A stretch of 64,000 bases of DNA, taken from a virus. The stretch lies in IMG/VR virus record IMGVR_UViG_3300017963_000261, positions 1-64,000 of that record, one strand, 5' to 3'. The translations under genes and the position numbers were made by a program. Under the pieces are notes generated by a model, which worked only from the letters and a program-made list of their open reading frames with translations, did no database searches and was not told the origin of the DNA. This document shows positions 1 through 64,000 of the stretch, one piece after another (positions within the stretch are counted from its first letter, which is position 1; the number at the start of each line of letters is the position of its first letter).

Positions 1-2
1 AC

Positions 3-263
3 GTGCTCATCGTGGAGGATATCATCGACACGGGGCACACGCTGGATTACCTGATGGGCGCGCTCAGGGCCAGGGGGCCAGCCTCGTTGCGTGTCTGCTG
101 CCTGCTGGACAAACCTACACGGCGCGAGGTTCCTGTGCCGATTGACTATTTGGGGTTTTCCATTCCCGATGAATGGGTCTTTGGCTATGGTCTTGACCTG
201 GACGAGTCGTGGCGCAATTTGTCCTTGGTTGCCACGCTCAAGAAAGAGGAGAATGATGCATAG
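3..263 (+). CDS. hpt: Hypoxanthine/guanine phosphoribosyltransferase, C-terminal part (cut by window edge)
   Basis: The reading frame enters from the left edge, so only about 86 C-terminal residues are visible. They begin with the PRPP-binding loop of type I phosphoribosyltransferases (LIVEDIIDTGHTL), followed by LLDKPTRREV and then FGYGLDLDESWRNL, the arrangement of the hypoxanthine/guanine enzyme that makes IMP or GMP from free base and PRPP. The stop overlaps the start of the transporter gene, so the two are probably translated together. Its place beside a VUT-type transporter suggests purine or deazapurine salvage; the exact base used cannot be told from this fragment. Confidence 0.85.
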   Translation: MLIVEDIIDTGHTLDYLMGALRARGPASLRVCCLLDKPTRREVPVPIDYLGFSIPDEWVFGYGLDLDESWRNLSLVATLKKEENDA

Positions 264-756
264 GCGCGTGCCTTGGACGACGATTGCGTTTGTAGTGTTT
301 TATCTCGCCGTCGTGGCGGGGTCCAATGTTCTGGTGAACGCTCTTGGCCCGATAGCAACCCCCTACACGGCATTTTTTCTTATTGCCCTGGGTATGATCT
401 TGCGTCGGCTGTTACAAGATTTCTGGACAGGTAAGCAATTGGTTTTGGGCGTTGGTGGCCTGATCGTGTCTGGTTGTGTTCTATCTTGGTTGGTTGTTCC
501 TGTATCGGGCCGTGTGTCGTTGGCGTCTGCCATAGGATTCATCGTGTCGGGCATTGTGGGAAGCGTGCTGTACGCCAAGCTCAAGCGCCATCGAATGAAT
601 CTAAGTATTCTCATAGAAGCAATTGTCGATTCGTTCGTGTTTTTGGGCATTGCGTTCGGTTGGCCTTTGAACCTGCACGTAATCTATGCTCAGGTAATGG
701 CAAAGGTAGCAGGCGGCGTGATCTGGCCTATGGTGCTGATGCCAAGGGAAGGTTGA
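256..756 (+). CDS. VUT/YhhQ-like integral membrane transporter
   Basis: A hydrophobic protein of about 166 residues with five or six predicted membrane spans. The pattern SNVLVNALGP near residue 23 and a later acidic EAIVDSFVFLGIAF segment resemble the VUT (YhhQ) family, whose characterised members import queuosine precursors such as preQ0 and preQ1. I chose the second of two adjacent ATGs because GAGGAG lies just upstream; the gene overlaps the phosphoribosyltransferase stop. Family assignment is fairly good; substrate is inference. In a phage it could feed 7-deazaguanine DNA or tRNA modification, whose enzymes are not in this window. Confidence 0.7.
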   Translation: MHRRVPWTTIAFVVFYLAVVAGSNVLVNALGPIATPYTAFFLIALGMILRRLLQDFWTGKQLVLGVGGLIVSGCVLSWLVVPVSGRVSLASAIGFIVSGIVGSVLYAKLKRHRMNLSILIEAIVDSFVFLGIAFGWPLNLHVIYAQVMAKVAGGVIWPMVLMPREG

Positions 757-772
757 AAGTCGGAAAGTCAAA

Positions 773-1189
773 ATGGTAAAGGGGTACAGTCGAGAGCGGT
801 TGTTAGAGGCAATCAAAGGCAGCGGGGGCATTACGCTCACGGTGGCTCAGCGTCTCGGCTGCGATTGGGTGACGGCCAAGCGGTACATAGAGAAATGGGA
901 ATCGACTAAAGAGGCGTTTCGGTCGGAGAACGAGCAGATTCTAGATGTGGCTGAGTCTGTGCTCAGTCGCAACATTCGCTTGGCATATCGGCAACAGGAG
1001 GACACCGGACTGCCGGTAGACTCTGGCGATGCCAAGTGGTTGCTTGCCCGCAAAGGCAAAAGACGTGGATATGCTGACAAGCAGGAGATAGAATACGGCG
1101 GCACAGGCGAGGGCGGGGCGATACCCATTCGCCTATACACGGACGATTCTATAGTGATTTTACACGACGATGACGACGACCGGGACTGA
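773..1189 (+). CDS. terS: Putative terminase small subunit
   Basis: A 138-residue protein starting with a helix-turn-helix-like segment (ERLLEAIKGSGG, then TVAQRLGCDWVTAKRYIEKW) typical of small terminase subunits that bind the packaging site. The middle is helical and charged, and the C-terminus ends in an acidic DDDDDRD tail. It overlaps the large terminase start by 20 bp and directly precedes it, the canonical terS-terL order. GGAAAG sits upstream of the ATG. Function rests on the fold-like N-terminus and position, since small terminases diverge strongly. Confidence 0.7.
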   Translation: MVKGYSRERLLEAIKGSGGITLTVAQRLGCDWVTAKRYIEKWESTKEAFRSENEQILDVAESVLSRNIRLAYRQQEDTGLPVDSGDAKWLLARKGKRRGYADKQEIEYGGTGEGGAIPIRLYTDDSIVILHDDDDDRD

Positions 1190-3440
1190 GTTCAGGATAC
1201 CGCTGACAACTGAGAATCAACTGCGTGCTTTCGTGCATTATGCCTTTGGTGTGAGCATCCCAGATGTGCAGGTCTGTCCACATCACACAACACCCTGGCG
1301 GGCCTTTGCTGATGCGTACTTTGCCAAAGCCAGCGTGAGTGTCTGGAAGGCATCAAGGGGTTTTGGGGGAAAGTCCTATTTGTTGGCCCTGTTGGGCTTG
1401 ACGGAAGCCATCACGCTCAAGGCAGATGTGAACATCTTAGGCGGCAGCGGGGAACAGTCTGAGAACGTCCACACCTACATGCGCGATGAGTTCTGGACAC
1501 ACCCACATGCCCCTCGCCACCTGTTAGCCAGCGACCCAGCCAAGCGCGCCACAAAGCTGGTGTGGGGCAATACCATCAAGGCGCTGATGGCGAGTCAAAA
1601 GAGCGTGCGCGGCCCACATCCGCAGCGGCTACGCCTGGATGAAATTGATGAAATGGACCTATCTATCTTTGATGCCGCAATGGGACAGACGATGGAAGGT
1701 GACACAGGCATCCCGGCCCAAACGGTTGCCAGTAGCACGCACCACTATGCTGATGGCACGATGACTGAGGTGCTGCGTCGGGCCAATGAGAAGGGCTGGC
1801 CCACGTATGAGTGGTGCATTTCTGGAAACTGTGGTATAATGGGTATAGACCGAATAATCCCAATGCGCGAAATACGAAAGGGAGATAGAGTTTATGCCTA
1901 CAAAGACGGAAAACTCATTAAAACTACAGTCACAGATGCGTGGTGTAGTGGGAAAAGACGAACAATCATTATTCACACAAGCCGAGGCTCAGTCCATTGT
2001 ACGCCGGAACACCGAATCCTCACGAAAGACGGATGGACACAGGCAGGGCATCTCACAACAGGGGATGTGGTGTGCTCAGTGTGGAACCCACAAGGCGACG
2101 CACGGCGCCTTGTGCAAGATGTGTCACTACAACAACAGGTGTGTAGATTGTGGCAAGCTGATTGTAAGACACGCGACTCGATGCCAGTCATGTGCTGCCA
2201 AATGCAACAGCAATCTGCCAGTACCCAAGCCAACCGAGAAAACCATCTGTCCGATATGTGGAGGCCGCAAGCAGTCACGATCCAAGACTTGCCTGACGTG
2301 TTACCGGAAAACAATGTCTCAAAGGAACGTGCGAAAAGCGGGCGTGATGGCGTTAGCGCGAGAGCGTATCGCACAATCAGGCAACAGTCGCAGGCGATCC
2401 AGCAAAGGCGAGCAAGCCGCCGAAGAACTATTAACACAGCTAGGCCTACGCTTTCGCTCACAGGAACGATACGGTCGATATGTAGTGGATTTCGTTCTGG
2501 ACGATTACGATATAGCAATCGAGGTGAATGGGCGCTATTGGCACAGCAAGCCTGCCCAGCGAGACCGAGATCAGCAAAAGAAGAAATTGGTGGAGCAGGC
2601 GGGGTTAACGTTACTGATATTATGGAACGACCAGCGCCATCTGTGGACTTTACAGCTGTGCAGAGCATTGAATGTGGAGCTTTCACTCTCGTCTATGATT
2701 TGAGTGTAGAACAAGGCAATTCATTTGTAGCTAACGGCATCGTGGTACACAATTGCTTCAAGGAAACGGCGACGGGATGGCTGACACAGACAGAGATACA
2801 GCGCAAGCGCGCTGAGGTGACGACGGTCATCTGGGATGTGGAGTATGACCTGCAAGAGCCGTCGCCAGAGAGCAGGGCTATACAGCCTGATAAGGTTACG
2901 GCTACATTTGACCGTAGCCTGGGCGAATATGAAGGCAGTGTCGGGGAACGCATCATCGTTGAGGAACCACAAGAGGGCGCAAAGTATAGTACGGGCGCGG
3001 ATTGGGCCAAGGAACAAGACTTTACGGTCATCATCACGTTCCGCACCGATGTGCGTCCTATTCGCCTTGTAGCCTTTGAGCGCACACAGCGACTCCCCTG
3101 GCCGGTAATGGTAGGCAAGTACGATGCCCGTCTGGAGCGGTACGGGGCCAAGGGGGCACATGATAACACGGGCCTGGGTGATGTGATAGCCGATTTTCTA
3201 CAGCACCAGGCCACGACGACGGACGTGAACATGGTCGGTAGGGCGCGACAAGACTTGCTTTCCAACTACATCGCAGCGATAGAGGCCGACGATGTGCGTG
3301 CGCCGTTCATTCGTTTTATGGAGGCAGAGCACCGCCTAGCCAGTGTGGACCACGTTTACGGCAGCAAGCACTTGCCGGACAGCATCGCGGCGGGTGCGCT
3401 GGCCTGGATGGGCACGCGGGGCGGTGTGTTCGTAGGATGA
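1170..3440 (+). CDS. terL: Terminase large subunit interrupted by an intein
   Basis: The 756-residue precursor is the packaging motor. The N-extein ATPase has a Walker A-like loop KASRGFGGKS (about residues 60-69) and Walker B LRLDEIDEMD (about 151-160). After the intein, the nuclease domain shows GADWAKEQDFTVI and HDNTGLGDVIADFL with the expected acidic residues. An intein of 313 residues (1815-2753) sits between YEW and CFKETATG; removing it leaves about 443 residues, normal for TerL, and recreates the WC motif seen at this point in related terminases. The first extein residue after the intein is Cys, as required for splicing. A second gene is encoded out of frame inside the intein. Confidence 0.93.
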   Translation: MTTTGTEFRIPLTTENQLRAFVHYAFGVSIPDVQVCPHHTTPWRAFADAYFAKASVSVWKASRGFGGKSYLLALLGLTEAITLKADVNILGGSGEQSENVHTYMRDEFWTHPHAPRHLLASDPAKRATKLVWGNTIKALMASQKSVRGPHPQRLRLDEIDEMDLSIFDAAMGQTMEGDTGIPAQTVASSTHHYADGTMTEVLRRANEKGWPTYEWCISGNCGIMGIDRIIPMREIRKGDRVYAYKDGKLIKTTVTDAWCSGKRRTIIIHTSRGSVHCTPEHRILTKDGWTQAGHLTTGDVVCSVWNPQGDARRLVQDVSLQQQVCRLWQADCKTRDSMPVMCCQMQQQSASTQANRENHLSDMWRPQAVTIQDLPDVLPENNVSKERAKSGRDGVSARAYRTIRQQSQAIQQRRASRRRTINTARPTLSLTGTIRSICSGFRSGRLRYSNRGEWALLAQQACPARPRSAKEEIGGAGGVNVTDIMERPAPSVDFTAVQSIECGAFTLVYDLSVEQGNSFVANGIVVHNCFKETATGWLTQTEIQRKRAEVTTVIWDVEYDLQEPSPESRAIQPDKVTATFDRSLGEYEGSVGERIIVEEPQEGAKYSTGADWAKEQDFTVIITFRTDVRPIRLVAFERTQRLPWPVMVGKYDARLERYGAKGAHDNTGLGDVIADFLQHQATTTDVNMVGRARQDLLSNYIAAIEADDVRAPFIRFMEAEHRLASVDHVYGSKHLPDSIAAGALAWMGTRGGVFVG
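1831..1840 (+). promoter_or_regulatory. Extended -10 promoter inside the intein, for the nested endonuclease gene
   Basis: GTGGTATAAT contains a perfect -10 (TATAAT at 1835-1840) and the TGn extension. The -35 at 17 bp (TGGTGC) is weak. The same string precedes the genes at 9754 and 55441 and the short transcript at 38245, so it matches this genome's rightward promoter type. Transcription would start near 1847, about 47 nt before the nested gene's ATG at 1894. Confidence 0.55.
1894..2703 (+). CDS. Nested zinc-finger VSR/DUF559-like endonuclease, encoded out of frame within the intein
   Basis: A 269-residue protein in the +1 frame relative to terL, lying wholly inside the intein. The first 57 residues shadow the intein N-domain. 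From residue 58 there are paired CxxC zinc-binding units (CAQC, CKMC, CVDC, CQSC, CPIC, CLTC). The C-terminal domain has the PD-(D/E)XK/VSR-type core: KGEQAAEELL, YVVDFVLDDYDIAIEVNGRYWH and a basic helix, then LTLLILWND. AAAGGGAGAT lies 8 nt before ATG 1894 and an extended -10 lies further upstream; a second ATG at 2065 would begin at the zinc region. It is homologous to the minus-strand gene at 10629-11741. Likely the homing nuclease that mobilises the intein; that role is inference. Confidence 0.8.
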   Translation: MPTKTENSLKLQSQMRGVVGKDEQSLFTQAEAQSIVRRNTESSRKTDGHRQGISQQGMWCAQCGTHKATHGALCKMCHYNNRCVDCGKLIVRHATRCQSCAAKCNSNLPVPKPTEKTICPICGGRKQSRSKTCLTCYRKTMSQRNVRKAGVMALARERIAQSGNSRRRSSKGEQAAEELLTQLGLRFRSQERYGRYVVDFVLDDYDIAIEVNGRYWHSKPAQRDRDQQKKKLVEQAGLTLLILWNDQRHLWTLQLCRALNVELSLSSMI

Positions 3441-3604
3441 AAACATTGCAGCTTATTGCCTCCTGGCCACCCTATGCCCTGGGCTGGGTGGCAGGGACAT
3501 TGGTTCGATTCGTTCTCTGGGTGGCGCTGATGATCAAGACCGGCTACCTGGAGGGCATCGGAGATACGCCGTGGCAGTCACGACAACAAAGCTCTCGATT
3601 CTAG
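3437..3604 (+). CDS. Small single-span membrane protein between terL and portal
   Basis: A 55-residue protein starting at an ATG that overlaps the terL stop (ATGA) and ending inside the portal gene, overlapping it by 34 bp in another frame. It begins MKTLQLIASWPPYALGWVAG and continues into a hydrophobic stretch to about residue 34 (VRFVLWVALMI), followed by a polar tail. The tight overlaps on both sides argue for a real, translationally coupled gene. I do not recognise a family. Confidence 0.6.
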   Translation: MKTLQLIASWPPYALGWVAGTLVRFVLWVALMIKTGYLEGIGDTPWQSRQQSSRF

Positions 3605-5055
3605 ACAAAGCCGCCATCGTGCGGGGCGGGCGGTCGCGCTGGCCATCGCTGGGGCCGAGTGGGCGCTGGCCGTTGCCGGAAACCAAGGCGATGCCCATTA
3701 TCTGGCCCGATTGGCGCGACAGGAAACCGCAGTGGCACGTCATCAACCTGGATGCCTACATCAATGAGGGATTCAACCTTAACAGTCTGATCTATAGCGC
3801 CATCATGTTCAAGGTACGCGCTATGATGCGCGTCTTGCTTAAGGCTTACACGGGTGACGCCGACCACCCTGAGCCATTGGACGCGGCGCATCCACTCACA
3901 AAGCTGCTGGCTCGGCCCAATCCCCACCAATCCTATCTTGAGCTGCAAGGTCAGACCATTGTCTATTTCAACCTCGACGGCAATGCCTACATTACCTATG
4001 ACCGACCGGCGCGGGCGGCGCTACCAGAAGCCTTCTACTCTATCCGGCCAGATCACATCTACATCATCCCCGACCGCAAACAGGCCAAGACAGGCTTACT
4101 TGGCTACGTCTATGTACCAGAGGGCAAGAATGCCTGGGGGAGATGGGATGAAACCCGTCGCCGTGAGGCGCTACGTAACAACGAGGTGCTGCTGTTTGCG
4201 CCCGAAGACCTAATGCACGTCAAGCTACCTAACCCTGGCGACCCGTTGCAGGGACTCGGTTATGGGCTGTCTCCCCTGTCAGCGGCGGCTCATTCGGCAG
4301 ACGTGGACAACAAAGTAACGGAATTCCTCAAGCTCTTTTTTGACCACGGCGCGATGCCGATGGGACTGCTCAAATTCGACGTTCCAATGACCGATGATAC
4401 GGTAGCCCGTGCCCGCGACCGCTGGCAGGAGATATATGGGGGATATGTCAATTGGTCGGACGTGGCCGTGCTGGACCAGGGGGGCAGTTATCAGCGCATC
4501 ACGCCCACGTTTGAGGAGATGGGATTTGAGAGCATCGATGCGCGCAACGCGTCTCGGATTCTAGGTCCCTTCGGTGTGCCAGGCATGCTCATCAGCGAGC
4601 GCCATTCTCTGGACCGCTCCACTTACTCCAACTGGGAACAGGCCAACAAAGCCGTTTGGGAAAACACGCTGGTGCCCGAAGCCACGTTCTTTGAGGTAGA
4701 GTGGAAATACTACTTGCGCACCGACGATGCGTTCGTGGCCTACGATTTCGGTGCCGTGCCCGCTCTGCGAGAGGACCTGAACAAGAAGGTAGACGCTTGG
4801 AGTGCGATGGTGGATCGAGGCGTGCCCAAGGACGTGGCAGCCGGGGTTGCAGACTTGCCCTTGCCCCAACTGCCCGATGATGGTGTGGGCTATCTGCCGT
4901 TGAACTTGGTGCCGACGGGGATGGTTGCCCCCACGCCCGCCACCACCGAACAGGGCGCGGCCAGCGCCACGGAGGAGGAGCGTGGAGAGGGCAAGGCGCT
5001 CACCTGGGAGGACCTAAAAAAAAACAGGCTCAACGGCCCGCGGGTCGGGGGCTGA
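3571..5055 (+). CDS. HK97-type portal protein
   Basis: A 494-residue portal, the dodecameric ring at the capsid vertex through which DNA enters and leaves. Family features include NLDAYINEGFNLNSLIYSAI near the start, HPLTKLLARPNP about residue 109, LDGNAYI, the KLPNPGDPLQGLGYGLSPL stretch, and the FGVPGMLI segment near residue 335. GTG start with GGAG upstream. The last codons contain a run of nine adenines (5016-5024), giving the slippery heptamer A AAA AAC; a -1 slip there joins this protein to the head-morphogenesis protein that follows. Confidence 0.92.
   Translation: MAVTTTKLSILDKAAIVRGGRSRWPSLGPSGRWPLPETKAMPIIWPDWRDRKPQWHVINLDAYINEGFNLNSLIYSAIMFKVRAMMRVLLKAYTGDADHPEPLDAAHPLTKLLARPNPHQSYLELQGQTIVYFNLDGNAYITYDRPARAALPEAFYSIRPDHIYIIPDRKQAKTGLLGYVYVPEGKNAWGRWDETRRREALRNNEVLLFAPEDLMHVKLPNPGDPLQGLGYGLSPLSAAAHSADVDNKVTEFLKLFFDHGAMPMGLLKFDVPMTDDTVARARDRWQEIYGGYVNWSDVAVLDQGGSYQRITPTFEEMGFESIDARNASRILGPFGVPGMLISERHSLDRSTYSNWEQANKAVWENTLVPEATFFEVEWKYYLRTDDAFVAYDFGAVPALREDLNKKVDAWSAMVDRGVPKDVAAGVADLPLPQLPDDGVGYLPLNLVPTGMVAPTPATTEQGAASATEEERGEGKALTWEDLKKNRLNGPRVGG
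5019..5025 (+). promoter_or_regulatory. Candidate -1 frameshift site joining portal to the head-morphogenesis protein
   Basis: In the portal frame the codons read CTA AAA AAA AAC AGG, so the heptamer A AAA AAC is correctly phased. After a -1 slip the next codons give QAQRPAGRGLSEEAKDRL and run directly into the downstream protein, with no stop. The predicted fusion is about 1,099 residues. The identical heptamer is used by the tail chaperone pair at 43371-43377. Transcriptional slippage on the A9 run, or a homopolymer sequencing error, would look the same. Confidence 0.5.
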
Positions 5056-5096
5056 GTGAAGAGGCTAAAGACCGGCTAGGGGTTCGCATTGACCGT

Positions 5097-6869
5097 GTGG
5101 CAGCGGCCTGGGAGCCACGCATTGCACAAGTGGCCGCAGGGCAGTTTGAGAAGGACCTAGAGGCGCTCCTTAACATCCTAACAGAGACAGAACGAATCAA
5201 AGCGGACATCGACTGGCAGACCATCAACACGGAATGGAAACGCTACCTGGAGGCTGCCGGGGATGACTGGCGTAGCGCGTTCATTCCCGTGCTGCAAGGG
5301 CTGATGGTGGACCAGGGTGAACGGCTGAACGTCGAGTTCGGAATGGAATTCGATGTACGCAACTTGTACACAGAGGAATTTCTCATCGACTACCTGATGC
5401 CCTTTGCGGAGAGTGTGCGAGATACGACAGGCGATGGATTGAATGAACTCTTGACCCAGGCGATGCAGGAGGGATGGTCTATCCCCAGGACGCAACGGGG
5501 CTTGCGGTTGATGTTTGACCAGTGGATAGGCGGAGACGCACGCGACATTTGCCAGCGTGAGAATCTGACGCCAGAACAGCAATGGTTTTGCCAGAGGCGC
5601 ACACCATATCGGACGGAGTTGATTGCGCGAACGGAGAGCATCAGAAGTTCATCTCGCGGATCTGTCGCCCTCTATGAAGCCTGGAATATCGAGGGGAAGC
5701 AATGGTGGGCACAAATTGACGAAAGAACTTGCGTTTTTTGCGCCGAGATGCACGAGAAAATCATCGGTGTCTCAGAGGCGTTCTTCCCCCAAGGTGGACG
5801 GATGAACGTTCAGGTAGGTGACAGAACAGCAACGCTCAAGTTTGACTATGAAGAGGTGACATCAAGTCCACTTCATCCAGGGTGCAGATGTACAATTTTG
5901 CCTTGGAGTCAGCGGTGGGAGCAGTTGATGCCAGAAGAGCCGGTGCCAGTTAGTGAGCGACCGCGGTTTGAGACATCGGCAGAGGCATTAGATTGGTTGC
6001 ACAAAAAGGGCGTGAAAGTTGCTTATGAGTCTATCGATGCTATCATTGAAGCCCGCTGGGCCAATTATCGGGATAGCGCCTCATTCGCACGGGCCATTGA
6101 ACAGGAGCTTGAGAAATTGCGTGCAGAGGTGCGTCGTAGCATTCCACGCGATTTGATCATTGGGTGGCGCACACAGGGACTTACTACTGAGCAAATACGT
6201 TTGCAGATTGACCAATGGGCCATACAGCAGTTGGCAGAGCGTAGGCCGCAAGTTGTACGCGATGAGGAAAGACTATTTAGGCAGAACTGGATACACAGAT
6301 TTGCAGATAAAGATGTAGTAATAACCGATGATGACGAACTGAAGGCTATTAGTAACGGTCTGCTAGTAGCCTATCAAGCTGGTCGTGTAGGTGCAGGTGC
6401 TACATATATTATCAGAAATCCAATTGATGGGCGAGAGCAGTGGATGTCTGGGCAGCACTTACATGGCCTGATAGAAGTTTACAATCAAGAATATGTAGGC
6501 CTTGGGATCATTGATGATATGGGCCAGACAATCAGCACGAGCGCAGTTTATAGGAAGCGAAGTATACAGGAATATACTCCCAATGTGCCATTGAGTTACG
6601 ATAACTATTATGATGGTGTCTTTACTCATGAATACGGACATTTTATGGCCGAGGCTGATGATACAATAGAAGACCGCGCAGCCCAAGCAATCAAGGAGCT
6701 AGGCAAAGATATTGTGACTGAGGCCATTAGTGAATATGCTTGGCACAATGAGACAGAAGCCGCAGCGGAGGCGTATGCGCTTTATAGACATCCAGATTTC
6801 GCGGAGCTGCCCGACAGAAGCCAAAGGGTTGTGCGATTCATTTTGTTTGGAGAGGGGCACATAGATTGA
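5097..6869 (+). CDS. SPP1 gp7/Mu F-like head morphogenesis protein with C-terminal zincin-like domain
   Basis: The N-terminal half (about residues 1-275) is a minor head protein of the Mu F/SPP1 gp7 type: [16 protein letters not shown], then [13 protein letters not shown] and the closing [11 protein letters not shown]. The C-terminal half is separate and visibly more AT-rich, and carries THEYGHFM, an HExxH metal site at residues 511-515, followed by a possible third ligand in [10 protein letters not shown] near 551. This suggests a metallopeptidase-like effector injected with the DNA. GTG 5097 has no good ribosome site; the same frame is open back to the A9 run, with CTG 5052 as another option, so it may be made mainly as a portal fusion. 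Confidence 0.85.
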
Positions 6870-7063
6870 CAACACCAATACTTAGTCGTCAGTGTGCAAA
6901 CTGTCGGCATCTTGATGGCGTCAATGATGACAATAGGTGGTACTGCAAGGCGTTTCCAGAAGGGATCCCCATAGCGATTGCCAAAGAACAGCATGACCAT
7001 CGACAACCGTATAGGGGCGATAATGGCATTAGATTTGAGGTGAGAGAGGACGAAGACGCATAG
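6866..7063 (+). CDS. Small cysteine-containing phage protein following the head protein
   Basis: A 65-residue protein whose TTG start overlaps the previous stop (TTGA). It has CANCRHLDG, then [11 protein letters not shown] and [13 protein letters not shown], three cysteines arranged like a small metal or redox site. Short proteins with this CxxC...CxAFPxGIP...H...GDxG pattern are often found just after minor head genes. Its function is not known to me. The minus-strand gene at 7029-7559 overlaps its last 35 bp in antisense. Confidence 0.65.
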
Positions 7064-7559
7064 TTCGCTGGCCATTCTTGCGTCGAACAAGTTCTCTATG
7101 CCATTCAAACCAGCCGCTATCCCGATAGACACGACGAAGAATTATAGTGGCGCATAGGTAAGCATCATCGGGCAGAGACAAGAGGTCAGTAATAGGGATG
7201 TTCCAGTAAGCATCGATGAGACGATGGCTCCAGCGATAGCAGGAAACTTTACCTATCTGCTTTCGCTCATATGGTAGCTCGACGTTGATGAGATGTTCAG
7301 TAATCAGCGTGCCCAAGCAGCGGGTGCGTAGGCCGTGTGAACAAGTAGTATTTTGCCGGTCTCCCGAGCTAGCGAATGGGCACAAAAGACCGTCGCGCCA
7401 AGAATAGTTGAACGGATAGTCCCATAGCCAATCATGGACTTGACTAAGAGTAGGGGCGATTAAGACTCGGTGTTCAGGGAAATGAGTAGTGTGGAATTTG
7501 CCAAATCTATCTTTGGTAATGATATCGTGCGCTGGTACGGATATGTAATGGTGTTCCAT
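7029..7559 (-). CDS. Minus-strand protein of unknown function in a homing-gene-like cassette
   Basis: A 176-residue protein that I do not recognise. It has several His and Cys residues ([24 protein letters not shown]) and a hydrophobic [21 protein letters not shown] stretch. ATG 7559 is preceded by AGGAGGA at 7 nt, part of a leader shared with the minus-strand nuclease gene at 10629-11741. It has its own consensus promoter, runs against all neighbours and fills an otherwise empty gap between head genes. Orientation, promoter and leader suggest a free-standing homing-type gene; the protein itself shows no clear nuclease motif. Confidence 0.6.
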
Positions 7560-7668
7560 CAGAAAATCCTCCTGGCTCAGGACATAACTGGCATATTCTC
7601 AAGTTGGGGCAGGCTCCTTGCCAGTAGAGAGCTTTTCAACACCGCTGATCAAGCCGCGTCTAGCCCTA
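7560..7668 (-). ncRNA. Structured 5' leader RNA, copy 1
   Basis: The untranslated leader runs from the predicted start near 7668 to the ATG at 7559. Pairing seen: GGGC near the 5' end (7663-7666) with GCCC (7606-7610 region); a hairpin with arms at 7626-7632 and 7613-7618 whose loop is ACTGGCA (7619-7625); that loop with TGCCAG (7588-7593), making a pseudoknot; and TCCT with AGGA across 7567-7582, which covers the Shine-Dalgarno. The leader at 11742-11838 keeps the same layout with different stem sequence, so pairing rather than sequence appears conserved. It looks like a translational control element; any ligand is unknown. Confidence 0.55.
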
Positions 7669-7674
7669 CAGAAC

Positions 7675-7703
7675 AGTATACAGCATTTGTGGGCGTTTGT
7701 CAA
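7675..7703 (-). promoter_or_regulatory. Sigma-70 promoter for the minus-strand gene at 7029-7559
   Basis: On the minus strand TTGACA (7703-7698), exactly 17 bp, then TATACT (7680-7675). Start expected near 7668. The -35 box lies just upstream of the rightward gene starting at 7715. Confidence 0.85.
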
Positions 7704-7714
7704 GGGTTAGGGCG

Positions 7715-8047
7715 ATGACTCCCGTTGACTGGCACATCCCCCACACCCAGGCGGCTATCGACCCCCTCGACTGGCAAATCGCCCAAGTTGAGGAGCTGGC
7801 TGAGAGGATTTGGCGCGAGACAGAGCGCCGCTATGCGGACATCCTAGCCGCTGCCCGTGAGCGGTGGCCTGAGATGGTGGAACGTCCCTACATTGTCCCG
7901 GCGGGACAGGGGAAGCACACGCTAATAGCGCCGGGGCTAGTCGATATGGCTGACGGAGACCATATTGAACTTGAGCCAGTAGGCGACTTTATGCTGGGCT
8001 ACGGCCCAAAGTCGCACGTCCTGTACGTCGGGCAGAAAGGGGAGTGA
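7715..8047 (+). CDS. Hypothetical head-region protein
   Basis: A protein of about 110 residues (MTPVDWHIPHTQ...), with a helical acidic/basic middle (EELAERIWRETERRYADILAAARERW) and a beta-rich end (HVLYVGQKGE). I do not recognise it. The ATG at 7715 is preceded by AGGG, and the stop overlaps the next ATG (GTGATGG). Position in the head gene cluster suggests a structural or assembly role, but nothing in the sequence proves it. Confidence 0.55.
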   Translation: MTPVDWHIPHTQAAIDPLDWQIAQVEELAERIWRETERRYADILAAARERWPEMVERPYIVPAGQGKHTLIAPGLVDMADGDHIELEPVGDFMLGYGPKSHVLYVGQKGE

Positions 8048-8424
8048 TGGCTTCCATATTCACATCGGGCAAGGTATTTGTGACACTGGAATATCCAGAT
8101 GGATCAATATTCAGTGGGCAAGCGGCTGTATCTGAGGTAACAGTTAGTCAACCGCTCACAGAGAGCATTGCACTGTCCGCTGGAGACTCTTGGGTAACGC
8201 GCGAAATTGCGGGGCCACCAGAGTGGTCGGTAGAGCTAATTGGCCTTGGAGCATTACAGACACGGGCTACTTTTGCGCGTGAAGTTCACAAGGAGAAAAC
8301 CGCATCAGAGTGGAGGTGTGTCTATTGTGGAGCGATTAACCTGAGAGAGCATCGCCAGTGTCAGGGCTGTGCAGCTTATCGCCCGTTTATCTATGAGGGC
8401 AATGGGCAGAAAGGGAAGCCGTGA
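8047..8424 (+). CDS. Hypothetical protein with C-terminal zinc ribbon
   Basis: About 125 residues. The N-terminal half is beta-rich (SGKVFVTLEYPDGSIFSGQ), and near residue 95 there is a CVYCGAINLREHRQCQGC motif, a four-cysteine ribbon of the RanBP2/NZF-like spacing. GGGGAG precedes the ATG, and the start is coupled to the previous stop. It is one of several small zinc proteins here. Function unknown. Confidence 0.6.
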   Translation: MASIFTSGKVFVTLEYPDGSIFSGQAAVSEVTVSQPLTESIALSAGDSWVTREIAGPPEWSVELIGLGALQTRATFAREVHKEKTASEWRCVYCGAINLREHRQCQGCAAYRPFIYEGNGQKGKP

Positions 8425-8618
8425 AAGTCTGGAAAGTGACCTACGTTGTCATTGGCAACATCACAAAAGAGATAGGCGTTATTGCGGACGATATGGCGTC
8501 GGCCATCGAACTGTTCGGCTGGTCTGTTCATGGGCCAGAGATTGCCATTCGGGCCATAGAGCTTGTGTTGGAAGATGTCATTTGGGAGTCAGACTTTAGC
8601 CCTACGATGGATGAATAG
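8421..8618 (+). CDS. Small hypothetical protein
   Basis: A 65-residue protein from a GTG that overlaps the previous stop (GTGA). The sequence has alternating beta and helix character (KVWKVTYVVIGNITKEIGVIADDMASAIELFGW), reminiscent of small ferredoxin-like folds, and is rich in Ile/Val. No family recognised. Coupling with its neighbours supports that it is translated. Confidence 0.5.
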   Translation: MKVWKVTYVVIGNITKEIGVIADDMASAIELFGWSVHGPEIAIRAIELVLEDVIWESDFSPTMDE

Positions 8619-8633
8619 ATAGAAAGGTCAAGA

Positions 8634-8945
8634 ATGAAAACGCTAGGCAAGAATGACCGGACGGGGGAGCTTATCGTGGCGCTATTGCCACAAGAGTTTG
8701 AATGTCTGCGTCGTGTAGCCGAGGCGGTGAATGCCTTGCCGGGGTTCTATCCCTCACGGGTTGATCTGCCCGACGGTGACTGGTCCGCAGCGTTCCAGGC
8801 GATGGCCGTATGGGCGGAGGCGCAGTTCAAGGTACGCGACCTTGCGATGGTACTGGACGACTGCCGTCGAGCATTGGGGGAATTGGATGTTGGCGTAACG
8901 TCATATGTGGGGGCGCTATACCCTGAACCTTTGGTGGAGGAGTGA
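8634..8945 (+). CDS. Hypothetical protein
   Basis: A 103-residue acidic, mostly helical protein (LLPQEFECLRRVAEAVNALPGF ... MAVWAEAQFKVRDLAMVLDD). AAAGG lies upstream of the ATG. The stop overlaps the following ATG (TGATGG reading GAGTGATGG), so the pair is coupled. Not recognised. Confidence 0.5.
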   Translation: MKTLGKNDRTGELIVALLPQEFECLRRVAEAVNALPGFYPSRVDLPDGDWSAAFQAMAVWAEAQFKVRDLAMVLDDCRRALGELDVGVTSYVGALYPEPLVEE

Positions 8946-9121
8946 TGGCCGAAGCATTCAAGCAACACAACGAGTGGCACGTCAGAGACGGCAGGCGGCT
9001 GATTCGCCTCAACACCCGCCAAGCCGCGCTAGAGTTCGTTGCTCTGCTGGAACGGGTGGCCGACTTGGAGGCGCAGCTCGACAAGAAGCAGAGACGGAGC
9101 ACCAAGCGTGAGCCTGCCTGA
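8945..9121 (+). CDS. Small coiled-coil protein
   Basis: A 58-residue protein starting at the ATG that overlaps the preceding stop. The central LEFVALLERVADLEAQLDKKQ is a good short coiled coil, followed by a basic tail (QRRSTKREPA). GGTGGAGG lies upstream. Function not recognised; the length and charge would suit a small nucleic-acid or assembly factor. Confidence 0.5.
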   Translation: MAEAFKQHNEWHVRDGRRLIRLNTRQAALEFVALLERVADLEAQLDKKQRRSTKREPA

Positions 9122-9299
9122 AGACCTGTCCCTGCCTGCTGTCAAGATGGCGCGTCGAATGCAGGCGCTTCCCTGTGGCAAGCTGCACCTCGTCGCCGTG
9201 GTCAAGCTGGCGAAGCACCTATGGCTACAGTTCGTGTTGAGCGGGTGCGGGGTCAAGGTCGAGAAGCTGGTGGATGAGGAAAGGGCGCAAGATGCCTAA
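9108..9299 (+). CDS. Small hypothetical protein
   Basis: Sixty-three residues from a GTG at 9108 that overlaps the previous gene by 14 bp (VSLPEDLSLPAVKMARRMQ...). A hydrophobic centre (LHLVAVVKLAKHLWLQFVLSG) could be a membrane-associated helix or a buried core. An earlier ATG in the same frame at 9039 lies deep inside the previous gene and is less likely. Not recognised. Confidence 0.4.
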   Translation: MSLPEDLSLPAVKMARRMQALPCGKLHLVAVVKLAKHLWLQFVLSGCGVKVEKLVDEERAQDA

Positions 9300-9735
9300 A
9301 GACCGTTGGCAGCCCAAGGTTGATGCGTTGCTGCGTTTGGCCGAGGATAAGGGGGCAACGGCAGCCGAACGTGAAACGGCGCGGGAGAAGTTAGCCCTCA
9401 TCCTCACAACCCATCCAGAGGCTACGACTATTCGTCAGTATGAGCCGGTGCGCCAGTTCACAATGCGCGATGTGGGCTTTATGCGCAAGCACGGCATCTC
9501 GACGGACGGGGAGTGGGCGGGGCGCAATCTACACGAGGCCGTGGCCGTAATGGCTGCGGACTATCGGCAGCGCATCGCAGAGTTCAGGGGGCGCAAGCGA
9601 CTAGGAGAAGCGCAGGGACAATTGCCACCTGTGACGCAGATGAGTCAGGCAGAATTGAAAGACGCCATTCTGGAACAGTTGGATGCAGAGATAGAGGACG
9701 TGGACCGGCTGCTGACCATTGACGCCGACGCCTGA
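9292..9735 (+). CDS. DUF2786-like protein
   Basis: About 147 residues. The N-terminal WQPKVDALLRLAEDKGATAAERETAREKLA segment resembles the DUF2786 helix pair (LLxLAxD...EAxxAxxKAxxL). The rest is charged and helical and ends with QLDAEIEDVDRLLTIDADA. The ATG at 9292 overlaps the previous gene by 8 bp, with AAAGGGC upstream. The end of this gene contains the promoter for the next gene. Function of the family is unknown. Confidence 0.5.
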   Translation: MPKDRWQPKVDALLRLAEDKGATAAERETAREKLALILTTHPEATTIRQYEPVRQFTMRDVGFMRKHGISTDGEWAGRNLHEAVAVMAADYRQRIAEFRGRKRLGEAQGQLPPVTQMSQAELKDAILEQLDAEIEDVDRLLTIDADA

Positions 9736-9747
9736 AAGTGGTATAAT
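9719..9747 (+). promoter_or_regulatory. Consensus sigma-70 promoter with extended -10, giving a leaderless transcript
   Basis: TTGACG (9719-9724), 17 bp, TATAAT (9742-9747) preceded by TGG. The ATG at 9754 lies 7 bp after the -10 box, where transcription should start, so the transcript appears to be leaderless. The 14-base GAAAGTGGTATAAT is identical at 38225-38238. Confidence 0.85.
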
Positions 9748-9753
9748 GGGACT

Positions 9754-10350
9754 ATGTTAACGAGACGCGATTTCCTCAAGGGCATACTGGCGACTGCTGG
9801 CGCGGTGGCGCTCAAGGGGCCGCTGGCGCTGATTGAGCCTATTCACGGCGCGCACGAATTGACAGCGCAGGAACGGGATGTGGTAGCTGATGTGTTGGGA
9901 ATACGGCGTCAAGTATGGCCGATAGCGAAGCCAAGACTCAAGGTACATAGACTGCAAGCCCAGTTGCAGTCTAATAGTGAATTGCAGGGCGATGCAGTGA
10001 TATCGTGCGGAAGTGCACGTCTTTGGATGCGTGAGAAAGAGCGCCAATCTTGGGAAGCCTTGGGGGAAGTGGAATCACTACTTGGCTATCCAGTGGAAAT
10101 GGTAGCAGGGCCAAATGTCGAGATAGAGCTAGAACTAGGAAATATCACCGGCTATATTGTGCCGACAGAGTTCAGGGCAGATGTAGTCAAAGAATATGGC
10201 AAGCTCATAGCTCGGTTGCCTCCCTTGTCTTTTACAGGGTCTTGGGAGCCTGTCAAAGCAGCCATAACGCGGACAGAACTTCCAGGTGGTCATGGGAGCA
10301 TTGGTACGTTCTGGGACTTGACGCCTCAATGGAGAGGAGACCATCGGTAG
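9754..10350 (+). CDS. Twin-arginine signal protein of unknown function
   Basis: A 198-residue protein that opens with LTRRDFLKGILATAGAVALKG, a textbook twin-arginine signal (SRRxFLK type) followed by a hydrophobic core, so it is likely exported folded across the membrane. The mature part has no family I recognise; it contains RLQAQLQSNSELQGDAVISCGSA split across a beta-rich region. It has its own promoter and a terminator downstream at 10411, the layout of a moron gene expressed apart from the late operon. Base composition is lower in GC than its neighbours. Confidence 0.65.
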   Translation: MLTRRDFLKGILATAGAVALKGPLALIEPIHGAHELTAQERDVVADVLGIRRQVWPIAKPRLKVHRLQAQLQSNSELQGDAVISCGSARLWMREKERQSWEALGEVESLLGYPVEMVAGPNVEIELELGNITGYIVPTEFRADVVKEYGKLIARLPPLSFTGSWEPVKAAITRTELPGGHGSIGTFWDLTPQWRGDHR

Positions 10351-10410
10351 CATAGTTTGGCAATAGCATAACCCGTCGGGGCCATCCCTGACGCTGGCTC
10401 AGGACATACA

Positions 10411-10445
10411 CGGGCCGACTTCTTTATGAGGTCGGCCCGTTTTTT
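10411..10445 (+). terminator. Rho-independent terminator
   Basis: CGGGCCGAC (10411-10419) pairs with GTCGGCCCG (10431-10439), nine perfect base pairs, followed by six T residues. It ends the Tat-protein transcription unit. The next gene starts only about 11 nt after the T run. Confidence 0.9.
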
Positions 10446-10456
10446 GTTGGGATATG

Positions 10457-10651
10457 ATGGACAGGCAAACGAAACCGAACAACCTACAACTGGTCGAGGT
10501 GCGCTGCGCTCAGTGCCTACAGCCAACGGACACCATCTGTATGGTGCGCCGGGACGGCAAGCTGGTAGCGCTATGCCCCAAGTGCGCGGTACAAGGCGGG
10601 CGGCGCTCCACTGTGGGGCCGACAGAGTTTAAGGGCGCGGGCGTGGCGTGA
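10457..10651 (+). CDS. Small zinc-ribbon protein
   Basis: Sixty-four residues with CAQCLQPTDTICMVRRDGK followed by LCPKCAVQGG, a four-cysteine ribbon. GGGAT lies just upstream of the ATG, itself about 11 nt after a terminator T run, so expression may depend on read-through. Its 3' end overlaps in antisense the end of the minus-strand endonuclease gene. Specific function unknown. Confidence 0.5.
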   Translation: MDRQTKPNNLQLVEVRCAQCLQPTDTICMVRRDGKLVALCPKCAVQGGRRSTVGPTEFKGAGVA

Positions 10652-11741
10652 GATGTTCGACTATCGCATCCACGCAGACCACAGGAGAGGAGCGAATTTC
10701 GTCACCAGTGAATCGAAGGACTATCCAGCCCTTGCGCTCAAGGTCAGCGTTCTTGCGTTGGTCACGCTCTTGTACTTCTGGGCTACTGTGCCAATAGGCA
10801 CCATCGGCCTCGACGGCGAGCTTGTGGTCGGGAAAAGCGATGTCGATATGCCAGCGCTCAACTTTATATTCGGTTCTGAACAGGACGCCCCTGGCTTCAA
10901 GTTCTTGCTGGAGCAGTATTTCTATGGACGTTGGTCCATTGTACCGGGCGAAGCAGTTGCGAGAGCAGAATCGCGCAATCCCTTCTCTGCATGGATAGAT
11001 GGAAAAGACTTTACCGCATATCTCACAAGTGGCAGTAGCGCCACTAGTCTTGGCCTGCCAATGGCATTCTTGGGAACAGTATTTGGCATTTTGGGCGCGG
11101 AAGTGATGAACAACAAACGCATCGCCACAGTGTTCGCATATCTTGGTAACGCTGGCGCGCGCTTGGTCATGGCACTCGGTCGAACAATAGCGCCGGTTAC
11201 TACTGGGATGGACCTGAAAAGATTGGCCGCAATGTGGGCACGTTCTGGCTGTACGGTGGTAGTGGGGATGGCTCTCGCCCCTCATGCCTATATGTTGACA
11301 TTCTGCCGAGCAGTAAGTTTTATTGATTCGTGCGGCGCGGTCAGAAAATGTGTTTCCACACACAGGGCAGGTTTTAGAGATAAGCGGAATGTCATTCATA
11401 CAATCTTTCGAGCAATATATCCCACGCCCCTTGGTCACGCGATTTTGGTCGATGGTGAAAAGCTTGCCGCACCGCTGGCATTTACGGGTAACAGGGCCAC
11501 CAGTCCAATGCCCGGCATTTGGGCCTACGCGATATTCATGAGAGCATTTGCGCGAACAAAAGTCACCAGCGTTGTAAATCAGTTCACTTGGACGAACTTC
11601 GAAAGATTTGCCGCAATTCTTGCAGGTGCGCGGAATGCGTTTCTTGCGCGATTCGTAGTGGCAGGCGCGAGAACAGAACTTTTGGGCATTGCCCTTGGAG
11701 TAAAAAGACTTGCCGCAGTGTTGGCAGACTTTTTGAGGCAC
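10629..11741 (-). CDS. Free-standing seven-zinc-knuckle VSR/DUF559-like endonuclease
   Basis: A protein of about 370 residues from GTG 11741, preceded by GGGAGGA at 7 nt. It has seven tandem units of the form CxxCGxxF...(Y/F)CSxxC (starting CQHCGKSF, CKNCGKSF, CQRCGKLF, CPVCGNTF, CPHCGQSF, CEHCGDAF, CEICGKVF), each likely binding one zinc. The last 110 residues are the nuclease: TSIEILLQQELEARG, WHIDIAFPDHKLAVEADGAYWHSS (split over the core) and GWIVLRFTGDEI. The core matches the nested intein nuclease (EVNGRYWH versus EADGAYWH). Minus strand, own promoter and structured leader: a homing-type mobile gene. The zinc array probably reads DNA; that is inference. Confidence 0.88.
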   Translation of the reverse strand: MPQKVCQHCGKSFYSKGNAQKFCSRACHYESRKKRIPRTCKNCGKSFEVRPSELIYNAGDFCSRKCSHEYRVGPNAGHWTGGPVTRKCQRCGKLFTIDQNRVTKGRGIYCSKDCMNDIPLISKTCPVCGNTFSDRAARINKTYCSAECQHIGMRGESHPHYHRTARTCPHCGQSFQVHPSSNRRYCSTECHDQARASVTKICEHCGDAFVVHHFRAQNAKYCSQECHWQAKTSGATATCEICGKVFSIYPCREGIARFCSRNCFARYNGPTSIEILLQQELEARGVLFRTEYKVERWHIDIAFPDHKLAVEADGAYWHSSPEVQERDQRKNADLERKGWIVLRFTGDEIRSSPVVCVDAIVEHLTPRPRP

Positions 11742-11838
11742 AACAAAATCCTCCCGGCTCAGGATAGCTGGCAGATATTTGATGGTGGGGGCGGCTCGGT
11801 GCCAGTGACCGAGTGTTCGGGTCGCGTTCCCTAGCCCC
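11742..11838 (-). ncRNA. Structured 5' leader RNA, copy 2
   Basis: The leader begins near 11838, the predicted transcription start, with GGGGCTAG. Pairing seen: GGGGC (11834-11838) with GCCCC (11788-11792); hairpin CTCGGT/ACCGAG (11808-11813 and 11795-11800) with loop CACTGGC; that loop with TGCCAG (11768-11773), a pseudoknot; and ATCCT/AGGAT across 11748-11765, which covers the Shine-Dalgarno. The copy at 7560-7668 has the same order and the same loop and anti-loop, while the hairpin stem differs yet still pairs. That supports a conserved RNA fold controlling translation. Confidence 0.6.
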
Positions 11839-11844
11839 ACTAAT

Positions 11845-11873
11845 AGTATAACACAAAAGTCGGATTTTTGCAA
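11845..11873 (-). promoter_or_regulatory. Sigma-70 promoter for the seven-knuckle endonuclease gene
   Basis: On the minus strand TTGCAA (11873-11868), 17 bp, TATACT (11850-11845). The start is expected near 11838, exactly at the GGGGCTAG that opens the structured leader. Confidence 0.8.
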
Positions 11874-11902
11874 GGCTGGATGTCCAGCAAAGGCAGATTC
11901 CA

Positions 11903-13453
11903 ATGGAACACAAAACGTTTCCCAGCATAGGGACCAAGGTCATCGACGCTGACCAAGGTATCGTAGAAGGGGTGATAACTTTATTCGGCGTGTTGGATAG
12001 AGGAAATGACATATCGTTCCCCAATTCGTTCCGCAAAACTCTGTCTGAGCGTGGTAGTAAAGTGAAGGTGCTGGACTCACACAAAACGGACAGTGTAATG
12101 CGCGTCTTAGGCAAGCCCCTGGAGATTCGGGAGATGTCGCGGGCTGAATTGCCTCACGCTATTGTAGACCAATATCCAGAGGTTACGGGCGGCGTTTATG
12201 CTAAGACTCAATTTTTGATGGATACGCCGGAAGGCCGGGGCGCATTTGCACGCATCAAATCAGGCGCGCTTCAAGAGTGGTCATATGGATATGATGCGCT
12301 GGATGTAGAACACGCCACTGTCAAGAATGGAGAGGGCCAAGATGTGCGGGCTAGACTCCTGAAAACGGTCAGGCTCTGGGAGTACTCGCCTGTGCTCTGG
12401 GGACTTGTTCCTGGCACGACTGTGGTGTCTGCCAAGGGCGACAACGGCGACCCCGACAAGGCAGTCGGCGGCGCGGATGCTCTGACGCCTCCTGGCACTG
12501 TCTGGCACTGTACCTGTCCCAAATGTGGACACGAGTGGAACAGCGATACCAAATGCGCAGAGTCTACTTGCCCTGAGTGTGGGCACGAATTGGGCGGGCG
12601 CTCAGCAGGCACGGGTACAGAGGGCAGACAGATCATCGGGGGCACCGGCGTATCGCTGGCCTCTGACGCTGGACCGGAGGAGGAGAAACCCTGGCGGGCC
12701 ATCCGTGAGGGTGACAAGTGGCGGGTATATCAGGTGGACGAGGACGGCAACCCGACCGGCGAACCACTGGGCGAACACGACACCCAGGCTGAGGCGGCTG
12801 CACAGGTAAGGGCGCTATATGCCAATGAGCCAGAGGCGGGCAAAGTGACTTGGACGGCACGCTACGTGAATGATTTGCCAGACGGGAGTTTTCTCTACGT
12901 CGAGAGCGGCGGAGACAAAGACGACGAGGGCAAGACGACTCCCCGTAGTCTTCGCCACTTTCCCTACAAGGACGCTGATGGCTCTATCGACCTGCCCCAC
13001 CTACGTAATGCCATCGCACGCATCCCACAGAGTAATGCGCCGGGGCTGACCGATGCCAAGAAAACGCAACTACAGGAGCGCGCCCGCCGAATGTTGGAGG
13101 ACGCACAGAAAGCAGATGCCAAGATTGGCCGCGTGCTGGCTGCCCGTAACGCCACGCGCATCGCCAACGCCCTGGCCCGTCTCATCGAAGTGCTAGAGGA
13201 CGCGGGCGTGGACATTCCGGGCTACGGAGAGACAGAAGAAGAGGAAAAGAGCGACCAACCGGCGACCGATGCCGGAGACGATACCGCACCTGCTGAGGCC
13301 GCGACAGACGATGCCGCACCCGAGCAGGCCGCAACTGATGAGGAGGAAACAGACGAGCAGGCCGGGCCGCCCGACGGGACACCCACCTCCGAGGAACTGC
13401 TGAAACTCATCGGCGTGGAACAAGACGAAATCGCTATACTATTGGAGGTGTAA
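11903..13453 (+). CDS. HK97-family prohead protease with long C-terminal extension
   Basis: A 516-residue protein. Residues 1-165 are the herpesvirus/HK97-type serine protease that trims the capsid: the catalytic His is in VLDSHKTDSVMRVLGKP (about H60) and the Ser in LQEWSYGYDA (about S127). The extension contains a zinc ribbon (CTCPKCGHEW, CPECGHELGG, about residues 202-232), a lysine/tryptophan-rich domain, a segment RHFPYKDADGSIDLPHLRNA seen in other phage protease extensions, and an Asp/Glu/Ala-rich tail. Such tails could act as scaffold. It directly precedes the capsid gene, separated by 3 bp. Confidence 0.9.
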   Translation: MEHKTFPSIGTKVIDADQGIVEGVITLFGVLDRGNDISFPNSFRKTLSERGSKVKVLDSHKTDSVMRVLGKPLEIREMSRAELPHAIVDQYPEVTGGVYAKTQFLMDTPEGRGAFARIKSGALQEWSYGYDALDVEHATVKNGEGQDVRARLLKTVRLWEYSPVLWGLVPGTTVVSAKGDNGDPDKAVGGADALTPPGTVWHCTCPKCGHEWNSDTKCAESTCPECGHELGGRSAGTGTEGRQIIGGTGVSLASDAGPEEEKPWRAIREGDKWRVYQVDEDGNPTGEPLGEHDTQAEAAAQVRALYANEPEAGKVTWTARYVNDLPDGSFLYVESGGDKDDEGKTTPRSLRHFPYKDADGSIDLPHLRNAIARIPQSNAPGLTDAKKTQLQERARRMLEDAQKADAKIGRVLAARNATRIANALARLIEVLEDAGVDIPGYGETEEEEKSDQPATDAGDDTAPAEAATDDAAPEQAATDEEETDEQAGPPDGTPTSEELLKLIGVEQDEIAILLEV

Positions 13454-13456
13454 GCG

Positions 13457-14773
13457 ATGAGTGAAATGAAGTGGCAAGAGCGACTTGCCAAAAGCGGTCA
13501 ACTCTTTGCCCAGGCCAAGGAAATCCTGGCGAACGAAGAGGCGACCGCAGAAGACAAGGCCAAACTTGAACCGATGCTGACTGAGGCCCGGCAGCTCAAA
13601 GCCGAGGGCGTGCAGCTCAAGGAAATCGAGACCAGCGCCGTCGAACTGGAGCAGATGGCCGAAGAGATACAGGCAGAGGCCAAGGCTGATACGCGACCGG
13701 CTACTGGGAGCGGGGCGTTCAAGTCGTGGGGCGAGTTCCTGTATGCCGTGGGTACGTGGCACAAGACCGGGCAAGCCGACAACCGGCTGGTAACATTCTA
13801 TGAAGACGCACCGAAACAGGGTGCAGGCCCGTCACAGGGCAAGGATTTGGTGGAAGCCATCGGTGCTTCTGGCGGGTTCCTGGTGCCGACCGAGTACCTG
13901 GCCGAACTGCAAGCAGCGCAAGCGGAGATGGGCATCGTCCGAGGTCGGGCGACCGTTATCCCGATGAGACGCCGACAAATCGACATCCCGGTGCTGGACC
14001 AGACTGGCACGACCAGCGGTGTCCCGCATTGGTTCGGTGGCATGGCGTTTTATTGGGGTGAGGAAGCCACGGAGAAAACCGAGAGCGACCCGTCCTTCCG
14101 TAAGATCGCACTCGTGGCGCACAAGCTCTACGGTTACACGCGCGCGGGTGATGAGCTACTGGACGACAGCGCCATCAGCCTAGAGGCGTTCCTGTCCGGC
14201 CCGATGGGCATGGTCGGGGGCGTCGCGTGGCACGAGGACTATGCATTCATCCAGGGCACCGGCGCGGGCCAACCCCTGGGCGTCATCAACGCGGGCGCGA
14301 CCATCAACGTAGCGCGTGCAGCAGCAGGAGCCATCGGATACGCAGACCTAGCCAATATGATGGAGAATTTCTTGCCGTCTGGGCGCGGCGTATGGGTCAT
14401 CACCCAGAGCGCAATGGCTGACCTCATTCAGTTGAGCGGGCCAGCGGGAAATGCCAGCTACGTATGGCAGCCCAATGCGCGCGACGGGGTTCCTGGCTAT
14501 CTGCTGGGATTCCCGGTCATCTGGAGCGAAAAGTGCCCGCGCATCGGCACGGCGGGCGACGTGATTTTGGCCGACTGGCTGTACTACTTGATCGGCGACC
14601 GGCAAGCCACGACGGTGGAAAGCACCAAGTTCGACCGCTGGCGCTGGGACGAGACAAGCTGGCGTGTCGTGCATCGCGTTGACGGGCAGCCGTGGTTGAG
14701 CGCGCCGCTCACGTATCAGGATGGCACAACGCAAGTTTCGCCCTTCGTCATACTTGGCGATGTGAGCACCTAG
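13457..14773 (+). CDS. HK97-fold major capsid protein
   Basis: A 438-residue protein. The first about 80 residues are a coiled-coil scaffolding (delta) domain (KLEPMLTEARQLKAEGVQLKE). The HK97 core starts around residue 115 with GASGGFLVPTEYLAELQ, continues with VPHWFGGMAFYWGEEATEKTES and the E-loop/P-domain region, and ends with the A-domain segment VHRVDGQPWLSAPLTYQDG. GGAGGTG lies 7 nt before ATG. It forms the capsid shell after cleavage by the upstream protease. Confidence 0.93.
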   Translation: MSEMKWQERLAKSGQLFAQAKEILANEEATAEDKAKLEPMLTEARQLKAEGVQLKEIETSAVELEQMAEEIQAEAKADTRPATGSGAFKSWGEFLYAVGTWHKTGQADNRLVTFYEDAPKQGAGPSQGKDLVEAIGASGGFLVPTEYLAELQAAQAEMGIVRGRATVIPMRRRQIDIPVLDQTGTTSGVPHWFGGMAFYWGEEATEKTESDPSFRKIALVAHKLYGYTRAGDELLDDSAISLEAFLSGPMGMVGGVAWHEDYAFIQGTGAGQPLGVINAGATINVARAAAGAIGYADLANMMENFLPSGRGVWVITQSAMADLIQLSGPAGNASYVWQPNARDGVPGYLLGFPVIWSEKCPRIGTAGDVILADWLYYLIGDRQATTVESTKFDRWRWDETSWRVVHRVDGQPWLSAPLTYQDGTTQVSPFVILGDVST

Positions 14774-14786
14774 AGGAGAATAGACA

Positions 14787-15233
14787 ATGCCTGAGTACAC
14801 GCAGAGATTTACCGAGGTCTACTATCCTCTGTCCATTCAGTACAGCGACTCATTTGGTGCAGGCACGTCGGATAGCACCTACGTATCGCTGGCGAACTAC
14901 CATCGTGCAGTCCTGGTGCTGAACGTTGGCGATATGCAGGCCACGGCAACGCTGGCTTGCTCCATCCGCCAGGCGACCAGCACGGCAGGCGCAGGCGCGA
15001 AAGTCATCACCGGCAAGAGCATCACGCAGTTGACCCAGGCCAGCGGAGACGGGGACGACCTGATTTGCATCGAACTCCGAACCGAGGAACTGGATGTAGT
15101 CAACGGGTTTGATTGCGTCAGTGTTCGGGTGGTGGTCACAAATGCGGCGGTAGAGTACGGCTACGTGCTCTACGGGGCCATCCCCAGGTTCCAGCCGACC
15201 GCGACGACCAACTGGGTGGAGATTGTAGACTGA
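14787..15233 (+). CDS. Putative capsid-associated (decoration) protein
   Basis: A 148-residue, beta-rich, Cys-poor protein (MPEYTQRFTEVYYPLSIQYSDS..., VSVRVVVTNAAVEYGYVLYGAIPRF). AGAGGAG lies upstream. It follows the major capsid gene directly; small beta proteins here are often decoration or head-fibre proteins. There is no specific motif that fixes the role, so this is a positional call. Confidence 0.5.
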   Translation: MPEYTQRFTEVYYPLSIQYSDSFGAGTSDSTYVSLANYHRAVLVLNVGDMQATATLACSIRQATSTAGAGAKVITGKSITQLTQASGDGDDLICIELRTEELDVVNGFDCVSVRVVVTNAAVEYGYVLYGAIPRFQPTATTNWVEIVD

Positions 15234-15245
15234 TAATGACAGCGT

Positions 15246-15266
15246 GAGGGAGGCCCCTTCTCCCTC
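15246..15266 (+). terminator. Hairpin after the capsid genes, possible weak terminator
   Basis: GAGGGAG (15246-15252) pairs perfectly with CTCCCTC (15260-15266) around a 7-nt loop. No T run follows, so it may only pause polymerase or protect the 3' end of the capsid message. It sits at the junction between head genes and the glycan block. Confidence 0.35.
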
Positions 15267-15294
15267 CCGCGCCGTGCCGTTGAGGCCCAAACCC

Positions 15295-15323
15295 TTGACG
15301 GCGCGGCTGTTTGCGGGTATAAT
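15295..15323 (+). promoter_or_regulatory. Consensus promoter at the head of the glycan gene block
   Basis: TTGACG (15295-15300), 17 bp, TATAAT (15318-15323). Transcription should start near 15330, which is a GTG in frame with the ribbon-helix-helix gene. This gives the 22-kb glycan block its own promoter in addition to any late read-through. Confidence 0.85.
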
Positions 15324-15530
15324 ATGTACGTGGACATATACGAACGGGACAGCGACAACCGCATCATGGACGTAAAGGTGAATTTCTGGCTTGACGCCGA
15401 CTTGCGCGATGCCGTGATGGACAAGGCGCAACGGGAAAGCGTGAATTTGAGCGCGCTGCTGCGTGCGATGCTGCGTGAGTGGCTGGCGGGCACGTACCGC
15501 CCGAAGGAAAGGCCCGACGATGTGGATTAA
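15324..15530 (+). CDS. Ribbon-helix-helix (CopG/Arc-like) DNA-binding protein
   Basis: Up to 68 residues. The core VKVNFWLDADLRDAVMDKAQ followed by NLSALLRAMLREWL has the beta strand, helix, turn and helix of the CopG/Arc fold, which binds operators as dimers. The start is uncertain: ATG 15324 abuts the -10 box and precedes the likely transcription start, GTG 15330 coincides with it (leaderless), and ATG 15366 keeps the whole domain. It is the first gene after the promoter and may regulate the glycan block. Confidence 0.75.
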   Translation: MYVDIYERDSDNRIMDVKVNFWLDADLRDAVMDKAQRESVNLSALLRAMLREWLAGTYRPKERPDDVD

Positions 15531-16203
15531 ACTGAAGACGGTCAAGGACATCGAAAAGGCGGGCAAGCTGGTGCATCACAGCCCTGGCGACTGGGTGGAC
15601 GTGGGCAAGCAGTTGGCGCTCCGTTGGGTTCACCAGGGTGATGCAGAGATCATGACTTCGGACGTGCTAGAGTTCATCGACTCCGACACGTCGGGCATCG
15701 TGTTGCTGGATCACGAAGAGGCGGGCAAGATGGCCTTGGCCGAGGTCGCGGGCCACGTTGGTGTGGTGTGCGGCACGTATGAGTTGCGCTGGCCCAAGAC
15801 GCTGCTATGGAATCCAGAGTTACCGATGCGCCTGGAGTTGCTGCCCATCGGCTATCACCTGCTCGATACCTGGCAAGTGGCCGCCCCGATGTACGACTAT
15901 GAGGTGCTGGCCCGTGACGTGGGGGAGAAGGAAGACAAGGCGCGAACAGCGGATTTGCTGCACACGGCAGACCAGTTGCGACGCAATCCCGCCTGTTACC
16001 TGGCCGTGCCCCTGCTGGACTGGCGGATGGTGTTTGTCAATCGGTGTAGTGATACCGATTACCTGATGAACTGTTGGGATGAGGAGCGGGTGGATAGCAC
16101 CGACCCGTTCCACTCATTCTTGCGGGCCGTGTACCGCGCCAAGCCGACAATTTGCACGCTACCGACGACGTGGAGTGATAGGGGGAGAGGGCCAGCGGAG
16201 TGA
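15520..16203 (+). CDS. Hypothetical protein opening the glycan block
   Basis: A 227-residue protein starting with WIKLKTVKDIEKAGKLVHHS and GDWVDVGKQLALRWVHQGDA. This kind of N-terminus (a beta strand, then a pGDWvdVGkqlA helix) also resembles the start of the protein at 33669. The rest has a helical, tryptophan-rich sequence without motifs I know. ATG 15520 has AAGGAAAGG upstream and overlaps the previous gene by 11 bp. It ends overlapping the first glycosyltransferase, so a role with those enzymes is likely but unproven. Confidence 0.5.
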   Translation: MWIKLKTVKDIEKAGKLVHHSPGDWVDVGKQLALRWVHQGDAEIMTSDVLEFIDSDTSGIVLLDHEEAGKMALAEVAGHVGVVCGTYELRWPKTLLWNPELPMRLELLPIGYHLLDTWQVAAPMYDYEVLARDVGEKEDKARTADLLHTADQLRRNPACYLAVPLLDWRMVFVNRCSDTDYLMNCWDEERVDSTDPFHSFLRAVYRAKPTICTLPTTWSDRGRGPAE

Positions 16204-16832
16204 ACGGTGTCATATACGTGGCCTATGGTGAGCGTGCCCGGCGTGAGGCGCTGATGAGCATCGGGCTATTGCGTCGGCATAGTTGGTTGCCTGCGTGCGT
16301 CATTGGCCCGGCGTGCGACCGCACATTCTGGGGCACGCGCCGCCGGGACGTGCATCACATCGCGTTCACCGACCACCATCCTGGCGCGCGATGGGCCAAG
16401 TTACATTTCAACATCCTGAGTCCGTATAGCCAAACGCTCTACCTGGACGCTGACACGCGACCATATCAGGATGTGAGCGTGGGGTTTCAGGCGTTGGCCG
16501 ATGGATGGGACGTGGCGATGGCTCCAAGTAGCCAGCAGGATGATGCGTTCCTGTGGCATTGCTCCGAGGCTGACCGTGAGGCGGCGATGGCACCGTACTG
16601 GATGCGCCCCCTGGCTCTCCAGGCGGGCGTAATGTTCGTGCGTCGATGTGAGGCGACGGATGCGCTATTTGAGGCGTGGCGTGAGGAATGGCAAGTGTAC
16701 CGCGATCAAGACCAGGGCGCGCTACTGCGGGCATTGGCCCGTGTGCCGGTGCGGATGTGGCTTCTTGGCAGGGAATGGAACGGGGGTATGATTATCGGGC
16801 ATCAGTTTGGGATGGCGGCGAGGAGGCGATAG
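16200..16832 (+). CDS. GT-A fold glycosyltransferase
   Basis: A 210-residue enzyme with GVIYVAYGERARREALMSIG at the N-terminus and the metal-binding DxD in TLYLDADTRPY (about residues 80-90). The later LQAGVMFVRRCEA and DQGALLRAL segments are typical of nucleotide-sugar transferases of the GT8/GT32 type. GTG start overlaps the previous stop. It is closely related to the C-terminal half of the next gene product, so the pair probably arose by duplication. Sugar and acceptor unknown. Confidence 0.75.
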   Translation: MNGVIYVAYGERARREALMSIGLLRRHSWLPACVIGPACDRTFWGTRRRDVHHIAFTDHHPGARWAKLHFNILSPYSQTLYLDADTRPYQDVSVGFQALADGWDVAMAPSSQQDDAFLWHCSEADREAAMAPYWMRPLALQAGVMFVRRCEATDALFEAWREEWQVYRDQDQGALLRALARVPVRMWLLGREWNGGMIIGHQFGMAARRR

Positions 16833-18491
16833 GTGCGCGTTCACATCGTAGATAGAGACTATGCCAAGGACCACAACGAGCACGGTATCCTCTCCCGTCT
16901 GGCCCGCCTGTTGGCAGACAGTGACCCCGCCTGGACCATCAGCGATAGGCCAAGCGACCAGGCTGACCTCAATTGGTTCTCCTCCTACATCGAGTTCGCA
17001 GAACGGCACAGCGATTTCTTTGCCACCCACACCGCTGCGTTCTTCACCCACTATGAGCAGGGCACGCCGTACAAGGAATTCTGGTGGGACCTGGCCGCAG
17101 AGCGCATTGGGCTGCGGCTGACCTGCGCGCCGATGTACGCGGAGATGCTCAAGGCGACCGGGCCGACCCGGCTGGTGCGTGCGCCTGTGGACCGCGCCAA
17201 GTTCACACCAGGCCCGAAGCGCGACCACGACTCGCCTGTGGTCGGCCTATCTGGATTCGTGGACCGGCGTAGCGGGCGCAAGGGCGAGGATCTGGTGGCG
17301 CGGCTGGCTGCATCATTGGCCGATGAGGTGACGTTCGTCGGCAGTGGCAAGGGCTGGCCTGTCCATACCCGCCGCCGCCACATCAACGACCTGCCCGACT
17401 TTTACCGGGGCCTCGACGTGCTATTGTGTGCCAGTCGCATTGAGGGTGTCCCAATGCCCCCACTGGAGGCGCTGTCTTGCGGCGTGCCCGTTGTCATCCC
17501 GATAGGCGTGGGGATGCTGGATCTGATACCCGATTCACCCGGTGTATACCGATTCCCGGCGGGCGACTATGGCGCGATGGAGCAGGCGGTGCGGGATGCT
17601 ATCGTTGGGGAGTACGACCCGGAAAAACTGCGCGATTTGACGGAACCGTACAGCGTGCGAAACTGGGTAGAGGACCACCGCGCCGTATTCGAGGATATCC
17701 ACGGCAACGTACCCAAGGCAGCGCTAGAGAGTGACCGTCACGGCAAGCGTGGCGTGTACTATGTGGCCTTTGGCGAACCGGCGCGCAAGTGTGCCCAGGC
17801 GTCAATGCTGAGTTTTCGGGAGCACGTCCAGCGGGTAGAGGTTGCACTGGCAGCCACGGAGCCGATAGGCGTGGAGGACGTGTGGGTGGAGGTGTTGGAT
17901 GCAGACATTGGCGGGCGTAGCGCCAAGACGCGCATCTATGACCTGGCACCGAACGATTGGCAGTACGTGATGTACCTGGACGCCGATACCGAGATAGTTG
18001 CCGACCCATCGTTCCTGTTCAAGCCACTGCTGGACGGGTGGGATATGGTCATCTGCAAAAACCCCGGCAAGTACCACTTGGCCCGCAATATGAAGCGCAG
18101 TGACAACGCCGACGAGGTAGAATACACCTTCAACATCATCGGCACGGACGAACTCATACAGTTGAACGGCGGCGTATTCACCTTCCAGCGCAATGAGCGC
18201 ACAGCCGCGTTCTTCCGTTGCTGGCATCAGGAATGGGCGCGGTGGGGCAAGCGGGACCAGGGGGCGCTACTGCGTGCGCTATGGCAACATCCGTTGCGGC
18301 TGATGGTCTTGACGAATCATTGGAACTCAATTGTACGTTATATAGATGGGGACGCTAGACAATATACATCTGCGATCTTGCACTTCCCAATGACCGCACG
18401 TCGTTGGCGAGGCATTGTGGCGGGGCGTTCAGATAGTGCCGAGGCGTGGGCCAAAGTGAGGGAGTGGGAGGAGAAGAATCTGGATGTGTGA
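16833..18491 (+). CDS. Two-domain glycosyltransferase: GT-B (GT4-like) fused to GT-A
   Basis: A 552-residue fusion. Residues 1-295 look like a GT4-type GT-B enzyme: VGLSGFVDRRSGRKGEDL, then DVLLCASRIEGVPMPPLEALSCGVPVV, the donor-binding signature. Residues about 305-552 repeat the preceding gene's GT-A domain, with YVAFGEPARKCAQASMLSF and MYLDADTEIV (DxD about residue 381). One polypeptide may therefore add two sugars in succession. The GTG start directly follows the preceding stop with a one-base overlap pattern typical of coupling. Confidence 0.82.
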   Translation: MRVHIVDRDYAKDHNEHGILSRLARLLADSDPAWTISDRPSDQADLNWFSSYIEFAERHSDFFATHTAAFFTHYEQGTPYKEFWWDLAAERIGLRLTCAPMYAEMLKATGPTRLVRAPVDRAKFTPGPKRDHDSPVVGLSGFVDRRSGRKGEDLVARLAASLADEVTFVGSGKGWPVHTRRRHINDLPDFYRGLDVLLCASRIEGVPMPPLEALSCGVPVVIPIGVGMLDLIPDSPGVYRFPAGDYGAMEQAVRDAIVGEYDPEKLRDLTEPYSVRNWVEDHRAVFEDIHGNVPKAALESDRHGKRGVYYVAFGEPARKCAQASMLSFREHVQRVEVALAATEPIGVEDVWVEVLDADIGGRSAKTRIYDLAPNDWQYVMYLDADTEIVADPSFLFKPLLDGWDMVICKNPGKYHLARNMKRSDNADEVEYTFNIIGTDELIQLNGGVFTFQRNERTAAFFRCWHQEWARWGKRDQGALLRALWQHPLRLMVLTNHWNSIVRYIDGDARQYTSAILHFPMTARRWRGIVAGRSDSAEAWAKVREWEEKNLDV

Positions 18492-18870
18492 TTACGCCTG
18501 GGCCAGTGTGGAGGACCGTGTGCCTGCTGATGAGACTGTGGTATGGGTAGAGGATGCGGTTGAAGGCATTGTGCAGGGCTACTTGCGGAATGGGCAATGG
18601 ATGGCGCTGCACCCTGGCGGCCTGGAGGGTGACACTCTCTATCACGTCACGCGCTGGTGGCCGTGGCTGGTGCCGGATCCGATTGAGGCACCAATCGACA
18701 TTATAGTGCGTATCTACAAGCGTCCGTGGTGGAAGGTGCTCTTGCGGCTGCCCCGGACGTGGCACGGTCATTACAAGATTATGCGACGATGTGGGGCATC
18801 AAGGCTAGTAGCCCTTTGTGGTGCGTGGGTATTGGCACGTACCCTCTTGATCGTCGGAAAGGAGAAGTAG
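18484..18870 (+). CDS. DUF551-like protein with C-terminal hydrophobic segment
   Basis: A 128-residue protein. The N-terminal half has WASVEDRVPADETVVWVEDA and VTRWWPWLVPDP, the start and end marks of DUF551-like phage domains. The C-terminal half is basic and hydrophobic (PWWKVLLRLPRTW, LVALCGAWVLARTLLIVGKE), suggesting a membrane-bound helix. It overlaps both neighbours by a few bases. Function unknown. Confidence 0.5.
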   Translation: MCDYAWASVEDRVPADETVVWVEDAVEGIVQGYLRNGQWMALHPGGLEGDTLYHVTRWWPWLVPDPIEAPIDIIVRIYKRPWWKVLLRLPRTWHGHYKIMRRCGASRLVALCGAWVLARTLLIVGKEK

Positions 18871-19913
18871 TGAAACCGATTCGCGTCTTGCTCCTGCACC
18901 GTGACGAATGGTATCGCTGGCTTCCCCGCATCGACGGTGGGTTCGCCTATGAGGTACCGCAGTTCATCGTGGACCATCACGTCCTGCCCAAAGCATTCAA
19001 GTTACGCCTGGATGCTGATTTGCCCATCGCGGAGAACGGCAACCCCTGGCCCGACGTGGTATGGTTGGATGAGGGCAAGTTCAAATCGCACTCTGCCATC
19101 CTGCCGGGGCGACCGCGTAGCATTCACAATCTGCCCCCAGTCGTGCAGCACGTCCTATATCCCACCCTGACGGATAGCCACTATCGCACGCGCCTGGAGC
19201 GGGCCAAAGCGAACGCCGACTTGGTGCTGCTGGACCACGATGACCTGGACAGGTGGCGCACGGGATTGGGCAAGGCGCTGCCAGCGCGCCGCTTTGCCTA
19301 TAGCGTCAATGAGCGATTCTACTGCGATCAGGGCTTGCGCCGTGACATCGACGTGGGATTCTATTGTGTGTATGCATTCAACCGGGAGCGGCCTGCCCTG
19401 GACAAGTGGCTGGAACAGTTCTGCGAGCGCAAGGGCTGGCACTATGGCAGCACCTACGGCAAGTCAGTTGGCCCGCGCTACGCCCGCCTGTTGGCACGGA
19501 CCAAGGTCGTGGTTCACCTGAATCGCACGCCTGCCACCCGCCCGCCACGCATCTTTGATTGTGGGGCCACGGGCACCGCGCTGCTGTCTAACCCGATGCC
19601 GCAAGTGTCGGGGGAATACTGGGAGCCGTGGGTGCATTATGCCGTATTTGAGGAGCCTCGTAGTGAGGAGTACCGTCAGTTCAAAGCCGATGACATCCCG
19701 GTGTATGATGACAAAGCCTGTGCTCAGATCGCGGCGGGTCTGGAATGGCTGTTAGAGCAGGGCAATTGGGAACGGGTAGCGGCCAATACACACGAGCGGG
19801 TGTTGGCCTGCCACACCTGGCGGCAACGGGCCGCCGAACTGTACGCGATGCTGCTGGATGAGTTCCCGCAGCTCAGAGAGGAGCGTGAGGAATGGTGGTA
19901 TCAGTCTCCGTAA
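18870..19913 (+). CDS. Glycosyltransferase, CgeB/GT1-like GT-B fold
   Basis: About 347 residues from GTG 18870, preceded by GGAAAGGAG. The C-terminal half has the donor-binding pattern of CgeB/YkvP-like GT-B enzymes: GPRYARLLARTKVVVHLNR, then RPPRIFDCGATGTALLSN. The N-terminal half has RVLLLHRDEWYRWLPRIDGG and LVLLDHDDLDRW. Catalytic details cannot be read directly. It is coupled to the dehydrogenase gene that follows, overlapping it by 22 bp. Confidence 0.68.
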   Translation: MKPIRVLLLHRDEWYRWLPRIDGGFAYEVPQFIVDHHVLPKAFKLRLDADLPIAENGNPWPDVVWLDEGKFKSHSAILPGRPRSIHNLPPVVQHVLYPTLTDSHYRTRLERAKANADLVLLDHDDLDRWRTGLGKALPARRFAYSVNERFYCDQGLRRDIDVGFYCVYAFNRERPALDKWLEQFCERKGWHYGSTYGKSVGPRYARLLARTKVVVHLNRTPATRPPRIFDCGATGTALLSNPMPQVSGEYWEPWVHYAVFEEPRSEEYRQFKADDIPVYDDKACAQIAAGLEWLLEQGNWERVAANTHERVLACHTWRQRAAELYAMLLDEFPQLREEREEWWYQSP

Positions 19914-21139
19914 TTGGCCTCGGCAAATTGGGCTTGCCACTGGCGGCCTCATTTGCCGAACAGGGATTCAATGTCGTTGGCGTGGACAATAATCCCAAAG
20001 TGATTGAGAGCGTCAATGCTGGGCAGGCACACATCTATGAGCCGGGGTTGCCTGAGCTTCTGGTGCGTGTAGTGAAAGCGGGGCAGTTACGTGCCACAAT
20101 GAACGTGGCGAATGCTGTGGCTTGGACAGATGTCACGTTCGTATTAGTGCCCACGCCATCCCAGGCAGACAAGCGATTCACGAACAAATTCGTACTCCAG
20201 GTCTGCAAGGCGCTGCGGCCAGAACTGGACAAGAAGCCGGGGCACGTGGTTGCCATCTCAAGCACGGTGATGCCAGGGTCCTGTGACGGGCCTATCCGTC
20301 ACGTACTAGGTGATGCCGTTGGCTTGTGCTACTGCCCAGAGTTCGTGGCGCTTGGCAATACCATTGCTGGGTTTCAGCGCCCCGACTTTGTGTTGATTGG
20401 GCAGAGTGACGTGCGGGCGGGTGATGTGATGGAAGGCGTCTATAAAGCGTTCTGCACAAATCGCCCACCCATCTTGCGGACAAACCTAGTCAATGCGGAA
20501 CTCGCCAAGGTCAACTTGAATTTCGCGGTAACAGCCAAAATCAGCGTAGCCAATACCATAGGGGAAGAGTGTGAGGGCTTCCCCGGTGCAAGTGCGGACG
20601 AGGTGACGCGCATCATCGGCCACGATAGCCGCATTGGGCACAAGTATTTTAAAGCTGGAACAGCCTTCGGCGGGGCCTGTTTCCCGCGTGACGTTGGGGC
20701 AGTCATCGCAACGGCAATAGCGGCGGGAACGTGGTCGCCATTGGCCGAGGCAGTACACAAGGTCAACCGATACCAGAACGTGCGCCTGACGCGCATCATT
20801 GACAGCCTGGAACCGCAGCGTGTAGGTGTTCTTGGCCTAACGTTCAAGCCGGGGACCGATGTCACGGAGGAGAGCGTTGGGATGTTCCTGGTGGAGCACT
20901 ACGGCGAGCGGTGCGTGGCCTATGACCCGCTGGTGGCGTGCCCGCGTAGTGAGGAGCGATTGCGGGACTGCGTGGATTTTGCCGACGTGGTAGTCGTGAC
21001 CATTATGCTGCCAGAGTTCCGCGATGTGTCATTCTGTGAGGGGCAGACGGTCATCGACTGTTGGCGCTACCTGGACCGGGAGAAGGTGGAGGCCCAGGGG
21101 GCACGGTACATTGGGCTTGGATTAGGTGAAAGGATATAA
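19892..21139 (+). CDS. UDP-glucose/GDP-mannose dehydrogenase family protein
   Basis: A 415-residue NAD-dependent dehydrogenase that oxidises a nucleotide sugar twice to the uronic acid. N-terminal Rossmann loop SVIGLGKLGLPLAASFAEQG; the hallmark VPTP (LVPTPSQAD); SSTVMPGSCDG; and the catalytic Cys in FGGACFPRDVG (about C263). The C-terminal NAD domain starts VGVLGLTFKPGTDVTEES. All key residues are present. It would supply an acidic sugar donor such as UDP-glucuronate or GDP-mannuronate for the neighbouring transferases. Confidence 0.9.
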   Translation: MVVSVSVIGLGKLGLPLAASFAEQGFNVVGVDNNPKVIESVNAGQAHIYEPGLPELLVRVVKAGQLRATMNVANAVAWTDVTFVLVPTPSQADKRFTNKFVLQVCKALRPELDKKPGHVVAISSTVMPGSCDGPIRHVLGDAVGLCYCPEFVALGNTIAGFQRPDFVLIGQSDVRAGDVMEGVYKAFCTNRPPILRTNLVNAELAKVNLNFAVTAKISVANTIGEECEGFPGASADEVTRIIGHDSRIGHKYFKAGTAFGGACFPRDVGAVIATAIAAGTWSPLAEAVHKVNRYQNVRLTRIIDSLEPQRVGVLGLTFKPGTDVTEESVGMFLVEHYGERCVAYDPLVACPRSEERLRDCVDFADVVVVTIMLPEFRDVSFCEGQTVIDCWRYLDREKVEAQGARYIGLGLGERI

Positions 21140-21140
21140 G

Positions 21141-22163
21141 ATGACAAAAACAAGAGTACTCGTCACAGGCGCGGGCGGATTCATCGGGACGTGGCTAGTC
21201 CGTCGCCTCAAGCAAGAAGGGTTCTGGGTACGCGGTGCAGATATCAAGCGCCCACAATGGTCTGCAACCGAGGCCGACGACTGGCGGCCCTTGGACTTGC
21301 GCTACCCCGGCAACTGTCGGTCGGCGTGTGAGGGCATAGATCGGGTGTTCAACCTAGCCGCCGATATGGGTGGGATGGGGTTCATTACCACCCACGATGC
21401 GGAAATCATCAGGAACAACACGATGATTAACGTGAATATGATAGAGGCTGCCCATCAGGCGGGCGTAGACCGGTACCTCGTGTCATCGAGTGCCTGCATC
21501 TATCCGAACTATCTGCAAGATTCGATGGACGCCCTACCGCTGCGTGAGGAGGACGCCTATCCCGCCGATCCGCAGGGTGCGTATGGCTGGGAGAAGTTGC
21601 ACGCCGAACACCTGTGCAAATACTACAGGGAGGCCGGATGGTTGGACACGCGCATCGTGCGCTTCCATAACGTTTACGGCCCTGAAGGCAGTTGGGCGGG
21701 CGAATGGAACGATGAACGCCAGGACTGGGACGGTGGGCGCGAAAAGGCACCGGCAGCGATGTGTCGCAAGGTGGCCGTTGCCAAGCTCAAGGGCACCAGG
21801 GAAGTCGAGGTCTGGGGCGATGGGCAGGCGGTGCGCTCCTATATGCACATCGGTGATTGTGTGGATGGGCTGCTACGCTTTATGGAGTCACCCTACCCCG
21901 GCCCGGTGCAGTTTGGGCGCGATAGGGCCATTACCGTGGATGGGCTGGTGGACCTGATAGCCAACATCGCGGGCATTACGGTGGACAAGGTACACGTCGA
22001 GGGGCCGCAGGGCGTGCGGCGGCGCAATAGCGACAACACGCTATGCCGGGATGTACTGAACTGGGAGCCGATCGTGCCACTTGAGGAAGGGCTGAGAGAT
22101 ACGTATGGCTGGATTGAAGCACAAGTCGAGAAGGGGCTAAAGGCGCACGGTGTCCTTACCTAA
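21141..22163 (+). CDS. NAD-dependent nucleotide-sugar epimerase, GDP-mannose 3,5-epimerase-like
   Basis: A 340-residue short-chain dehydrogenase/epimerase. Rossmann loop RVLVTGAGGFIGTWLVRRL; VFNLAADMGGMGFI, which is diagnostic of GDP-mannose 3,5-epimerases; SSSACIYPNY; and the catalytic YGWEK (about residues 148-152). VRFHNVYGPEG and MHIGDCVDGLLRFME follow as in the family. AAAGGAT lies before ATG 21141. It would turn GDP-mannose into GDP-L-galactose or GDP-gulose, although a related epimerase reaction cannot be excluded. Confidence 0.85.
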   Translation: MTKTRVLVTGAGGFIGTWLVRRLKQEGFWVRGADIKRPQWSATEADDWRPLDLRYPGNCRSACEGIDRVFNLAADMGGMGFITTHDAEIIRNNTMINVNMIEAAHQAGVDRYLVSSSACIYPNYLQDSMDALPLREEDAYPADPQGAYGWEKLHAEHLCKYYREAGWLDTRIVRFHNVYGPEGSWAGEWNDERQDWDGGREKAPAAMCRKVAVAKLKGTREVEVWGDGQAVRSYMHIGDCVDGLLRFMESPYPGPVQFGRDRAITVDGLVDLIANIAGITVDKVHVEGPQGVRRRNSDNTLCRDVLNWEPIVPLEEGLRDTYGWIEAQVEKGLKAHGVLT

Positions 22164-23022
22164 ATGCCTTATCTCCGTCGTAGGTCGCCTACTGTACTGG
22201 GACGGACGCAAAGCACACACCGTTCTGGAGGCAGAGGAGCGCGTGTTTGGTGTCACCTGGGATGAACGTCGCGTATACGTAGCGGCGGGGCGACATCCTG
22301 GGCGCGTACTGGTGCTGGATGGACGACTGCACACGATAGAGGGGTTTGGTGTGCGCGAGGGCGACCTGTGGGACCTGCATCAGCTATTCTGGCACGGCGG
22401 TGTATTGCACGTCGTAGAGACGGGGCGCAATACGCTGCACCGGGTTGGCCTGAAGCGCATCGGCTGGGAGATGCGCGGCTATTGCGCGCCCAATGACGAT
22501 CCACATATCAACTCCATCTGGGGCAACGGGCGGCGACATTGGGTTGTGGAGCACTGGAACGCCTGTTGCCCGAAGCGAGTGCGCGTCTTCGACCAATGCT
22601 GGCGCACGTTGACAGTTCACGAGTTCCACGAGCACCTATTCCCGGCCCGCGTCAAGTCGGGTTTGCACAATGTATTCGTCGAGGGCGGTATACTATACGT
22701 ATTGAGTCCCGATGCTGTCCTGTGTAAGCGTCTGGCGCTGGACCAGATAGAGCGACATCCCATCCACGCTACGCTGGCCGCGACCTACCTGCGGGGATTA
22801 GCACGCGACAAAGATGGCTTCTATATTGGCGTGTCCAAGTACCGAGAGTCGCGTCCAGACCGTCACCACGGCGATGCGGCGGTGGCTGTGCTGGATGACA
22901 CTTTGGCCCTGCGTGATTTGGTCGTATTGGAGGATGCGGGCGAGGTGTACGAGATACGCCTATTGAATGGCGACTGGGCACATAACGTCTTGCCCTGCCC
23001 GTTCCAGGGAGGCGCACGGTGA
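22150..23022 (+). CDS. Beta-propeller-like protein, paralogue 1
   Basis: A 290-residue protein with repeated short strands ending in aromatic residues (GVTWDERRVYVAAG, LFWHGGVLHVVETG, SIWGNGRRHWVVEHW, LHNVFVEGGILYVLSP, YLRGLARDKDGFYIGVS), five to six blade-like units, as in six-bladed propellers. The protein at 24248 is a clear paralogue. Presumably it binds or modifies a glycan; no catalytic site is evident. GTG start overlaps the epimerase end. Confidence 0.6.
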   Translation: MSLPKCLISVVGRLLYWDGRKAHTVLEAEERVFGVTWDERRVYVAAGRHPGRVLVLDGRLHTIEGFGVREGDLWDLHQLFWHGGVLHVVETGRNTLHRVGLKRIGWEMRGYCAPNDDPHINSIWGNGRRHWVVEHWNACCPKRVRVFDQCWRTLTVHEFHEHLFPARVKSGLHNVFVEGGILYVLSPDAVLCKRLALDQIERHPIHATLAATYLRGLARDKDGFYIGVSKYRESRPDRHHGDAAVAVLDDTLALRDLVVLEDAGEVYEIRLLNGDWAHNVLPCPFQGGAR

Positions 23023-23696
23023 GCAATCCGATGCCTGAAGTCCTGGTCGGCGGCTTTGCCCGTTCTGGCACCTCTGCCGTGACGATGCTCATCACGATGA
23101 TGGGCATTCCGGCGGGCAAACACCTCAAGCCGGGAGAGGCCAGCAATCCGCGTGGCTATTGGGAGTGTATGCCCATCCGCAAGGCAGCTTGGGAAGCAGC
23201 GGGCGTTCATCATCCCTACTGGCAGCACATACCGGATACAATGCCCCCCGCGCCGCTGGCTCTACGTGGTAGCCCCAAGCGGGCCTGTATCGCGCACTTG
23301 GCACATCGCTACAACGCACACGTCTACAAGGACAGCTATCTGCCGCTGCTGTATCAGCTATTCCCTGCCAATGCCAAGTACGTTGTGGTGCGCCGGGGCT
23401 GGCGTGCGGTGTACGATAGTGCGATGGCGACCAAGGCGCGCGACATCCCGCCGTTGCAGTACCGCCAAGCCGTGGCGCATTATGAGCGACTGGCAAAACA
23501 GATGGCCCAGGACGTGGAGACCCTGTTCGTGGACTACGAGACGTTCAATGCCGACTTTGACGCTGAGGTGGGGCGACTGGCTGCATTCTTGGACAAGCCG
23601 CTGGATAGGCTAGAAGAGATGCGGCGTGAGTGGTATCCGAATGAGGAATGGTACAAGCGACAGGGGTACACGCGGGCGGAGTGGGGGAAGCGATAA
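23019..23696 (+). CDS. Sulfotransferase family protein
   Basis: A 225-residue PAPS-dependent sulfotransferase. The 5'-phosphosulfate loop is LVGGFARSGTSAVTMLI (about residues 9-25), and the 3'-phosphate region is KYVVVRRGWRAVYDSAMA. The pattern of EASNPRGYWECMPI between them occurs in sulfotransferases acting on carbohydrates. GTG start overlaps the propeller gene stop. It would sulfate the glycan made by the block; the acceptor is not known. Confidence 0.82.
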   Translation: MSNPMPEVLVGGFARSGTSAVTMLITMMGIPAGKHLKPGEASNPRGYWECMPIRKAAWEAAGVHHPYWQHIPDTMPPAPLALRGSPKRACIAHLAHRYNAHVYKDSYLPLLYQLFPANAKYVVVRRGWRAVYDSAMATKARDIPPLQYRQAVAHYERLAKQMAQDVETLFVDYETFNADFDAEVGRLAAFLDKPLDRLEEMRREWYPNEEWYKRQGYTRAEWGKR

Positions 23697-23720
23697 ACCC
23701 CAGGCCACTTGTAGGTGCGT

Positions 23721-24173
23721 CTATTCTATAATGATGATGGTTCGGACGGTCTTTTCGCGTATTGGTAGCGTAACCTTGCCACTATCATATTCCTGTATGA
23801 AGAGATGTAGGGCATATCGGAGAACGCCGTTCAGGGTGACGCTGTGTTCAGCAGCAATGTCTTTGAGGCGCTTATGGGTATCATCGCTCACTCTGTAGGT
23901 ATGGCGTGGATAAGCCTTATCATATGGGGGGACATGGCGAGGGATACGCCTCTTGTGTAGTTTGATGTACTTGCGTTTCTCTGCTAAGGAAGAGAAGAGT
24001 TGCCCGCCAGCAACGGAGTTGCATATGCTACAGGCAGCAACCAAGTTGTTGTCCTCGTGTGTCCCTCCGTGGTTCTGGGGGACGATGTGGTCTATTTCTG
24101 TAGCTGGGCCGTCGCAATATGCACAGATATAGTTGTCTCGCTTAAGTATGCGCTTAACGGGGTATGAACTCAT
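23721..24173 (-). CDS. Minus-strand HNH endonuclease with C-terminal DNA-binding helices
   Basis: A 150-residue protein. The HNH nuclease comes first: LKRDNYICAYCDGPATEIDHIVPQ, then HGGTHEDNNLVAACSICN, with CxxC pairs binding the structural zinc and the DH of the active site. The second half (YRVSDDTHKRLKDIAAEHSVTLN...) looks like a ribbon-helix-helix domain. CAGGAGG lies before the ATG and a perfect promoter lies upstream. It runs against the glycan operon between a sulfotransferase and a propeller gene. Most likely a free-standing homing endonuclease. Confidence 0.88.
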   Translation of the reverse strand: MSSYPVKRILKRDNYICAYCDGPATEIDHIVPQNHGGTHEDNNLVAACSICNSVAGGQLFSSLAEKRKYIKLHKRRIPRHVPPYDKAYPRHTYRVSDDTHKRLKDIAAEHSVTLNGVLRYALHLFIQEYDSGKVTLPIREKTVRTIIIIE

Positions 24174-24204
24174 TTTGGCCTCCTGAGTATGTGGGTATGC
24201 CCCT

Positions 24205-24233
24205 AGTATACCAGGTTAGGGAGATTTTGTCAA
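24205..24233 (-). promoter_or_regulatory. Perfect sigma-70 promoter for the HNH gene
   Basis: On the minus strand TTGACA (24233-24228), 17 bp, TATACT (24210-24205). The leader to ATG 24173 is about 25 nt and lacks the structure seen upstream of the other two minus-strand genes. Confidence 0.88.
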
Positions 24234-24247
24234 GTGAATATGAAACG

Positions 24248-25087
24248 GTGATAGAACCACTGCTTATCGCGGGCTACGACAAGATATTCCACTGGGACGG
24301 GCAAGGCCTCGACGTGCTCCTGGAGACACAGGGGCGTGCGGGCGGCCTGACCTGGAGCGATGAACACCTGTACGTGGTGGATGGTTATAGCATCGTGGCC
24401 TATGATGCCGATCTGTGGCTGGGGGGACTGCGAACGCTGGAGCGTGACCCTGACCCGCAAATCCATCAACTGTACTGGTGGGGCGGGACACTGTATGCCG
24501 TGCTGTCGGGCACACACGCGGTAGGCTGGTGGCGGGAGTGGGAGCAGGGGCGCATTGAATGGCCGGGGCGCTATTGTGAAAAGGGCGATGACCCACGCAT
24601 GAACTCTATCTGGTGTGATGGGGATAGATTCTATGTTGTGGAACACTGGCGCGATGAACTACCCAAGGTCATTCGCACATTCGACTTGGGCTGGCATCCG
24701 CATGACGTGGTCCACGTCGGGGCCGAGGCGTTCGATGTGCGCTGGAATGGGCTGCACAATGTCTATGCCGAGGCAGGTGCGTTATACACTCTGGGACCAC
24801 AACGCATCTTGCGCATCACGGGGCCAAGCACGCGCATCACACAGATGTCTCCCCGCCACTACCTACGCGGATTGGCGCGCACGGACAAGGCGTTCTACGT
24901 CGGCCTGTCGCTATATCGCCCGGCCCGCGAGGACAGGACATCAGGTGACGGGATGGTGTGGGCACTGGATGACAACTTGCAAAAGGTGGATGAGTTGGTC
25001 ATACCGGGGGCGGGGCAAATACACGAGGTAAGGGCGCTGGTAGGTGACAGGGCGCACAATGGATTACAGTGTCCCATCCGCTTTTAG
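24248..25087 (+). CDS. Beta-propeller-like protein, paralogue 2
   Basis: About 279 residues from a GTG at 24248 (VIEPLLIAGYDKIFHWDGQG); an earlier in-frame ATG at 24164 lies inside the HNH gene and would add sequence foreign to the paralogue. Shared landmarks with the protein at 22150 include GLTWSDEHLYVVDG, QLYWWGGTLYAV, NSIWCDGDRFYVVEHW, GLHNVYAEAGALYTL and YLRGLARTDKAFYVG. No strong ribosome site is visible, perhaps because the HNH cassette was inserted just upstream. Glycan-related role is inferred from position. Confidence 0.6.
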   Translation: MIEPLLIAGYDKIFHWDGQGLDVLLETQGRAGGLTWSDEHLYVVDGYSIVAYDADLWLGGLRTLERDPDPQIHQLYWWGGTLYAVLSGTHAVGWWREWEQGRIEWPGRYCEKGDDPRMNSIWCDGDRFYVVEHWRDELPKVIRTFDLGWHPHDVVHVGAEAFDVRWNGLHNVYAEAGALYTLGPQRILRITGPSTRITQMSPRHYLRGLARTDKAFYVGLSLYRPAREDRTSGDGMVWALDDNLQKVDELVIPGAGQIHEVRALVGDRAHNGLQCPIRF

Positions 25088-25764
25088 ATTACACCTGGCT
25101 AGAACGTGCTTATTGGGGCAAGGGCTGTTTCATTGAGGACTACCTGTTGCTGTCTGCACTGGTCCATCTTCTCAAGCCGCGCACGTTGCTTGAGATAGGC
25201 ACCTCCACAGGCCTTGGTGCTGTCGTGTTAGCTCAGGCTGCGCGGCAGCACCACGCCAAGGCGAAGGTGTGGACCATCGACGTGGATCAGCGCCACGGGC
25301 GGGATAACGTTCACCTGATACCCGGCATCGCAGAGTACATTGAATTCAGGCAGGGGGCAAGCGATGACGTGCTGGCAGAGTACCGGCAGAAGGGGCAGCG
25401 GTTCGACCTGGCATTCATCGACGGCGACCATTCCTATGCCCAGGCGTGCCGGGACTGGCGCAACGTGCGACGGCTGACAGAGTTCGTCATCCTGCACGAC
25501 ACGACGCAGTTCACCGGCCTGCAACAGTTGGCACGCACGATAGAGGAGAATGGACGCTATCAGGTGTTCCAGTTCGTGAGCGCACCGGGGCACCGCGTCA
25601 AGCCAAAGTGGACACGGGAGGGATTTTGCACCGGGATGACGCTGGTGCAGTCTACCGACCTGTTGGGCTGGCTGCCCGCACAAGTACACCGTGACCACAA
25701 TGGCGATTTGCTGCCGGGGCATCCAGAGCGCAAAGTGCCGGGATTGAAAGTGCCGTGGCTATAG
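25069..25764 (+). CDS. Class I SAM-dependent methyltransferase
   Basis: A 231-residue enzyme. SAM-binding motif I is LLEIGTSTGLGAVVLAQA (about residues 40-57), followed by VWTIDVDQRHG, and motif DLAFIDGDHSYAQACRDW with ILHDTTQ, as in the CmcI/Methyltransf_24 group whose metal site uses Asp and His. GTG start overlaps the previous gene by 19 bp. It probably O-methylates a sugar or another small substrate of the glycan pathway. Confidence 0.78.
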   Translation: MSHPLLDYTWLERAYWGKGCFIEDYLLLSALVHLLKPRTLLEIGTSTGLGAVVLAQAARQHHAKAKVWTIDVDQRHGRDNVHLIPGIAEYIEFRQGASDDVLAEYRQKGQRFDLAFIDGDHSYAQACRDWRNVRRLTEFVILHDTTQFTGLQQLARTIEENGRYQVFQFVSAPGHRVKPKWTREGFCTGMTLVQSTDLLGWLPAQVHRDHNGDLLPGHPERKVPGLKVPWL

Positions 25765-25781
25765 ACACAGGAGCCACTTTT

Positions 25782-25791
25782 GTGGTACAAT
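25782..25791 (+). promoter_or_regulatory. Extended -10 promoter for tRNA-Tyr
   Basis: GTGGTACAAT ends with a TACAAT -10 box (25786-25791) with the TGG extension, 10 bp before the tRNA. The -35 at 17 bp is poor. It matches the GTGGTATAAT type used elsewhere here. Confidence 0.5.
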
Positions 25792-25800
25792 GGAAACGAT

Positions 25801-25879
25801 GGGCAAGTAGCAAAGCGGCAAATGCGCCCGGCTGTAAACTGGGTCCAATGGTTCGCAGGTTCGAGTCCTGCCTTGCCCA
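25801..25879 (+). tRNA. tRNA-Tyr (anticodon GTA)
   Basis: Seventy-nine nucleotides fold as a complete tRNA: acceptor GGGCAAG/CTTGCCC, D-stem GCA/TGC with GG in the loop, anticodon stem CCCGG/CTGGG with loop CTGTAAA (anticodon GTA), an 11-nt variable arm as in type II tRNA-Tyr, T-stem GCAGG/CCTGC with loop TTCGAGT, and discriminator A. Only CC of the CCA end follows. It sits alone in the glycan block. The aromatic-rich glycan enzymes use many Tyr codons, which could explain its retention. Confidence 0.95.
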
Positions 25880-25893
25880 CCTTAGAGAGCGAA

Positions 25894-26157
25894 ATGATGC
25901 TTGAGGCATTGACACCAGCAGAAGCAAGGCAGATGGTTGACCAAATGCTCCCTGGCACAGGTTGGCGATTAGGCTATCCAGGACAGCGCCAAGAGCGCAT
26001 CCACATTCGCGCGGTGGTAGACGACCATCATATCGTATTCCGTGTCTGGAGTCGCAATAAACAGCGATGGGGATATTGCGTTGAGCCGCGCCTGCACTTT
26101 GAGCTATTCGCTCAAGATGGGGCACTAGAGCAAGTAAGGGAGCGCAGCAATAGATGA
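25894..26157 (+). CDS. Hypothetical protein after tRNA-Tyr
   Basis: An 87-residue protein (MMLEALTPAEARQMVDQML...) with a helical start and a beta-rich second half (IHIRAVVDDHHIVFRVWSRN). It starts 15 nt after the tRNA, with GAGCGA upstream, and overlaps the next gene by 4 bp. A second ATG follows immediately. Not recognised. Confidence 0.5.
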   Translation: MMLEALTPAEARQMVDQMLPGTGWRLGYPGQRQERIHIRAVVDDHHIVFRVWSRNKQRWGYCVEPRLHFELFAQDGALEQVRERSNR

Positions 26158-27461
26158 GGCGGCACAAAGACCTAGATAATCCCGCATACTGTAAGTGGCT
26201 CGACTTTCTCCGCGACGCCTCACGTTGGGGGCCTGCCACCATTAAGGAGTGGCAGCGGTCGATGTTACGTCAGACGCTATGCCGCGCCGCCCAGTTGCCC
26301 GGATACCACGATTTGTGGCAAGGCATCCTGCCCTCTCCTGAGACCTTGCCGGGATTGCCCTGGCTGACGCGGGAGATGCTGCGTGACCGGCTGGACGACT
26401 TTAGCCTACCCGTGGAAGGCCGCTACCGTGTGAGCACAGGCGGCTCCTCTGGCATCCCCATCAGCATCTACCGCGACCCTGAATCGTTCGCCCGTGAGTT
26501 GGCGAGCAAGGCGCACCAGTATCACCGCGTAATGTGGCGCGAGGGGGACCGGCAGATTGTCCTACGCGGGCGGCCACAGCAGGGCATAGATTTTGTATCC
26601 GCATACAACGAACTGCGGTTCTCCTCCTTCCATCTAACCGATGAACAGATGGAGGACTACTGGCATGCGGCATTGGGCTATGAACCACAATGGCTCCGTT
26701 GCTATCCCTCGGCGGGCTACCTGTTCGCCAAGTTCCTGGTGGATCGGGGGCGGGTGCTGCCCCTGTCGGGCGTACTGTGTGCCTCGGAGAAACTGTATCC
26801 ATTCCAGAAGCGAATGATGCGCCGTGCCTTCGGTGAGAATGCGCGGATATTCAGCCACTATGGCAGCTATGAGTTATCTGCCCTGGCTGGCTATTGCCTA
26901 TACGCGGACACGTATCACGTCTTGCCGTTCTATGGCATCGTCGAACTACTCCGCCCCGATGGCTCCCACGTCACGCAGCGGGGCGAGGTGGGTGAGATTG
27001 TGGCGACCTCATTTGTGGCACGCGCCACGCCCATCGTGCGGTACAAAACGGGCGACTTGGCCGTGTGGGGTGGTGTGGGCTGCGAACACTGCGGCTTGCC
27101 CTATCCGATTTGGCTGGATGTGGAAGGGCGGCGCTGGGAGTTCGTCATCACCAAGACGGGACGCAAGTTGTCACCGGCTGCGCTGAATGACCACGGCGAC
27201 CTGTACGACAATTTGCGCCAGTTCCGATACCACCAGAAAGAGCGGGGCAAGGTAGACCTTCTGTTCGTGCCGCGTGAATCAGGCGTGAATGTGGCGGCTC
27301 TCTATCAGCGTGTCAAGGTGCAATTGGGGGATGACGTGGACTTGACGGTGCGGGCGGTGGAATCGCTGCCATTGACGACGAGAGGCAAGCACGGGTTTCT
27401 TATTCAAGAACTGGATGTGGACGTGGACTCCACACGCGCGTGGGGGTTTGGGGAAGGATAG
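26154..27461 (+). CDS. CapK/PaaK-like AMP-forming ligase
   Basis: A 435-residue member of the phenylacetate-CoA ligase/CapK group of adenylate-forming enzymes. The P-loop VSTGGSSGIPISIYRDP lies at about residues 93-109; further marks are CASEKLYPFQKRMMRRAFG, FSHYGSYELSALAGYC, VRYKTGDLAVWGG with a CEHCGL zinc-like pair, and EFVITKTGRKLSP. CapK-type members occur in capsule and polysaccharide loci, probably attaching an acyl or amino group to sugars. The exact substrate cannot be read. Confidence 0.82.
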   Translation: MRRHKDLDNPAYCKWLDFLRDASRWGPATIKEWQRSMLRQTLCRAAQLPGYHDLWQGILPSPETLPGLPWLTREMLRDRLDDFSLPVEGRYRVSTGGSSGIPISIYRDPESFARELASKAHQYHRVMWREGDRQIVLRGRPQQGIDFVSAYNELRFSSFHLTDEQMEDYWHAALGYEPQWLRCYPSAGYLFAKFLVDRGRVLPLSGVLCASEKLYPFQKRMMRRAFGENARIFSHYGSYELSALAGYCLYADTYHVLPFYGIVELLRPDGSHVTQRGEVGEIVATSFVARATPIVRYKTGDLAVWGGVGCEHCGLPYPIWLDVEGRRWEFVITKTGRKLSPAALNDHGDLYDNLRQFRYHQKERGKVDLLFVPRESGVNVAALYQRVKVQLGDDVDLTVRAVESLPLTTRGKHGFLIQELDVDVDSTRAWGFGEG

Positions 27462-27515
27462 AATGAGGAAACCGACACGTGGTCAGTGGACTCCACGCAC
27501 GCGTGGGGGTTTGGG
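27423..27515 (+). repeat. Pair of 30-bp direct repeats across a gene junction
   Basis: Copies at 27423-27452 and 27486-27515 match at 28 of 30 bases, 63 bp apart. Each reads GTGGACTCCAC, seven variable bases, then TGGGGGTTTGGG. They flank the start of the small membrane protein gene. The copies are read in different protein frames, so the similarity is at the DNA level. Confidence 0.9.
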
Positions 27516-27711
27516 TTGGCGAATCATAGATGTATTGGCCTTTCTTGTTGTATTGGGCTGTGCTGGCATTGTAATGTATTACGGTCTCATCTATTGGATA
27601 CTACATCCTGAGCTTACGGGGATGCAGGTGTTCTTGGCAAATTGGTTGCCTATAGGTTCAGCTATGATGGGAATGCTTGTTCTCTTGGGCATTTTTGGAG
27701 ATGAGAAGTGA
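27463..27711 (+). CDS. Small membrane protein with two spans
   Basis: An 82-residue protein: a basic start (MRKPTRGQWTPRTRGGLGW), one hydrophobic span (IIDVLAFLVVLGCAGIVMYYG), then a second (WLPIGSAMMGMLVLLGIFG). GGGAAGGAT precedes the ATG. Its N-terminal coding region carries the second copy of the direct repeat. It overlaps the CapA-like gene by 4 bp. Not recognised. Confidence 0.55.
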   Translation: MRKPTRGQWTPRTRGGLGWRIIDVLAFLVVLGCAGIVMYYGLIYWILHPELTGMQVFLANWLPIGSAMMGMLVLLGIFGDEK

Positions 27712-28733
27712 CCACACTACTTGCCGCAGGTGATACCCTCTGCCGACCCGCTGAGGGCAAGCACTACCCGTTCACGCACGTTCACCGCGCACTGGCAGAG
27801 GCCGACTTGTGCCTGCTCAATTTGGAGGCGGCGCTCACCGACCATCCCCCCACGGCCAAGAAGCACATTCGACTCCAGACACCAGCGATAATGGCGGGCT
27901 GGCTGGACGTGGCAGGCATCGACGTGGCCCACCTGGACAATAATCACACGATGGACTGTGGGGAACTGGGCTATCGGGATACATTGGCCTCGGTGGCGGG
28001 GGCCGGGGCGCATCCGCTAACCGTGCGCCGTCGGTGTGTACTGGAAGGCGTTGGATTCTGTGGCGGGCGGGTATTCGCCTATGATGGGCGCGGCGAGGCG
28101 CGGATATTGCGCCAGTTGGCCCAACTGCTCAAGGACACCAAGACGGCGATTGTGTCGCTGCACTGGGGCGAGGAACATATGCCCTACCCGTCACCGGGGC
28201 AAGTGCGTTTTGCCCGTTCGCTGGTGGACCACGGGGCGACGGTGGTCGTGGGCCACCACCCCCACTGCCCGCAGGGGATTGAAGAGTACCGGGATGGGTT
28301 GATTGCCTACAGCCTGGGCAATTTCAACTTTTGGCAGTTTGATGTGCCACCGCAATGGTACAATCGTCTGGGGTTGATGCTGCGCGTGGCGCTGTCGGCC
28401 GGGGGCATCGCGCATTGGGAGGTGATGCCTGTCTCTATCGGGGAGGACTATCGGCCTGTCACCATCGCCAATGCACACGCCGAACGGGTGTTGCTGGACA
28501 AACTGAGCGCGGGCATCGGGAGGCAGTCAGAGCGTGAGTGGTACGAGATGCTGGGCTGGGAGTACGTCCGGCAGACGGTGCGCTCTAGCCTACTGGCGGC
28601 AAGGGCGCACGGACTGGAACCACTGCGGCGGTTGGTGCGCTGGTTCACCTTGCGTCACGCACGCAAGGCCATTGCCGGGGCGTTGAGGGCGGGGCCGGTG
28701 GATAGGTGGGATGGGTTGTGCTTGAACCACTGA
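27708..28733 (+). CDS. CapA-like metallophosphatase-fold protein
   Basis: A 341-residue protein of the CapA/PgsA (PGA_cap) family, a calcineurin-like fold. Metal-binding marks: AAGDTLCRP at the N-terminus, LLNLEAALTD, HLDNNHTMDCGE, VSLHWGEEHMPYPSP, VVVGHHPHCPQGIEEY and IAYSLGNFNF. In bacteria relatives take part in making or anchoring polyglutamate or polysaccharide capsules. GTG start is coupled to the preceding gene. With the CapK-like ligase nearby, capsule-like chemistry is suggested. Confidence 0.85.
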   Translation: MTTLLAAGDTLCRPAEGKHYPFTHVHRALAEADLCLLNLEAALTDHPPTAKKHIRLQTPAIMAGWLDVAGIDVAHLDNNHTMDCGELGYRDTLASVAGAGAHPLTVRRRCVLEGVGFCGGRVFAYDGRGEARILRQLAQLLKDTKTAIVSLHWGEEHMPYPSPGQVRFARSLVDHGATVVVGHHPHCPQGIEEYRDGLIAYSLGNFNFWQFDVPPQWYNRLGLMLRVALSAGGIAHWEVMPVSIGEDYRPVTIANAHAERVLLDKLSAGIGRQSEREWYEMLGWEYVRQTVRSSLLAARAHGLEPLRRLVRWFTLRHARKAIAGALRAGPVDRWDGLCLNH

Positions 28734-29416
28734 CCCGCACGTTCACAGACTACGCCAGCATCGAACTGGTAGACTACTACCCATCCCTGGCGCGCACCTA
28801 TACCTATGACGAACAGCAGACGATGGCCTGGATTGTGGAGCACGCGCGGTCGAATTGGGTGGCCGTGGACGTTGGCGCGCACGTTGGCGTATACACGATG
28901 CTCCTTGCGCGGCTGTGCCGATGGGTACACGCATTTGAGGCGTGCCCTGATACCTATGCCAAGCTGTTGGCTAACCTGGAGCACAATAGGCTGGGCGGGA
29001 ACGTCATCGCCAATCTGGCTGTCCTGGGCGACGTGCCTGGGATGCACACCGAGACGCTGTGGTTCGCGGGGCGCGCATCCATCGGCAAGGCGCAAGAGGA
29101 GACGACAGAGGTCGAGGTTGTCACGCTAGACGGGTACGGGGGGCATAATGCCCAGAGTCCTGTGTGGTGGTCCTATGGTTGGGAGCGCCTGGACTTTCTC
29201 AAGGTAGACGTGGATGGATGGGATTTGGAGGTGCTGCGCGGGGCGCGAGACACCATCAACCGGCATCGCCCTGTCATCGTGGTTGAGGTCAACGAATCCC
29301 TGGAACGCCGGGGGCATACGGTACGTGAGGTCGTGGACTGGGTGAACGAGATGCGCTACACCATCCGCCCGATAGACTGGCCTGCGCCGGGAAACTGGCT
29401 GATGGAGCCGCGATGA
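28706..29416 (+). CDS. FkbM-family methyltransferase 1
   Basis: A 236-residue SAM-dependent methyltransferase. Motif I is VAVDVGAHVGVYTMLLA (about residues 52-68), followed by VHAFEACPDTYAKLLANL, and the FkbM hallmark LDFLKVDVDGWDLEVLRGA. FkbM enzymes O-methylate sugars and polyketides. The GTG at 28706 overlaps the CapA-like gene; GTG 28718 is another possible start. Together with the gene at 36215, the block has two FkbM enzymes. Confidence 0.82.
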   Translation: MGWVVLEPLTRTFTDYASIELVDYYPSLARTYTYDEQQTMAWIVEHARSNWVAVDVGAHVGVYTMLLARLCRWVHAFEACPDTYAKLLANLEHNRLGGNVIANLAVLGDVPGMHTETLWFAGRASIGKAQEETTEVEVVTLDGYGGHNAQSPVWWSYGWERLDFLKVDVDGWDLEVLRGARDTINRHRPVIVVEVNESLERRGHTVREVVDWVNEMRYTIRPIDWPAPGNWLMEPR

Positions 29417-30456
29417 AACTGGCCTTTGTCACTCAACGCTATATGCCCGAATACACTTGGGAGACCACGCGCTGGTCAACGCCAGACGAGATGTTGGATG
29501 CCTACGCGCTGCGCTCCAAGAATTATGGGATGATATACGAACTGCGCGCCGACTGTTACGTGATAGAGGATGCACACGAGACGGGCGTTCACCGGATGCT
29601 CAAGCGGCTGCATCCAGAGGGCATCGCGGCGCTGTATGCCAAGCGCAAGGCCACTCCCTGGCGCAAGGTGCCGTGGGAGAATTACGAGGTTGTCATCACC
29701 ATTGACCCGTGTCTGACGCCAGAACTCACGGCACGATACCCGAAGATACTCTGGTGCTACTATGCGGGCGAACACAAAGCGCCGGACTACAAAGCCTCTT
29801 GCCAAGCGCCCTATCCCGGCTACGACGTGTTTATGGACCACGTACTCAGAATAAAGATGCCACGCCCGTTCCGATTGCCTGTATCTGTGCCCTTCCCGGC
29901 ACTGGCAAGCAAGCGGGCATTTGATGACGTGCTGCATTACGTCAAGCGCGATAACGGGGTATTCTTGGACAGTCGGGCGCTACGCAAGGAGAAGAACCAC
30001 CGGGACGCCCTCAAGCGGCTATCTGAACAAGTTGGTCTGCCGGTGCGTGCGCCGCGACCGTGGAACTATGCCGCCTCCTACCTGGAGGCAGCGCGGGGCA
30101 ACATCGAATCCCCACGCAAGTACCTGGAACGGGTGAAATCGTGCCGCTACTTTGTGCTGATGCGGGGCACCAAGCGCGGGCCATCGGGCCTCATCGGCCA
30201 AGCGGCTATTGAGGCGGCTGCCTGTGGGTGCATTGTGCTGTCTGGTCACGGTCGCTATCCAGACCGGCTCTGCCACTTGGAGGGCTACATCGATCCGAAG
30301 AACTGGAACAGCGTGATAGAGCGCATCAAGCGACTGGAGGCCGACGAGCGATTGCGTGCTGAGGTGCTGGCCCACCAGGAGCGCAAGTTGAAAGAGCAGT
30401 TCTGGGAGTACCCGATGTCCATCTTGGGTGAATTATTGGAAAGGAAACGGGAATGA
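29413..30456 (+). CDS. Glycosyltransferase-like protein, tandem paralogue 1
   Basis: A 347-residue protein (MKLAFVTQRYMPEYTWETTRW) with a Rossmann-like ILWCYYAGEHKA and a C-terminal QAAIEAAACGCIVLSGHGRYPD segment that resembles donor-binding loops of GT-B transferases. It is a clear tandem duplicate of the next gene product (MRFAIVKQRYVPGYTW..., LWTYYAGEHKCGD). No named family is recognised, so the enzyme class is inferred from those loops and from the surrounding genes. Starts at ATGA overlap. Confidence 0.6.
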   Translation: MKLAFVTQRYMPEYTWETTRWSTPDEMLDAYALRSKNYGMIYELRADCYVIEDAHETGVHRMLKRLHPEGIAALYAKRKATPWRKVPWENYEVVITIDPCLTPELTARYPKILWCYYAGEHKAPDYKASCQAPYPGYDVFMDHVLRIKMPRPFRLPVSVPFPALASKRAFDDVLHYVKRDNGVFLDSRALRKEKNHRDALKRLSEQVGLPVRAPRPWNYAASYLEAARGNIESPRKYLERVKSCRYFVLMRGTKRGPSGLIGQAAIEAAACGCIVLSGHGRYPDRLCHLEGYIDPKNWNSVIERIKRLEADERLRAEVLAHQERKLKEQFWEYPMSILGELLERKRE

Positions 30457-31499
30457 GGTTTGCCATCGTCAAGCAGCGATATGTACCCGGCTACACCTGG
30501 CGCTCCCATCGGTGGGACAACCCCAAGAGTGTCATCGGCGACTTTATGCTGCGCAGCAAGAACTTCGGCCTACTATTCCACACTGAGGGAGACGTATGGG
30601 TGGTCGAGGATTGGCCCTACACTTCGCATATGCACCAGCGACTCAAGGACCATCAGCCCGCTGCCCTGGATGCCCTACGCACTGCACAAGAGGCCGTGCC
30701 CATCGACGCCGTGCCGTGGGATGAGTACGATGTGGTGATTAGCGTGGACCCGATTCTGCCCCGCTACCTGTTCCGCAAGTATCCGCGAGTACTATGGACC
30801 TACTATGCTGGGGAGCACAAGTGCGGCGATTGGACGGGCGACAAGCCGCGCTATGGCTATGACTTGTTCTTGGATCATACGTTCGATGGAATGGCACCGG
30901 AGGGCAACAAGAGCAACAAGCTGCCCGCCGTGGCGCATTGGCCGATGGTGGCATCCGCCAAGTCGTTCCAGTCTGTGGTGAGCTACAAGCAGCGCGGCCA
31001 ACGGCTGTTCCTGGACTCACACGGTATCCGGCACATTCAAGACCTGGACGCCTATCGCGCCAAGCTAGAGGAGCAGTTCGGGATGGAGGTTACGCATCCT
31101 CAACCGTGGGACTTTTCGCGCTCCTTTATGGCCGTGGCGCAACGCCAGATGTGGAGCACGCGGCGCTACTTGCAAGAAGTAGCGCGATGCCGCTATGCCT
31201 GGATACCACGCCAAGATGAATACATCGGCCAGGCTGCCCCAGAAGCGGCGGCGCTGGGCTGCATCGTGTTGGCTGACTATCGGGCCACGTATCCGGCGAT
31301 GTTGTGTCACCCGGTAACGCTGATGATAGACGGCAGCGACACGGAGGAGGCAGCGCGCATCGTACAGGCGCTAGAGGACAATGAACAGTTGCGGCGAGAT
31401 GCACGCGCCTATCAAGACAAGCGGCTACTTGAGCACTTCCAGCGTAGGCCGTTGGATGTGTTGGGGCATTATGTGCGGGTGAAGCGGGGGGAGATATGA
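30453..31499 (+). CDS. Glycosyltransferase-like protein, tandem paralogue 2
   Basis: A 348-residue paralogue of the preceding product, aligned along its whole length (KQRYVPGYTW, DEYDVVISVDPILPRYL, RVLWTYYAGEHKCGD, GQAAPEAAALGCIVLADY, RDARAYQDKRLLEHF). The alanine- and glycine-rich QAAPEAAALGCIVLA loop is the best clue to a GT-B donor site. ATG overlaps the previous stop. Having two adjacent copies suggests two similar linkages. Confidence 0.6.
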   Translation: MRFAIVKQRYVPGYTWRSHRWDNPKSVIGDFMLRSKNFGLLFHTEGDVWVVEDWPYTSHMHQRLKDHQPAALDALRTAQEAVPIDAVPWDEYDVVISVDPILPRYLFRKYPRVLWTYYAGEHKCGDWTGDKPRYGYDLFLDHTFDGMAPEGNKSNKLPAVAHWPMVASAKSFQSVVSYKQRGQRLFLDSHGIRHIQDLDAYRAKLEEQFGMEVTHPQPWDFSRSFMAVAQRQMWSTRRYLQEVARCRYAWIPRQDEYIGQAAPEAAALGCIVLADYRATYPAMLCHPVTLMIDGSDTEEAARIVQALEDNEQLRRDARAYQDKRLLEHFQRRPLDVLGHYVRVKRGEI

Positions 31500-32350
31500 A
31501 AGTAAGCATCATCACCGCAGGGCGCAACGATAACTATGGCGGCGATTTTAGGGGCCGCACGCTGACAGCCACGGAGTACAACCAAGCTCAGGCAGAGCGC
31601 CACGGCATCGACGTAGAGTGGCTGTTCGTGGAGTGGAACCCGCTGGACGAGAACTATCTATCCTATGAACTGGCCGCCAAGTACGGCTACACCTGCTACG
31701 TGGTGGCACCGGAGATACACGCCAAGCGCGTTCACCCTGACGTGGCGGGCCGAATGACCTTCTGCCAGTTCCTCGCTGTGAACGTGGGATTGCGGCGGGC
31801 CACGGGCGACTGGCTGCTCTGCACGCACCCGGATGATGCCATAGGGCCGGACGTGTGGCAGCGGCTCAATCAGCCGCTAGACATCGAAACCATCTATCGC
31901 GCACGTAGGTATGATGTCCCGGCGGGACATTTCGGTCAGAGTTGGCAAGAGATGACCGCACGCCGGGGCTTGGACCACGGGGGCGGCTACACCAATGCAG
32001 CGGGTGATTTCCTGCTGTTCAGCGCAGAGTACCGACGGGGGTTTGATGAGTGGGCAGCCTCATTTAGCGACGTGCATACAGACGGGCGATTCGTGTGCTC
32101 TTGGATGCGGGAGCGCACGGGCGACATCCACTGGAACACGCGCTACTGCCAGTTCATCGGCACCATCTACAAGTGCGACCATCCGATGATCTACCGGCGC
32201 AGCGGTGGCGCGCACCGGGGCAAGCCCAAGTGGAAATCAAAGGAGCGGCGCACCCGAAGCGGGCGCGGCCTGTACGACAACCCGCCGGATTGGGGACTAG
32301 CCAGCGAGCCAGTACGCCAGTTGGTTGAGGGGGTGTGGTACATTGGTTAA
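31496..32350 (+). CDS. GT-A (GT2-like) glycosyltransferase
   Basis: A 284-residue enzyme beginning MKVSIITAGRNDNYGGDFRG, with ATGDWLLCTHPDDAIGPDVW, where THPDDA takes the place of the usual DxD, and FLLFSAEYRRGFDEW later, consistent with a GT2-type GT-A fold. A basic tail (KPKWKSKERRTRSGRGL) follows. ATG overlaps the previous stop. Sugar unknown. Confidence 0.65.
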   Translation: MKVSIITAGRNDNYGGDFRGRTLTATEYNQAQAERHGIDVEWLFVEWNPLDENYLSYELAAKYGYTCYVVAPEIHAKRVHPDVAGRMTFCQFLAVNVGLRRATGDWLLCTHPDDAIGPDVWQRLNQPLDIETIYRARRYDVPAGHFGQSWQEMTARRGLDHGGGYTNAAGDFLLFSAEYRRGFDEWAASFSDVHTDGRFVCSWMRERTGDIHWNTRYCQFIGTIYKCDHPMIYRRSGGAHRGKPKWKSKERRTRSGRGLYDNPPDWGLASEPVRQLVEGVWYIG

Positions 32351-33668
32351 GCTGGGTATCGAACGCAGGCGCAATAGCCACCTGATGCTCAAGGCGCGCC
32401 AGCACTGGTACAACAATGAGGGCGGGCCGTTCGTGGTGGATGGAGTCAACGTCACCCGTCGTCAGATGGACGTACACGGCGGGCCGGACCCGACGCACTA
32501 TCGATGCGAAACCTGCCAGGCGCTAGAGTGGACATCGCGCACGACGCAAACGAATCGCTGGCACCGGCACAGCTGCAAGAACACGGGGCGATTGAGAGAG
32601 GAAGTTATCGCCTCTTGCAAGCGCCAGGGCAGCGAGTGGTGGACGCACATGCACTCCTGCTACTGGTATGGCGTAGCCCACGACCCGACGCTGAATGCGC
32701 CCAAGATGGCCGTATTCTACACCACGGAACGAGGCTATCGGGAGTTCTGGACACGGGCCGGATTCCACGTCAACATCAACAAGCAGCGGTGCTTTGCCCG
32801 TGCCTGCCAAGTCGAACCGTTCCTGTTGTCCGATATGCCGCGCATCGACTGGAAGCAATACGACCTGTGCCTGATTCACAACCGGCGAGAGGTGGAGCTC
32901 TATCCACGCCCCACAGTGCCTATCATTCTCTTCTGTTGGGACCCGTGGAAAGGAAACCCGCAAGCAGCACTCAATCACTATCAGCCGGAACACGTCATCT
33001 CGCCATCACCGCAATTGTGGTTGGACAAGATGACGATGCCGAAGCACACGAAGGTATGGTTGTATGCAGCCGGAGAGGGCAACTACTTCACGCACCCCAA
33101 CCTGGAACCGACACGCAAGTGCGTGGATTTGGTGGTGCTAGGCGCGCTGTCATCCCAGCACTATGCACCGCGCAAGGCATTTCAGAGACAACTGGAGAGC
33201 CTACCGGGGCGATTCCTGACGCTACACCTGCACGAGCCGAACCACGGGATGACGCTGCCCGAAGCGCCGCTGTCAGAGTACAATGGATTCCTGAACGTGT
33301 ACGTGGACCAGATAGGCCGTGGGCGCTATGCCACGTTCGGGCCGTGTGGCGGGGAAGCGGCCACGATAATGGCGATGAAAACCTACGAGGTGTTGGGAAG
33401 CGGGGCAATTCCCATCCTGCCCGAAGTGCCCGACCTGGCGCGCCTGGGCATCGAGCCGGGGGTACATTACATCCCCTTCTCAGAGATACGGGCGAACAAC
33501 AAGCGGTTGGCCTACCTGTTGGGCCACTACAGCGACCACCGGCACATCGCCCAGGCTGCCGTCAAGTGGCACCAAGAGCACGCCGACCGGCTGTTGTTCG
33601 ATGGATTTGAGAATGTGGTGCAGGCAGCGACGGGGGGCAAGTTCCCACGCAGGAGACTGGATGGATAG
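32343..33668 (+). CDS. GT-B-like glycosyltransferase with N-terminal Cys motif, paralogue of the next protein
   Basis: About 441 residues from TTG 32343, with GAGGGGG upstream. N-terminal motif YRCETCQALEWTSRTTQTN with further Cys residues, then DPTLNAPKMAVFYTTERGY, WDPWKGNPQAALNHYQPE, and a C-terminal donor loop TYEVLGSGAIPILPEVPDL followed by AVKWHQEHADRLLF. The order and wording match residues about 115-550 of the next protein. The YEVLGxGAIP loop is the clearest glycosyltransferase mark. Confidence 0.65.
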   Translation: MVKLGIERRRNSHLMLKARQHWYNNEGGPFVVDGVNVTRRQMDVHGGPDPTHYRCETCQALEWTSRTTQTNRWHRHSCKNTGRLREEVIASCKRQGSEWWTHMHSCYWYGVAHDPTLNAPKMAVFYTTERGYREFWTRAGFHVNINKQRCFARACQVEPFLLSDMPRIDWKQYDLCLIHNRREVELYPRPTVPIILFCWDPWKGNPQAALNHYQPEHVISPSPQLWLDKMTMPKHTKVWLYAAGEGNYFTHPNLEPTRKCVDLVVLGALSSQHYAPRKAFQRQLESLPGRFLTLHLHEPNHGMTLPEAPLSEYNGFLNVYVDQIGRGRYATFGPCGGEAATIMAMKTYEVLGSGAIPILPEVPDLARLGIEPGVHYIPFSEIRANNKRLAYLLGHYSDHRHIAQAAVKWHQEHADRLLFDGFENVVQAATGGKFPRRRLDG

Positions 33669-36227
33669 ATGAAGATGGCAAAGGTACTGCTGAACAACTG
33701 GATGCAGGTGGAAGAACACGGCGAGATCAAGCGTTATCCAGCGGGGACTATCCTGAGCGTCAACCTACGCATTGCCAAAGAGTGGGAGCAGCGGGGAGAT
33801 TGTGCGATCATCGAACTGCCCAAACCTGCGCCAACGTTCTACCCCTGGGAGGATAAAGCACGCCGGCGGGAATTGAGCCAGCGCATCAAGCAGGCACGCA
33901 AGAACGCGGAACCGCCGCCCGTTATGACGCCGGAACCGAAACCGCAACCCAAGCGCCAGCGCAAAGGCCGAAAGCGCACGGTGCGTCCAGCCCCTACCCG
34001 CAGGCCGAGAGTAGGCGATAAGCCAGAACCGCTGACCTACAAAGGCACATCGGAATTGCTGCAAGCGGCACGCAAGTACTGGTTCGACAACGAACCGGAG
34101 TTCGACCTAAATGACATCAACGTGCCGCGTTGGGCAGTGGACACCTATGGCGGGCCATCGGCGCAGTATAATCGCTGCGAGATATGCCAGCGTAGCGAAT
34201 GGCTATCGCGCCTGTCGCAATCCAACCAGTTCGTCGGCCACGATTGCCATTGCTCTGCCCAGTGTTCTCGCCAGTGTGCCAAGCAAGGTGACGACCGATT
34301 CACGCAATGCCACCAGGACTTTTCATCTGCCTTTGGCGTGGACCCGGCGCTGAATGCGCCCAGGGGCGTCTACATTCTCAGCGACAGGTGGTTCGACAAT
34401 CACTTTCGCCCCGGCGGTTCCCACGTCACGTTGAACAAGCGGCGGGGATTGGCCCGTGCGGGGATGTACGACGTGTATCGGCACTCGGAATGGGACACGA
34501 TAGACTGGAAGCGGTATGACTGGGCCTACATCAACAACAGCCGCCAGGTGCCTCTACTGTCTCGCCCGCCCATCCCGTTGCTGATGTACGGTCACGACCA
34601 CTGGAAAGGAAATCCCCAACAGGCCCTCGACCACTACCATCCCGACATTCTGATTACCCCATTCCCCTACCTGTGGTCAACGAATATGAATGTACCGGAG
34701 AACACAGAGGTGCGCCTGTATGCCATCAGCGCATCGCAGTTTTTCACGCGTCCCAATCTCTCAGAGGACAAGCCGCTGGACCTGATGTGCATCGGTGCAA
34801 TGTCGAAAGGGCCGACGGGGCCATACGGGTTACGCATCCTGCTACACGAGCAGATTCAGGAGCTAGGAGGTCCGTGGCGTGTGGGCCATAGCCACGCCGC
34901 GCAATTTGGGTTTGCCCATCCTGATGTGCCGTTGAGCGACGAGGTGACGATGCTCAACTACTATAGCGCGCACCTGGGACGGTCTCGATTCATCGCCTTT
35001 GCCCCGTGCCAGGGCAGGCCCGCCGGTGGAATGTGGATAAAATACTACGAGGTGCTGGGCTGCGGGGCCATTCCCATTATGCCTACCGTGCCCGACCTGG
35101 AGCCGCGCCTAGGTGTCAAGCCCTGGGAGCACTACATCCCGTGGGAGGTCATCGCGGGCGACAATGCAGCACTGGCCGACATCTTGGCGCACTTTGACGA
35201 CCACAAGCACCTGGCGCATAACGCGGTGCGCTGGCATCGGGAGAATGCCGACCGGCTGTTGTTTGGCGGCTTTGAGGATGCTGTGCGTGCGCTGACGAAG
35301 GAAAAGTATCCGCCCCGGCTACTGGAAGAGAAAGCGCAGAGGGACAATCCACGCCCTGCTACCGTGACCTTGACGATCCGCCCGCGCATCCTGACCACGG
35401 CACACGCGCCTCCGCCAGAGGTGACGGTGCTCACCATCCCCCGGCAGTGGCAAGAGCCGTGGCTGACACGGCAAGAGAACACCGTCGGGGCCTGGATGCA
35501 GATGAGGCCCAAGCCAGCGTTGATCTTCTTCTGCGATGACCTGGGCACGGCAGAAGCGGCGGGCAGATGGGAAGCGATTCACGTAGCCGATGGCAAGCGC
35601 AATGACCAGGGCACGCCGCTTATCAGTGACGTGTTCTTGCGCGGGCAGGCATTGGCGCAAACGCCGTTTGTGATGTACTGCAACACGGACGTGGTGACCT
35701 GGGGCATTGATGAGGCGCTGGAATTGGCTCGTGAGCAATTCGAGTCGTTCCTGTTGGTCGGGGCACGCTGGGACGTGGACTGGACGCAGCGCATCCAGTT
35801 TTCGGGCAAGTGGAAAGAACGGCTACTGGACTACACCAAGGGGCACGGCAGGCGACACGCCAAGGGCGCGCTTGACTATTTTGTATTCCCGCGTGGGCTA
35901 TACAAGAGAAAGGACTGGAATGCAGCCGGGGAGGACTTTCCGCCCTATGCCGTGGGGCGCTCTGCCTGGGACAATGCGCTGGTCTGCCAAGCGAACTACT
36001 TAAACGCGAACACGGTGGACTGCTCCGAGTTCGTGACGGCGATACACCAGAATATGCCAAGCAAGAAACGTCCGCCGCAAAGTGAGCAGAGCGAGAAGGG
36101 CATCAACTGGCGCTTTTATGATGCCCGCCATTGCCGCCACCAGTCGGGCAGCGCCAATAACTGTCGGTGGGTACTCAAGCGTGATGGCACATTTGAGGAG
36201 AGGCAGGGGAGTAGGTGGAAGCCATAA
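33669..36227 (+). CDS. Large three-part protein: N-terminal cap, GT-B-like domain, C-terminal GT-A-like domain
   Basis: An 852-residue protein. Residues 1-50 form a beta/helix cap (VEEHGEIKRYPAGTILSVNL); about 50-115 is a Pro/Lys/Arg-rich linker; about 120-555 repeats the preceding protein (YNRCEICQRSEWLSRLSQSN, DHWKGNPQQALDHYHPD, YYEVLGCGAIPIMPTVPDL). From about 590 a new GT-A-like domain begins (EVTVLTIPRQWQEPWLTR), with TPFVMYCNTDVVTWGIDEAL carrying the NTD in place of DxD. Thus one chain may hold two transferase activities. Starts directly after the previous stop. Confidence 0.68.
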   Translation: MKMAKVLLNNWMQVEEHGEIKRYPAGTILSVNLRIAKEWEQRGDCAIIELPKPAPTFYPWEDKARRRELSQRIKQARKNAEPPPVMTPEPKPQPKRQRKGRKRTVRPAPTRRPRVGDKPEPLTYKGTSELLQAARKYWFDNEPEFDLNDINVPRWAVDTYGGPSAQYNRCEICQRSEWLSRLSQSNQFVGHDCHCSAQCSRQCAKQGDDRFTQCHQDFSSAFGVDPALNAPRGVYILSDRWFDNHFRPGGSHVTLNKRRGLARAGMYDVYRHSEWDTIDWKRYDWAYINNSRQVPLLSRPPIPLLMYGHDHWKGNPQQALDHYHPDILITPFPYLWSTNMNVPENTEVRLYAISASQFFTRPNLSEDKPLDLMCIGAMSKGPTGPYGLRILLHEQIQELGGPWRVGHSHAAQFGFAHPDVPLSDEVTMLNYYSAHLGRSRFIAFAPCQGRPAGGMWIKYYEVLGCGAIPIMPTVPDLEPRLGVKPWEHYIPWEVIAGDNAALADILAHFDDHKHLAHNAVRWHRENADRLLFGGFEDAVRALTKEKYPPRLLEEKAQRDNPRPATVTLTIRPRILTTAHAPPPEVTVLTIPRQWQEPWLTRQENTVGAWMQMRPKPALIFFCDDLGTAEAAGRWEAIHVADGKRNDQGTPLISDVFLRGQALAQTPFVMYCNTDVVTWGIDEALELAREQFESFLLVGARWDVDWTQRIQFSGKWKERLLDYTKGHGRRHAKGALDYFVFPRGLYKRKDWNAAGEDFPPYAVGRSAWDNALVCQANYLNANTVDCSEFVTAIHQNMPSKKRPPQSEQSEKGINWRFYDARHCRHQSGSANNCRWVLKRDGTFEERQGSRWKP

Positions 36228-36850
36228 CCGGCATCGGCTTTATGTACGAGCGACTGCATAGTCTCGCCCATCCCGTGATGCTGGACGTAGGCGCACATCA
36301 CGGGGAGTGTTGCTTGGTGGGAGCGATGTTGCACGACCTGACCATTCACGCCTTCGAGCCGCACCCTGATTCTATGGCTGTCTTGCGACGGGTCATTGCA
36401 TCTACGTATATTCCTAGCGTGCATACCTACCAGGTGGCCCTATCGAATGTGCCGGGGACGGGCATACTCAAGGCACCACTGGATGCACGCAAGCGGGGCC
36501 TCGCCACACTGGGCAAGCCATTACGTTTTGGGGAATGGGCGGAACTGCCTGTGTCCGTCACGACGCTGGACCTGTGGGGGGAGGAGAACCACATCAGCCA
36601 CGTTGATCTGATCAAGCTGGACGTAGAGGGAGCAGAGGCACACGTACTGCGCGGGGCGCACGCGCTCATCGAAACGTTCACGCCGATGCTAATCGTGGAG
36701 ATTATAAAGAGGAACCTGAACCAGATGGGCAGCACGACCAGAGACGTGACGGGGCGACTGAAGGAGTGGGGGTACAAGATACGGGAAATCTCAAAGTTCA
36801 CGCACGGGCACGACTTCTACTGTTGGCATAAAGAGGAGCACGCCCTGTGA
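36215..36850 (+). CDS. FkbM-family methyltransferase 2
   Basis: A 211-residue enzyme: motif I VMLDVGAHHGECCLVGA, then IHAFEPHPDSMAVLRRV, and the FkbM signature VDLIKLDVEGAEAHVLRGA followed by MLIVEIIKRNLNQ. GTG start overlaps the large glycosyltransferase gene by 13 bp and the following GT2 gene by 4 bp. Likely methylates a sugar hydroxyl. Confidence 0.84.
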   Translation: MEAITGIGFMYERLHSLAHPVMLDVGAHHGECCLVGAMLHDLTIHAFEPHPDSMAVLRRVIASTYIPSVHTYQVALSNVPGTGILKAPLDARKRGLATLGKPLRFGEWAELPVSVTTLDLWGEENHISHVDLIKLDVEGAEAHVLRGAHALIETFTPMLIVEIIKRNLNQMGSTTRDVTGRLKEWGYKIREISKFTHGHDFYCWHKEEHAL

Positions 36851-37524
36851 CCACCGACATCTTGGTGACTACCCGTGGTCGCCTGGAATACCTGCAACAG
36901 ACGCTAGAGCACATCTATGCGCGCACGCGGGCATCGTACCGACTGCACGTTGTCGATGATTGTTCAGGCAACGTGGATTGGTTGGAGCGCGAATTTGCGG
37001 CGGGGCGCATCCATCACCTATACCTGCGAGGGGAGCACGTCGGGGCGATGGCGAATCAAAACCTTTTGGCCTGGGGCAGCTTCTCCGACCCGGTTGTGCT
37101 GACGGATGACGATGTATTGTGTCCGGACGTTGAACCGGACTGGCTCTCTAGGGGCCTTTCTGCGATGGAGAGCCACAAAGAGGTCGGGATGCTGGCGCTG
37201 CACCATCCAGGGGCCAAGCTCAAAGGCTACAAGGTGAGCCGGGAAGTCACGTACTGCGAGAGTCTAGGCGGGACGTTCCTGTTCATTCGCCGGGACGTGC
37301 TACTCAAGTGCCCGCAACACCACGAGCGGGGCAACCTGGACAGGCCGATGGCACCACGATGTGAGGCGGTCCGTAACGCTGGATTCAAGATAGCCTATTT
37401 GACGCGCACCTACTGTTACCACGTTGGGCAGCACAGCGCGTTGAGTGGGAACAAGTATCGGGGGAGGTTTATTCAGCCGGATGACTGGAAGACATTGGAA
37501 CCACCGGAGAGGTGGCGAAGGTGA
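36847..37524 (+). CDS. GT2-family glycosyltransferase
   Basis: A 225-residue GT-A enzyme: DILVTTRGRLEYLQQTLEHI at the start, RLHVVDDCSGNVDWLER, DDDVLCPDVEPDWL carrying the DxD metal site (about residues 91-93), and ESLGGTFLFIRRDVLLKCP near the acceptor side. GTG start overlaps the previous stop. Compact GT2 enzymes of this size add single sugars; the donor is unknown. Confidence 0.8.
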   Translation: MTTDILVTTRGRLEYLQQTLEHIYARTRASYRLHVVDDCSGNVDWLEREFAAGRIHHLYLRGEHVGAMANQNLLAWGSFSDPVVLTDDDVLCPDVEPDWLSRGLSAMESHKEVGMLALHHPGAKLKGYKVSREVTYCESLGGTFLFIRRDVLLKCPQHHERGNLDRPMAPRCEAVRNAGFKIAYLTRTYCYHVGQHSALSGNKYRGRFIQPDDWKTLEPPERWRR

Positions 37525-38213
37525 GCGACTGGGGTACTGTCTGTGTGGCCGTGCGCCCCACGCGCCCACATTCCCTGGACTTTTGGGCGGCCTGGACGGC
37601 GCTCATCACCAGGGGCTTGCGGCGGGGTGACGTGACGCTTGTGCCCAACCAAGCACTCCCGGGCCACCAGGCCGCCAACGTAGTGGCGCAATCGTTTATG
37701 GATACGGGGCGCGACACGTTGCTGATGATTGACGATGACCAGATATTCGAGGCCGATACCCTGGAACGATTGCGCTCCAATGAGGCCAACTGGGAATATG
37801 ACGTGGTGTGCCCGTTCGTGACGCGGCGCACCTGGCCGCCATTGCCCGTCATCCTGAGACGGCACGAGCCGCAACCGGAGGACGCGCCGCTGGTGGGCAC
37901 GTACTATGACCCGGTAGTTCAGTTCGAGGAGGGTGCGGCATTGCCCGTGGACACGGTAGGCCTACCATTTACGCTGATTCGTCGGCGCGTGTTCGAAGCG
38001 ATGGTGGACGAACGCCTGGGACCGGAGCGTACCGACTACTTTCGCTATGGCCCGCAGCGCGTGGGGCCGGACGTAATGTTCTCTGAGGCTTGCGTGGCGT
38101 TGGGGTTCAAGCTGGCGGTAGACACATCTGTCAAAATCGGCCACGTTGGTGCGATGACGCTGGGCTGGAATGAGTTTGTGGCGTGGCGAGAGGCGCATCG
38201 CGCCAACCATTGA
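37521..38213 (+). CDS. GT-A glycosyltransferase, last gene of the glycan block
   Basis: About 230 residues from GTG 37521, with GAGAGG upstream. The LLMIDDDQIFEADTLERLRS motif supplies a DDD metal site (about residues 71-73), preceded by VTLVPNQALPGHQAANVVAQ. The C-terminus has PDVMFSEACVALGFKLAVDTS and KIGHVGAMTLGWNEF, as in GT2-like phage and bacterial enzymes with a conserved His. The next promoter lies across its stop codon. Confidence 0.72.
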   Translation: MSDWGTVCVAVRPTRPHSLDFWAAWTALITRGLRRGDVTLVPNQALPGHQAANVVAQSFMDTGRDTLLMIDDDQIFEADTLERLRSNEANWEYDVVCPFVTRRTWPPLPVILRRHEPQPEDAPLVGTYYDPVVQFEEGAALPVDTVGLPFTLIRRRVFEAMVDERLGPERTDYFRYGPQRVGPDVMFSEACVALGFKLAVDTSVKIGHVGAMTLGWNEFVAWREAHRANH

Positions 38214-38238
38214 CTAGAGCGTCCGAAAGTGGTATAAT
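38210..38238 (+). promoter_or_regulatory. Consensus promoter at the start of the tail module
   Basis: TTGACT (38210-38215), 17 bp, TATAAT (38233-38238) with the TGG extension. The start is expected near 38245. GAAAGTGGTATAAT is identical to the promoter of the Tat-signal gene. Confidence 0.85.
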
Positions 38239-38244
38239 AGGCAC

Positions 38245-38313
38245 ATAGCAACGCCCCTGGAACGCAGGAGACGCGGGGCTGGTTCCCTCTATGGAGGGGC
38301 CAGCCCCGTTTTT
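38245..38313 (+). ncRNA. Promoter-to-terminator short RNA or attenuator upstream of the tail genes
   Basis: From the predicted start, only about 70 nt are made before a strong terminator: CGGGGCTGG (38274-38282) pairs with CCAGCCCCG (38300-38308), with an inner CCCTC/GAGGG stem, then five T residues. No coding region fits. GCCCC at 38253-38257 can pair instead with the GGGGC of the terminator's left arm, giving an alternative fold. So this is either a small RNA or an attenuator that sets read-through into the tail genes, whose first ATG (38326) is 13 nt after the T run. Confidence 0.6.
38274..38313 (+). terminator. Rho-independent terminator between the glycan and tail modules
   Basis: A nine-base-pair outer stem and a five-base-pair inner stem end in GTTTTT. 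It will also stop transcripts coming from the glycan block. Confidence 0.88.
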
Positions 38314-38325
38314 GTTGGAGACTGA

Positions 38326-39027
38326 ATGATTGAACTGAGGTCAGGCACGCGCATCGTACCCATCGGCGCGGGGATGCGCGTCTATCAGCCGAGGGTGGCG
38401 GCGGCGGCGGCGAACTGGTGGGACCCGAACGGTGATGGCCTCTGCATCTGGGCGGCCTACCAGCCAAAGGGTGCGGCGAGCTATGCGGCATCACTAACGG
38501 ACCTGAGCGGGAATGGCAACGATGCCAGTACGGGCGTGCAGCCGGATTGGGATGCAGTCAACGGATGGAAGTTCAACGGAAGCACGCATTATCTGACGAC
38601 AACGTTCGTGCCGCAGAATGACCAGAGTCAGAGCATGATCATCCAATATACAAATTGTCAGACACTATCTGTCAGAGTACTCTGTGGCATATATGATGGC
38701 GGCGGTCATAATTTTTTCTTCTATCCGTATTATACAAACAACATGGTATACTATGGAAATGGTGCGGCTCGTGCGGCAGCGCCAGGACTCGTGGTGGGGA
38801 ATCTATGCGTTGCCGGAAGTGAAGGCTATCGGAACGGCGGGGCCGAGGGATTAACTATCCCCGGATGGGGTGGTGCGCCGACGAGTTCGGTCATCATCGG
38901 AGGAAGGAATGAAAGTGGGGTATCTGCTCGCCATTGTCAGTATTATTGTCAAGCCTTCGCACTATATGATTGTACATTGACATCGGGACAAGTCTCGGCT
39001 GTCGCGGCGGCGATGGCCGCTTTATAG
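38326..39027 (+). CDS. LamG/concanavalin-like structural protein
   Basis: A 233-residue protein. After WWDPNGDGLCIWAAYQPKGA comes LTDLSGNGNDAST, then WKFNGSTHYLTTT, the standard opening of phage LamG-like jelly-roll domains, ending with ALYDCTLTSGQVSAVAAAMAAL. Such domains bind sugars and decorate heads or tails. The promoter and attenuator upstream mark it as the first gene of its unit. Its position before the connectors favours a head- or neck-attached fibre. Confidence 0.7.
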   Translation: MIELRSGTRIVPIGAGMRVYQPRVAAAAANWWDPNGDGLCIWAAYQPKGAASYAASLTDLSGNGNDASTGVQPDWDAVNGWKFNGSTHYLTTTFVPQNDQSQSMIIQYTNCQTLSVRVLCGIYDGGGHNFFFYPYYTNNMVYYGNGAARAAAPGLVVGNLCVAGSEGYRNGGAEGLTIPGWGGAPTSSVIIGGRNESGVSARHCQYYCQAFALYDCTLTSGQVSAVAAAMAAL

Positions 39028-39038
39028 GAGGATTTAGA

Positions 39039-39320
39039 ATGTCGAACCAAATTGTTGTTCCGAGGACAGCGGGTGAACTAGCTGGCGCTGTGCGAAATGT
39101 GATAGACCGTTTGCAGAGCGTGAAGGACGATTTAGCCAGCCAGAAAGCCTCAATGGACCAAATTGCAGCCAGCAATGACTGGGATAGCCTGGGGACCGCG
39201 CTTGGCTGCACGTCGGCGGAGGCCGAGGCCGTGTATAACCTATATGGTTCCGTATTGGCTGGACCGATGGTCGATTCGTTCCTGATACAGCTTCTTAGCC
39301 GCTTGCAGTATGCTGGATAG
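39039..39320 (+). CDS. Small helical structural-region protein
   Basis: A 93-residue, mostly helical protein (TAGELAGAVRNVIDRLQSVKDDLASQKASM). GGAGGATTTAG lies just before the ATG. No family recognised. It sits between two probable virion proteins. Confidence 0.5.
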   Translation: MSNQIVVPRTAGELAGAVRNVIDRLQSVKDDLASQKASMDQIAASNDWDSLGTALGCTSAEAEAVYNLYGSVLAGPMVDSFLIQLLSRLQYAG

Positions 39321-39327
39321 GTGAACG

Positions 39328-40116
39328 ATGGCAACGCAAGTCCCACCGGTACGTGGCGCTACATTCTACTTTGAAGTATCTCTGGTCTCTCAGTCCGACA
39401 CTGACACATTTCAAAATAATCCAACGCTGGCTTCTGGGGATGTAGTGGTATATAAAGACGGCGCGCTGGATGGCAACATAGACACGCTGCCTACGGCTAT
39501 CGGGGCGGGGCGCGTGGTTCTGGTGACACTCTCGACGGATGAGATGACGGCAGACCGTGTGACGGTGCTTTTTCACGATGCGGCAGGCGATGAGTGGCAG
39601 GACTTGCTTGTGACGATTCACACATCGGCCCAGACGCTCAATACGATTGACACGAACGTGGATGCCATTCTATCCGACACCGGGACTGATGGCGTTGTGC
39701 TGGCCAATGATGCGATTACCTCGGCCAAGTTCGATGAATCGAGTGCGTACCCGCTCACAGCGGCAGACTCCGGCAGCACCTACGTGGCCCGAACGGGTGC
39801 GGACGGTGACACACTAGAGACGCTCAGTGACGAGATTGCAGCACTCAACGATCTATCTGCCGCCCAGGTCAATGCCCAGGTCGTGGATGCGCTGGCAACA
39901 GACACTTACGCCGAACCAGGGCAGGGAGCGCCTAGCGCCACGACCTCCTTGGCGGCGAAGCTTGGCTACCTCTACAAAGCGTGGCGCAATCGCAAGACGG
40001 CGACCAGCACCACAGCGACGCTGTACGCAGACAATGGAACCACAACGGACCAGGCAGCCACCATCAGTGACGACGGCACCACATTCACCTACGGCGAGTG
40101 GGGCACGGGGGCCTGA
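39328..40116 (+). CDS. Putative virion fibre-like protein
   Basis: A 262-residue protein. The first 100 residues are beta-rich (VVYKDGALDGNIDTLPTAIG, RVVLVTLSTDEMTADRVTVLF), like small phage fibre heads. The middle (LNTIDTNVDAILSDTGTDGVVL) and the C-terminal STTATLYADNGTTTDQAATISD are low-complexity Thr/Asp-rich repeats often found in phage fibre or baseplate proteins. Stop overlaps the next ATG. Exact location in the particle is unknown. Confidence 0.55.
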   Translation: MATQVPPVRGATFYFEVSLVSQSDTDTFQNNPTLASGDVVVYKDGALDGNIDTLPTAIGAGRVVLVTLSTDEMTADRVTVLFHDAAGDEWQDLLVTIHTSAQTLNTIDTNVDAILSDTGTDGVVLANDAITSAKFDESSAYPLTAADSGSTYVARTGADGDTLETLSDEIAALNDLSAAQVNAQVVDALATDTYAEPGQGAPSATTSLAAKLGYLYKAWRNRKTATSTTATLYADNGTTTDQAATISDDGTTFTYGEWGTGA

Positions 40117-40391
40117 TGGCAGTAGACACGCGCGGCAAGCGGGCATCGGTGTTGAGCTACGATGCGGAGTTCATCTTTCCCCTCGTGCCCGCCGATGGCA
40201 CTATCGGGCAGAGGGACAGGCAGCACGCCCTGTGGTCTTATGCAGCTTTGATGGGTGCGGTGAGCATTGGGCCTAGTTTGCGCGTAGCCGACTGGATGCG
40301 CCCGGACAGCCGGGCAGCGGAACGGCTGCGACCAGAGTCGCGGCATAGCGAGGGGCTGGTGCCTGCGCTACGCAACATAGACGAGGCGTGA
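40116..40391 (+). CDS. Small structural-region protein
   Basis: A 91-residue protein (MAVDTRGKRASVLSYDAEF...). The C-terminal RVADWMRPDSRAAERLRPES is a loose repeat of W/L-RPxS. Phages carry similar short proteins near the neck genes, often with MRPDS-like tails. Its ATG overlaps the previous stop. Function unknown. Confidence 0.5.
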   Translation: MAVDTRGKRASVLSYDAEFIFPLVPADGTIGQRDRQHALWSYAALMGAVSIGPSLRVADWMRPDSRAAERLRPESRHSEGLVPALRNIDEA

Positions 40392-40395
40392 TACA

Positions 40396-41355
40396 ATGAA
40401 TATCCTCTTTGTCACCGTTGAGAATATCACAGAGGTGATGGCGGCGGGCTATACCATCATTCGCGTCTATACGGGCACGTCTGAGTCGGGCAGCTTTACC
40501 ACGCTGGATGGAACCATCACCCTGGTCGCAGCCACGGAGAGCTACACCTACACTGACACGGACGGGGCCTCTACGACGTGGTACAAGACGTGCTACTATG
40601 GAAGCAGCCCAGGGGAATCGGACAAGTCGAGCGCCCGTCTGGCCGACACCTCGGCGGCCTATGCCTCCGTGCCCGAACTGCGCGCCCAAATCAGCCTCAC
40701 CGCAGAGACGGATGACGTAGAACTGGCGATGTTGCTGGACAGCGCAAGCCGGGCTATCAACAACTACTGCAACCGACCAGATGGGTTCGTGTCCGACCCG
40801 ACAGCCAGCGCCCGCTACTATACAGGAGATGGTGGGCCATACCAGAGAATTGACGAATGCACCTCCATCACCGCTGTGGCAGTCAAGGACTCTGCCAGCG
40901 ACGACACGTACACGGCCTGGAGCGCGCCCACGACCGACTTTGCGGGCGACGGGGATTGGATTCCGTTCGCAGGCGACCCGGAGCGCCCGATATTCAACGC
41001 CCTGGCGCGGGGCATCCCGTACACCTGGCTGATGACCGACCCGAATGGCGATTACTACTCATTCACATCGGGCAGCTATGCCAGCAGGAGAGGATTCAGG
41101 CCAACGGTGACGACGCGAAGGGGAACGCCAACGGTGAGGATTACGGGACGGTGGGGCTATAGCACATCTATACCGCATACGATAAAACTAGCAGCGATTA
41201 TGCAAAGTGCGCGGTGGCACAAGCGTTTACAAGGAGGTATGGCGAGTAGTATCGCAACACCAGAACTTGGCACGATTGAGTTATTCCGCCAACTTGACCC
41301 AGATGTGGCCCACTTATTGAGAGATGGGCGCTATATGCGTCCGAGCCTGGGCTGA
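40396..41355 (+). CDS. Head-tail connector (gp6-like) with N-terminal beta domain
   Basis: A 319-residue protein. Residues 1-90 form a fibronectin-like beta domain (ILFVTVENITEVMAAGYTII, YTYTDTDGASTTWYKTCYYG). From about residue 95 the connector starts: VPELRAQISLTAETDDVELAMLLDSA, SRAINNYCNRPDGFVS, as in HK97 gp6-type adaptors that form the ring under the portal. The end (IKLAAIMQSARWHKRLQ) fits too. An added beta domain is unusual for such small adaptors. Confidence 0.72.
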   Translation: MNILFVTVENITEVMAAGYTIIRVYTGTSESGSFTTLDGTITLVAATESYTYTDTDGASTTWYKTCYYGSSPGESDKSSARLADTSAAYASVPELRAQISLTAETDDVELAMLLDSASRAINNYCNRPDGFVSDPTASARYYTGDGGPYQRIDECTSITAVAVKDSASDDTYTAWSAPTTDFAGDGDWIPFAGDPERPIFNALARGIPYTWLMTDPNGDYYSFTSGSYASRRGFRPTVTTRRGTPTVRITGRWGYSTSIPHTIKLAAIMQSARWHKRLQGGMASSIATPELGTIELFRQLDPDVAHLLRDGRYMRPSLG

Positions 41356-41735
41356 TGCCAACCAAAGCAGACATAAAAGCAGAGATTCGCGGTTTACGTG
41401 AATTGGCCGCCAAGAGCGACCAAATCGTGCGTGACCTGCACGGCCCGCCGATGCTCCAGGCGATGCGCGATGCCACTCTCATCGTCACCCGCCAGGCGCG
41501 CATCAATGCGCCGGTGGACACAGGCCGCCTGCGGGCCAGCATTACGCCGGAAGTGTTGACGAGGGGTAGGGACTTGGTGGGCATAGTGGGCAGCAACGTG
41601 GAATATGCACCTTACCAAGAGTTTGGCACCGTCTATATGCCTGGGCGCTTCTACCTAACCCGTGCCCTACAGGACAATGCCGACAAGATATACCGCCTAT
41701 TGGGCCGCGTCATCGGGCGCATAGTGGAGGAGTAG
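41355..41735 (+). CDS. HK97 gp10-like head-tail joining protein
   Basis: A 126-residue protein with the family landmarks INAPVDTGRLRASITPEV, VGSNVEYAPYQEFGTVYMPG and RFYLTRALQDN. HK97 gp10-like proteins join the connector to the tail terminator. The ATG overlaps the previous stop. Length is normal for the family. Confidence 0.9.
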   Translation: MPTKADIKAEIRGLRELAAKSDQIVRDLHGPPMLQAMRDATLIVTRQARINAPVDTGRLRASITPEVLTRGRDLVGIVGSNVEYAPYQEFGTVYMPGRFYLTRALQDNADKIYRLLGRVIGRIVEE

Positions 41736-41736
41736 C

Positions 41737-42189
41737 GTGGCAGTCACCATTGCACAAATCTGCGATGCCATAGAGACCACGCTTTCAGCGGCGACGGGCA
41801 TCACCACAGGGCAGTCCTACGACGAACTCAGCGAGGGGTTGCCCGCCGCCGACCTTCCGCTGATCCAGGTGTATTGGGAAGCGTTGGCAATGGACCCGAC
41901 CGGGGGCACGGATAGGGGCACGTTCCAGGCCGGGAGACGCCAGAAGCTCATCACCATCTACGTGGACCTGTTCGCATCACAGCGTAGCCACGTTGGCGAG
42001 GACAATGCAGCGGTGGTGGCAGCGGTGGATGCGCTACTGGATGTGCTAGAGGCACAAGATACCAAGGACTATTTTAGTCGTACAGGTATCAAGGCGTGGC
42101 AATTGGAAGAGTGCAGGCGGGGCGTGTTCCCCTATTCACAAGCGACCTATGTCGGCGCACGCTTCACGCTCTCCATTTGGGTGTACTGA
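41737..42189 (+). CDS. Putative tail terminator/completion protein
   Basis: A 150-residue protein (VTIAQICDAIETTLSAATGIT..., RRQKLITIYVDLFASQRSHVGED..., ARFTLSIWVY). The helix, beta strands and length match tail-completion proteins that cap the tail tube, and it lies between the gp10-like and tail-tube genes, the expected place. GTG start. Called by position and overall shape. Confidence 0.62.
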   Translation: MAVTIAQICDAIETTLSAATGITTGQSYDELSEGLPAADLPLIQVYWEALAMDPTGGTDRGTFQAGRRQKLITIYVDLFASQRSHVGEDNAAVVAAVDALLDVLEAQDTKDYFSRTGIKAWQLEECRRGVFPYSQATYVGARFTLSIWVY

Positions 42190-42202
42190 GAAAGGCTATA
42201 TT

Positions 42203-42544
42203 ATGGCAATGTACCGCATCTTGCACAAGCTGGACATCGGCAAGGGACGGTTTTTGCACTCTGGTTCGTTCAATCGCTTGGAGTGGTTGGATGAATACGG
42301 GTTGGCGCGCCTGGAACGAAAGGGCGCGATATGCCGGGTAAAGCCGCCTCCACTGGAAGTGCTGCCAGGCTGGGCAAGCCGGGCCGAGAAAGTCAACGAG
42401 GTGGCGGGCTTGAAAGACGCGGAGGCTTTTTTGGAGGCGGACCCCGGCACCATAGCGGCGGCGCTGGATGAGGACGTAGAGACAATCCGGCGCTGGCAGA
42501 AGGAAATCGAGGGGCATTTGACGGCAGAACCCGCGCCGCACTGA
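42203..42544 (+). CDS. Hypothetical protein in the tail module
   Basis: A 113-residue protein. The first 45 residues are YRILHKLDIGKGRFLHSGSF and RLERKGAICRVKPPPLE, resembling short phage adaptor beta domains. The second half is helical (AEKVNEVAGLKDAEAFLEADP, DEDVETIRRWQKEIEG) and may hold a small helix-hairpin fold. ATG 42203 is the best start. Role unknown. Confidence 0.5.
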   Translation: MAMYRILHKLDIGKGRFLHSGSFNRLEWLDEYGLARLERKGAICRVKPPPLEVLPGWASRAEKVNEVAGLKDAEAFLEADPGTIAAALDEDVETIRRWQKEIEGHLTAEPAPH

Positions 42545-42592
42545 TGACGCGGGGGCCGATAGGTAGGCCCGTGGGGCCGAGGAGTAGGGACA

Positions 42593-43042
42593 GTGGCACA
42601 AACCACTACAGCGTTCAATGCCTGTGATGTGAGTATCTGGCTGGATGACAGCACGAACACGTTGCGCGAACTCAGCGGTTCGAGCAACAGTGTCGAGGCC
42701 AACTTTGACCACGACATTGGGGAATACGTCACGTTCGACAGCAAGTGGCCGAACCGGTTGGAGTGTGGCAAGGACGCATCGTTCACGCTCAACATCATCT
42801 GTTCGGAGACCGCTAACGAGGCGTGGGATATCATCAAAGACTGGTACTTTGCAGCCAGTCCAGGCGCACGCACGTTCCGGTTCTATATGCCGGACAAGAA
42901 CGTCGGTTCTGACCGCTTCAGTTGCGAAGCCAGAATCCAGAACTTCACGTTCACGGGCGACCGCAGCGAACCGGGGCCGATTATGGTCACGGCGACGTTG
43001 CTACCGGATGGCGAGGTCACACATAGCGACGTGGCAACCTAG
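42593..43042 (+). CDS. Major tail tube protein
   Basis: A 149-residue beta-rich protein: NACDVSIWLDDSTNTLRELS at the start, DHDIGEYVTFDSKWPNRLEC, FRFYMPDKNVGSDRFSCEAR and VTATLLPDGEVTHSDV at the end, the pattern of siphovirus tail tube subunits. GTG start. It lies right before the chaperone pair, as usual. Confidence 0.82.
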   Translation: MAQTTTAFNACDVSIWLDDSTNTLRELSGSSNSVEANFDHDIGEYVTFDSKWPNRLECGKDASFTLNIICSETANEAWDIIKDWYFAASPGARTFRFYMPDKNVGSDRFSCEARIQNFTFTGDRSEPGPIMVTATLLPDGEVTHSDVAT

Positions 43043-43059
43043 TCGCGGAAAGGGCAGAA

Positions 43060-43380
43060 ATGCCGGAACGGAAACGTGTTATCCGCGTGGGCACCGAGGC
43101 TGTGCAGGGCGAGGATTCCTGGGTGGACGTGCGCCGTCCGACGGTAGGCGAGCGTGTTGCCTCCCTGGAGCGAGACAATGCCGCCGACCCGCGCCTGCCG
43201 TATGAACGTAACGCGGCAGAGGTGTGCGGCTACGTGGTGGACTGGAATTGGGTGGATGATGAGGGCCAACCGTTGCCCAAACCATCCGATAATCCCAAAG
43301 TCCACCAACTGCTCACCGATGATGAGGTACGCGCACTGCTGGACGCGGTGTGGGGCACAGCGAGCACGCGAAAAAACTGA
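43060..43380 (+). CDS. Tail assembly chaperone (G-like product)
   Basis: A 106-residue acidic protein (RPTVGERVASLERDNAADPR..., KVHQLLTDDEVRALLDAVWG). It is followed by, and overlaps, the T-like frame and lies between the tail tube and tape measure genes. Its last codons CGA AAA AAC TGA contain the slippery heptamer. It folds the tape measure before tube assembly. Confidence 0.82.
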   Translation: MPERKRVIRVGTEAVQGEDSWVDVRRPTVGERVASLERDNAADPRLPYERNAAEVCGYVVDWNWVDDEGQPLPKPSDNPKVHQLLTDDEVRALLDAVWGTASTRKN

Positions 43381-43583
43381 AGGAGCAACTGCGACGGTGG
43401 CTGTTCACCGGCGGGGGGCAACCGCCGTGGGAATGGACAGTCTTGCAGTTATGTCGAAACGTATACCACTGCACGCCGTCTCAGTTGCTCCAAGAGGATT
43501 GGAACACCATCCACACGCACCTGGCGCTGCTGGATATGGAGGCGACTGTGGCCGGGCATAGGGCGCGGGCGAGGGGTAGGTAG
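43060..43583 (+). CDS. Tail assembly chaperone frameshift product (GT-like), via -1 slip
   Basis: After the slip at 43371-43377 the frame continues LKEQLRRWLFTGGGQPPWEW to a stop at 43581, giving 174 residues (106 + 68). An independent start for the second part is possible at 43350 but lacks a ribosome site. The long form is needed in low amount to bind tail tube subunits, as in phage lambda gpGT. Confidence 0.82.
43371..43377 (+). promoter_or_regulatory. Programmed -1 frameshift heptamer of the tail chaperone
   Basis: A AAA AAC, in phase with the zero-frame codons CGA AAA AAC, three bases before the TGA stop. Position between tail tube and tape measure genes is the conserved place for such a shift. 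Confidence 0.85.
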
Positions 43584-46141
43584 TGGTCAAGCGGCGAGTC
43601 GAAGTCGAACTGACGGCCAAAGATGCGGGCGTAAGCAAGACATTCAACGAACTCATCGATGGACTTGATGAGGTATCCAAGGCTGCCAAGCGGCTAAAAC
43701 TGGCCGAGACGGTCAGTTCGCCCGTGGCACTTGCCCAAACATCTCTTGACGAACTGACGCAATCGCTCAAGCGCGGTGAAATCACCATCGGCCAATATGA
43801 GGACGCGGCGAGGCGTATTCAACGCGCCTTTGGGATGGTCACACCTGAGACAGAACGCGCGGCCAAAGAGATGGAGGAACTGCACCGCGCATTCGTCAAG
43901 GGCGAAATCAGCGCCGAGGACTACGAGAAGGAACTGCGTGATTTAGGTCGCACGCTGGACGGGGTGGAGAAGCAGGGCAGTTTGCTCAAAGGTGCCCTGC
44001 AAGGCGCGATGATGGGCGTTGGCTCTGCTGCGATGGACATGGCCCGACAGTTGCCCCGTGCTACGATAGAATTACTCAAGCTGGGCGCGGATGCCAACCG
44101 GCAGGCGACTGCGCTCAAAAATTTGGCGCTGGACGTAGGAACCTCTAGTGAAGAAATCATTGCATCCATCCAAGAGGCCAGCGGGTACACTATTGACCGA
44201 ATGACTGCAATGGCAGCGGCAAACAAGGCGCTGGTGATGGACGTGGCAACCACGCCAGAGCAGTTTGAGAGACTGACTAAAGTCGCTGTCGCGCTAGGGC
44301 GAGCGATGGGCGTTGATGCTGTACAAAGCATTGACGATTTTGTCACCGCTGGCGCTCGGCAGTCCAAAATGATTGCTGATAACCTGGGCCTCACAGTTGG
44401 CGTAGAGCAGGCGAACATCAAGTATGCACGCGCACTAGGGAAAACGGTTGAGGAACTGACAGATGCCGAAAGAAAGCAAGCGTTTCTCAATGAGATGCTG
44501 GTCCAGGGCGAAGCCAAGCTGGGCGCATTGGGGACATCTACAGATGACTTAGCAAGTGGCTTTGAGTCTCTAGGTGCTGTGCTCAAAGACATTCGCACCG
44601 ATATAGCTATGACAGCAGCGGAGAGCGTCGCGGCAAGTCAGAGCATCAACAAATTCGCTCTGAGCTTGCGGGAAGCAGCAGAGGCACAACGGACTCAGGC
44701 TCAAGAACATCGAGCCGCACGGGCAGAAGTAGCAGACCTGGAAGCATACATGACGGATGCCGAAAAGGCAGAGTTACGTGCTGCCCGTTCGATGGAAGAA
44801 AGGTCCGATGCATTAGCACAAGCACGCATTCGTCAAGAAGCCCATAACCGCGCTCTAGCCAATGCCGGTCCTTACCTGTCGGATATTGTAGAGACAACAC
44901 AAAGGAGCACTGATGCCCAAGAGGACCAGAATGAAATCACCCGTGATTCCATTCGTGCCTTTGCCAGCTACGAAGATACCGTGGAGCGTGCGTTTCGTGG
45001 CGAGGAGCGGGCGATTCAAGAGAGCACGGCGACCTATGGCCGTGAGATGGCAAAGCGGCGGGAAGAACTAGAGCGTGCGGCGGTAGAGGCCCAGGCAGCT
45101 ACGCAAGCGATGACGCTCTCCCTCTCTATGTCGTGGACGCAACACTTTGAGGACGTGGCCGAAAAAGAAGCGTCGTTCGTGGACAAGCGCGAGGAGCTAG
45201 AGGCCCAGCATCAGGAAAAGCTGGCCGAGATACGCAAAAAGGGACAAGCGACGGCCATTCGCATCGACGTGGATGCAGAGCGCGCCAAGCTACAAAAGCT
45301 CCAGGAACGGCTACAACTGGCGCTCCTGGACGAACAGGCATTCACCGACAAGACGAAGGAGGCCACGCGCCTACGCAAAGAGTATGCCATACGCGACCTC
45401 CAGGAGCAGGTAGCCGCACAAAGCAAGCTGCTGGACGACTATCACGCCGGGCGACTGGTGGCAGCGGGCCAGAACGTGGATGCACTCATTACAGAGGAAC
45501 AGCGCAGGCACGATGCTGCCATTGCCGGACTGGACGAGGAGATATCCAAGCAACAGCAGCTCCAAAAAGAACAGCAAGCGCAAATGATCATGCAGGCGTT
45601 CGATATGTGGGGCGCGAACAAGGACATAGCATCGGAAAAGATGGTCGAGATGCGCACGGCCATTGCCGAGGAATACGGCCTGGTGGACGAAGGCACAACG
45701 GCGCTCATCACCGATATGATGTCAGAATGGGAATCTTGGGCATCGGGTGTGGGGGCCAGCACAGAAGAGACGGTAGGCTACATCCACGACGTGATGACAG
45801 CAACGGGCGACCTACAAACGGACCTACTCGAACTCACGGCAGAGGATTGGGTGATCAAGGTGCGCGTCGAGCAAGAGATGGCTCCGCACATTGGCATCGA
45901 TGGCGGGGGCGCAGAGACGGCGGGCATTCAGATGCAGCGCGGTGGCGCGGCCCTCGTCGGCCCAGGCTTTGGTGGGCCGATGAACTTCCGCGCCGGTGAG
46001 GGCGGGCGTGCTGAGGTGGTGCGCGTGACGCCAATGGTGGATAGCCACGACACCTACAATGTCTCTGGCGCGGATGCGGTGGCGATTATGGCCGAGACGC
46101 GCAGGCGTGAGCGCAGGGCGGAGCTGGGGAGGCTGATGTAA
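43583..46141 (+). CDS. Tail tape measure protein
   Basis: An 852-residue, long helical protein that sets tail length. N-terminal RRVEVELTAKDAGVSKTFNEL is typical. Hydrophobic GALQGAMMGVGSAAMDMARQL lies near residue 138; long coiled coils run from about 440 to 680 (EEQRRHDAAIAGLDEEISKQ among them). GTG start overlaps the chaperone stop. At about 0.15 nm per residue, the rule for other phages, the tail would be some 125-130 nm long. No lysozyme or peptidase domain is visible. Confidence 0.9.
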   Translation: MVKRRVEVELTAKDAGVSKTFNELIDGLDEVSKAAKRLKLAETVSSPVALAQTSLDELTQSLKRGEITIGQYEDAARRIQRAFGMVTPETERAAKEMEELHRAFVKGEISAEDYEKELRDLGRTLDGVEKQGSLLKGALQGAMMGVGSAAMDMARQLPRATIELLKLGADANRQATALKNLALDVGTSSEEIIASIQEASGYTIDRMTAMAAANKALVMDVATTPEQFERLTKVAVALGRAMGVDAVQSIDDFVTAGARQSKMIADNLGLTVGVEQANIKYARALGKTVEELTDAERKQAFLNEMLVQGEAKLGALGTSTDDLASGFESLGAVLKDIRTDIAMTAAESVAASQSINKFALSLREAAEAQRTQAQEHRAARAEVADLEAYMTDAEKAELRAARSMEERSDALAQARIRQEAHNRALANAGPYLSDIVETTQRSTDAQEDQNEITRDSIRAFASYEDTVERAFRGEERAIQESTATYGREMAKRREELERAAVEAQAATQAMTLSLSMSWTQHFEDVAEKEASFVDKREELEAQHQEKLAEIRKKGQATAIRIDVDAERAKLQKLQERLQLALLDEQAFTDKTKEATRLRKEYAIRDLQEQVAAQSKLLDDYHAGRLVAAGQNVDALITEEQRRHDAAIAGLDEEISKQQQLQKEQQAQMIMQAFDMWGANKDIASEKMVEMRTAIAEEYGLVDEGTTALITDMMSEWESWASGVGASTEETVGYIHDVMTATGDLQTDLLELTAEDWVIKVRVEQEMAPHIGIDGGGAETAGIQMQRGGAALVGPGFGGPMNFRAGEGGRAEVVRVTPMVDSHDTYNVSGADAVAIMAETRRRERRAELGRLM

Positions 46142-47583
46142 TGGCAGTCACGCACCAAATCACCGATGGCACGACCACCATCGATCTAACCACAGCGGTG
46201 GGATTCAAAGCTGAGCGTGACTTTGCCGTGACTTTTGCCGACCCGACAGGTGACGGCAGCATACCGCCCTACGTCACCGAGGCCATCCCGATTCACGTCT
46301 ATGCCACCAGCGACAACAACCTGGCGACCACGATGCAGGACTTTCACGCATTGCAACGGCGCGCTGTCCAATACTGGGTAGACCCGATGCAGCGCACGCC
46401 GGTGTGGTATCATCGTAAGTTGGATGCGGAGACTACCGCAGTGCGCTCCCTGGTCAAGTCGATGCACTTTACGTTTGACACACGGCTGCACGGTGTTATG
46501 GACGAGATGCCGGAAATCAGCGAGGGGCGGGACGGAATGCTGTCCATCACGCATCACCCGCACGGCGAATCACCGACCGTAAAATCCGCATCGGCCAGTA
46601 CGCCATCAGCGGCGGCAAGTCTGAGCTATGACTACACAACGGGCGGGACGGGCGATGTCGTGGGTGACGTACATGCGCGTGTTCACCCGCTACGCCTAGC
46701 GCCTATTGCTGGGGACAATCTCGAAGAGGCGTGGGTAGGTGTGCGTGGGGCAAGCAAGCACGGGGTAACGCCAGCCAACTTTATTGGCGTCTGGGAGTGC
46801 GAGGCGGGGACGAACATCACCGATGCAGTGGACGACGCCGCCAGTGAAGTGAACACGGCCAGCCCCGGCGGAGGTAGCGGCGCGTTTGTGAAGGTGACGC
46901 CAACTGGCGCGGATTACGATAACATCTGGTCACAGGCGATGGAAATCACGCTTCAGACGGCACGCGGCGCACAGACGGCAGCCGACCAAGTGGGCGAGTT
47001 TCTGTGGGTATTGCGAATGAAATGCGACAGTGGAGACGACTGGCAGGTTCAAATGCGTTTCGGCTATAGTGGGATGGGCAACGATGATTATGTGCGTGGT
47101 GAGATTGTGAGCCTGACCAATAATCTGTGGTATTACTACCCGACAGGCATTTGCTCTATTCCGCTACGCGATGCCCGTGTGCTGACCACTAGCGACCTGG
47201 CATTCACGTTTGAGGACCGAATCGAGGTGCAAATCTGGGCCAAGTTTGGCACCACAGGCGCAAATCTCTACCTAGACTGTTTCTGCCCTGTACCCATTGA
47301 CGAGGGGTTTTTGCACATCACCGGGGCCACAGCCAGCGGTAACAGCAATGATACGGTGTGGGCGGGCGTCAGCCCGCACGATCTGTCGGCTGGCATCGTG
47401 GCGACGGCTACGGGCATCGATGACGTGCCTGCTGTCGAGCCTGTGCAATGGGGCGTCCCGCCTGGCGATGGGCGGCTCATCATCGTCAAAAATAGCACAG
47501 CCACGCAAGACGTATTCACCGACCGTATGACAATCAATTGCTCTTGGTATCCGAGGTGGTTGAGCCTGCGCGGCGGAGAATGA
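46141..47583 (+). CDS. Distal tail (Dit-like) protein with inserted beta domain
   Basis: A 480-residue protein. The first 160 residues (ITDGTTTIDLTTAVGFKAER, ...RTPVWYHRKLDAETTAVRSL) resemble Dit-type ring proteins after the tape measure. A jelly-roll-like domain follows (about 205-405: HARVHPLRLAPIAGDNLEEA, WECEAGTNITDAVDDAAS) and the chain ends with NCSWYPRWLSLRGG. An insertion of this kind is common in Dit proteins that carry carbohydrate-binding modules. Confidence 0.65.
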   Translation: MAVTHQITDGTTTIDLTTAVGFKAERDFAVTFADPTGDGSIPPYVTEAIPIHVYATSDNNLATTMQDFHALQRRAVQYWVDPMQRTPVWYHRKLDAETTAVRSLVKSMHFTFDTRLHGVMDEMPEISEGRDGMLSITHHPHGESPTVKSASASTPSAAASLSYDYTTGGTGDVVGDVHARVHPLRLAPIAGDNLEEAWVGVRGASKHGVTPANFIGVWECEAGTNITDAVDDAASEVNTASPGGGSGAFVKVTPTGADYDNIWSQAMEITLQTARGAQTAADQVGEFLWVLRMKCDSGDDWQVQMRFGYSGMGNDDYVRGEIVSLTNNLWYYYPTGICSIPLRDARVLTTSDLAFTFEDRIEVQIWAKFGTTGANLYLDCFCPVPIDEGFLHITGATASGNSNDTVWAGVSPHDLSAGIVATATGIDDVPAVEPVQWGVPPGDGRLIIVKNSTATQDVFTDRMTINCSWYPRWLSLRGGE

Positions 47584-47586
47584 GCA

Positions 47587-48984
47587 GTGTATAATCTACT
47601 GCTCTATGAACGCCCCGCCACGAGCGCCACGGCCTATACAGGCCTCAACCTAACTCGTCATGCATACAGTTGGTCACGCAGCACGCGGGCGCTGGGTGGC
47701 TATTGGCTGGGCGATTTTACCATCACGCCGGACACGATGACCCCCTGGCGGATGGAGCGGTTCTTCAATGACCACATCGGCAAGCGCATAGAGGAGCGCA
47801 CGTATAGCATCCTTACCTGGGAAGGGCTGCTGTGGGAGATGGAGTTGACCCGCGATGGCGTGAGCTATACGCGGAGTATGGACCCCTCTCGCACGTACAA
47901 CCGTGTGAAAACGAGTTACACCTATCCCTACTTTGAGGACATCAACCAGGGCAATCTCACCTATGATCCGGATGCCGGGAATAGCTTTCAAGATGACGCG
48001 CAAGATTTCAGCGATTGGCAGACGGCTGCGGGGGATTCGGTGTATGAGATTGTGGTGCAGAATAATGACTCGACTGAAGCCAGCGGGTTCCTGGGCGCGG
48101 CATTCACTACGCTAAATGCCAATGATTCGATTCATACGTTTGAGGACATAGGTCGCACGAACAGCGGGTGGAATGGTGAGAGCAGCGGCAAGACGCCAGT
48201 CTCATACATCGTGCGCCACGTCACCGACGCGGGCATCCAGAAAACGACGGCTGTCAGTGAGGTAACAGGTTCGAGTGACCTGTACGGTGAAATGAACCTG
48301 ATTGACGTGGTGGGGGAGATGACCGATGCTGCGGCCCTGGCGAACCGGGACCGGCAGTTGAGTGAACACGCCTATCCCAATCCCATCCCCACGGGTGGCT
48401 TGAATTTTGACCCCGACACAGCGGCACGGGCTAATGAGCTACATGTCATCGTGGCTGGATTCGTATTCACGATGAACTGGCGGTATTTTGAATCAGACGT
48501 GCAGCCATTGGCGATCAGTACGCAACTGGGTACACTGGTGGATGGCACGACGGACGCGGCAGAGTTCGTGAGCGCGGGCAATATCGAGACTAACACCACG
48601 ACCGCGCCGATGAGCTGTTCTGAGATTCCGATGCGCCTGTGGGATTTGGCCGAGGAACTAATCCAGGTAGGCGATACAACAGGAGATCGGTGGGTGGGCG
48701 GAGTATATGGTGGTCGAGAGTTCCGCTATGAGGCCGCCGAGACGAACGTGACGCACTTCTGGCGTAATGGGCGGCTGGTAGATCGGGCGGGCTACCAGAT
48801 ACGCCCGACGCTCATCAAGCCGGACATCATCGTTCGCATCGAACCTAGTCCGTTTGGTGTGACCCCGCCATCGGGCAATGTATGGGATAATCCCAAGTTG
48901 GTGTACATAAGAGAGGTTGAATTCATCGCGCCGTCGTCCTACCGCCTGATTCACGAAGATGGCTTTCTGGAAGGGGGCTGGTAA
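47587..48984 (+). CDS. Tail tip/baseplate hub (Tal-like) protein
   Basis: A 465-residue protein (YNLLLYERPATSATAYTGLN..., GYWLGDFTITPDTMTPWRMERF, FNDHIGKRIEERTYSILTWEG) in the place of the tail-associated hub. The middle is beta-rich, and RNGRLVDRAGYQIRPTLIKPD near the end is hub-like. GTG start. Position after Dit and before the fibre proteins supports the call; the C-terminal end is coupled to the next start. Confidence 0.62.
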   Translation: MYNLLLYERPATSATAYTGLNLTRHAYSWSRSTRALGGYWLGDFTITPDTMTPWRMERFFNDHIGKRIEERTYSILTWEGLLWEMELTRDGVSYTRSMDPSRTYNRVKTSYTYPYFEDINQGNLTYDPDAGNSFQDDAQDFSDWQTAAGDSVYEIVVQNNDSTEASGFLGAAFTTLNANDSIHTFEDIGRTNSGWNGESSGKTPVSYIVRHVTDAGIQKTTAVSEVTGSSDLYGEMNLIDVVGEMTDAAALANRDRQLSEHAYPNPIPTGGLNFDPDTAARANELHVIVAGFVFTMNWRYFESDVQPLAISTQLGTLVDGTTDAAEFVSAGNIETNTTTAPMSCSEIPMRLWDLAEELIQVGDTTGDRWVGGVYGGREFRYEAAETNVTHFWRNGRLVDRAGYQIRPTLIKPDIIVRIEPSPFGVTPPSGNVWDNPKLVYIREVEFIAPSSYRLIHEDGFLEGGW

Positions 48985-51389
48985 TGGCCCGCAAGGACCA
49001 GCTCGCCCGCAAAAACATCACAGCGGATGCTAAACGGCTGGCGACGTTGCTGCGTGCCGCGACCAACGTCGGCAGTAGCGTGAGCAAGGCAAAGCGCCAC
49101 GATTTCCTTTCCTATGAACACGAGGATACGGTAGAGCAATCCCCCACCCGTGGCGACATCGTGGTGGCAAACAGCACGCCCGCCTGGGCTGCACTGGCGC
49201 ATCCGGGCGCGGGTTATGCGCTGATTCCTGATGCCAATGACATCACGTGGGACCAGACGCCGACCTGGACGGGACTGCATACCTGGGGCAACGTTGGTCC
49301 TCCGGCTATTCGTATCAGCATGGCCAGCGGCGACCCGCTGATGCAGTTGATCAGAGTCGGCCAAACCACGTTCGCGCTGGGCCTGGATGATGACGATAAC
49401 GACATATTCAAGATCAACTCGGCAGCCACGCTGGCTGACCCGTCTGACTTCGAGTTGGATACGTCGGGCAACGTCGAGATCGGCGGGGATTTCAACCTGC
49501 TCACGGGCAAGGGCATTATCCACGCCGACGGGGTGACAGCAGGCTACATATTGCGTGCTGATGGTACACGCTACATTCCAGCCAATCCGGCTACGACGCT
49601 GCCTATTGCGCCAGCGGCACAGGGTGACCTCATCGTGGCCGATGCTACGCCAGCGTGGAGCATCCTGACGTTGGCCGGGGGCGCAGGCTATGCATTGGTC
49701 TCAACGGCGACCACGGTCACGTGGGACCAGACGCCGACTTGGACGGGAACGCACTATTTCGGCGCGTCGGTAGGTGCGGGGCTGGAAATCACCATCGCCA
49801 GCGGCGACCCGATTATGCGGTGGGACATCGGCGGGACGGACAAATTTTGTGCAGGCGTGGATGACGACGACAGCGACAAGTTCAAAATCCACGGGGCGTC
49901 GTCGCTGGCGGCGAGTTCTGATTTTGAGCTGGACAGCTCAGGCAACGTCGAGATCGGCGGGGATTTCAACTTTCGTACAGGGAAAGGCATCACCCACGCG
50001 GACGGGGTGACGGCGGGCTGGGTGCTGGTATCGGATGGCACGCGCTATGTGCCCAGTGCTACGGGCGGGATGCCCACGCCCAGCGGGCAGGGCTACATTC
50101 TCCGCTCAGACGCCACGCCCGCCTTTGTCGAGTACCTGGCTAACACGAATGGCGCGATTCTCATTGGCGACGGCACGGACATCACCAGTGATACCACGCC
50201 GACCATTGCCGGGCTGACTACGTTCTCTGGTGGCTGGGTCGTCACAAATGGCGGCGGAACGGGCGACCTGGATGGCAATGACCTAATTATCGACCAAGAT
50301 GGCGATTCTTACCTGCACGCCAGCGGTGATGACGTGGTGGACCTCGTGCTGGCTGGTGCAAGCGGTGAGTTTGGTATTCACATCAACGGTGCTGAGGATA
50401 TTACCGTCACCGCGAACAGTCTTAATGTTCTATCAGGCAGCGTCATCGACTGCAACAGCGTGTTGGAGATACGTAGCCACGGTGACATCCAGAGCACAGG
50501 GGCCGACTTGCACAGCGCCACGCAGGGGGGATGGAGCGCGGATAGCAATCTGGCGATGCTCATCGACTCCGACAACAGCGGGACATCAGATTGGTTCAGT
50601 GTCTACCACGATGGTGTGGACCTGGATGCGGCCAGCCTGTTGTTCCGGGTGACAGAGGCACCCAAGGTGTTCGTGAACGATAATGCCAACTCCAAGATGG
50701 GCATCGGTCTGACTATCAATCAAGGCACAAACACGGACGAGGCGCTGGCGATAAAAAACTCAACGGTAGCCCACGGGATGACCAATGAGGCGGAGACTGA
50801 CACCTATTGGCTGGTGCAACCAGTCACGGCTACGGGCGGGGGCGGACTGGTGGTCGGCCTATCTGAAGTAGAGGTCGGTCTACGCTTGGCAGGCTACGCC
50901 ACCACGGCAGATACGACCAAGAACACGGGAAGTCTGGCAGCCGTCGAGATTGTGGCAGCCAAGAAGAGCGGGACCGGGATCGGGACGATGGGCACAGACG
51001 GCAATCTGCTGGCGATTGTGGATGATACAAGTACGGAGTTCATCTTTGATGCAGACGGCAGCGCATATGCCAATGTAGAGTGGGAGACGTTCGACCGCTA
51101 TGATGATGCTGCGCTACTCACAGCACTGGAGGCCGAGTACACGCGGCGCGATGTGATAGGTAGCACGTTCGGACAGTGGGCCAGGGAGCACCGGGATACC
51201 CTGCGTCGGGAGCGCATCATCGGGGCGGGTGGGATGCTCAATACCACGCGGCTTCTGATGCTGCACACGGGAGCTATCCGGCAGGTAGGGGAGGAGGCGC
51301 GGCGCGGCAAGGTGGACCGACAGCAGTTGCGCACCGAGGTGCAGGAACTCAAGCAGCAGATGCGCGCACTGTCGGCGGGAATGATGTAG
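48984..51389 (+). CDS. Repeat-containing tail fibre protein
   Basis: An 801-residue fibre. After a short N-terminal attachment helix come two copies of about 125 residues (from GDIVVANSTPAWAAL and GDLIVADATPAWSIL), each ending with TSGNVEIGGDFN or SSGNVEIGGDFN. The rest is glycine/threonine/aspartate-rich beta structure. The last 90 residues (NLLAIVDDTSTEFIFDADGS, then coiled coil TEVQELKQQMRALSAGM) resemble the C-terminal end of the next protein. The repeats are visible in DNA too. Confidence 0.72.
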   Translation: MARKDQLARKNITADAKRLATLLRAATNVGSSVSKAKRHDFLSYEHEDTVEQSPTRGDIVVANSTPAWAALAHPGAGYALIPDANDITWDQTPTWTGLHTWGNVGPPAIRISMASGDPLMQLIRVGQTTFALGLDDDDNDIFKINSAATLADPSDFELDTSGNVEIGGDFNLLTGKGIIHADGVTAGYILRADGTRYIPANPATTLPIAPAAQGDLIVADATPAWSILTLAGGAGYALVSTATTVTWDQTPTWTGTHYFGASVGAGLEITIASGDPIMRWDIGGTDKFCAGVDDDDSDKFKIHGASSLAASSDFELDSSGNVEIGGDFNFRTGKGITHADGVTAGWVLVSDGTRYVPSATGGMPTPSGQGYILRSDATPAFVEYLANTNGAILIGDGTDITSDTTPTIAGLTTFSGGWVVTNGGGTGDLDGNDLIIDQDGDSYLHASGDDVVDLVLAGASGEFGIHINGAEDITVTANSLNVLSGSVIDCNSVLEIRSHGDIQSTGADLHSATQGGWSADSNLAMLIDSDNSGTSDWFSVYHDGVDLDAASLLFRVTEAPKVFVNDNANSKMGIGLTINQGTNTDEALAIKNSTVAHGMTNEAETDTYWLVQPVTATGGGGLVVGLSEVEVGLRLAGYATTADTTKNTGSLAAVEIVAAKKSGTGIGTMGTDGNLLAIVDDTSTEFIFDADGSAYANVEWETFDRYDDAALLTALEAEYTRRDVIGSTFGQWAREHRDTLRRERIIGAGGMLNTTRLLMLHTGAIRQVGEEARRGKVDRQQLRTEVQELKQQMRALSAGMM
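49150..50010 (+). repeat. Tandem internal repeat of the tail fibre gene
   Basis: Two copies of about 390 bp (roughly 49150-49535 and 49622-50010) show the same order of motifs. The stretch GCAACGTCGAGATCGGCGGG followed by GATTTCAAC occurs in both, near 49470 and 49942. It reads in frame, so the protein has duplicated domains. Confidence 0.75.
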
Positions 51390-52861
51390 TGGCTGAGTAT
51401 TGGTGTGACCCCTCTGGCAACGATGGTGCAGCAGGCGACCAAGCGCACCCGTGGGAAACACCGCAAAAGGCCGCAGACACAGCGGGCGCGGGCGATACCG
51501 TCCACTTCAATGATGGCACCTACGAATTGACTGCCAGCGTTGACTTTGACACCAACAGTGGCGGGGCAGGTACCGAGATTACGTTCGAGGCCGTGAACTA
51601 TGGCTCGGCTATCTGGAACTGCACCGGCGCAATCCGGCCCATCGATTGCGACCAAGATTACCTCATTTTTCGTGGGCTGGTATTCGACGGAGATACGACG
51701 GCAAACCTGGGCGCGTTTTGCGTGTTCACGTCCAGCAACTATATCTATTTCTATGACTGTGAGTTTCGCAACACGTCTGGGCATCGTATCCGTATCAGTG
51801 GTGGGGGCAATTTCACCATTCACCGTTGCCTGTTTCACGCCGAGACGCACTGGGAGGACTATACACCGAACCGATCACAGGATGACGTATACATCTATGG
51901 CAACGCGGACGGGGTGACGATCACGGATTGCGAGATGTACCATAGCAATCACGTTGGTATAGCGATTGTAAACGCGGATAACATAACCGTGCAGCGATGT
52001 GAGATCCACGACCAGACCTCGCACGCATTCCAGGTAGGCGACAACGACAATGTAGGAACGTCTGACACCATCTTGATAGAGCGATGCCGGATGTACGAAA
52101 ACGGGTCCTGGCGCACGGCGGGAAAGGAAAATAAAGTCGGCGTGTTCTGTGAGTACGGATGCAGCAATGTCACCGTGCGGTTCAATATGATCTACAAGAA
52201 TGATGGGCCGGGGATACACGTTCGCGGCGATGCAACTGGACCGCTGTCATTTTACAACAACACGCTATATAGCAATTTGGAAGAACAGGTCAATGACTGG
52301 GGAGATATCCTGTTTGCCGATGAGGGCGGGGGTACGCCGACCATCAATCTCAAGAACAACTTGATTTACCACAACAAAAACGGCACGAGCAAGCACACGC
52401 TGATTATCGAGAACGGCATCGAGGGTGTGGGCAACATCGACGCTGACTATAACCTATACTATGACAGCACGGGCGAGCAGGAGATAGACCGCGATGGTAA
52501 CAGCTATGCCACCTATGCCGCGTATCAGGCCGCTGGCTACGAACCTAATAGCATAAGCGGCGATCCTGACTTTGAGGGTGCAGAGAGTGGCATCTTTGAG
52601 CTGCAACCGGGCAGCCCCGCTATCAATGCAGGCGTGGACGTGGGCTTGCCATACTATAGCACGGCCCCGGACATCGGCGCGCGGGAGACGTGGCCGAATC
52701 TGCTGGCTATCGTGGACCACACGAATACACGCTTCCTATTCCAGAAAAGCGGCTCGGCGTTGGCGCGCGTTGAGTGGACCACGTTCGAGAAACACGATGA
52801 CCTGGCGCTGTTGGCAGTGTTGGAGGCTGTGATGTTGGGGCTTTCTGAGGAGGCGATATGA
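51389..52861 (+). CDS. Right-handed beta-helix tailspike-like protein
   Basis: About 490 residues from GTG 51389. The body has successive parallel beta-helix turns (AGDTVHFNDGTYELTASVDF, FTIHRCLFHAETHWED, GVTITDCEMYHSNHVGIAIV, NITVQRCEIHDQTSHAFQVG, VTVRFNMIYKNDGPGIHVRG), as in polysaccharide-binding or -cleaving tailspikes of the DUF1565/NosD type. SPAINAGVDVGLPY closes it. The C-terminal NLLAIVDHTNTRFLFQKSGS resembles the preceding fibre, suggesting a shared attachment or trimerisation end. No catalytic residues assigned. Confidence 0.75.
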   Translation: MAEYWCDPSGNDGAAGDQAHPWETPQKAADTAGAGDTVHFNDGTYELTASVDFDTNSGGAGTEITFEAVNYGSAIWNCTGAIRPIDCDQDYLIFRGLVFDGDTTANLGAFCVFTSSNYIYFYDCEFRNTSGHRIRISGGGNFTIHRCLFHAETHWEDYTPNRSQDDVYIYGNADGVTITDCEMYHSNHVGIAIVNADNITVQRCEIHDQTSHAFQVGDNDNVGTSDTILIERCRMYENGSWRTAGKENKVGVFCEYGCSNVTVRFNMIYKNDGPGIHVRGDATGPLSFYNNTLYSNLEEQVNDWGDILFADEGGGTPTINLKNNLIYHNKNGTSKHTLIIENGIEGVGNIDADYNLYYDSTGEQEIDRDGNSYATYAAYQAAGYEPNSISGDPDFEGAESGIFELQPGSPAINAGVDVGLPYYSTAPDIGARETWPNLLAIVDHTNTRFLFQKSGSALARVEWTTFEKHDDLALLAVLEAVMLGLSEEAI

Positions 52862-53019
52862 CTGAACGGGACGTACAGGCATTGGGCGCGATATTGGCGC
52901 GCTGGCCGATGACGCCTGCCGAGGCACAGTTTGTGAATCGGGTACTGGCCGAGATGCGTGAATGGATAGCGGCCATCGAGCAGGCAGCACAAGAGGATGA
53001 GGAGGATGACGAACCATAG
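52858..53019 (+). CDS. Small acidic helical protein
   Basis: A 53-residue protein starting at ATGA overlapping the tailspike stop and ending inside the next gene. TERDVQALGAILARWPMTPA leads to an amphipathic helix, then the acidic tail QEDEEDDEP. Not recognised; the couplings on both sides support translation. Confidence 0.5.
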   Translation: MTERDVQALGAILARWPMTPAEAQFVNRVLAEMREWIAAIEQAAQEDEEDDEP

Positions 53020-54652
53020 TCCCTACCTCTACGGCTGCCACGATATCCCCGACTCTGAGCTTTTGGACGGGCGCGGCTGGGTACTCGTCACCGAGGCCAT
53101 AGGGCGCGACCCCGACGACCACGCCGGGGCGGACTATCGACACATTGCGGAGACGGTCATCGTGCGTCTGAACCACGGCTATGCCCCGGCAGGTACGATA
53201 CCGCAGTGGCGCTATTACGCCGACTTTGCACAGCGGTGCGCTAATTTTGTGGCGGCATCAGCAGGGTGCGACCTGTGGGTCATTGCGAACGAGCCAAATC
53301 ACGAACAAGAGCGCCCGGATGGCGTAATCATCCCTGCCCTGGACTATGCCGAGTGTTTCAACCTCTGCCGGGATGCCATCAAGCGAGTGGTTCCTGATGC
53401 CCAGGTCATCATTGCGGCTATCGCGCCCTGGAACGTGCAAACGGGCGACTGGCTACAATACTTTGTCGATGTGTTGGAGAACACGGAGCCGGACGGCATC
53501 GCCCTCCACTGTTACTCCCACGGCAGCGATCCGCTTCTGGTATTCTCCGAGCAGAAGATGGACCCGCCATACCAAGACCGCCGCTATCACTTTCGTGCCT
53601 ACCAGGACTTTCTCGACGCTGTACCGCACTGTTGGCGGGACTTGCCCGTCTATATCACAGAAGCGAATCAGAACGACCCGTGGGAGAACGTCAACCGGGG
53701 ATGGGTGCAGAATGCATACTATGAGGTCAACGAGTGGAACAGCTACGCCGACCACCAGACCATACGCTGCCTGTGTCTCTATCGCTGGCAGCACGACCAG
53801 TGGGCGTTCGCGGATAAGGGTGGCGTGATAGACGACCTATGGGACGCAATGGAACAGGGTTACACCTGGACGGACGATAACGGGGGGAATGGAGGTGATG
53901 AGATGCCCATCGAACTACAGAATGGCGGCTTTGAGGGCGGCTTTTGCTATTGGGACGGTGTCGGGGAATTGGAAGTCGGCCTGGGCTGGGAACCGTGGTA
54001 CGATGAGGGGGGCGGCAGGCACCGGCCTGAGTACAAGCCGGAATGTGCGGGCGTGGGGTCCTCTAGGGTATATGAAGGCCAGTACGCACAAAAGATGTTC
54101 ACCACCTATGCGCCGCATTTTGCCGGGCTGCGGCAAGTCGTGGACCTACAACCCGCCATCGATGCGGGCGAGATAGCGGTGGGCGACTGGCTGCGCTTCT
54201 CCGGGCGGGTGTGGGTGTGGACCAGCGACGAGGACAACCCGGACGTGAGCGCAAAGCCGGGGTTGTACTACGTGGCCCTGGGCAGCAACGGGTGGGGCGA
54301 CACCGGGCCGCAGAACTTCCAGACGGGATGGGGCAAGGCGTTCGTGGACCAATACGACCAGTGGCTAGAGGTCGAGCGCGTCTTTGAGGTGTGGTCATCT
54401 CAAGTCTGCTTGTTCACGTTGGGATACCCGCATTACGGCGTCAAGCACAACGATAGCTATTGGGACGCGCTCACGCTAGAGGTGTACCACCACGGCGAAC
54501 AGCCAGAACCACCGCCCGAACCGCCGCCCGAACCGCCAGAGCCAGGAGAGTGCAACGCGCTCACGTACCAGGAGACGGTGGACGCTGTGGAGGAGGGCGT
54601 GCTATCTGTGCTAGCCGATGGGCTGTGGCTCAAGGCGGTGACGCCGGAATGA
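52997..54652 (+). CDS. Clan A glycoside hydrolase with C-terminal beta domain and linker
   Basis: A 551-residue protein. Residues about 10-285 form a TIM-barrel glycosidase: the acid/base Glu in LWVIANEPNHEQ (about residues 93-104) and the nucleophile in LPVYITEANQNDP (about E221), the layout of GH5/GH39-like clan A enzymes. About 300-495 is a jelly-roll, carbohydrate-binding type domain (NGGFEGGFCYWDGV). A PEPPPEPPPEPPEPGE linker and a final helix follow. Start may be ATG 52997 or 53006. It could be a lysin or a virion-bound depolymerase. Confidence 0.78.
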   Translation: MRRMTNHSPYLYGCHDIPDSELLDGRGWVLVTEAIGRDPDDHAGADYRHIAETVIVRLNHGYAPAGTIPQWRYYADFAQRCANFVAASAGCDLWVIANEPNHEQERPDGVIIPALDYAECFNLCRDAIKRVVPDAQVIIAAIAPWNVQTGDWLQYFVDVLENTEPDGIALHCYSHGSDPLLVFSEQKMDPPYQDRRYHFRAYQDFLDAVPHCWRDLPVYITEANQNDPWENVNRGWVQNAYYEVNEWNSYADHQTIRCLCLYRWQHDQWAFADKGGVIDDLWDAMEQGYTWTDDNGGNGGDEMPIELQNGGFEGGFCYWDGVGELEVGLGWEPWYDEGGGRHRPEYKPECAGVGSSRVYEGQYAQKMFTTYAPHFAGLRQVVDLQPAIDAGEIAVGDWLRFSGRVWVWTSDEDNPDVSAKPGLYYVALGSNGWGDTGPQNFQTGWGKAFVDQYDQWLEVERVFEVWSSQVCLFTLGYPHYGVKHNDSYWDALTLEVYHHGEQPEPPPEPPPEPPEPGECNALTYQETVDAVEEGVLSVLADGLWLKAVTPE

Positions 54653-55356
54653 GACGCTTACTACTGGCCCTGCTCTGCGTACTGTTGCCTGCCAGCGTGG
54701 CCCAAGCACAGCAACCGGGCATCGTCGTGTTCGAGTTCGCGGACGGACACGAGTCGCACTACACCATTGCCCGACCGCCGTTCAGGGCGCGTGGCTGGAC
54801 AGGCGTGGCGGCCATCAACCCATCGAACGTGGGGCAGCCGGGCCGGTTGACGGAGGACCAATTGCGGCGGCTCTACAACGTGGATGGATGGGACGTGATG
54901 AGCCACGGATGGACGCACGAGGACCCTACGCTGATGACGCCAGAGGAACTGGATGAACACTTGCGCCTGTCCCACGACTGGCTACTCGACCACGAGTTCA
55001 CCCGCAGCGCCCGGCACTATGGCCCGCCGCTGGGCTGTGACGCCAGGGTGCGCGAGGCGGCTACTGAATACTACGACCTGATCCGGCATTTTGGCGAGTG
55101 CAAGCGGCTACCGGAAGGGTATGATTATCGGCAGACCGGCGTACACGATGCCATCCCGTGGCACAGGATACGACGCCGGATAGACGCGGTGACGGACAGC
55201 GACCAGGCGCTACTTCTGACGTTCCATCAGCTTGTCGAGGGCGATGCCGGGGGCGGCCAAACGTCCAGGGCGCGATTCGGCCAGGTCATTCGCTACGTGG
55301 AGCGCCGGGGGCTGCGCGTGGCGACGTTCAGCGACTTGCTGGTAACAGCCGAGTAA
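54649..55356 (+). CDS. Secreted polysaccharide deacetylase (NodB-like)
   Basis: About 235 residues with a Sec signal peptide (MRRLLLALLCVLLPASVAQA, cleavage after AQA). The NodB features are VVFEFADGHES in place of the usual TFDDG, and MSHGWTHEDP, the SHxxxH metal site. RVATFSDLL ends the barrel. The first Asp of the usual DD pair is replaced (FADG), so activity should be tested. It follows the glycosidase and precedes the holins, suggesting cell-wall work. Confidence 0.8.
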   Translation: MRRLLLALLCVLLPASVAQAQQPGIVVFEFADGHESHYTIARPPFRARGWTGVAAINPSNVGQPGRLTEDQLRRLYNVDGWDVMSHGWTHEDPTLMTPEELDEHLRLSHDWLLDHEFTRSARHYGPPLGCDARVREAATEYYDLIRHFGECKRLPEGYDYRQTGVHDAIPWHRIRRRIDAVTDSDQALLLTFHQLVEGDAGGGQTSRARFGQVIRYVERRGLRVATFSDLLVTAE

Positions 55357-55387
55357 CAGGAGGGGGCAGACTCTAGGAATTTTTTGA

Positions 55388-55416
55388 CTGACTAGCGGCG
55401 CGTTTTGTGGTATAAT
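55388..55416 (+). promoter_or_regulatory. Promoter for the holin-like genes
   Basis: TATAAT (55411-55416) within GTGGTATAATGG, with CTGACT (55388-55393) at 17 bp as -35. A TTGACT further upstream has 21 bp spacing. The start is about 20 nt before ATG 55441. Confidence 0.7.
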
Positions 55417-55440
55417 GGTAGAAACGCGCTGAGGTGGACA

Positions 55441-55713
55441 ATGGGCGACAACGCAGAACGCATCGACATATCGTGGATTGGCGGGGCGATGGCTCGCCTG
55501 GAGAGTGACCTGGGGGAAATCAAGCTGCACCTGGCCGAGATGAATGGGTCCGTGCGAAACAACACAACCGAGATGGCCGTCAATGTGCAGCGATGGGAGA
55601 GCCACGTTGAGGAACACCGGCGCGAGTGCCGGTATCACGGCCTGATTAGCATTCTGGCTGCTGTGGTGGCTGGGCTGCTAGCGGGGTTTGTCGTGCATTG
55701 GTTAGGAGGATAG
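55441..55713 (+). CDS. Hemolysin XhlA/holin-like protein
   Basis: A 90-residue protein: an amphipathic coiled-coil part (MARLESDLGEIKLHLAEMNG, NTTEMAVNVQRWESHVEEHR) and one C-terminal membrane span (LISILAAVVAGLLAGFVVHW). This is the XhlA-like plan of holin-associated proteins. GAGGTGG lies before ATG 55441. It has its own promoter and is followed by a two-span protein. Confidence 0.75.
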   Translation: MGDNAERIDISWIGGAMARLESDLGEIKLHLAEMNGSVRNNTTEMAVNVQRWESHVEEHRRECRYHGLISILAAVVAGLLAGFVVHWLGG

Positions 55714-55714
55714 A

Positions 55715-55948
55715 ATGAGAATGACAAAAGAACTTGCGATTGTGCTGGTGGATATTGTCGTGGCGCTGGTCGGCCACTTTGGAGCCAAATACCTGGCCCC
55801 GGACATTCACGAGGATGTGATATTCGTCATCGGTGTAGCGCAGCCTGCGGTGTTGCTGTGGATTGGCTACCTGTACGCCAACCGCAAGGTGCGCGAGGTG
55901 CGGGCCGCCATTGATACGTGGGCGGCACAGATGAGGCGGGGTAAGTAA
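55715..55948 (+). CDS. Two-span holin-like membrane protein
   Basis: A 77-residue protein with two hydrophobic segments (LAIVLVDIVVALVGHFG and VIFVIGVAQPAVLLWIGYLY) and a basic tail. GGAGGATAG lies before the ATG. Size and layout match small holins that open the membrane at lysis. It is the last rightward gene before the terminator. Confidence 0.7.
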   Translation: MRMTKELAIVLVDIVVALVGHFGAKYLAPDIHEDVIFVIGVAQPAVLLWIGYLYANRKVREVRAAIDTWAAQMRRGK

Positions 55949-55973
55949 AAGGCCCCGCCGTGGGCGCGGGGCC
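55947..55973 (-). terminator. Terminator at the convergence of both transcription arms
   Basis: GGCCCCGC (55951-55958) pairs with GCGGGGCC (55966-55973). In the leftward direction the stem is followed by TTTTAC, a usable terminator. In the rightward direction there is no T run, so it mainly ends the minus-strand operon. Confidence 0.75.
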
Positions 55974-56063
55974 AGGGTATCACCTCCTCTCTATTCTATC
56001 GACCGTGCTGCTTCCTCTATGTCACTCTGATATGGTATCCAGGCAACAGAGATAGCGTGTTTG

Positions 56064-56459
56064 CTACCCGCCTCGTGCATGATACATTCTTGGTCGCCTT
56101 GGTTCCAGCATCCGGCACTGATAGGGACGCTGTTCAGCGGGCAACTGGCAGCCGCGTTCGCCCAAAAGCACACAGCGCCCACCCCATCCAGCATTATATA
56201 GTCGTCGCTTGTCCTCGTCGGTGCGAGGGCGCACATAATATGCTGCGCCCAGATGTTCAGGGTCATCATAGTCTAGGTTGCGTGGGTCGCCCTCCCACCA
56301 GTCAACGACGTATGTGCCCGACTGGAAGCATTGGGTCAATGCCTCTCGAAGTGTGGGAGCAGGAAACAGACGGAACACATCATCAGGCATCATACAGCCT
56401 GACAGCCACTTGCAGCACGCTCCGCCGCATTGGGCACAAAGTTGATGATTCTCGTTCAT
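56064..56459 (-). CDS. CxxCxxxCC zinc/iron-chelating domain protein (YkgJ-like)
   Basis: A 131-residue protein with CAQCGGACCKWLSGCMMPDD near the start and GRCVLLGERGCQLPAEQRPY followed by QCRMLEP later, the cysteine pattern of YkgJ-type proteins that bind Fe-S or zinc. ATG 56459 is preceded by AAGGGAGAGACAGACG, a variant of the operon's repeated ribosome site. Role in the phage unknown. Confidence 0.78.
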   Translation of the reverse strand: MNENHQLCAQCGGACCKWLSGCMMPDDVFRLFPAPTLREALTQCFQSGTYVVDWWEGDPRNLDYDDPEHLGAAYYVRPRTDEDKRRLYNAGWGGRCVLLGERGCQLPAEQRPYQCRMLEPRRPRMYHARGG

Positions 56460-56559
56460 CGTCTGTCTCTCCCTTCTCTTGCCCGCGCTCCATCTGGCAG
56501 TGCAGGCATTCAACTGGTCCGTCGGGCGACGCGTAGCCGTAGCCGCCGCCCTGGATGGT

Positions 56560-57873
56560 TTATGCGTCTAGCGCGGCCAGGGCATCCCCTAGCGAGCCCT
56601 GATAGTCGTGAATATCATCCACGCCCAGCATTTGATGGACGGCAACGCTGGGGGACAATTCCATCACGGCCAAGCTCTCATACCAGACAGCCGCGCCCTT
56701 CTCTGTGTCTACCCAGTGTTTGTTGCGGGCGTGGGAATGGGCATAGATGCGAATCAGCGCAGCGGCATCGTCCTTCTCGCCTGGGAAGTCGGCTACATGG
56801 TCATAGCCGATAGCCTTGTGAACGTCCAAATCGGTGAGGGCCATCGTATTCTTGGCCCAGTCCCAGAATCGCTTTTGCGTGGCGCGGTCCTTGATCCAGT
56901 GGTCGCCATCATCGGGCACGGTCGGCTGTTCGGCCATCTTGGCCTCGCCCTGCTTGACCAGTTCGGCAGGGTCTTTGCCAACACCCGCCAACTTAGCGCG
57001 GGGCTGCGGCGGCTGTTCGGCTTCATAGAGCGGTTCGCCATCGTAGTCGATGTCCTCATACAAGAACTGGCCATCATCGCTCAACTCACCTACAATTTCT
57101 CCAGTCATCTCGTCGATGAGAACAGCAGGGGCGTCCCCGTCACCTTGCCCTGGTTCCAAGAGTGCAGGGCCTTCGATGCGTTCACGGTCCCGGCGCTTTG
57201 CGGCCTCGAACTCCAACATCAGGCGCTCGTCCGTCAGTTCGAGCTTGATGAGCGAATGTTCCATGGCAGCACGCCTGTCCTTGATAGGAACACCGATGCG
57301 CGTATCCTCACGCCATAACTTGAACGGCCTGCCGGTCAGTGGTTCCCACTGCACCAGCTTGCCCGCGATTGTGGCGATATCGTTCCAGCTATGGGTCTCC
57401 AAGGTTACAAGGCCGATATAGCCAGCTTCCCACAATTCAGGCAAGATGATCTCTAGGCGGCCAACGGGCTTGAGGGGGCAGTCGGGGCAACGATTCTCTG
57501 TGTCCTTGAATTTCTTGTCACAAATGCGATGCCCGTGGCGGTGGCGGTTGCCCTCTATCCAGTCCACAATCACGTCGCCGTTGCATCGCACCTTGCAAAG
57601 CCCGTTTTGCCCGTACAGCTCGCGCCAGCTAGAGAAGCATTGTTCCATCTTGTCGTAAGGCAAGTACACCCTATCGAGCACTTGTGGCTCTGGTCCGTAG
57701 GCATCCTCAAATGCCTGGAGCAGAGCCGCATCATCCTTGGCAGGATCAAAGCGAAAGTATTCCAGGTCGCTCAATCCTTCGCTTTTGGGCGCGCCCTTCT
57801 TGAGCTTGCCCAACGTCTTGAATCGGGATGTTACATCTTCCCGGCGGCTCACGCCGATGATTCCTGGTTCCAT
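56560..57873 (-). CDS. Putative recombination directionality factor (gp3-like)
   Basis: A 437-residue protein. The N-terminal part (GIIGVSRREDVTSRFKTLGK, ...RVYLPYDKMEQCFSSWREL, CDKKFKDTENRCPDCPLKP with a Cys cluster) resembles the gp3-like directionality factors that work with serine integrases. The C-terminal 170 residues have two helical parts (DHWIKDRATQKRFWDWAKNT, KDDAAALIRIYAHSHAR), as in other phage replication-associated proteins. No integrase is in this window, so the call is tentative. AAAGGAGAGACACT precedes the ATG. Confidence 0.5.
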   Translation of the reverse strand: MEPGIIGVSRREDVTSRFKTLGKLKKGAPKSEGLSDLEYFRFDPAKDDAALLQAFEDAYGPEPQVLDRVYLPYDKMEQCFSSWRELYGQNGLCKVRCNGDVIVDWIEGNRHRHGHRICDKKFKDTENRCPDCPLKPVGRLEIILPELWEAGYIGLVTLETHSWNDIATIAGKLVQWEPLTGRPFKLWREDTRIGVPIKDRRAAMEHSLIKLELTDERLMLEFEAAKRRDRERIEGPALLEPGQGDGDAPAVLIDEMTGEIVGELSDDGQFLYEDIDYDGEPLYEAEQPPQPRAKLAGVGKDPAELVKQGEAKMAEQPTVPDDGDHWIKDRATQKRFWDWAKNTMALTDLDVHKAIGYDHVADFPGEKDDAAALIRIYAHSHARNKHWVDTEKGAAVWYESLAVMELSPSVAVHQMLGVDDIHDYQGSLGDALAALDA

Positions 57874-57885
57874 AGTGTCTCTCCT

Positions 57886-58230
57886 TTACAAGTCGTATAG
57901 TTCCGCGATAGCAGCATCGGCGGTCAACACGCGGCGGGGTTCAGTCGGGGCGAATAGCGCCTTGAGTTCGTCGGGCAGATTGTGGACGATGTTGGGAAAG
58001 TCGGCAAATTGGCGCTCGTAGTGTCCGGCGCTTATGAAGTCTCTTCCCTTGCAGATGGCGCACTCTGCCCAGTCCACGCTCACCTGATGTTCCTCGCTCC
58101 ATCGGCCCTGGTGTATGACCTTGCCACCGCAGTCGTTACAAACGTAATGCTCCTCCAGTTGAGCGTAGGTGACAAGCCTAGCGCCTACTGTGCATCCATC
58201 CCTCGTAAAATCCCGTGTGTGTGGTAGCAT
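57886..58230 (-). CDS. Small zinc-binding protein
   Basis: A 114-residue protein with CNDCGGKVIHQG and CAICKGRDFIS, four cysteines in two CxxC pairs that should bind zinc. The C-terminal half is helical (NLPDELKALFAPTE). AAAGGGAGACAC lies before ATG 58230. Not recognised further. Confidence 0.6.
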   Translation of the reverse strand: MLPHTRDFTRDGCTVGARLVTYAQLEEHYVCNDCGGKVIHQGRWSEEHQVSVDWAECAICKGRDFISAGHYERQFADFPNIVHNLPDELKALFAPTEPRRVLTADAAIAELYDL

Positions 58231-58279
58231 TGTCGGTGTCTCCCTTTGCCCGCCCGCCCACCCTCCTGTGTTTGTGTGA

Positions 58280-58513
58280 TTAGCCTGCCCACTTGCGATA
58301 CCACGGCGTAACTACTGCCGCACGCGCCTCATTACGATGGCGCTGGCAGTGCTGCACGTCGCGGCTGATGGGCGGATAGTCGCCACCCCTGGCATCTTCC
58401 CATTGGCTCCAGTACCAGCCAGTGAGGCCGCATTTAAAGCATACGGCTTCTTTGTCGTCCTGTGGCATCCGATTGTGCGGCATCTGGAGATGTGTCTTGA
58501 CTTTGCCTCGCAT
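58280..58513 (-). CDS. Small zinc-binding protein
   Basis: A 77-residue protein (MRGKVKTHLQMPHNRMPQDD...) with CFKCGLTGWYWSQWE and a later CQRHRNEAR; one CxxC plus Cys/His could form a zinc site. AAGGAGGGACACG lies directly before ATG 58513. Not recognised. Confidence 0.55.
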   Translation of the reverse strand: MRGKVKTHLQMPHNRMPQDDKEAVCFKCGLTGWYWSQWEDARGGDYPPISRDVQHCQRHRNEARAAVVTPWYRKWAG

Positions 58514-58548
58514 CGTGTCCCTCCTTGCCCTGTTCGGGCGTGTGTGGG

Positions 58549-58851
58549 TTAGGACTGTTCGTGCGGGAACAGTCCCAACCACGGTTCCGTCATCGAAAGC
58601 ACGTCGGGGCGGCCAAAGAGGCTACCCACGGCGTTGCGCTCTCCGTCGCCAACAACCCGCTTGGTATTGATGTGGTACTTGCAGGTGTCGGCGCTGTGCC
58701 TGATGGTAAACGTCTTGGCCCCGGCGCTGATGACCGGGCATCCACAGCCAGCTACCATTCCCTCGTGGATGAGGGTGATGGTGTGGGTGGTGACGGGCGG
58801 TAGGCCCTGCGCGGTTCTAGCTTCGTTGAATCTCGGTGTCCAGTCTTGCAT
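58549..58851 (-). CDS. Hypothetical protein, first gene after the leftward promoter
   Basis: A 100-residue protein (MQDWTPRFNEARTAQGLPPV...) with VAGCGCPVISAGAKTF and DTCKYHINTK, Cys and His residues that may bind metal. ATG 58851 follows CAGGAGGGACACG. It is the first gene behind a perfect promoter, so probably strongly and perhaps early expressed. Not recognised. Confidence 0.55.
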   Translation of the reverse strand: MQDWTPRFNEARTAQGLPPVTTHTITLIHEGMVAGCGCPVISAGAKTFTIRHSADTCKYHINTKRVVGDGERNAVGSLFGRPDVLSMTEPWLGLFPHEQS

Positions 58852-58895
58852 CGTGTCCCTCCTGTGTGTGTCTGGTGTCAATTTACCCTACAATC

Positions 58896-58924
58896 ATTAT
58901 ACACGATTCTTGTCCGTTTGTCAA
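58896..58924 (-). promoter_or_regulatory. Perfect sigma-70 promoter of the leftward distal operon
   Basis: On the minus strand TTGACA (58924-58919), 17 bp, TATAAT (58901-58896). It drives the genes from 58851 down to 56064. Confidence 0.9.
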
Positions 58925-58971
58925 TAGGCAAAACGGGAATTCTCACGCCCTGCCGTAAAATTTAACATTGG

Positions 58972-59247
58972 TCACGGTTGACATAGCGGTAACTCCTGCT
59001 GCTGTGGTTCCAGGTCACACAAAAACGCTGCAAACTCTCGGTTGATGCGCTCCAATGTGACCTTGCCCGATAGTCGCCACAAGCGCACGCCATCAGGTTG
59101 ATGGACCTCCATCCAGCCAGGATGACCGCAGTCGTGACGACAGGTATCTCGGTCGGGGCACGTCGGGCATTGTGTGCCCCAGGCGATGCGATGGTCGTAA
59201 TAGGTGCGGTCGCCTATGGCGTCCATATCACTACATCCTCTACTCAT
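58972..59247 (-). CDS. Small Cys/His-rich protein
   Basis: A 91-residue protein with GTQCPTCPDRDTCRHDCGHP, a dense run of cysteines that likely binds zinc, and a helical end (LERINREFAAFLCDLEP). The ATG at 59247 overlaps the previous stop; a second ATG at 59226 has the better AGAGGA ribosome site. Last gene before the distal promoter. Not recognised. Confidence 0.55.
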   Translation of the reverse strand: MSRGCSDMDAIGDRTYYDHRIAWGTQCPTCPDRDTCRHDCGHPGWMEVHQPDGVRLWRLSGKVTLERINREFAAFLCDLEPQQQELPLCQP

Positions 59248-59558
59248 CAGAACACCCCATAAGCTGAGACATCGGGGTCATCAACCACCTCGTCAAAGTG
59301 CGCTTGGCAATATGGCTGTTTTGTCCGGTCTCGCCATCTAATCCAATGCACTGCGCGCCGGGAGCACCCAGCCCGGCAGCAGGCGGGAATAGCGCGGTCT
59401 CGCTCTATCCGCTGCGCCCAGGCAGCCACTACATAGCGGATAGTTTCATTCTCCCATCGCAAGCCGAGGTCTCTGCGAACCAATCGCAAATCTTCCAGAA
59501 ACCGCGTCTTGGCCGCCTCACTCTCAAAGCCGATTCGGAGGATTGCCTTACTCGGCAT
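59247..59558 (-). CDS. Hypothetical protein
   Basis: About 103 residues (MPSKAILRIGFESEAAKTRF...) with a helical start and three cysteines in ACCRAGCSRRAVHWIRWRD. ATG 59558 has GAGGGGGA upstream. It overlaps both neighbours slightly. Not recognised. Confidence 0.5.
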   Translation of the reverse strand: MPSKAILRIGFESEAAKTRFLEDLRLVRRDLGLRWENETIRYVVAAWAQRIERDRAIPACCRAGCSRRAVHWIRWRDRTKQPYCQAHFDEVVDDPDVSAYGVF

Positions 59559-59856
59559 CGCCAAGTTCCCCCTCCGCCCGTTCCAGAACAGCGTTCAGAA
59601 ACGCCGCCTTGTGCGCGACCTGTGCAGCCTCAAACGCCGCAACCCTGACAGCGTAGACCCGTGGCCGCAACCACGGGAACACGCGGCGCATCCAGAAGCG
59701 CGACAGCCGGTGCGTGCCGTACAGGGCGCGGCGTGCGTCACGATAGACAGGCCAGGTAGGCAGTGTCGGCAGTTTGATGGTGATGCCGATGTTGTCCAGA
59801 ATGCGGCTATAGTCTGCCTCTGCAATCGCGGTGGCAAAGTCGTCAAGTGTGCCCAT
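59548..59856 (-). CDS. Hypothetical helical protein
   Basis: A 102-residue protein (MGTLDDFATAIAEADYSRIL...) without metal motifs. The C-terminal VRVAAFEAAQVAHKAAFLNA is a strong helix. ATG 59856 overlaps the stop of the small zinc protein, preceded by GGAGG. Not recognised. Confidence 0.5.
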   Translation of the reverse strand: MGTLDDFATAIAEADYSRILDNIGITIKLPTLPTWPVYRDARRALYGTHRLSRFWMRRVFPWLRPRVYAVRVAAFEAAQVAHKAAFLNAVLERAEGELGDAE

Positions 59857-60005
59857 CACACCGCCTCCTCAGCCACCAGCACCCACACAACCAGTGGGAC
59901 GACGCTGATGATGTGCGCCCGCCACAGAGAGCCGTGGCAGTGTGGGCAGAATGTGTGATACGTTCGTGCGAATCGGCCACAGGCGCTACAAAGAGCCAAG
60001 GCCAT
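59856..60005 (-). CDS. 49-residue zinc-ribbon membrane-associated protein
   Basis: Starts MALALCSACGRFARTYHTFC, then PHCHGSLWRAHII, two CxxC pairs, and a hydrophobic run SVVPLVVWVLVA. AGGAGAG precedes ATG 60005, and the stop overlaps the next start (GTGATGG). A zinc ribbon plus one membrane helix is plausible. Function unknown. Confidence 0.55.
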   Translation of the reverse strand: MALALCSACGRFARTYHTFCPHCHGSLWRAHIISVVPLVVWVLVAEEAV

Positions 60006-60228
60006 CACGCCTCTCCTGTCGCATTTCTAGCCAGTTGGCGGCTATTGCTGAGATTTGTGTCAGTTCCCAGTCGGGCGAATCTTTATGTAGGCCCATCAGC
60101 GCCAGCGCCAGTTCCCAAACCTCCTCAAGCAAGCCGCGCATCCAAAACCACTCGGACCTATCACGCCACGTCTCGCGGTGCTGCGCCTTGAGATGCAGTA
60201 TCTCACGCTCAACTACAGTTACGCCCAT
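59986..60228 (-). CDS. Small helical protein
   Basis: An 80-residue protein (MGVTVVEREILHLKAQHRET...). The middle (WFWMRGLLEEVWELALALMG) resembles the Glu-rich helices of MazG-like or dUTPase-like helical folds, but it is too short to be sure. AAAGGAGAGACACG lies right before ATG 60228. Overlaps the next gene by 20 bp. Confidence 0.5.
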   Translation of the reverse strand: MGVTVVEREILHLKAQHRETWRDRSEWFWMRGLLEEVWELALALMGLHKDSPDWELTQISAIAANWLEMRQERRDGLGSL

Positions 60229-60279
60229 CGTGTCTCTCCTTTTGTCCCCGCCCTGCCAGCCAGGGGCGGAGTGGGTGTA

Positions 60280-60429
60280 TCATCGTCCTTCCGGCGGTTG
60301 TCGCTTGAGCTTGCGGCGCGACTGGTGGACCGTGTACGAATACGATGCGGGCGGCGTCGGGGGCCAGTCTGGACGTTGGGCCTTGCGCCATTTGCGCCAT
60401 TGCGCTTTGCTTGGCAGTTTACCGGGCAT
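60280..60429 (-). CDS. 49-residue basic protein
   Basis: MPGKLPSKAQWRKWRKAQRP followed by a Pro/Tyr-rich middle and a basic end (RRKLKRQPPEGR). ATG 60429 overlaps the primase stop (TAATG), with AGGAGG 11 nt upstream. High positive charge suggests nucleic-acid binding. Not recognised. Confidence 0.5.
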   Translation of the reverse strand: MPGKLPSKAQWRKWRKAQRPDWPPTPPASYSYTVHQSRRKLKRQPPEGR

Positions 60430-61358
60430 TAGTGTATCCTCCTGCTGAGTCTCAAAAAGCGCTCAAATTCAGCGGGCGTGCCACCAGCGATGAATAGATC
60501 GTCGGGCTTGATGGGGAAGTCGCAGACATACACCTGCTTTCCCGTCTTGGCAATGCCCGCGCCTAAACGTTCAGCGTGTTCCTGAGCATCGGGGTCCAGA
60601 GCGATGTATATCGGGCCACTTGGAAACCAGTTCAGCCATCGCGCTTGGAACTTGCCGCTTTTACCCATCACGCCGACGGTGGGGAAGCCGTACTGAGCAC
60701 ATACTACGGCCTTTTTTGCGCCCTCTATGATGACGCCATACTCTGCATCTTGGAGAGCTTGCACGTTGGCGAGTTGCGTTCCCAGGCCGCCCATGTGCGG
60801 ACGATATTTGTCCCCCCCGTTGGCGACCTCTATGCGATGGCGGATATTCCACAGCTTGCCATCTGGAAATGTGATAGGGATGGTGTAGGATTTGCGGTGC
60901 TCTCTGTCCGTGGGGCAATGCTGGCAGACGCCAAGTTGCAAGCGGTCGATATTCTCACCAAAAAGACCTTGACTGATCCACCAATAGATGTCAAGGTCTG
61001 TGAGCTGTTCGTGATAGCGAACGTGATCGGTGCAGCGTGCCATCCTCTCCAGGGCAGATAAGCGGCGCTCAAGTTCTCGCTGCTTGCGCCTTTGCCGCAT
61101 CTGTTCGGCCTCGATGCGCCTGAGCCGTCTCTCCTCTGCCGTCCAGGTATGCTGTTGATCCTCGTCAAGCCAGCCCTCGCAGCCGCCAGGGCGACAGTAG
61201 TACCGGCCATTGACCCACAGAATCCAGCCGTCGGCTGTCGCCTTATGGCAAATGGGACACGGGCCACACGCCTCTTCGTCATTCTTGCGCCTGAGTTCCA
61301 ACCCCGGCCACCTCTGCTGCGCGATAGCCATTGCTTCCTCAATACTGGACAGTTCCAC
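60429..61358 (-). CDS. DNA primase (zinc finger and TOPRIM)
   Basis: A 309-residue primase. N-terminal zinc finger CGPCPICHKATADGWILWV with CRPGGCEGW; a charged coiled linker; then the TOPRIM domain with YGVIIEGAKKAVVCAQYGFP (Glu of the first motif), IYIALDPDAQEHAERLG (DxD), and the DDLFIAGGT end. GTG start has AGGAGG upstream and overlaps the helicase gene by 20 bp. Together they form the replication core. Confidence 0.9.
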   Translation of the reverse strand: MELSSIEEAMAIAQQRWPGLELRRKNDEEACGPCPICHKATADGWILWVNGRYYCRPGGCEGWLDEDQQHTWTAEERRLRRIEAEQMRQRRKQRELERRLSALERMARCTDHVRYHEQLTDLDIYWWISQGLFGENIDRLQLGVCQHCPTDREHRKSYTIPITFPDGKLWNIRHRIEVANGGDKYRPHMGGLGTQLANVQALQDAEYGVIIEGAKKAVVCAQYGFPTVGVMGKSGKFQARWLNWFPSGPIYIALDPDAQEHAERLGAGIAKTGKQVYVCDFPIKPDDLFIAGGTPAEFERFLRLSRRIH

Positions 61359-62331
61359 GGTGAACCTCCTGTCTCAATTCCATCTCTGCCAGCCTCAATT
61401 CTGACGGCGAGAAGTGCAGCACCCAGGTGCGCGAGCCGTTGTCATTGCGCTGCTTGCACATCTGGAGGATGAGCGTGCTTGGCTCCACGGGTATCTGCTT
61501 GCCCGCCAAGTCAAACGAACTGTGGTGCATCTCCGTCGTCCAGGGCCGCCACAAGCCGAAAAACTTGTCGCAATGCTGCTCTATACCGCTGGACTCTTGG
61601 GCGTCTCGCAACTGGGGTATCTTGTGCTGATAGGTGTCTACCTCACGGCGGGCCTGAGCAGCGACCATCACCGGGCAACCTACGCGGAGTGCAAGCTGCT
61701 TGGTGTCCACGATGGCAGCCTTGACCTGCTCGTAGCGGTTGTGATAGCTGCGATCCATAGGAATGAGCTGGGCATAGTCGAAGCAGAGCAGCACGGGGCG
61801 CGGCGATGACTGGTACGTGCGGTCCATCGACTCAATGGCCTGGAATACCACGTCCAGGGACATCGAGCGCACCTGTTTGGCGACGTTGCGGTCGCTGTGC
61901 CCGATGACCCACAGGGGCAATCCGGCGCGCTTGATGGCCTTGCGCCTCACGTCATCCAGGGATACGCGCCCCCAGGCGTAATCGGTGACGGTATAGCTCT
62001 CGTCGGCCTCAAAGTATGCTTCCAATTCCTCTGCCGTCTGTTCCCAGGTGACGTAGATCACGCATTCCTGCTCTTGCGCGCTGCGGGCTGCAATGTCCAT
62101 TGCCGCGTGCTTGGCCTGCCTGGACAGGAGGCTCGACTTGCCCGCGCCGGGGCGTCCACAGAGGATGGTCATATTGCCGGGACGCTGAGGGATGACGTGC
62201 TTGTCGATAGCCTCCACACCCCACGCGATGCCTGGATGCTTCTGGATGAACTCGGCGTGCTGTACGTGCATCCGGGCCAGCTCAGCGGGCGAGTGCACGT
62301 ATACGGATGGGTCAAATGGCTGTTGTGGCAC
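61339..62331 (-). CDS. DnaB-like replicative helicase (RecA core)
   Basis: A 330-residue protein. Walker A MTILCGRPGAGKSSLLSRQA (about residues 54-73), VIYVTWEQTAEEL, Walker B PVLLCFDYAQLIPMD, and VMVAAQARREVD with a downstream sensor region. It lacks the N-terminal DnaB collar, so it resembles short phage helicases such as those related to KaiC/DnaB. GTG start with GGGAGGA upstream; the gene overlaps the initiator gene by 20 bp. Confidence 0.88.
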   Translation of the reverse strand: MPQQPFDPSVYVHSPAELARMHVQHAEFIQKHPGIAWGVEAIDKHVIPQRPGNMTILCGRPGAGKSSLLSRQAKHAAMDIAARSAQEQECVIYVTWEQTAEELEAYFEADESYTVTDYAWGRVSLDDVRRKAIKRAGLPLWVIGHSDRNVAKQVRSMSLDVVFQAIESMDRTYQSSPRPVLLCFDYAQLIPMDRSYHNRYEQVKAAIVDTKQLALRVGCPVMVAAQARREVDTYQHKIPQLRDAQESSGIEQHCDKFFGLWRPWTTEMHHSSFDLAGKQIPVEPSTLILQMCKQRNDNGSRTWVLHFSPSELRLAEMELRQEVHRGTVQY

Positions 62332-63265
62332 GTTCGTCCTCCCATATATCGGATGGCGCTATGTGCGGGCCATTACTGGGATCAGTGAGCGACCTCGGCG
62401 TATCCAGCCCGCACAAGACGTTTTGCAGTGCATTGGCGAATCCGGCATGATGTGGTCGTCCGGCAGAGCGCAGCCATTGGCGGCTCTCATCAGTGGCGAT
62501 GGCGCGGATGGCACGGCAGACTTGGGCAGGGTTGGCATGGACCTCCTCGGCCAGCCGTTGCAGTTCGTCCGCGAAATAGGTCTTGCGTGAGTCGGGTAGG
62601 CGTTTGTAGGGAAGTCCTATCAGGGCGCAAAATTCCGCCACTGGTTGCCCTGCCCAGTCATTTGCGCCCTCTGGCCCCGTTACCGTCCACGACTTTTTGT
62701 TCCCGATGCGTGCCCGTGCTTCCAGCCCGTGACGGATAGGGTCTACGTTACCTGATGGTATCTCTCTGTCGCCTGATGGGCCTTTGGTGGTGGTTCCTGC
62801 CCACAGGTCGGAACAGTCATCAGGGGGAAGCGCGCCTTGCGCGTCTTTTTGACGGTTAGATGATGGTTCATTACGGTTAGTATGACACAGCTTTGTCAGG
62901 GGTCTCCCGTCAGTATTGTCGGGGGGTGTAGACACATGTGTCAGGGGTGACAAGTTGTCAGGGGTGTCCATCTTGCGCTTTTTGAGGGTCGCTATAACGT
63001 CCTCGTCGGACATCCCAACACGGACCACGTACCAATGATGTTCGCCTGTCTTGCGGATAACGTACAGTTCGCCAGCCTCTTCGAGGGCCTGCACCTTGCG
63101 GGCGACACTGCGTTCAGTCATTCGGATTTTTTGTGCCAGCGTCTTGTATCCGGGCCAGCAAAACCCATCATCGGCGGCGTGGTCGGCCAGGGCAAGGAGG
63201 AGGAGGAGGGTGCTGCCCTTTTGTGCAGACTGGTCCCATACGCGGGTCATTATTTTGATGCTCAC
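62312..63265 (-). CDS. Helix-turn-helix replication initiator-like protein
   Basis: A 317-residue protein. The N-terminal winged helix-turn-helix (STLLLLLALADHAADDGFCW, KTLAQKIRMTERSVARKVQA, LEEAGELYVIRKTGEH) is typical of phage O-type initiators and DnaD-like loaders. A Ser/Thr/Asp-rich linker follows, then a helical domain (RKTYFADELQRLAEEVHANP). GTG start with AAAGGA upstream. It precedes helicase and primase, so it probably recognises the origin or loads the helicase. Confidence 0.72.
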   Translation of the reverse strand: MSIKIMTRVWDQSAQKGSTLLLLLALADHAADDGFCWPGYKTLAQKIRMTERSVARKVQALEEAGELYVIRKTGEHHWYVVRVGMSDEDVIATLKKRKMDTPDNLSPLTHVSTPPDNTDGRPLTKLCHTNRNEPSSNRQKDAQGALPPDDCSDLWAGTTTKGPSGDREIPSGNVDPIRHGLEARARIGNKKSWTVTGPEGANDWAGQPVAEFCALIGLPYKRLPDSRKTYFADELQRLAEEVHANPAQVCRAIRAIATDESRQWLRSAGRPHHAGFANALQNVLCGLDTPRSLTDPSNGPHIAPSDIWEDERATTAI

Positions 63266-63321
63266 GGCTATAATCCTTTGATGTATTCTACATCGTCCCG
63301 TGTGAGTTCAAACCATTCGGC

Positions 63322-63534
63322 CTAGTTGGCCCGTAGCCACATACAAGCGAATTGAGTCTTGGGATTGTCTAAAGAGTAATGCTGCGCGATGCGGCTGGCC
63401 AACTGAGGGCCGTTCAGGGTCTCACCGAATTTGAGAAGGTAGTCCATCGTCGTGGCAATCCATCGCGCTGTATCTCTGTCTGGATGATCGGTTTGCCAGC
63501 GTATGCCGATGTGTGTTCGTGTGAGGGTAAACAT
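63322..63534 (-). CDS. Small hypothetical protein ending in amber, with in-frame extension
   Basis: A 70-residue protein (MFTLTRTHIGIRWQTDHPDR... ACMWLRAN). GGGAGG lies 4 nt before ATG 63534. The gene ends with TAG at 63322, but the same frame continues for 17 protein-like codons (AEWFELTRDDVEYIKGL) to a second TAG at 63268, just before the next start. That extension fills the gap exactly. Function unknown. Confidence 0.5.
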   Translation of the reverse strand: MFTLTRTHIGIRWQTDHPDRDTARWIATTMDYLLKFGETLNGPQLASRIAQHYSLDNPKTQFACMWLRAN

Positions 63535-63572
63535 AAAACCTCCCAGTCTCTTGACTAGACGGTTCCGGGCGG

Positions 63573-63974
63573 TTAGGGAGCATTCTCCCTTGTCGCCTGC
63601 TTGAATACTATTAGTCGTCTCAAGTGCTTGTTGGATACGTGCAGGTACTCTCGCGCAACGAGGTGCTCCAGTCTCTCCAATAGCCGCTTGAGTTTTTCGA
63701 TATCCTGAGCGCGATATGCTTCGCATACTTTTGTGTATAGTTTGCCGTATCGTTCGTGTCTCTTAGCCGTGCGTAACACTGCATCAGGCTCAGGCGTAAT
63801 ACCTGTACGCTCTTGGTGGGCCTGAGAGACGCGATTAAGGCAATCTAATAGTTCCATTAAGCGTGCCGGATAGCGGATATAATAAAGCCCTACGTTATGG
63901 GCTACGCACAAGGCCATCTTGCGCCTATCCCGGTTTTGCTGTTCCAGAAGGTCGGCGTGACTTTTGTGGAACAT
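63573..63974 (-). CDS. Hypothetical helical protein at the window edge
   Basis: A 133-residue basic, helical protein (MFHKSHADLLEQQNRDRRKM...; TKVCEAYRAQDIEKLKRLLE). It may begin further right, beyond the visible edge. No motif recognised. Confidence 0.45.
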   Translation of the reverse strand: MFHKSHADLLEQQNRDRRKMALCVAHNVGLYYIRYPARLMELLDCLNRVSQAHQERTGITPEPDAVLRTAKRHERYGKLYTKVCEAYRAQDIEKLKRLLERLEHLVAREYLHVSNKHLRRLIVFKQATRENAP

Positions 63975-64000
63975 TGGCGAGAACTCAAAGTGTTGTCGTC

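Follow-up and report, generated by a model that had tools for sequence, protein, structure and literature searches.

The window, by which we mean the whole stretch of 64,000 nucleotides of viral DNA analysed here, contains one unbroken frame on the plus strand that runs from an ATG at 1170 to a stop at 3440 and encodes a TerL-like protein of 756 residues (Table 1). The protein is 39–48% identical to 16 relatives that lack an intein. The Pfam profile Intein_splicing matches its residues 231–528 and thereby spans the entire insert (E about 1e-13 to 1e-14), TIGR01443, the model for the intein C-terminus, also matches the insert (E=7e-10), and the best match of the splicing part among solved structures is the Mtu RecA mini-intein (PI-MtuI). 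The motifs of a class 1 intein are present, i.e., Cys1 (CISGNC...), block B (TPEHR), block F (YDLSV) and block G (VVHN|C), and removal of the intein restores the host TerL exactly, as judged against the intein-less relatives. When the spliced protein was aligned with them, 16 of 16 read W|C at the joint, followed by (R/K)(E/D) two residues on; the joint of the window, EW|CFKET, corresponds to W|CYRET and similar sequences. Because of this W|C reading the intein was placed at 1815–2753, with Cys1 at 1815 and Cys+1 at 2754, in accordance with the coordinates given in an earlier note on this DNA. A start with Cys1 at 1830 was discarded on the same alignment; one alignment and the intein structure model had been built with this start, which leaves the conclusions unaffected.

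Table 1. Features of the TerL locus in the window (positions of the window, all on the plus strand).
Feature	Positions	Strand	Remarks
TerL N-extein	1170–1814	+	Open frame; intein-less relatives
Intein, 313 aa	1815–2753	+	Ends VVHN; next residue Cys+1 at 2754
Intein N-terminal splicing part	1815–2064	+	Cys1 block, KGD, TPEHR block B
Promoter-like extended -10	1831–1842	+	GTGGTATAATGG; core TGGTATAAT at 1832–1840
Ribosome-site-like sequence	1877–1884	+	AAAGGGAG, 9 nt before ATG 1894
Predicted homing-endonuclease gene, +1 frame, 269 aa	1894–2703	+	
Intein-frame linker	2065–2640	+	Nuclease read out of frame; open, no domain match, predicted disordered
Zinc-ribbon region of nuclease	2071–2301	+	12 Cys invariant in 16 relatives
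EDxHD/Vsr-like catalytic domain	2389–2634	+	
Intein C-terminal splicing part	2641–2753	+	Blocks F and G, VYDLSVEQGNSFVANGIVVHN
TerL C-extein	2754–3440	+	Starts CFKETATGWL; alignment to intein-less relatives
Portal protein downstream (context)	3571–5055	+	PF04860, 3e-47

A published insertion of similar appearance, the ShiLan domain, carries an out-of-frame HNH endonuclease in an open insertion that leaves the host gene free of added stops, and has neither a detectable splicing domain nor a detectable ribosome site (PMC11855218). This precedent raises the possibility that the insertion in TerL is likewise a non-splicing element, or a self-splicing intron, rather than a splicing intein. However, the host TerL frame contains a splicing domain (Intein_splicing), every splicing motif is present, the joint matches the intein-less relatives exactly, and a search of positions 1–6000 yielded no Rfam match up to E=1, group I and group II introns included, which makes such an insertion very unlikely. 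The profile matches and motifs thus confirm the open frame with intact splicing blocks read earlier from the letters alone, and the insert in TerL as an intact intein that is predicted to splice.

Within the intein, the +1 frame encodes a second protein. Its profile matches comprise DUF559 (2e-9), Vsr (9e-8) and TIGR00632 (4e-10) and mark a Vsr/DUF559/MTES_1575 domain. A profile search gave I-Bth0305I (3r3p, E=2.6e-18), an EDxHD homing endonuclease matched by its catalytic domain, as the closest solved protein, in agreement with a Foldseek search using the predicted nuclease model (TM 0.71 to 3r3p). Among the PHROGs, the nearest families carry HNH or homing-endonuclease annotations. The protein carries paired CxxC motifs (zinc ribbons), and E173, D199, E210, G213, Y215, W216 and H217 are invariant across its 16 relatives; the catalytic fold and the invariant E...D...ExxGxYWH residues place it among the EDxHD (Vsr-like) nucleases. 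Judged by these features it is an EDxHD/Vsr-like homing endonuclease with predicted cutting activity, and the zinc knuckles and VSR/DUF559-like nuclease that the earlier note had seen at 1894–2703 are recovered in the CxxC ribbons and the DUF559, Vsr and TIGR00632 matches. The first 57 codons have no recognised homology, and the true start may therefore be the ATG at 2065; this alternative start is without a well-spaced ribosome site. A second zinc-ribbon Vsr-like nuclease, apparently free-standing, lies at 10629–11903 on the minus strand of the window and adjoins a likely prohead protease gene. The window’s free nuclease (P0003) was not counted as nested: although a long ORF, probably due to chance, runs antisense to it, the stretch tested contains three stops and intein motifs are absent. 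A Vsr-like nuclease of Bacillus phage Goe9, also free-standing (L030, 2108–2977), which shares 34% identity over 82 residues with the window nuclease, directly precedes the terminase large subunit gene.

To determine how readily the intein frame could be free of stops where it overlaps the nuclease, positions 2065–2640 were rewritten 20,000 times with phage codon usage while the nuclease was retained, and the stops in the intein frame were counted. The recoded versions had 10.3 such stops on average and none of the 20,000 was open, whereas the observed frame is, although some 10–12 stops would be expected in it; permutation of the nuclease’s own synonymous codons left it open in 2 of 20,000 cases. 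The third frame has 13 stops over the same stretch. Chance openness of the intein frame across the nuclease is excluded. The intein frame over 2065–2640 has no family match and is predicted to be disordered (pLDDT about 25); the AlphaFold model of the full intein (mean pLDDT 40) was too poor for a fold search and served only for the disordered linker. From the recoding statistics, the lack of a family match and the predicted disorder it follows that the intein frame is kept open and yet is without a detectable domain over the nuclease.

Dozens of other phages carry a nuclease in a second frame of an intein, on the same or the opposite strand. Viral contigs were scanned with the nuclease family and checked for other-frame ORFs spanning the nuclease. 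Five further loci have the same-strand arrangement, in phase +1, and all of them are MuF-like head proteins: L116 (=L036/L115), L118, L130, L132 and L133 (=L128). In the same-strand cases 4.9 to 42 stops were expected and none was observed (P at most 0.006), and the intein frame is free of stops in every same-strand homologue found. About twelve zinc-ribbon cases are antisense and codon-aligned, i.e., L117, L120 (=L040/L041, L119, L121, L122), L123, the first intein of L125, L131, L134, L135, L136, L137, L138, L139, in which the host protein is protease-like, and L144/L190, in which it is HNH-like. For the intein and the nuclease of the window, the only close relative found was an identical copy, and a genome scan found only six relatives, one of them clearly nested.

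Several of these loci show further arrangements. In Gordonibacillus (L190, 3018–4805, minus strand), the intein with its antisense nuclease interrupts an HNH-like protein itself. Two inteins occur in one MuF protein in L125 (1101–4640, minus strand), the first paired with an antisense zinc-ribbon nuclease and the second with an in-frame Vsr-like one, and also in L138 (2472–5471, minus strand), where the first again has an antisense zinc-ribbon nuclease and the second resembles the FHGD (HTH-nuclease) type. In L126 and L129 a free-standing nuclease lies beside an intein-less MuF gene. An open DNA methylase insertion between DPPYEL and GFMGK contains an antisense Vsr-like zinc nuclease in L158 (2238–4631) and L166 (2442–4472); no intein motifs were seen in this insertion, which resembles ShiLan but has an EDxHD-type nuclease on the opposite strand.

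A second architecture was found in cultured phages. Gordonia phages Malisha and Fosterous, Escherichia phage Snoke, Edwardsiella phage MSW-3 and Aaphi23 each have an unannotated ORF antisense to a head-protein intein, with HTH domains and a Vsr/MTES_1575/DUF559-like domain (E from 3e-4 to 0.14), and the intein of UPWr_S5 also has an antisense HTH-type nuclease. Annotated head proteins of cultured phages hide an unannotated antisense gene for an HTH-plus-nuclease protein in L026 (2087–3946), L029 (1787–4189) and L028 (2360–4147). The intein-frame sequence FHGD, which is conserved in several HTH-type inteins, is the complement of VAVE in the nuclease. A scan of viral contigs for this second type gave a codon-aligned antisense frame spanning the nuclease in 78 of 78 loci with the motif, a rate that is biased by seeding the scan with antisense members; 44 of the 78 passed a strict intein-motif filter, and intein-like ends were also present in most of the twelve failures inspected.

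As the window is of metagenomic origin, faulty assembly or sequencing might account for the frame relation. A further contig record matches the window without a difference over 7,700 bases, which argues against a local assembly error even though this record may derive from the same sample, and the layout is also seen in other, independent contigs and, on the opposite strand, in the genomes of cultured phages; an error is thus extremely unlikely.

The N-terminal splicing part of the intein (1815–2064) also contains a promoter-like site, a ribosome site and the first 57 codons of the nuclease. The extended -10 core TGGTATAAT at 1832–1840 and the ribosome-like site AAAGGGAG at 1877–1884, which had been noticed ahead of the nuclease earlier, are both present, and the latter encodes part of R-K-G-D in the intein frame. 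The 12-mer GTGGTATAATGG, with A or G at position 11, has four exact copies in the window (1831, 9738, 38229 and 55407, all on the plus strand), and allowing up to one mismatch five were found where 0.35 were expected. The copies at 9738, 38229 and 55407 are intergenic or located where a gene begins, and they have a -35 resembling TTGAC or CTGAC at a spacing of 17 nt and GTGG before TATAAT; the copy within the intein has a poor -35 but does have the TG extension. All six same-strand loci have a start codon preceded by a purine-rich site. In the five others a TTG start of the nuclease follows AAGGAG, GGAGG or GGAG, the exact start being least sure in L132 and L133, and in four of these five the ribosome-like site is encoded by the intein’s own KGD or GED motif.

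That all six same-strand cases share the +1 phase, and that the candidate start is TTG and not ATG in the five MuF cases, could suggest that the nuclease is produced as an N-intein/nuclease fusion by programmed +1 frameshifting instead of internal initiation. However, the start codon and upstream ribosome-like site are present at every same-strand locus, the window has an internal promoter-like site, and the antisense members cannot arise in this way. The shared phase may also be inherited, as one origin of the same-strand layout was not rejected (AU p 0.29; for one origin of the antisense layout, p 0.067). We therefore consider frameshifting improbable and favor internal initiation.

To further determine which frame is under selection, substitutions were counted by intein codon position in homologous systems. 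Between L132 and L133, where intein position 1 equals nuclease position 3, the counts for positions 1, 2 and 3 were {4,4,20} in the N-terminal splicing part, {66,30,28} over the nuclease and {2,2,8} in the C-terminal splicing part. Selection tests were used for the antisense members because their openness is not significant in GC-rich phages (P 0.06–0.39). In these members sense position 1 equals nuclease position 3, and the core gave {60,9,26} for Snoke/AH01 and {48,7,25} for Fosterous/Angelicage, with the exteins peaking at position 3; the pair KpTDp1/RCIP0015 was dropped from this test as it had too few core differences. In the relatives, the frame under selection changes at the edges of the overlap: inside it the substitutions fit the nuclease frame, outside it that of the intein. 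Purifying selection acts on the nuclease frame in the relatives tested and the same-strand homologues have no stop in the intein frame, so that neither of the two outcomes named in the earlier note as contradicting the overlap was seen. Together with the open-frame statistics, this frame switch supports the proposal that two proteins share about 0.8 kb in different frames. Inteins lose their endonucleases after fixation in the homing-cycle model, and the nuclease frame might accordingly be a decaying relic, once an in-frame or split endonuclease, that was displaced by indels while the intein frame stayed open by luck. Such a relic is unlikely, as all catalytic and zinc residues of the nuclease are intact, the nuclease frame is under purifying selection where the +1 layout occurs again, and an accidental open frame of 192 codons has a P below about 1e-4.

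Sequence identities within pairs of relatives bear on mobility. The inteins of Snoke and UPWr_S5 are 95.6% identical with exteins at 72% and 81%, those of KpTDp1 and RCIP0015 are 98.8% identical compared to 86.8% on the N side, and those of L132 and L133 are 85.6% identical with exteins at 69% and 77%. Inteins far more alike than their exteins are expected after homing; local recombination of another kind might produce the pattern as well. For the window intein, mobility is suggested by the intein-less TerL relatives only.

In the nuclease tree the layouts were grouped more than by chance, with few firm branches, and the window nuclease forms a long, weakly placed branch. Split inteins in fractured genes reportedly occur with Vsr-like endonucleases. 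They share with the window a nuclease of the same superfamily beside the intein halves, and L127, L002 and L052 look like such cases; in contrast, the TerL frame of the window is continuous from 1170 to 3440 and its intein contiguous. In L127 (2475–5290), N-extein, N-intein and nuclease form one ORF and the next ORF, comprising C-intein and C-extein, starts at an ATGA overlap, which indicates a split intein whose N-half is joined to the nuclease. As this split layout occurs in the same nuclease family, the overlap may, as previously suggested, be a transitional state towards or away from split inteins; the tree is silent on the direction.

The window element shows every feature of an intein and of an EDxHD homing endonuclease that could be checked computationally. 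Like inteins with an in-frame endonuclease (LAGLIDADG or HNH), it and its relatives have the splicing blocks and an endonuclease between blocks B and F, but here the endonuclease is out of frame or antisense and would be a separate protein, and the linker is without recognisable function. I-Bth0305I (3r3p), the free-standing phage nucleases Hef and F-LimVII share the catalytic fold and invariant residues of the window nuclease; they reside in introns or between genes, whereas the window nuclease overlaps the frame of a splicing protein. ShiLan is the closest published element, likewise with a homing-type endonuclease in another frame of a stop-free insertion, and differs from the window in that the latter has an intact intein predicted to splice and an EDxHD/Vsr-like nuclease with its own ribosome site. 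An intein with an out-of-frame nuclease was not found in the literature searched, so that the earlier statement that no such layout is described holds within it, with ShiLan as a published relative that lacks a splicing domain (PMC11855218). The same paper cites a preprint, ‘Actinobacteriophage inteins ... non-canonical architecture’ (Gosselin et al., bioRxiv 2025.01.02.630785), which may cover part of the phenomenon; the present set is mostly outside the named actinophages and includes same-strand cases.

The locus is thus very probably a mobile intein with its homing-endonuclease gene in the customary position, flanked by splicing blocks B and F, but read in a different frame. The TerL mRNA would be read straight through, the intein frame crossing the nuclease as a stop-free linker that may have no function of its own, and the splicing domain would fold from its two ends and excise itself at W|C, restoring TerL. 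The nuclease would be translated separately from the internal ATG 1894 with its own ribosome site and probably also be transcribed from an internal phage-type promoter, and is expected to cut intein-less TerL alleles, upon which intein and nuclease would be copied in together. Within the overlap, selection on the intein frame would mainly avoid stops and that on the nuclease frame would be ordinary protein conservation. We infer splicing, expression, cutting and the target site from the sequence.

Beyond this locus, it is probable that phage inteins include an entire class, for the most part unannotated, in which the endonuclease is encoded either in the +1 frame of the same strand or, in codon register, on the opposite strand and has at least two DNA-binding architectures (zinc ribbons and HTH). 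In this class the intein-frame codons over the nuclease would be kept only stop-free, and codons of the splicing domain would double as promoter and ribosome site. If this is true, these inteins represent natural dual coding on a large scale, with the product of one frame being an expendable spacer, and another way to build a mobile intein, in which splicing domain and endonuclease are translated separately from the same DNA. This would explain unannotated nucleases hidden in well-studied phages, e.g., under the head protein of Escherichia phage Snoke. The inteins would also offer a source of splicing domains that tolerate long arbitrary linkers and a natural system to measure the birth and upkeep of overlapping genes, and the relatives, which represent all layouts (in frame, split, +1, antisense and free-standing), would allow the origin of split inteins to be tested.

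Follow-up and report, generated by a model that had tools for sequence, protein, structure and literature searches.

Divergent int-alpA RNA leaders before two phage genes suggest a translational switch built on one loop with two complements

Introduction

In the phage homing endonuclease genes I-TevI and mobE the ribosome site is known to be sequestered by RNA structures, which are described as local, and a leader pseudoknot bound by the gene's own product controls translation of T4 gene 32 (PMC3014915). Hammerhead ribozymes, which are common near integrases in prophages (PMC3088659), have a three-way junction with a GAAA joining segment. A three-way junction also characterizes int-alpA (Rfam RF02996), an orphan RNA family with a location between int and alpA that Rfam types as 'Gene; sRNA' and that a full-text literature search found in a single paper, mentioned in passing.

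Here we analyse 64,000 nucleotides of a viral record (IMGVR_UViG_3300017963_000261, positions 1 to 64,000; henceforth the window), in which two minus-strand genes carry similar leaders. We report that these leaders are new, divergent members of int-alpA, and that comparison across the family suggests a translation switch before many phage genes, in which the L3 loop would choose between two complementary partners.

Results

Two leaders with a shared architecture

The elements of the two leaders and their genes are as follows.

Copy 1, minus strand
7675..7703, minus: sigma-70-type promoter, TTGACA-17-TATACT (from the sequence)
7607..7666, minus: three-way junction core (covariance models R1 and R2, see below; helices checked by pairing)
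7666-7663 with 7610-7607, minus: helix P1, GGGC/GCCC
between P1 and P3, minus: helix P2, GACGCGGCU/AGCGGUGUU
7632-7626 with 7618-7613, minus: hairpin P3, GCUCUCU/AGGAGC
joining segments: UA (P1-P2), GAAAA (P2-P3), CU (P3-P1)
7619..7625, minus: loop L3, ACUGGCA, with pairing part CUGGCA at 7624-7619
7588..7593, minus: proximal (pseudoknot) strand UGCCAG, partner of L3 and the same element in the family
7566..7583, minus: hairpin P4, GUCCU-GAGCCAGG-AGGAU, arms 7583-7579 with 7570-7566, over the Shine-Dalgarno sequence
7029..7559, minus: gene of 176 aa, function not assigned

Copy 2, minus strand
11845..11873, minus: promoter, TTGCAA-17-TATACT
11785..11840, minus: three-way junction core (rank 2 with R2; weak RF02996 match)
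helices: P1 GUGGGGC/GCCCC(C)AC, P2 GGG/CCC, P3 CUCGGU/ACCGAG
joining segments: UA (P1-P2), GAACA (P2-P3), CC (P3-P1)
11800..11807, minus: loop L3, CACUGGC(A)
11768..11773, minus: proximal strand UGCCAG
11748..11765, minus: hairpin P4, AUCCU-GAGCCGGG-AGGAU
10629..11741, minus: gene of 370 aa, zinc-finger repeats and a Vsr/DUF559/MTES_1575-type nuclease domain (Pfam)

A first-pass annotation had proposed a common fold for the two leaders, and P1, P3, the L3 pseudoknot and the ribosome-site hairpin are all found where it placed them; it had overlooked P2 and a second L3 complement in the P4 loop. P2 sits between P1 and P3, and the core is therefore a three-way junction. The hammerhead reading of this junction was rejected: the aligned members have UA as joining segment 1/2 where a hammerhead has CUGANGA, and they therefore lack the catalytic core. 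In copy 1 the second L3 complement, GCCAG (7576-7572), overlaps the Shine-Dalgarno sequence AGGAGG (7573-7568), and in copy 2 GCCGG (11758-11754), in the P4 loop at the Shine-Dalgarno sequence, is complementary to L3 with one G-U pair, without which three consecutive Watson-Crick pairs are left. Both copies keep the design of an L3 with a proximal strand and a ribosome-site partner.

Over aligned columns the identity of the two leaders is about 79%, and five of the six P3 pairs differ in both arms with pairing kept, which bears out the earlier claim that stem bases change together. L3 can form seven (copy 1) and six (copy 2) Watson-Crick pairs with the proximal strand, the loop/downstream 6-mer pair occurs in the window at these two leaders only (0.36 expected), and each leader has its own promoter with the -10 element adjoining the RNA. 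The calculated L3 duplex energies of the two pairings lie near each other in each copy (-11.4/-9.9 and -10.2/-9.2 kcal/mol). Simple folding energy is unremarkable against shuffled sequences (z 0.86 and -0.24 for copies 1 and 2), so support for the leaders is comparative, not thermodynamic. The single-strand minimum free energy fold of copy 2 recovers the junction; for copy 1 the junction has -24.3 kcal/mol and the minimum -28.5 kcal/mol, the pseudoknot being left out of the energy.

The genes behind the leaders look unrelated, and the first-pass annotation had rightly seen that they share a conserved, covarying leader in which a loop takes part in a pseudoknot and the ribosome site is structured. 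The copy 1 protein has no match in Pfam, NCBIfam or PADLOC and no significant match in PHROGs, and its AlphaFold model is of low confidence (pLDDT 43). The copy 2 protein also matches the PADLOC homing endonuclease and PHROGs HNH endonuclease profiles and is probably a free-standing homing endonuclease. The leader was not found at relatives of this endonuclease.

Other endonuclease-like frames were seen alongside. At 1170-3440 (plus strand) of the window the terminase reading frame appears to hold an intein-like insert. An open frame of 269 aa at 1894-2703 (plus strand), in another frame of the terminase stretch, matches Vsr/DUF559 nucleases and may be an endonuclease gene nested out of frame in the intein region. 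A short minus-strand open frame at 23721-24173, among plus-strand genes, has an HNH-like motif, CAYCDGPATEIDHIVPQNHGG, and is possibly a third mobile endonuclease. In another sequence (L135, about 1870-1950) the gene for a distant relative of the copy 2 endonuclease is preceded by a promoter, directly after it a perfect GGGGCCCG/CGGGCCCC hairpin, and then AGGAGG; this plain GC hairpin is not int-alpA but a structured leader of a different kind.

The leaders are divergent members of int-alpA

The first-pass annotation had matched the fold to no known class, a claim that does not stand. In a permissive Rfam scan copy 2 matched RF02996 with 23.0 bits (E 0.004-0.006; gathering cut-off 35.8 bits) and copy 1 had no RF02996 match, so that neither copy reaches the gathering score; no other Rfam family had a match above threshold in the leaders, the remaining ones being reported at E of about 0.9 or more. 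We take both leaders to be int-alpA members by their structure, although neither reaches the Rfam cut-off. P1, P2 and P3 follow in the correct order, L3 is complementary to a strand 3' of P1 in both copies, and the family joining nucleotides CUAG, CGAAAAGC and GCCUG are found again as CUAG, UGAAAAGC and GCCUG in copy 1 and as CUAG, CGAACAC and GCCG in copy 2. What sets the window leaders apart is the long P2 of copy 1 and, in copy 2, the replacement of GAAAAGC by GAACAC, a junction that recurs in three family loci (L388, L389 and L390). The integrase-alpA location is not shared: the window copies are found among structural genes, before a Vsr-type endonuclease gene and a gene of unassigned function and not a gene between int and alpA, and many other members lie elsewhere too.

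Pattern scans found family members in 62 genome and 18 viral stretches, and with a second P1 variant one strict pattern found at least 120 viral stretches; when such pattern loci were submitted to Rfam, 14 of 18 scored above the cut-off as int-alpA. We built a covariance model (R1) from 75 pattern-found members, with the window left out, and a second (R2) from 61 sequences that included divergent members and again excluded the window. Their E-values are, by the tool's own statement, rough. R1 placed copy 1 at rank 1 (E 0.0026) and copy 2 at rank 3 (E 1.8) in the window, and R2 placed copy 1 at rank 1 (24.6 bits, E 0.0006, 0.00059 before rounding) and copy 2 at rank 2 (19.6 bits, E 0.011) in the 64 kb, with alignments that span the whole model for both. 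The next window match scored 13.6 bits, and control DNA gave at most 13.0 bits (88 kb from other phages) and 11.5 bits (73 kb around endonuclease genes); an R1 search of 731 kb gave no matches. The leaders are more than chance, since a covariance model trained without the window ranks the two copies first and second.

R1 members were found in 34 of 274 genomes from the class of a Zoogloea genome and in 13 of 148 genomes from the phylum to which a Desulfuromonadales genome belongs, some of these members being divergent and having the GAACAC junction of copy 2. One contig of genome G362, like the window, has two int-alpA-like copies (L408 and L412), which lie about 1.5 kb from each other. The exact ribosome-site string of the window, TCCTGAGCCNGGAGGATT, was found elsewhere only in two contigs of one sample with the same loci and in two chance-like matches, and a longer version of it is absent from the genome contigs. 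Two candidates were set aside: a weak model match (14.8 bits) at position 68884 of the parent record, which has no promoter-leader-gene arrangement and was taken as chance, and a pattern fixing the loop 6-mer of the window, whose matches in viral contigs were mostly chance.

Family helices covary, and start codons follow at a fixed spacing

The first-pass annotation had staked its reading on further copies with compensatory changes. These are plentiful: 75 aligned members have the same helices with many compensatory changes, the covariation score is 0.571 (0.138 for shuffled alignments, at most 0.143 for slid controls), and two-sided changes fill 294 cells, compared with 106 after shuffling. 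Because the first patterns fixed the junction letters, selection accounts for the invariance of these letters in A3; model-found members went into A4 and the hold-out.

A plausible open reading frame start is found 24-95 nt downstream of the core in 151 of 162 unique members, mostly at 35-44 nt, and the position is the same in members found by the model and not by pattern. The start codon thus follows an int-alpA RNA after about 40 nt, and the genes concerned are unrelated; among them are genes for HNH endonucleases, Rha-type regulators, replication/primosomal proteins and methyltransferases, and a tail gene. Promoter -10 elements adjoin P1 in some members (16, with 4.2 expected, within 8-19 nt). 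The int-alpA RNAs of E. coli, Klebsiella plasmids and a Klebsiella phage have the same junction and an L3 complement 3' of P1, and stand directly before a gene. Near-identical leaders in several viral contigs (L243, L254, L267, L268 and others) form a recurrent int-alpA group with L3 CAUGUUCA complementary to an upstream UGAACAUG and to a start region AUGAACAUG; the gene tested, that of L254, encodes a Rha-type regulator.

The L3 loop is complementary to two strands

Among 92 dereplicated members, L3 has a mean complementary run of 5.5 with its own proximal strand, compared with 3.6 for the strands of other members (z about 20), and of 5.1 with its own Shine-Dalgarno region, compared with 3.8 (z 13.5), the two sites being non-overlapping. 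None of 2000 and none of 5000 permutations reached the observed double complementarity. Both complementarities hold for 31 loops unlike an anti-Shine-Dalgarno sequence (z 8.6 and 7.0) and are seen again in a hold-out of 29 members (z 7.7 and 5.2). Where both partners exist, the L3 bases that they use overlap in 72 of 72 cases, and the two pairings are mutually exclusive because they draw on the same loop bases.

The second L3 site usually lies inside the loop of the short hairpin P4, whose stem has at least four pairs in 79% of members, compared with 47% when single bases are shuffled. The RF02996 model stops at the proximal strand, and P4 and the second complement lie beyond its end. Neither was found described in the literature searched, which did not include the family's original description. 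Comparison across the family shows a three-way junction with conserved joining nucleotides and a twofold L3 complement, and a start codon that follows P1 after about 40 nt.

Discussion

We think it probable, from comparative sequence evidence, that int-alpA leaders act in cis to control translation of these two independently promoted phage genes, with L3 toggling between two partners. Both pairings would compete for the same L3 bases. Pairing of L3 with the upstream strand would form first during transcription and leave the ribosome site free (on), and pairing of L3 with the ribosome site would block initiation (off). The junction would be the likely place where a ligand, a protein or a folding condition shifts the balance. 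We infer the toggling, the on state of the upstream pairing and the reception of a signal by the junction from the pattern of complementarity. One leader cassette in this phage would then serve both the Vsr-type endonuclease gene and the gene of unassigned function. Control of the former would be in keeping with the ribosome-site RNA structures established for I-TevI and mobE (PMC3014915); unlike those local sequestering structures, the window leaders combine a predicted three-way junction with a pseudoknot and with a second partner that would compete for L3. Several points weigh against this reading: neither copy attains the RF02996 gathering score, and for copy 1 there is no RF02996 match at all; the second L3 complement of copy 2 needs its G-U pair; the copy 1 junction is not the single-strand minimum; and L3, complementary as it is to the ribosome site, could repress constantly without switching.

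This last point is the core of a reading, somewhat unlikely in our judgement, in which the leader is passive and tunes or insulates translation, pairing of L3 with the ribosome site being a constant weak repression with no trigger. It explains the diversity of genes, and structures of a sequestering kind are known for homing endonuclease genes (I-TevI and mobE; PMC3014915), but conserved junction nucleotides or a proximal decoy strand are unnecessary for simple insulation. A tentative possibility is a host or phage protein that acts on translation, as a repressor or an activator, by binding to the junction or to P4. A general host factor would fit a leader common to unrelated genes of phages and integrative elements, and autogenous operators with hairpins and pseudoknots are known for T4 genes 32 and 43 (PMC3014915); however, no constant associated protein gene accompanies the loci sampled. 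The gene 32 operator serves one gene and is bound by its own product, whereas int-alpA stands before many unrelated genes and has no known binder. That int-alpA leaders are riboswitches, in which a small molecule at the junction sets the L3 partner, seems rather unlikely to us. The junction nucleotides (UA, GAAAA and CU) are conserved while the helices vary and the alternative pairings are located at the ribosome site, but the downstream genes (endonucleases, Rha, primosomal proteins, methyltransferases and tail genes) share no common pathway. Metabolite riboswitches usually control one pathway.

Two further readings are very improbable. A trans-acting sRNA would agree with the Rfam typing alone, and the fixed start-codon distance, the Shine-Dalgarno sequence within the structure and the complementarity of the RNA to its own ribosome site speak against it; a cis leader is favoured because start codons follow at fixed spacing before unrelated genes. 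Control by transcription attenuation, with P4 and a U run as an intrinsic terminator, draws on the string UCCUG-AGC-CRGGA-GGAUUUU, which scored terminator-like in both copies. We rejected it, as just four U follow GGA and elsewhere in the family P4 leads into the start codon, not into U.

To return to toggling leaders, a wider view, on which we are evenly divided, is that int-alpA comprises widespread toggling translational leaders whose loops evolve while staying complementary to both the decoy strand and the ribosome site, that they are a portable phage cassette before accessory genes including homing endonucleases, and that the family exceeds the Rfam model. Seen as a cis leader whose one loop has two rival partners, the orphan int-alpA becomes a testable regulator of many phage genes, and break-and-restore tests can draw precise predictions from the repeated L3 complement. 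Should the junction sense a signal, many unrelated phages would be reading it.
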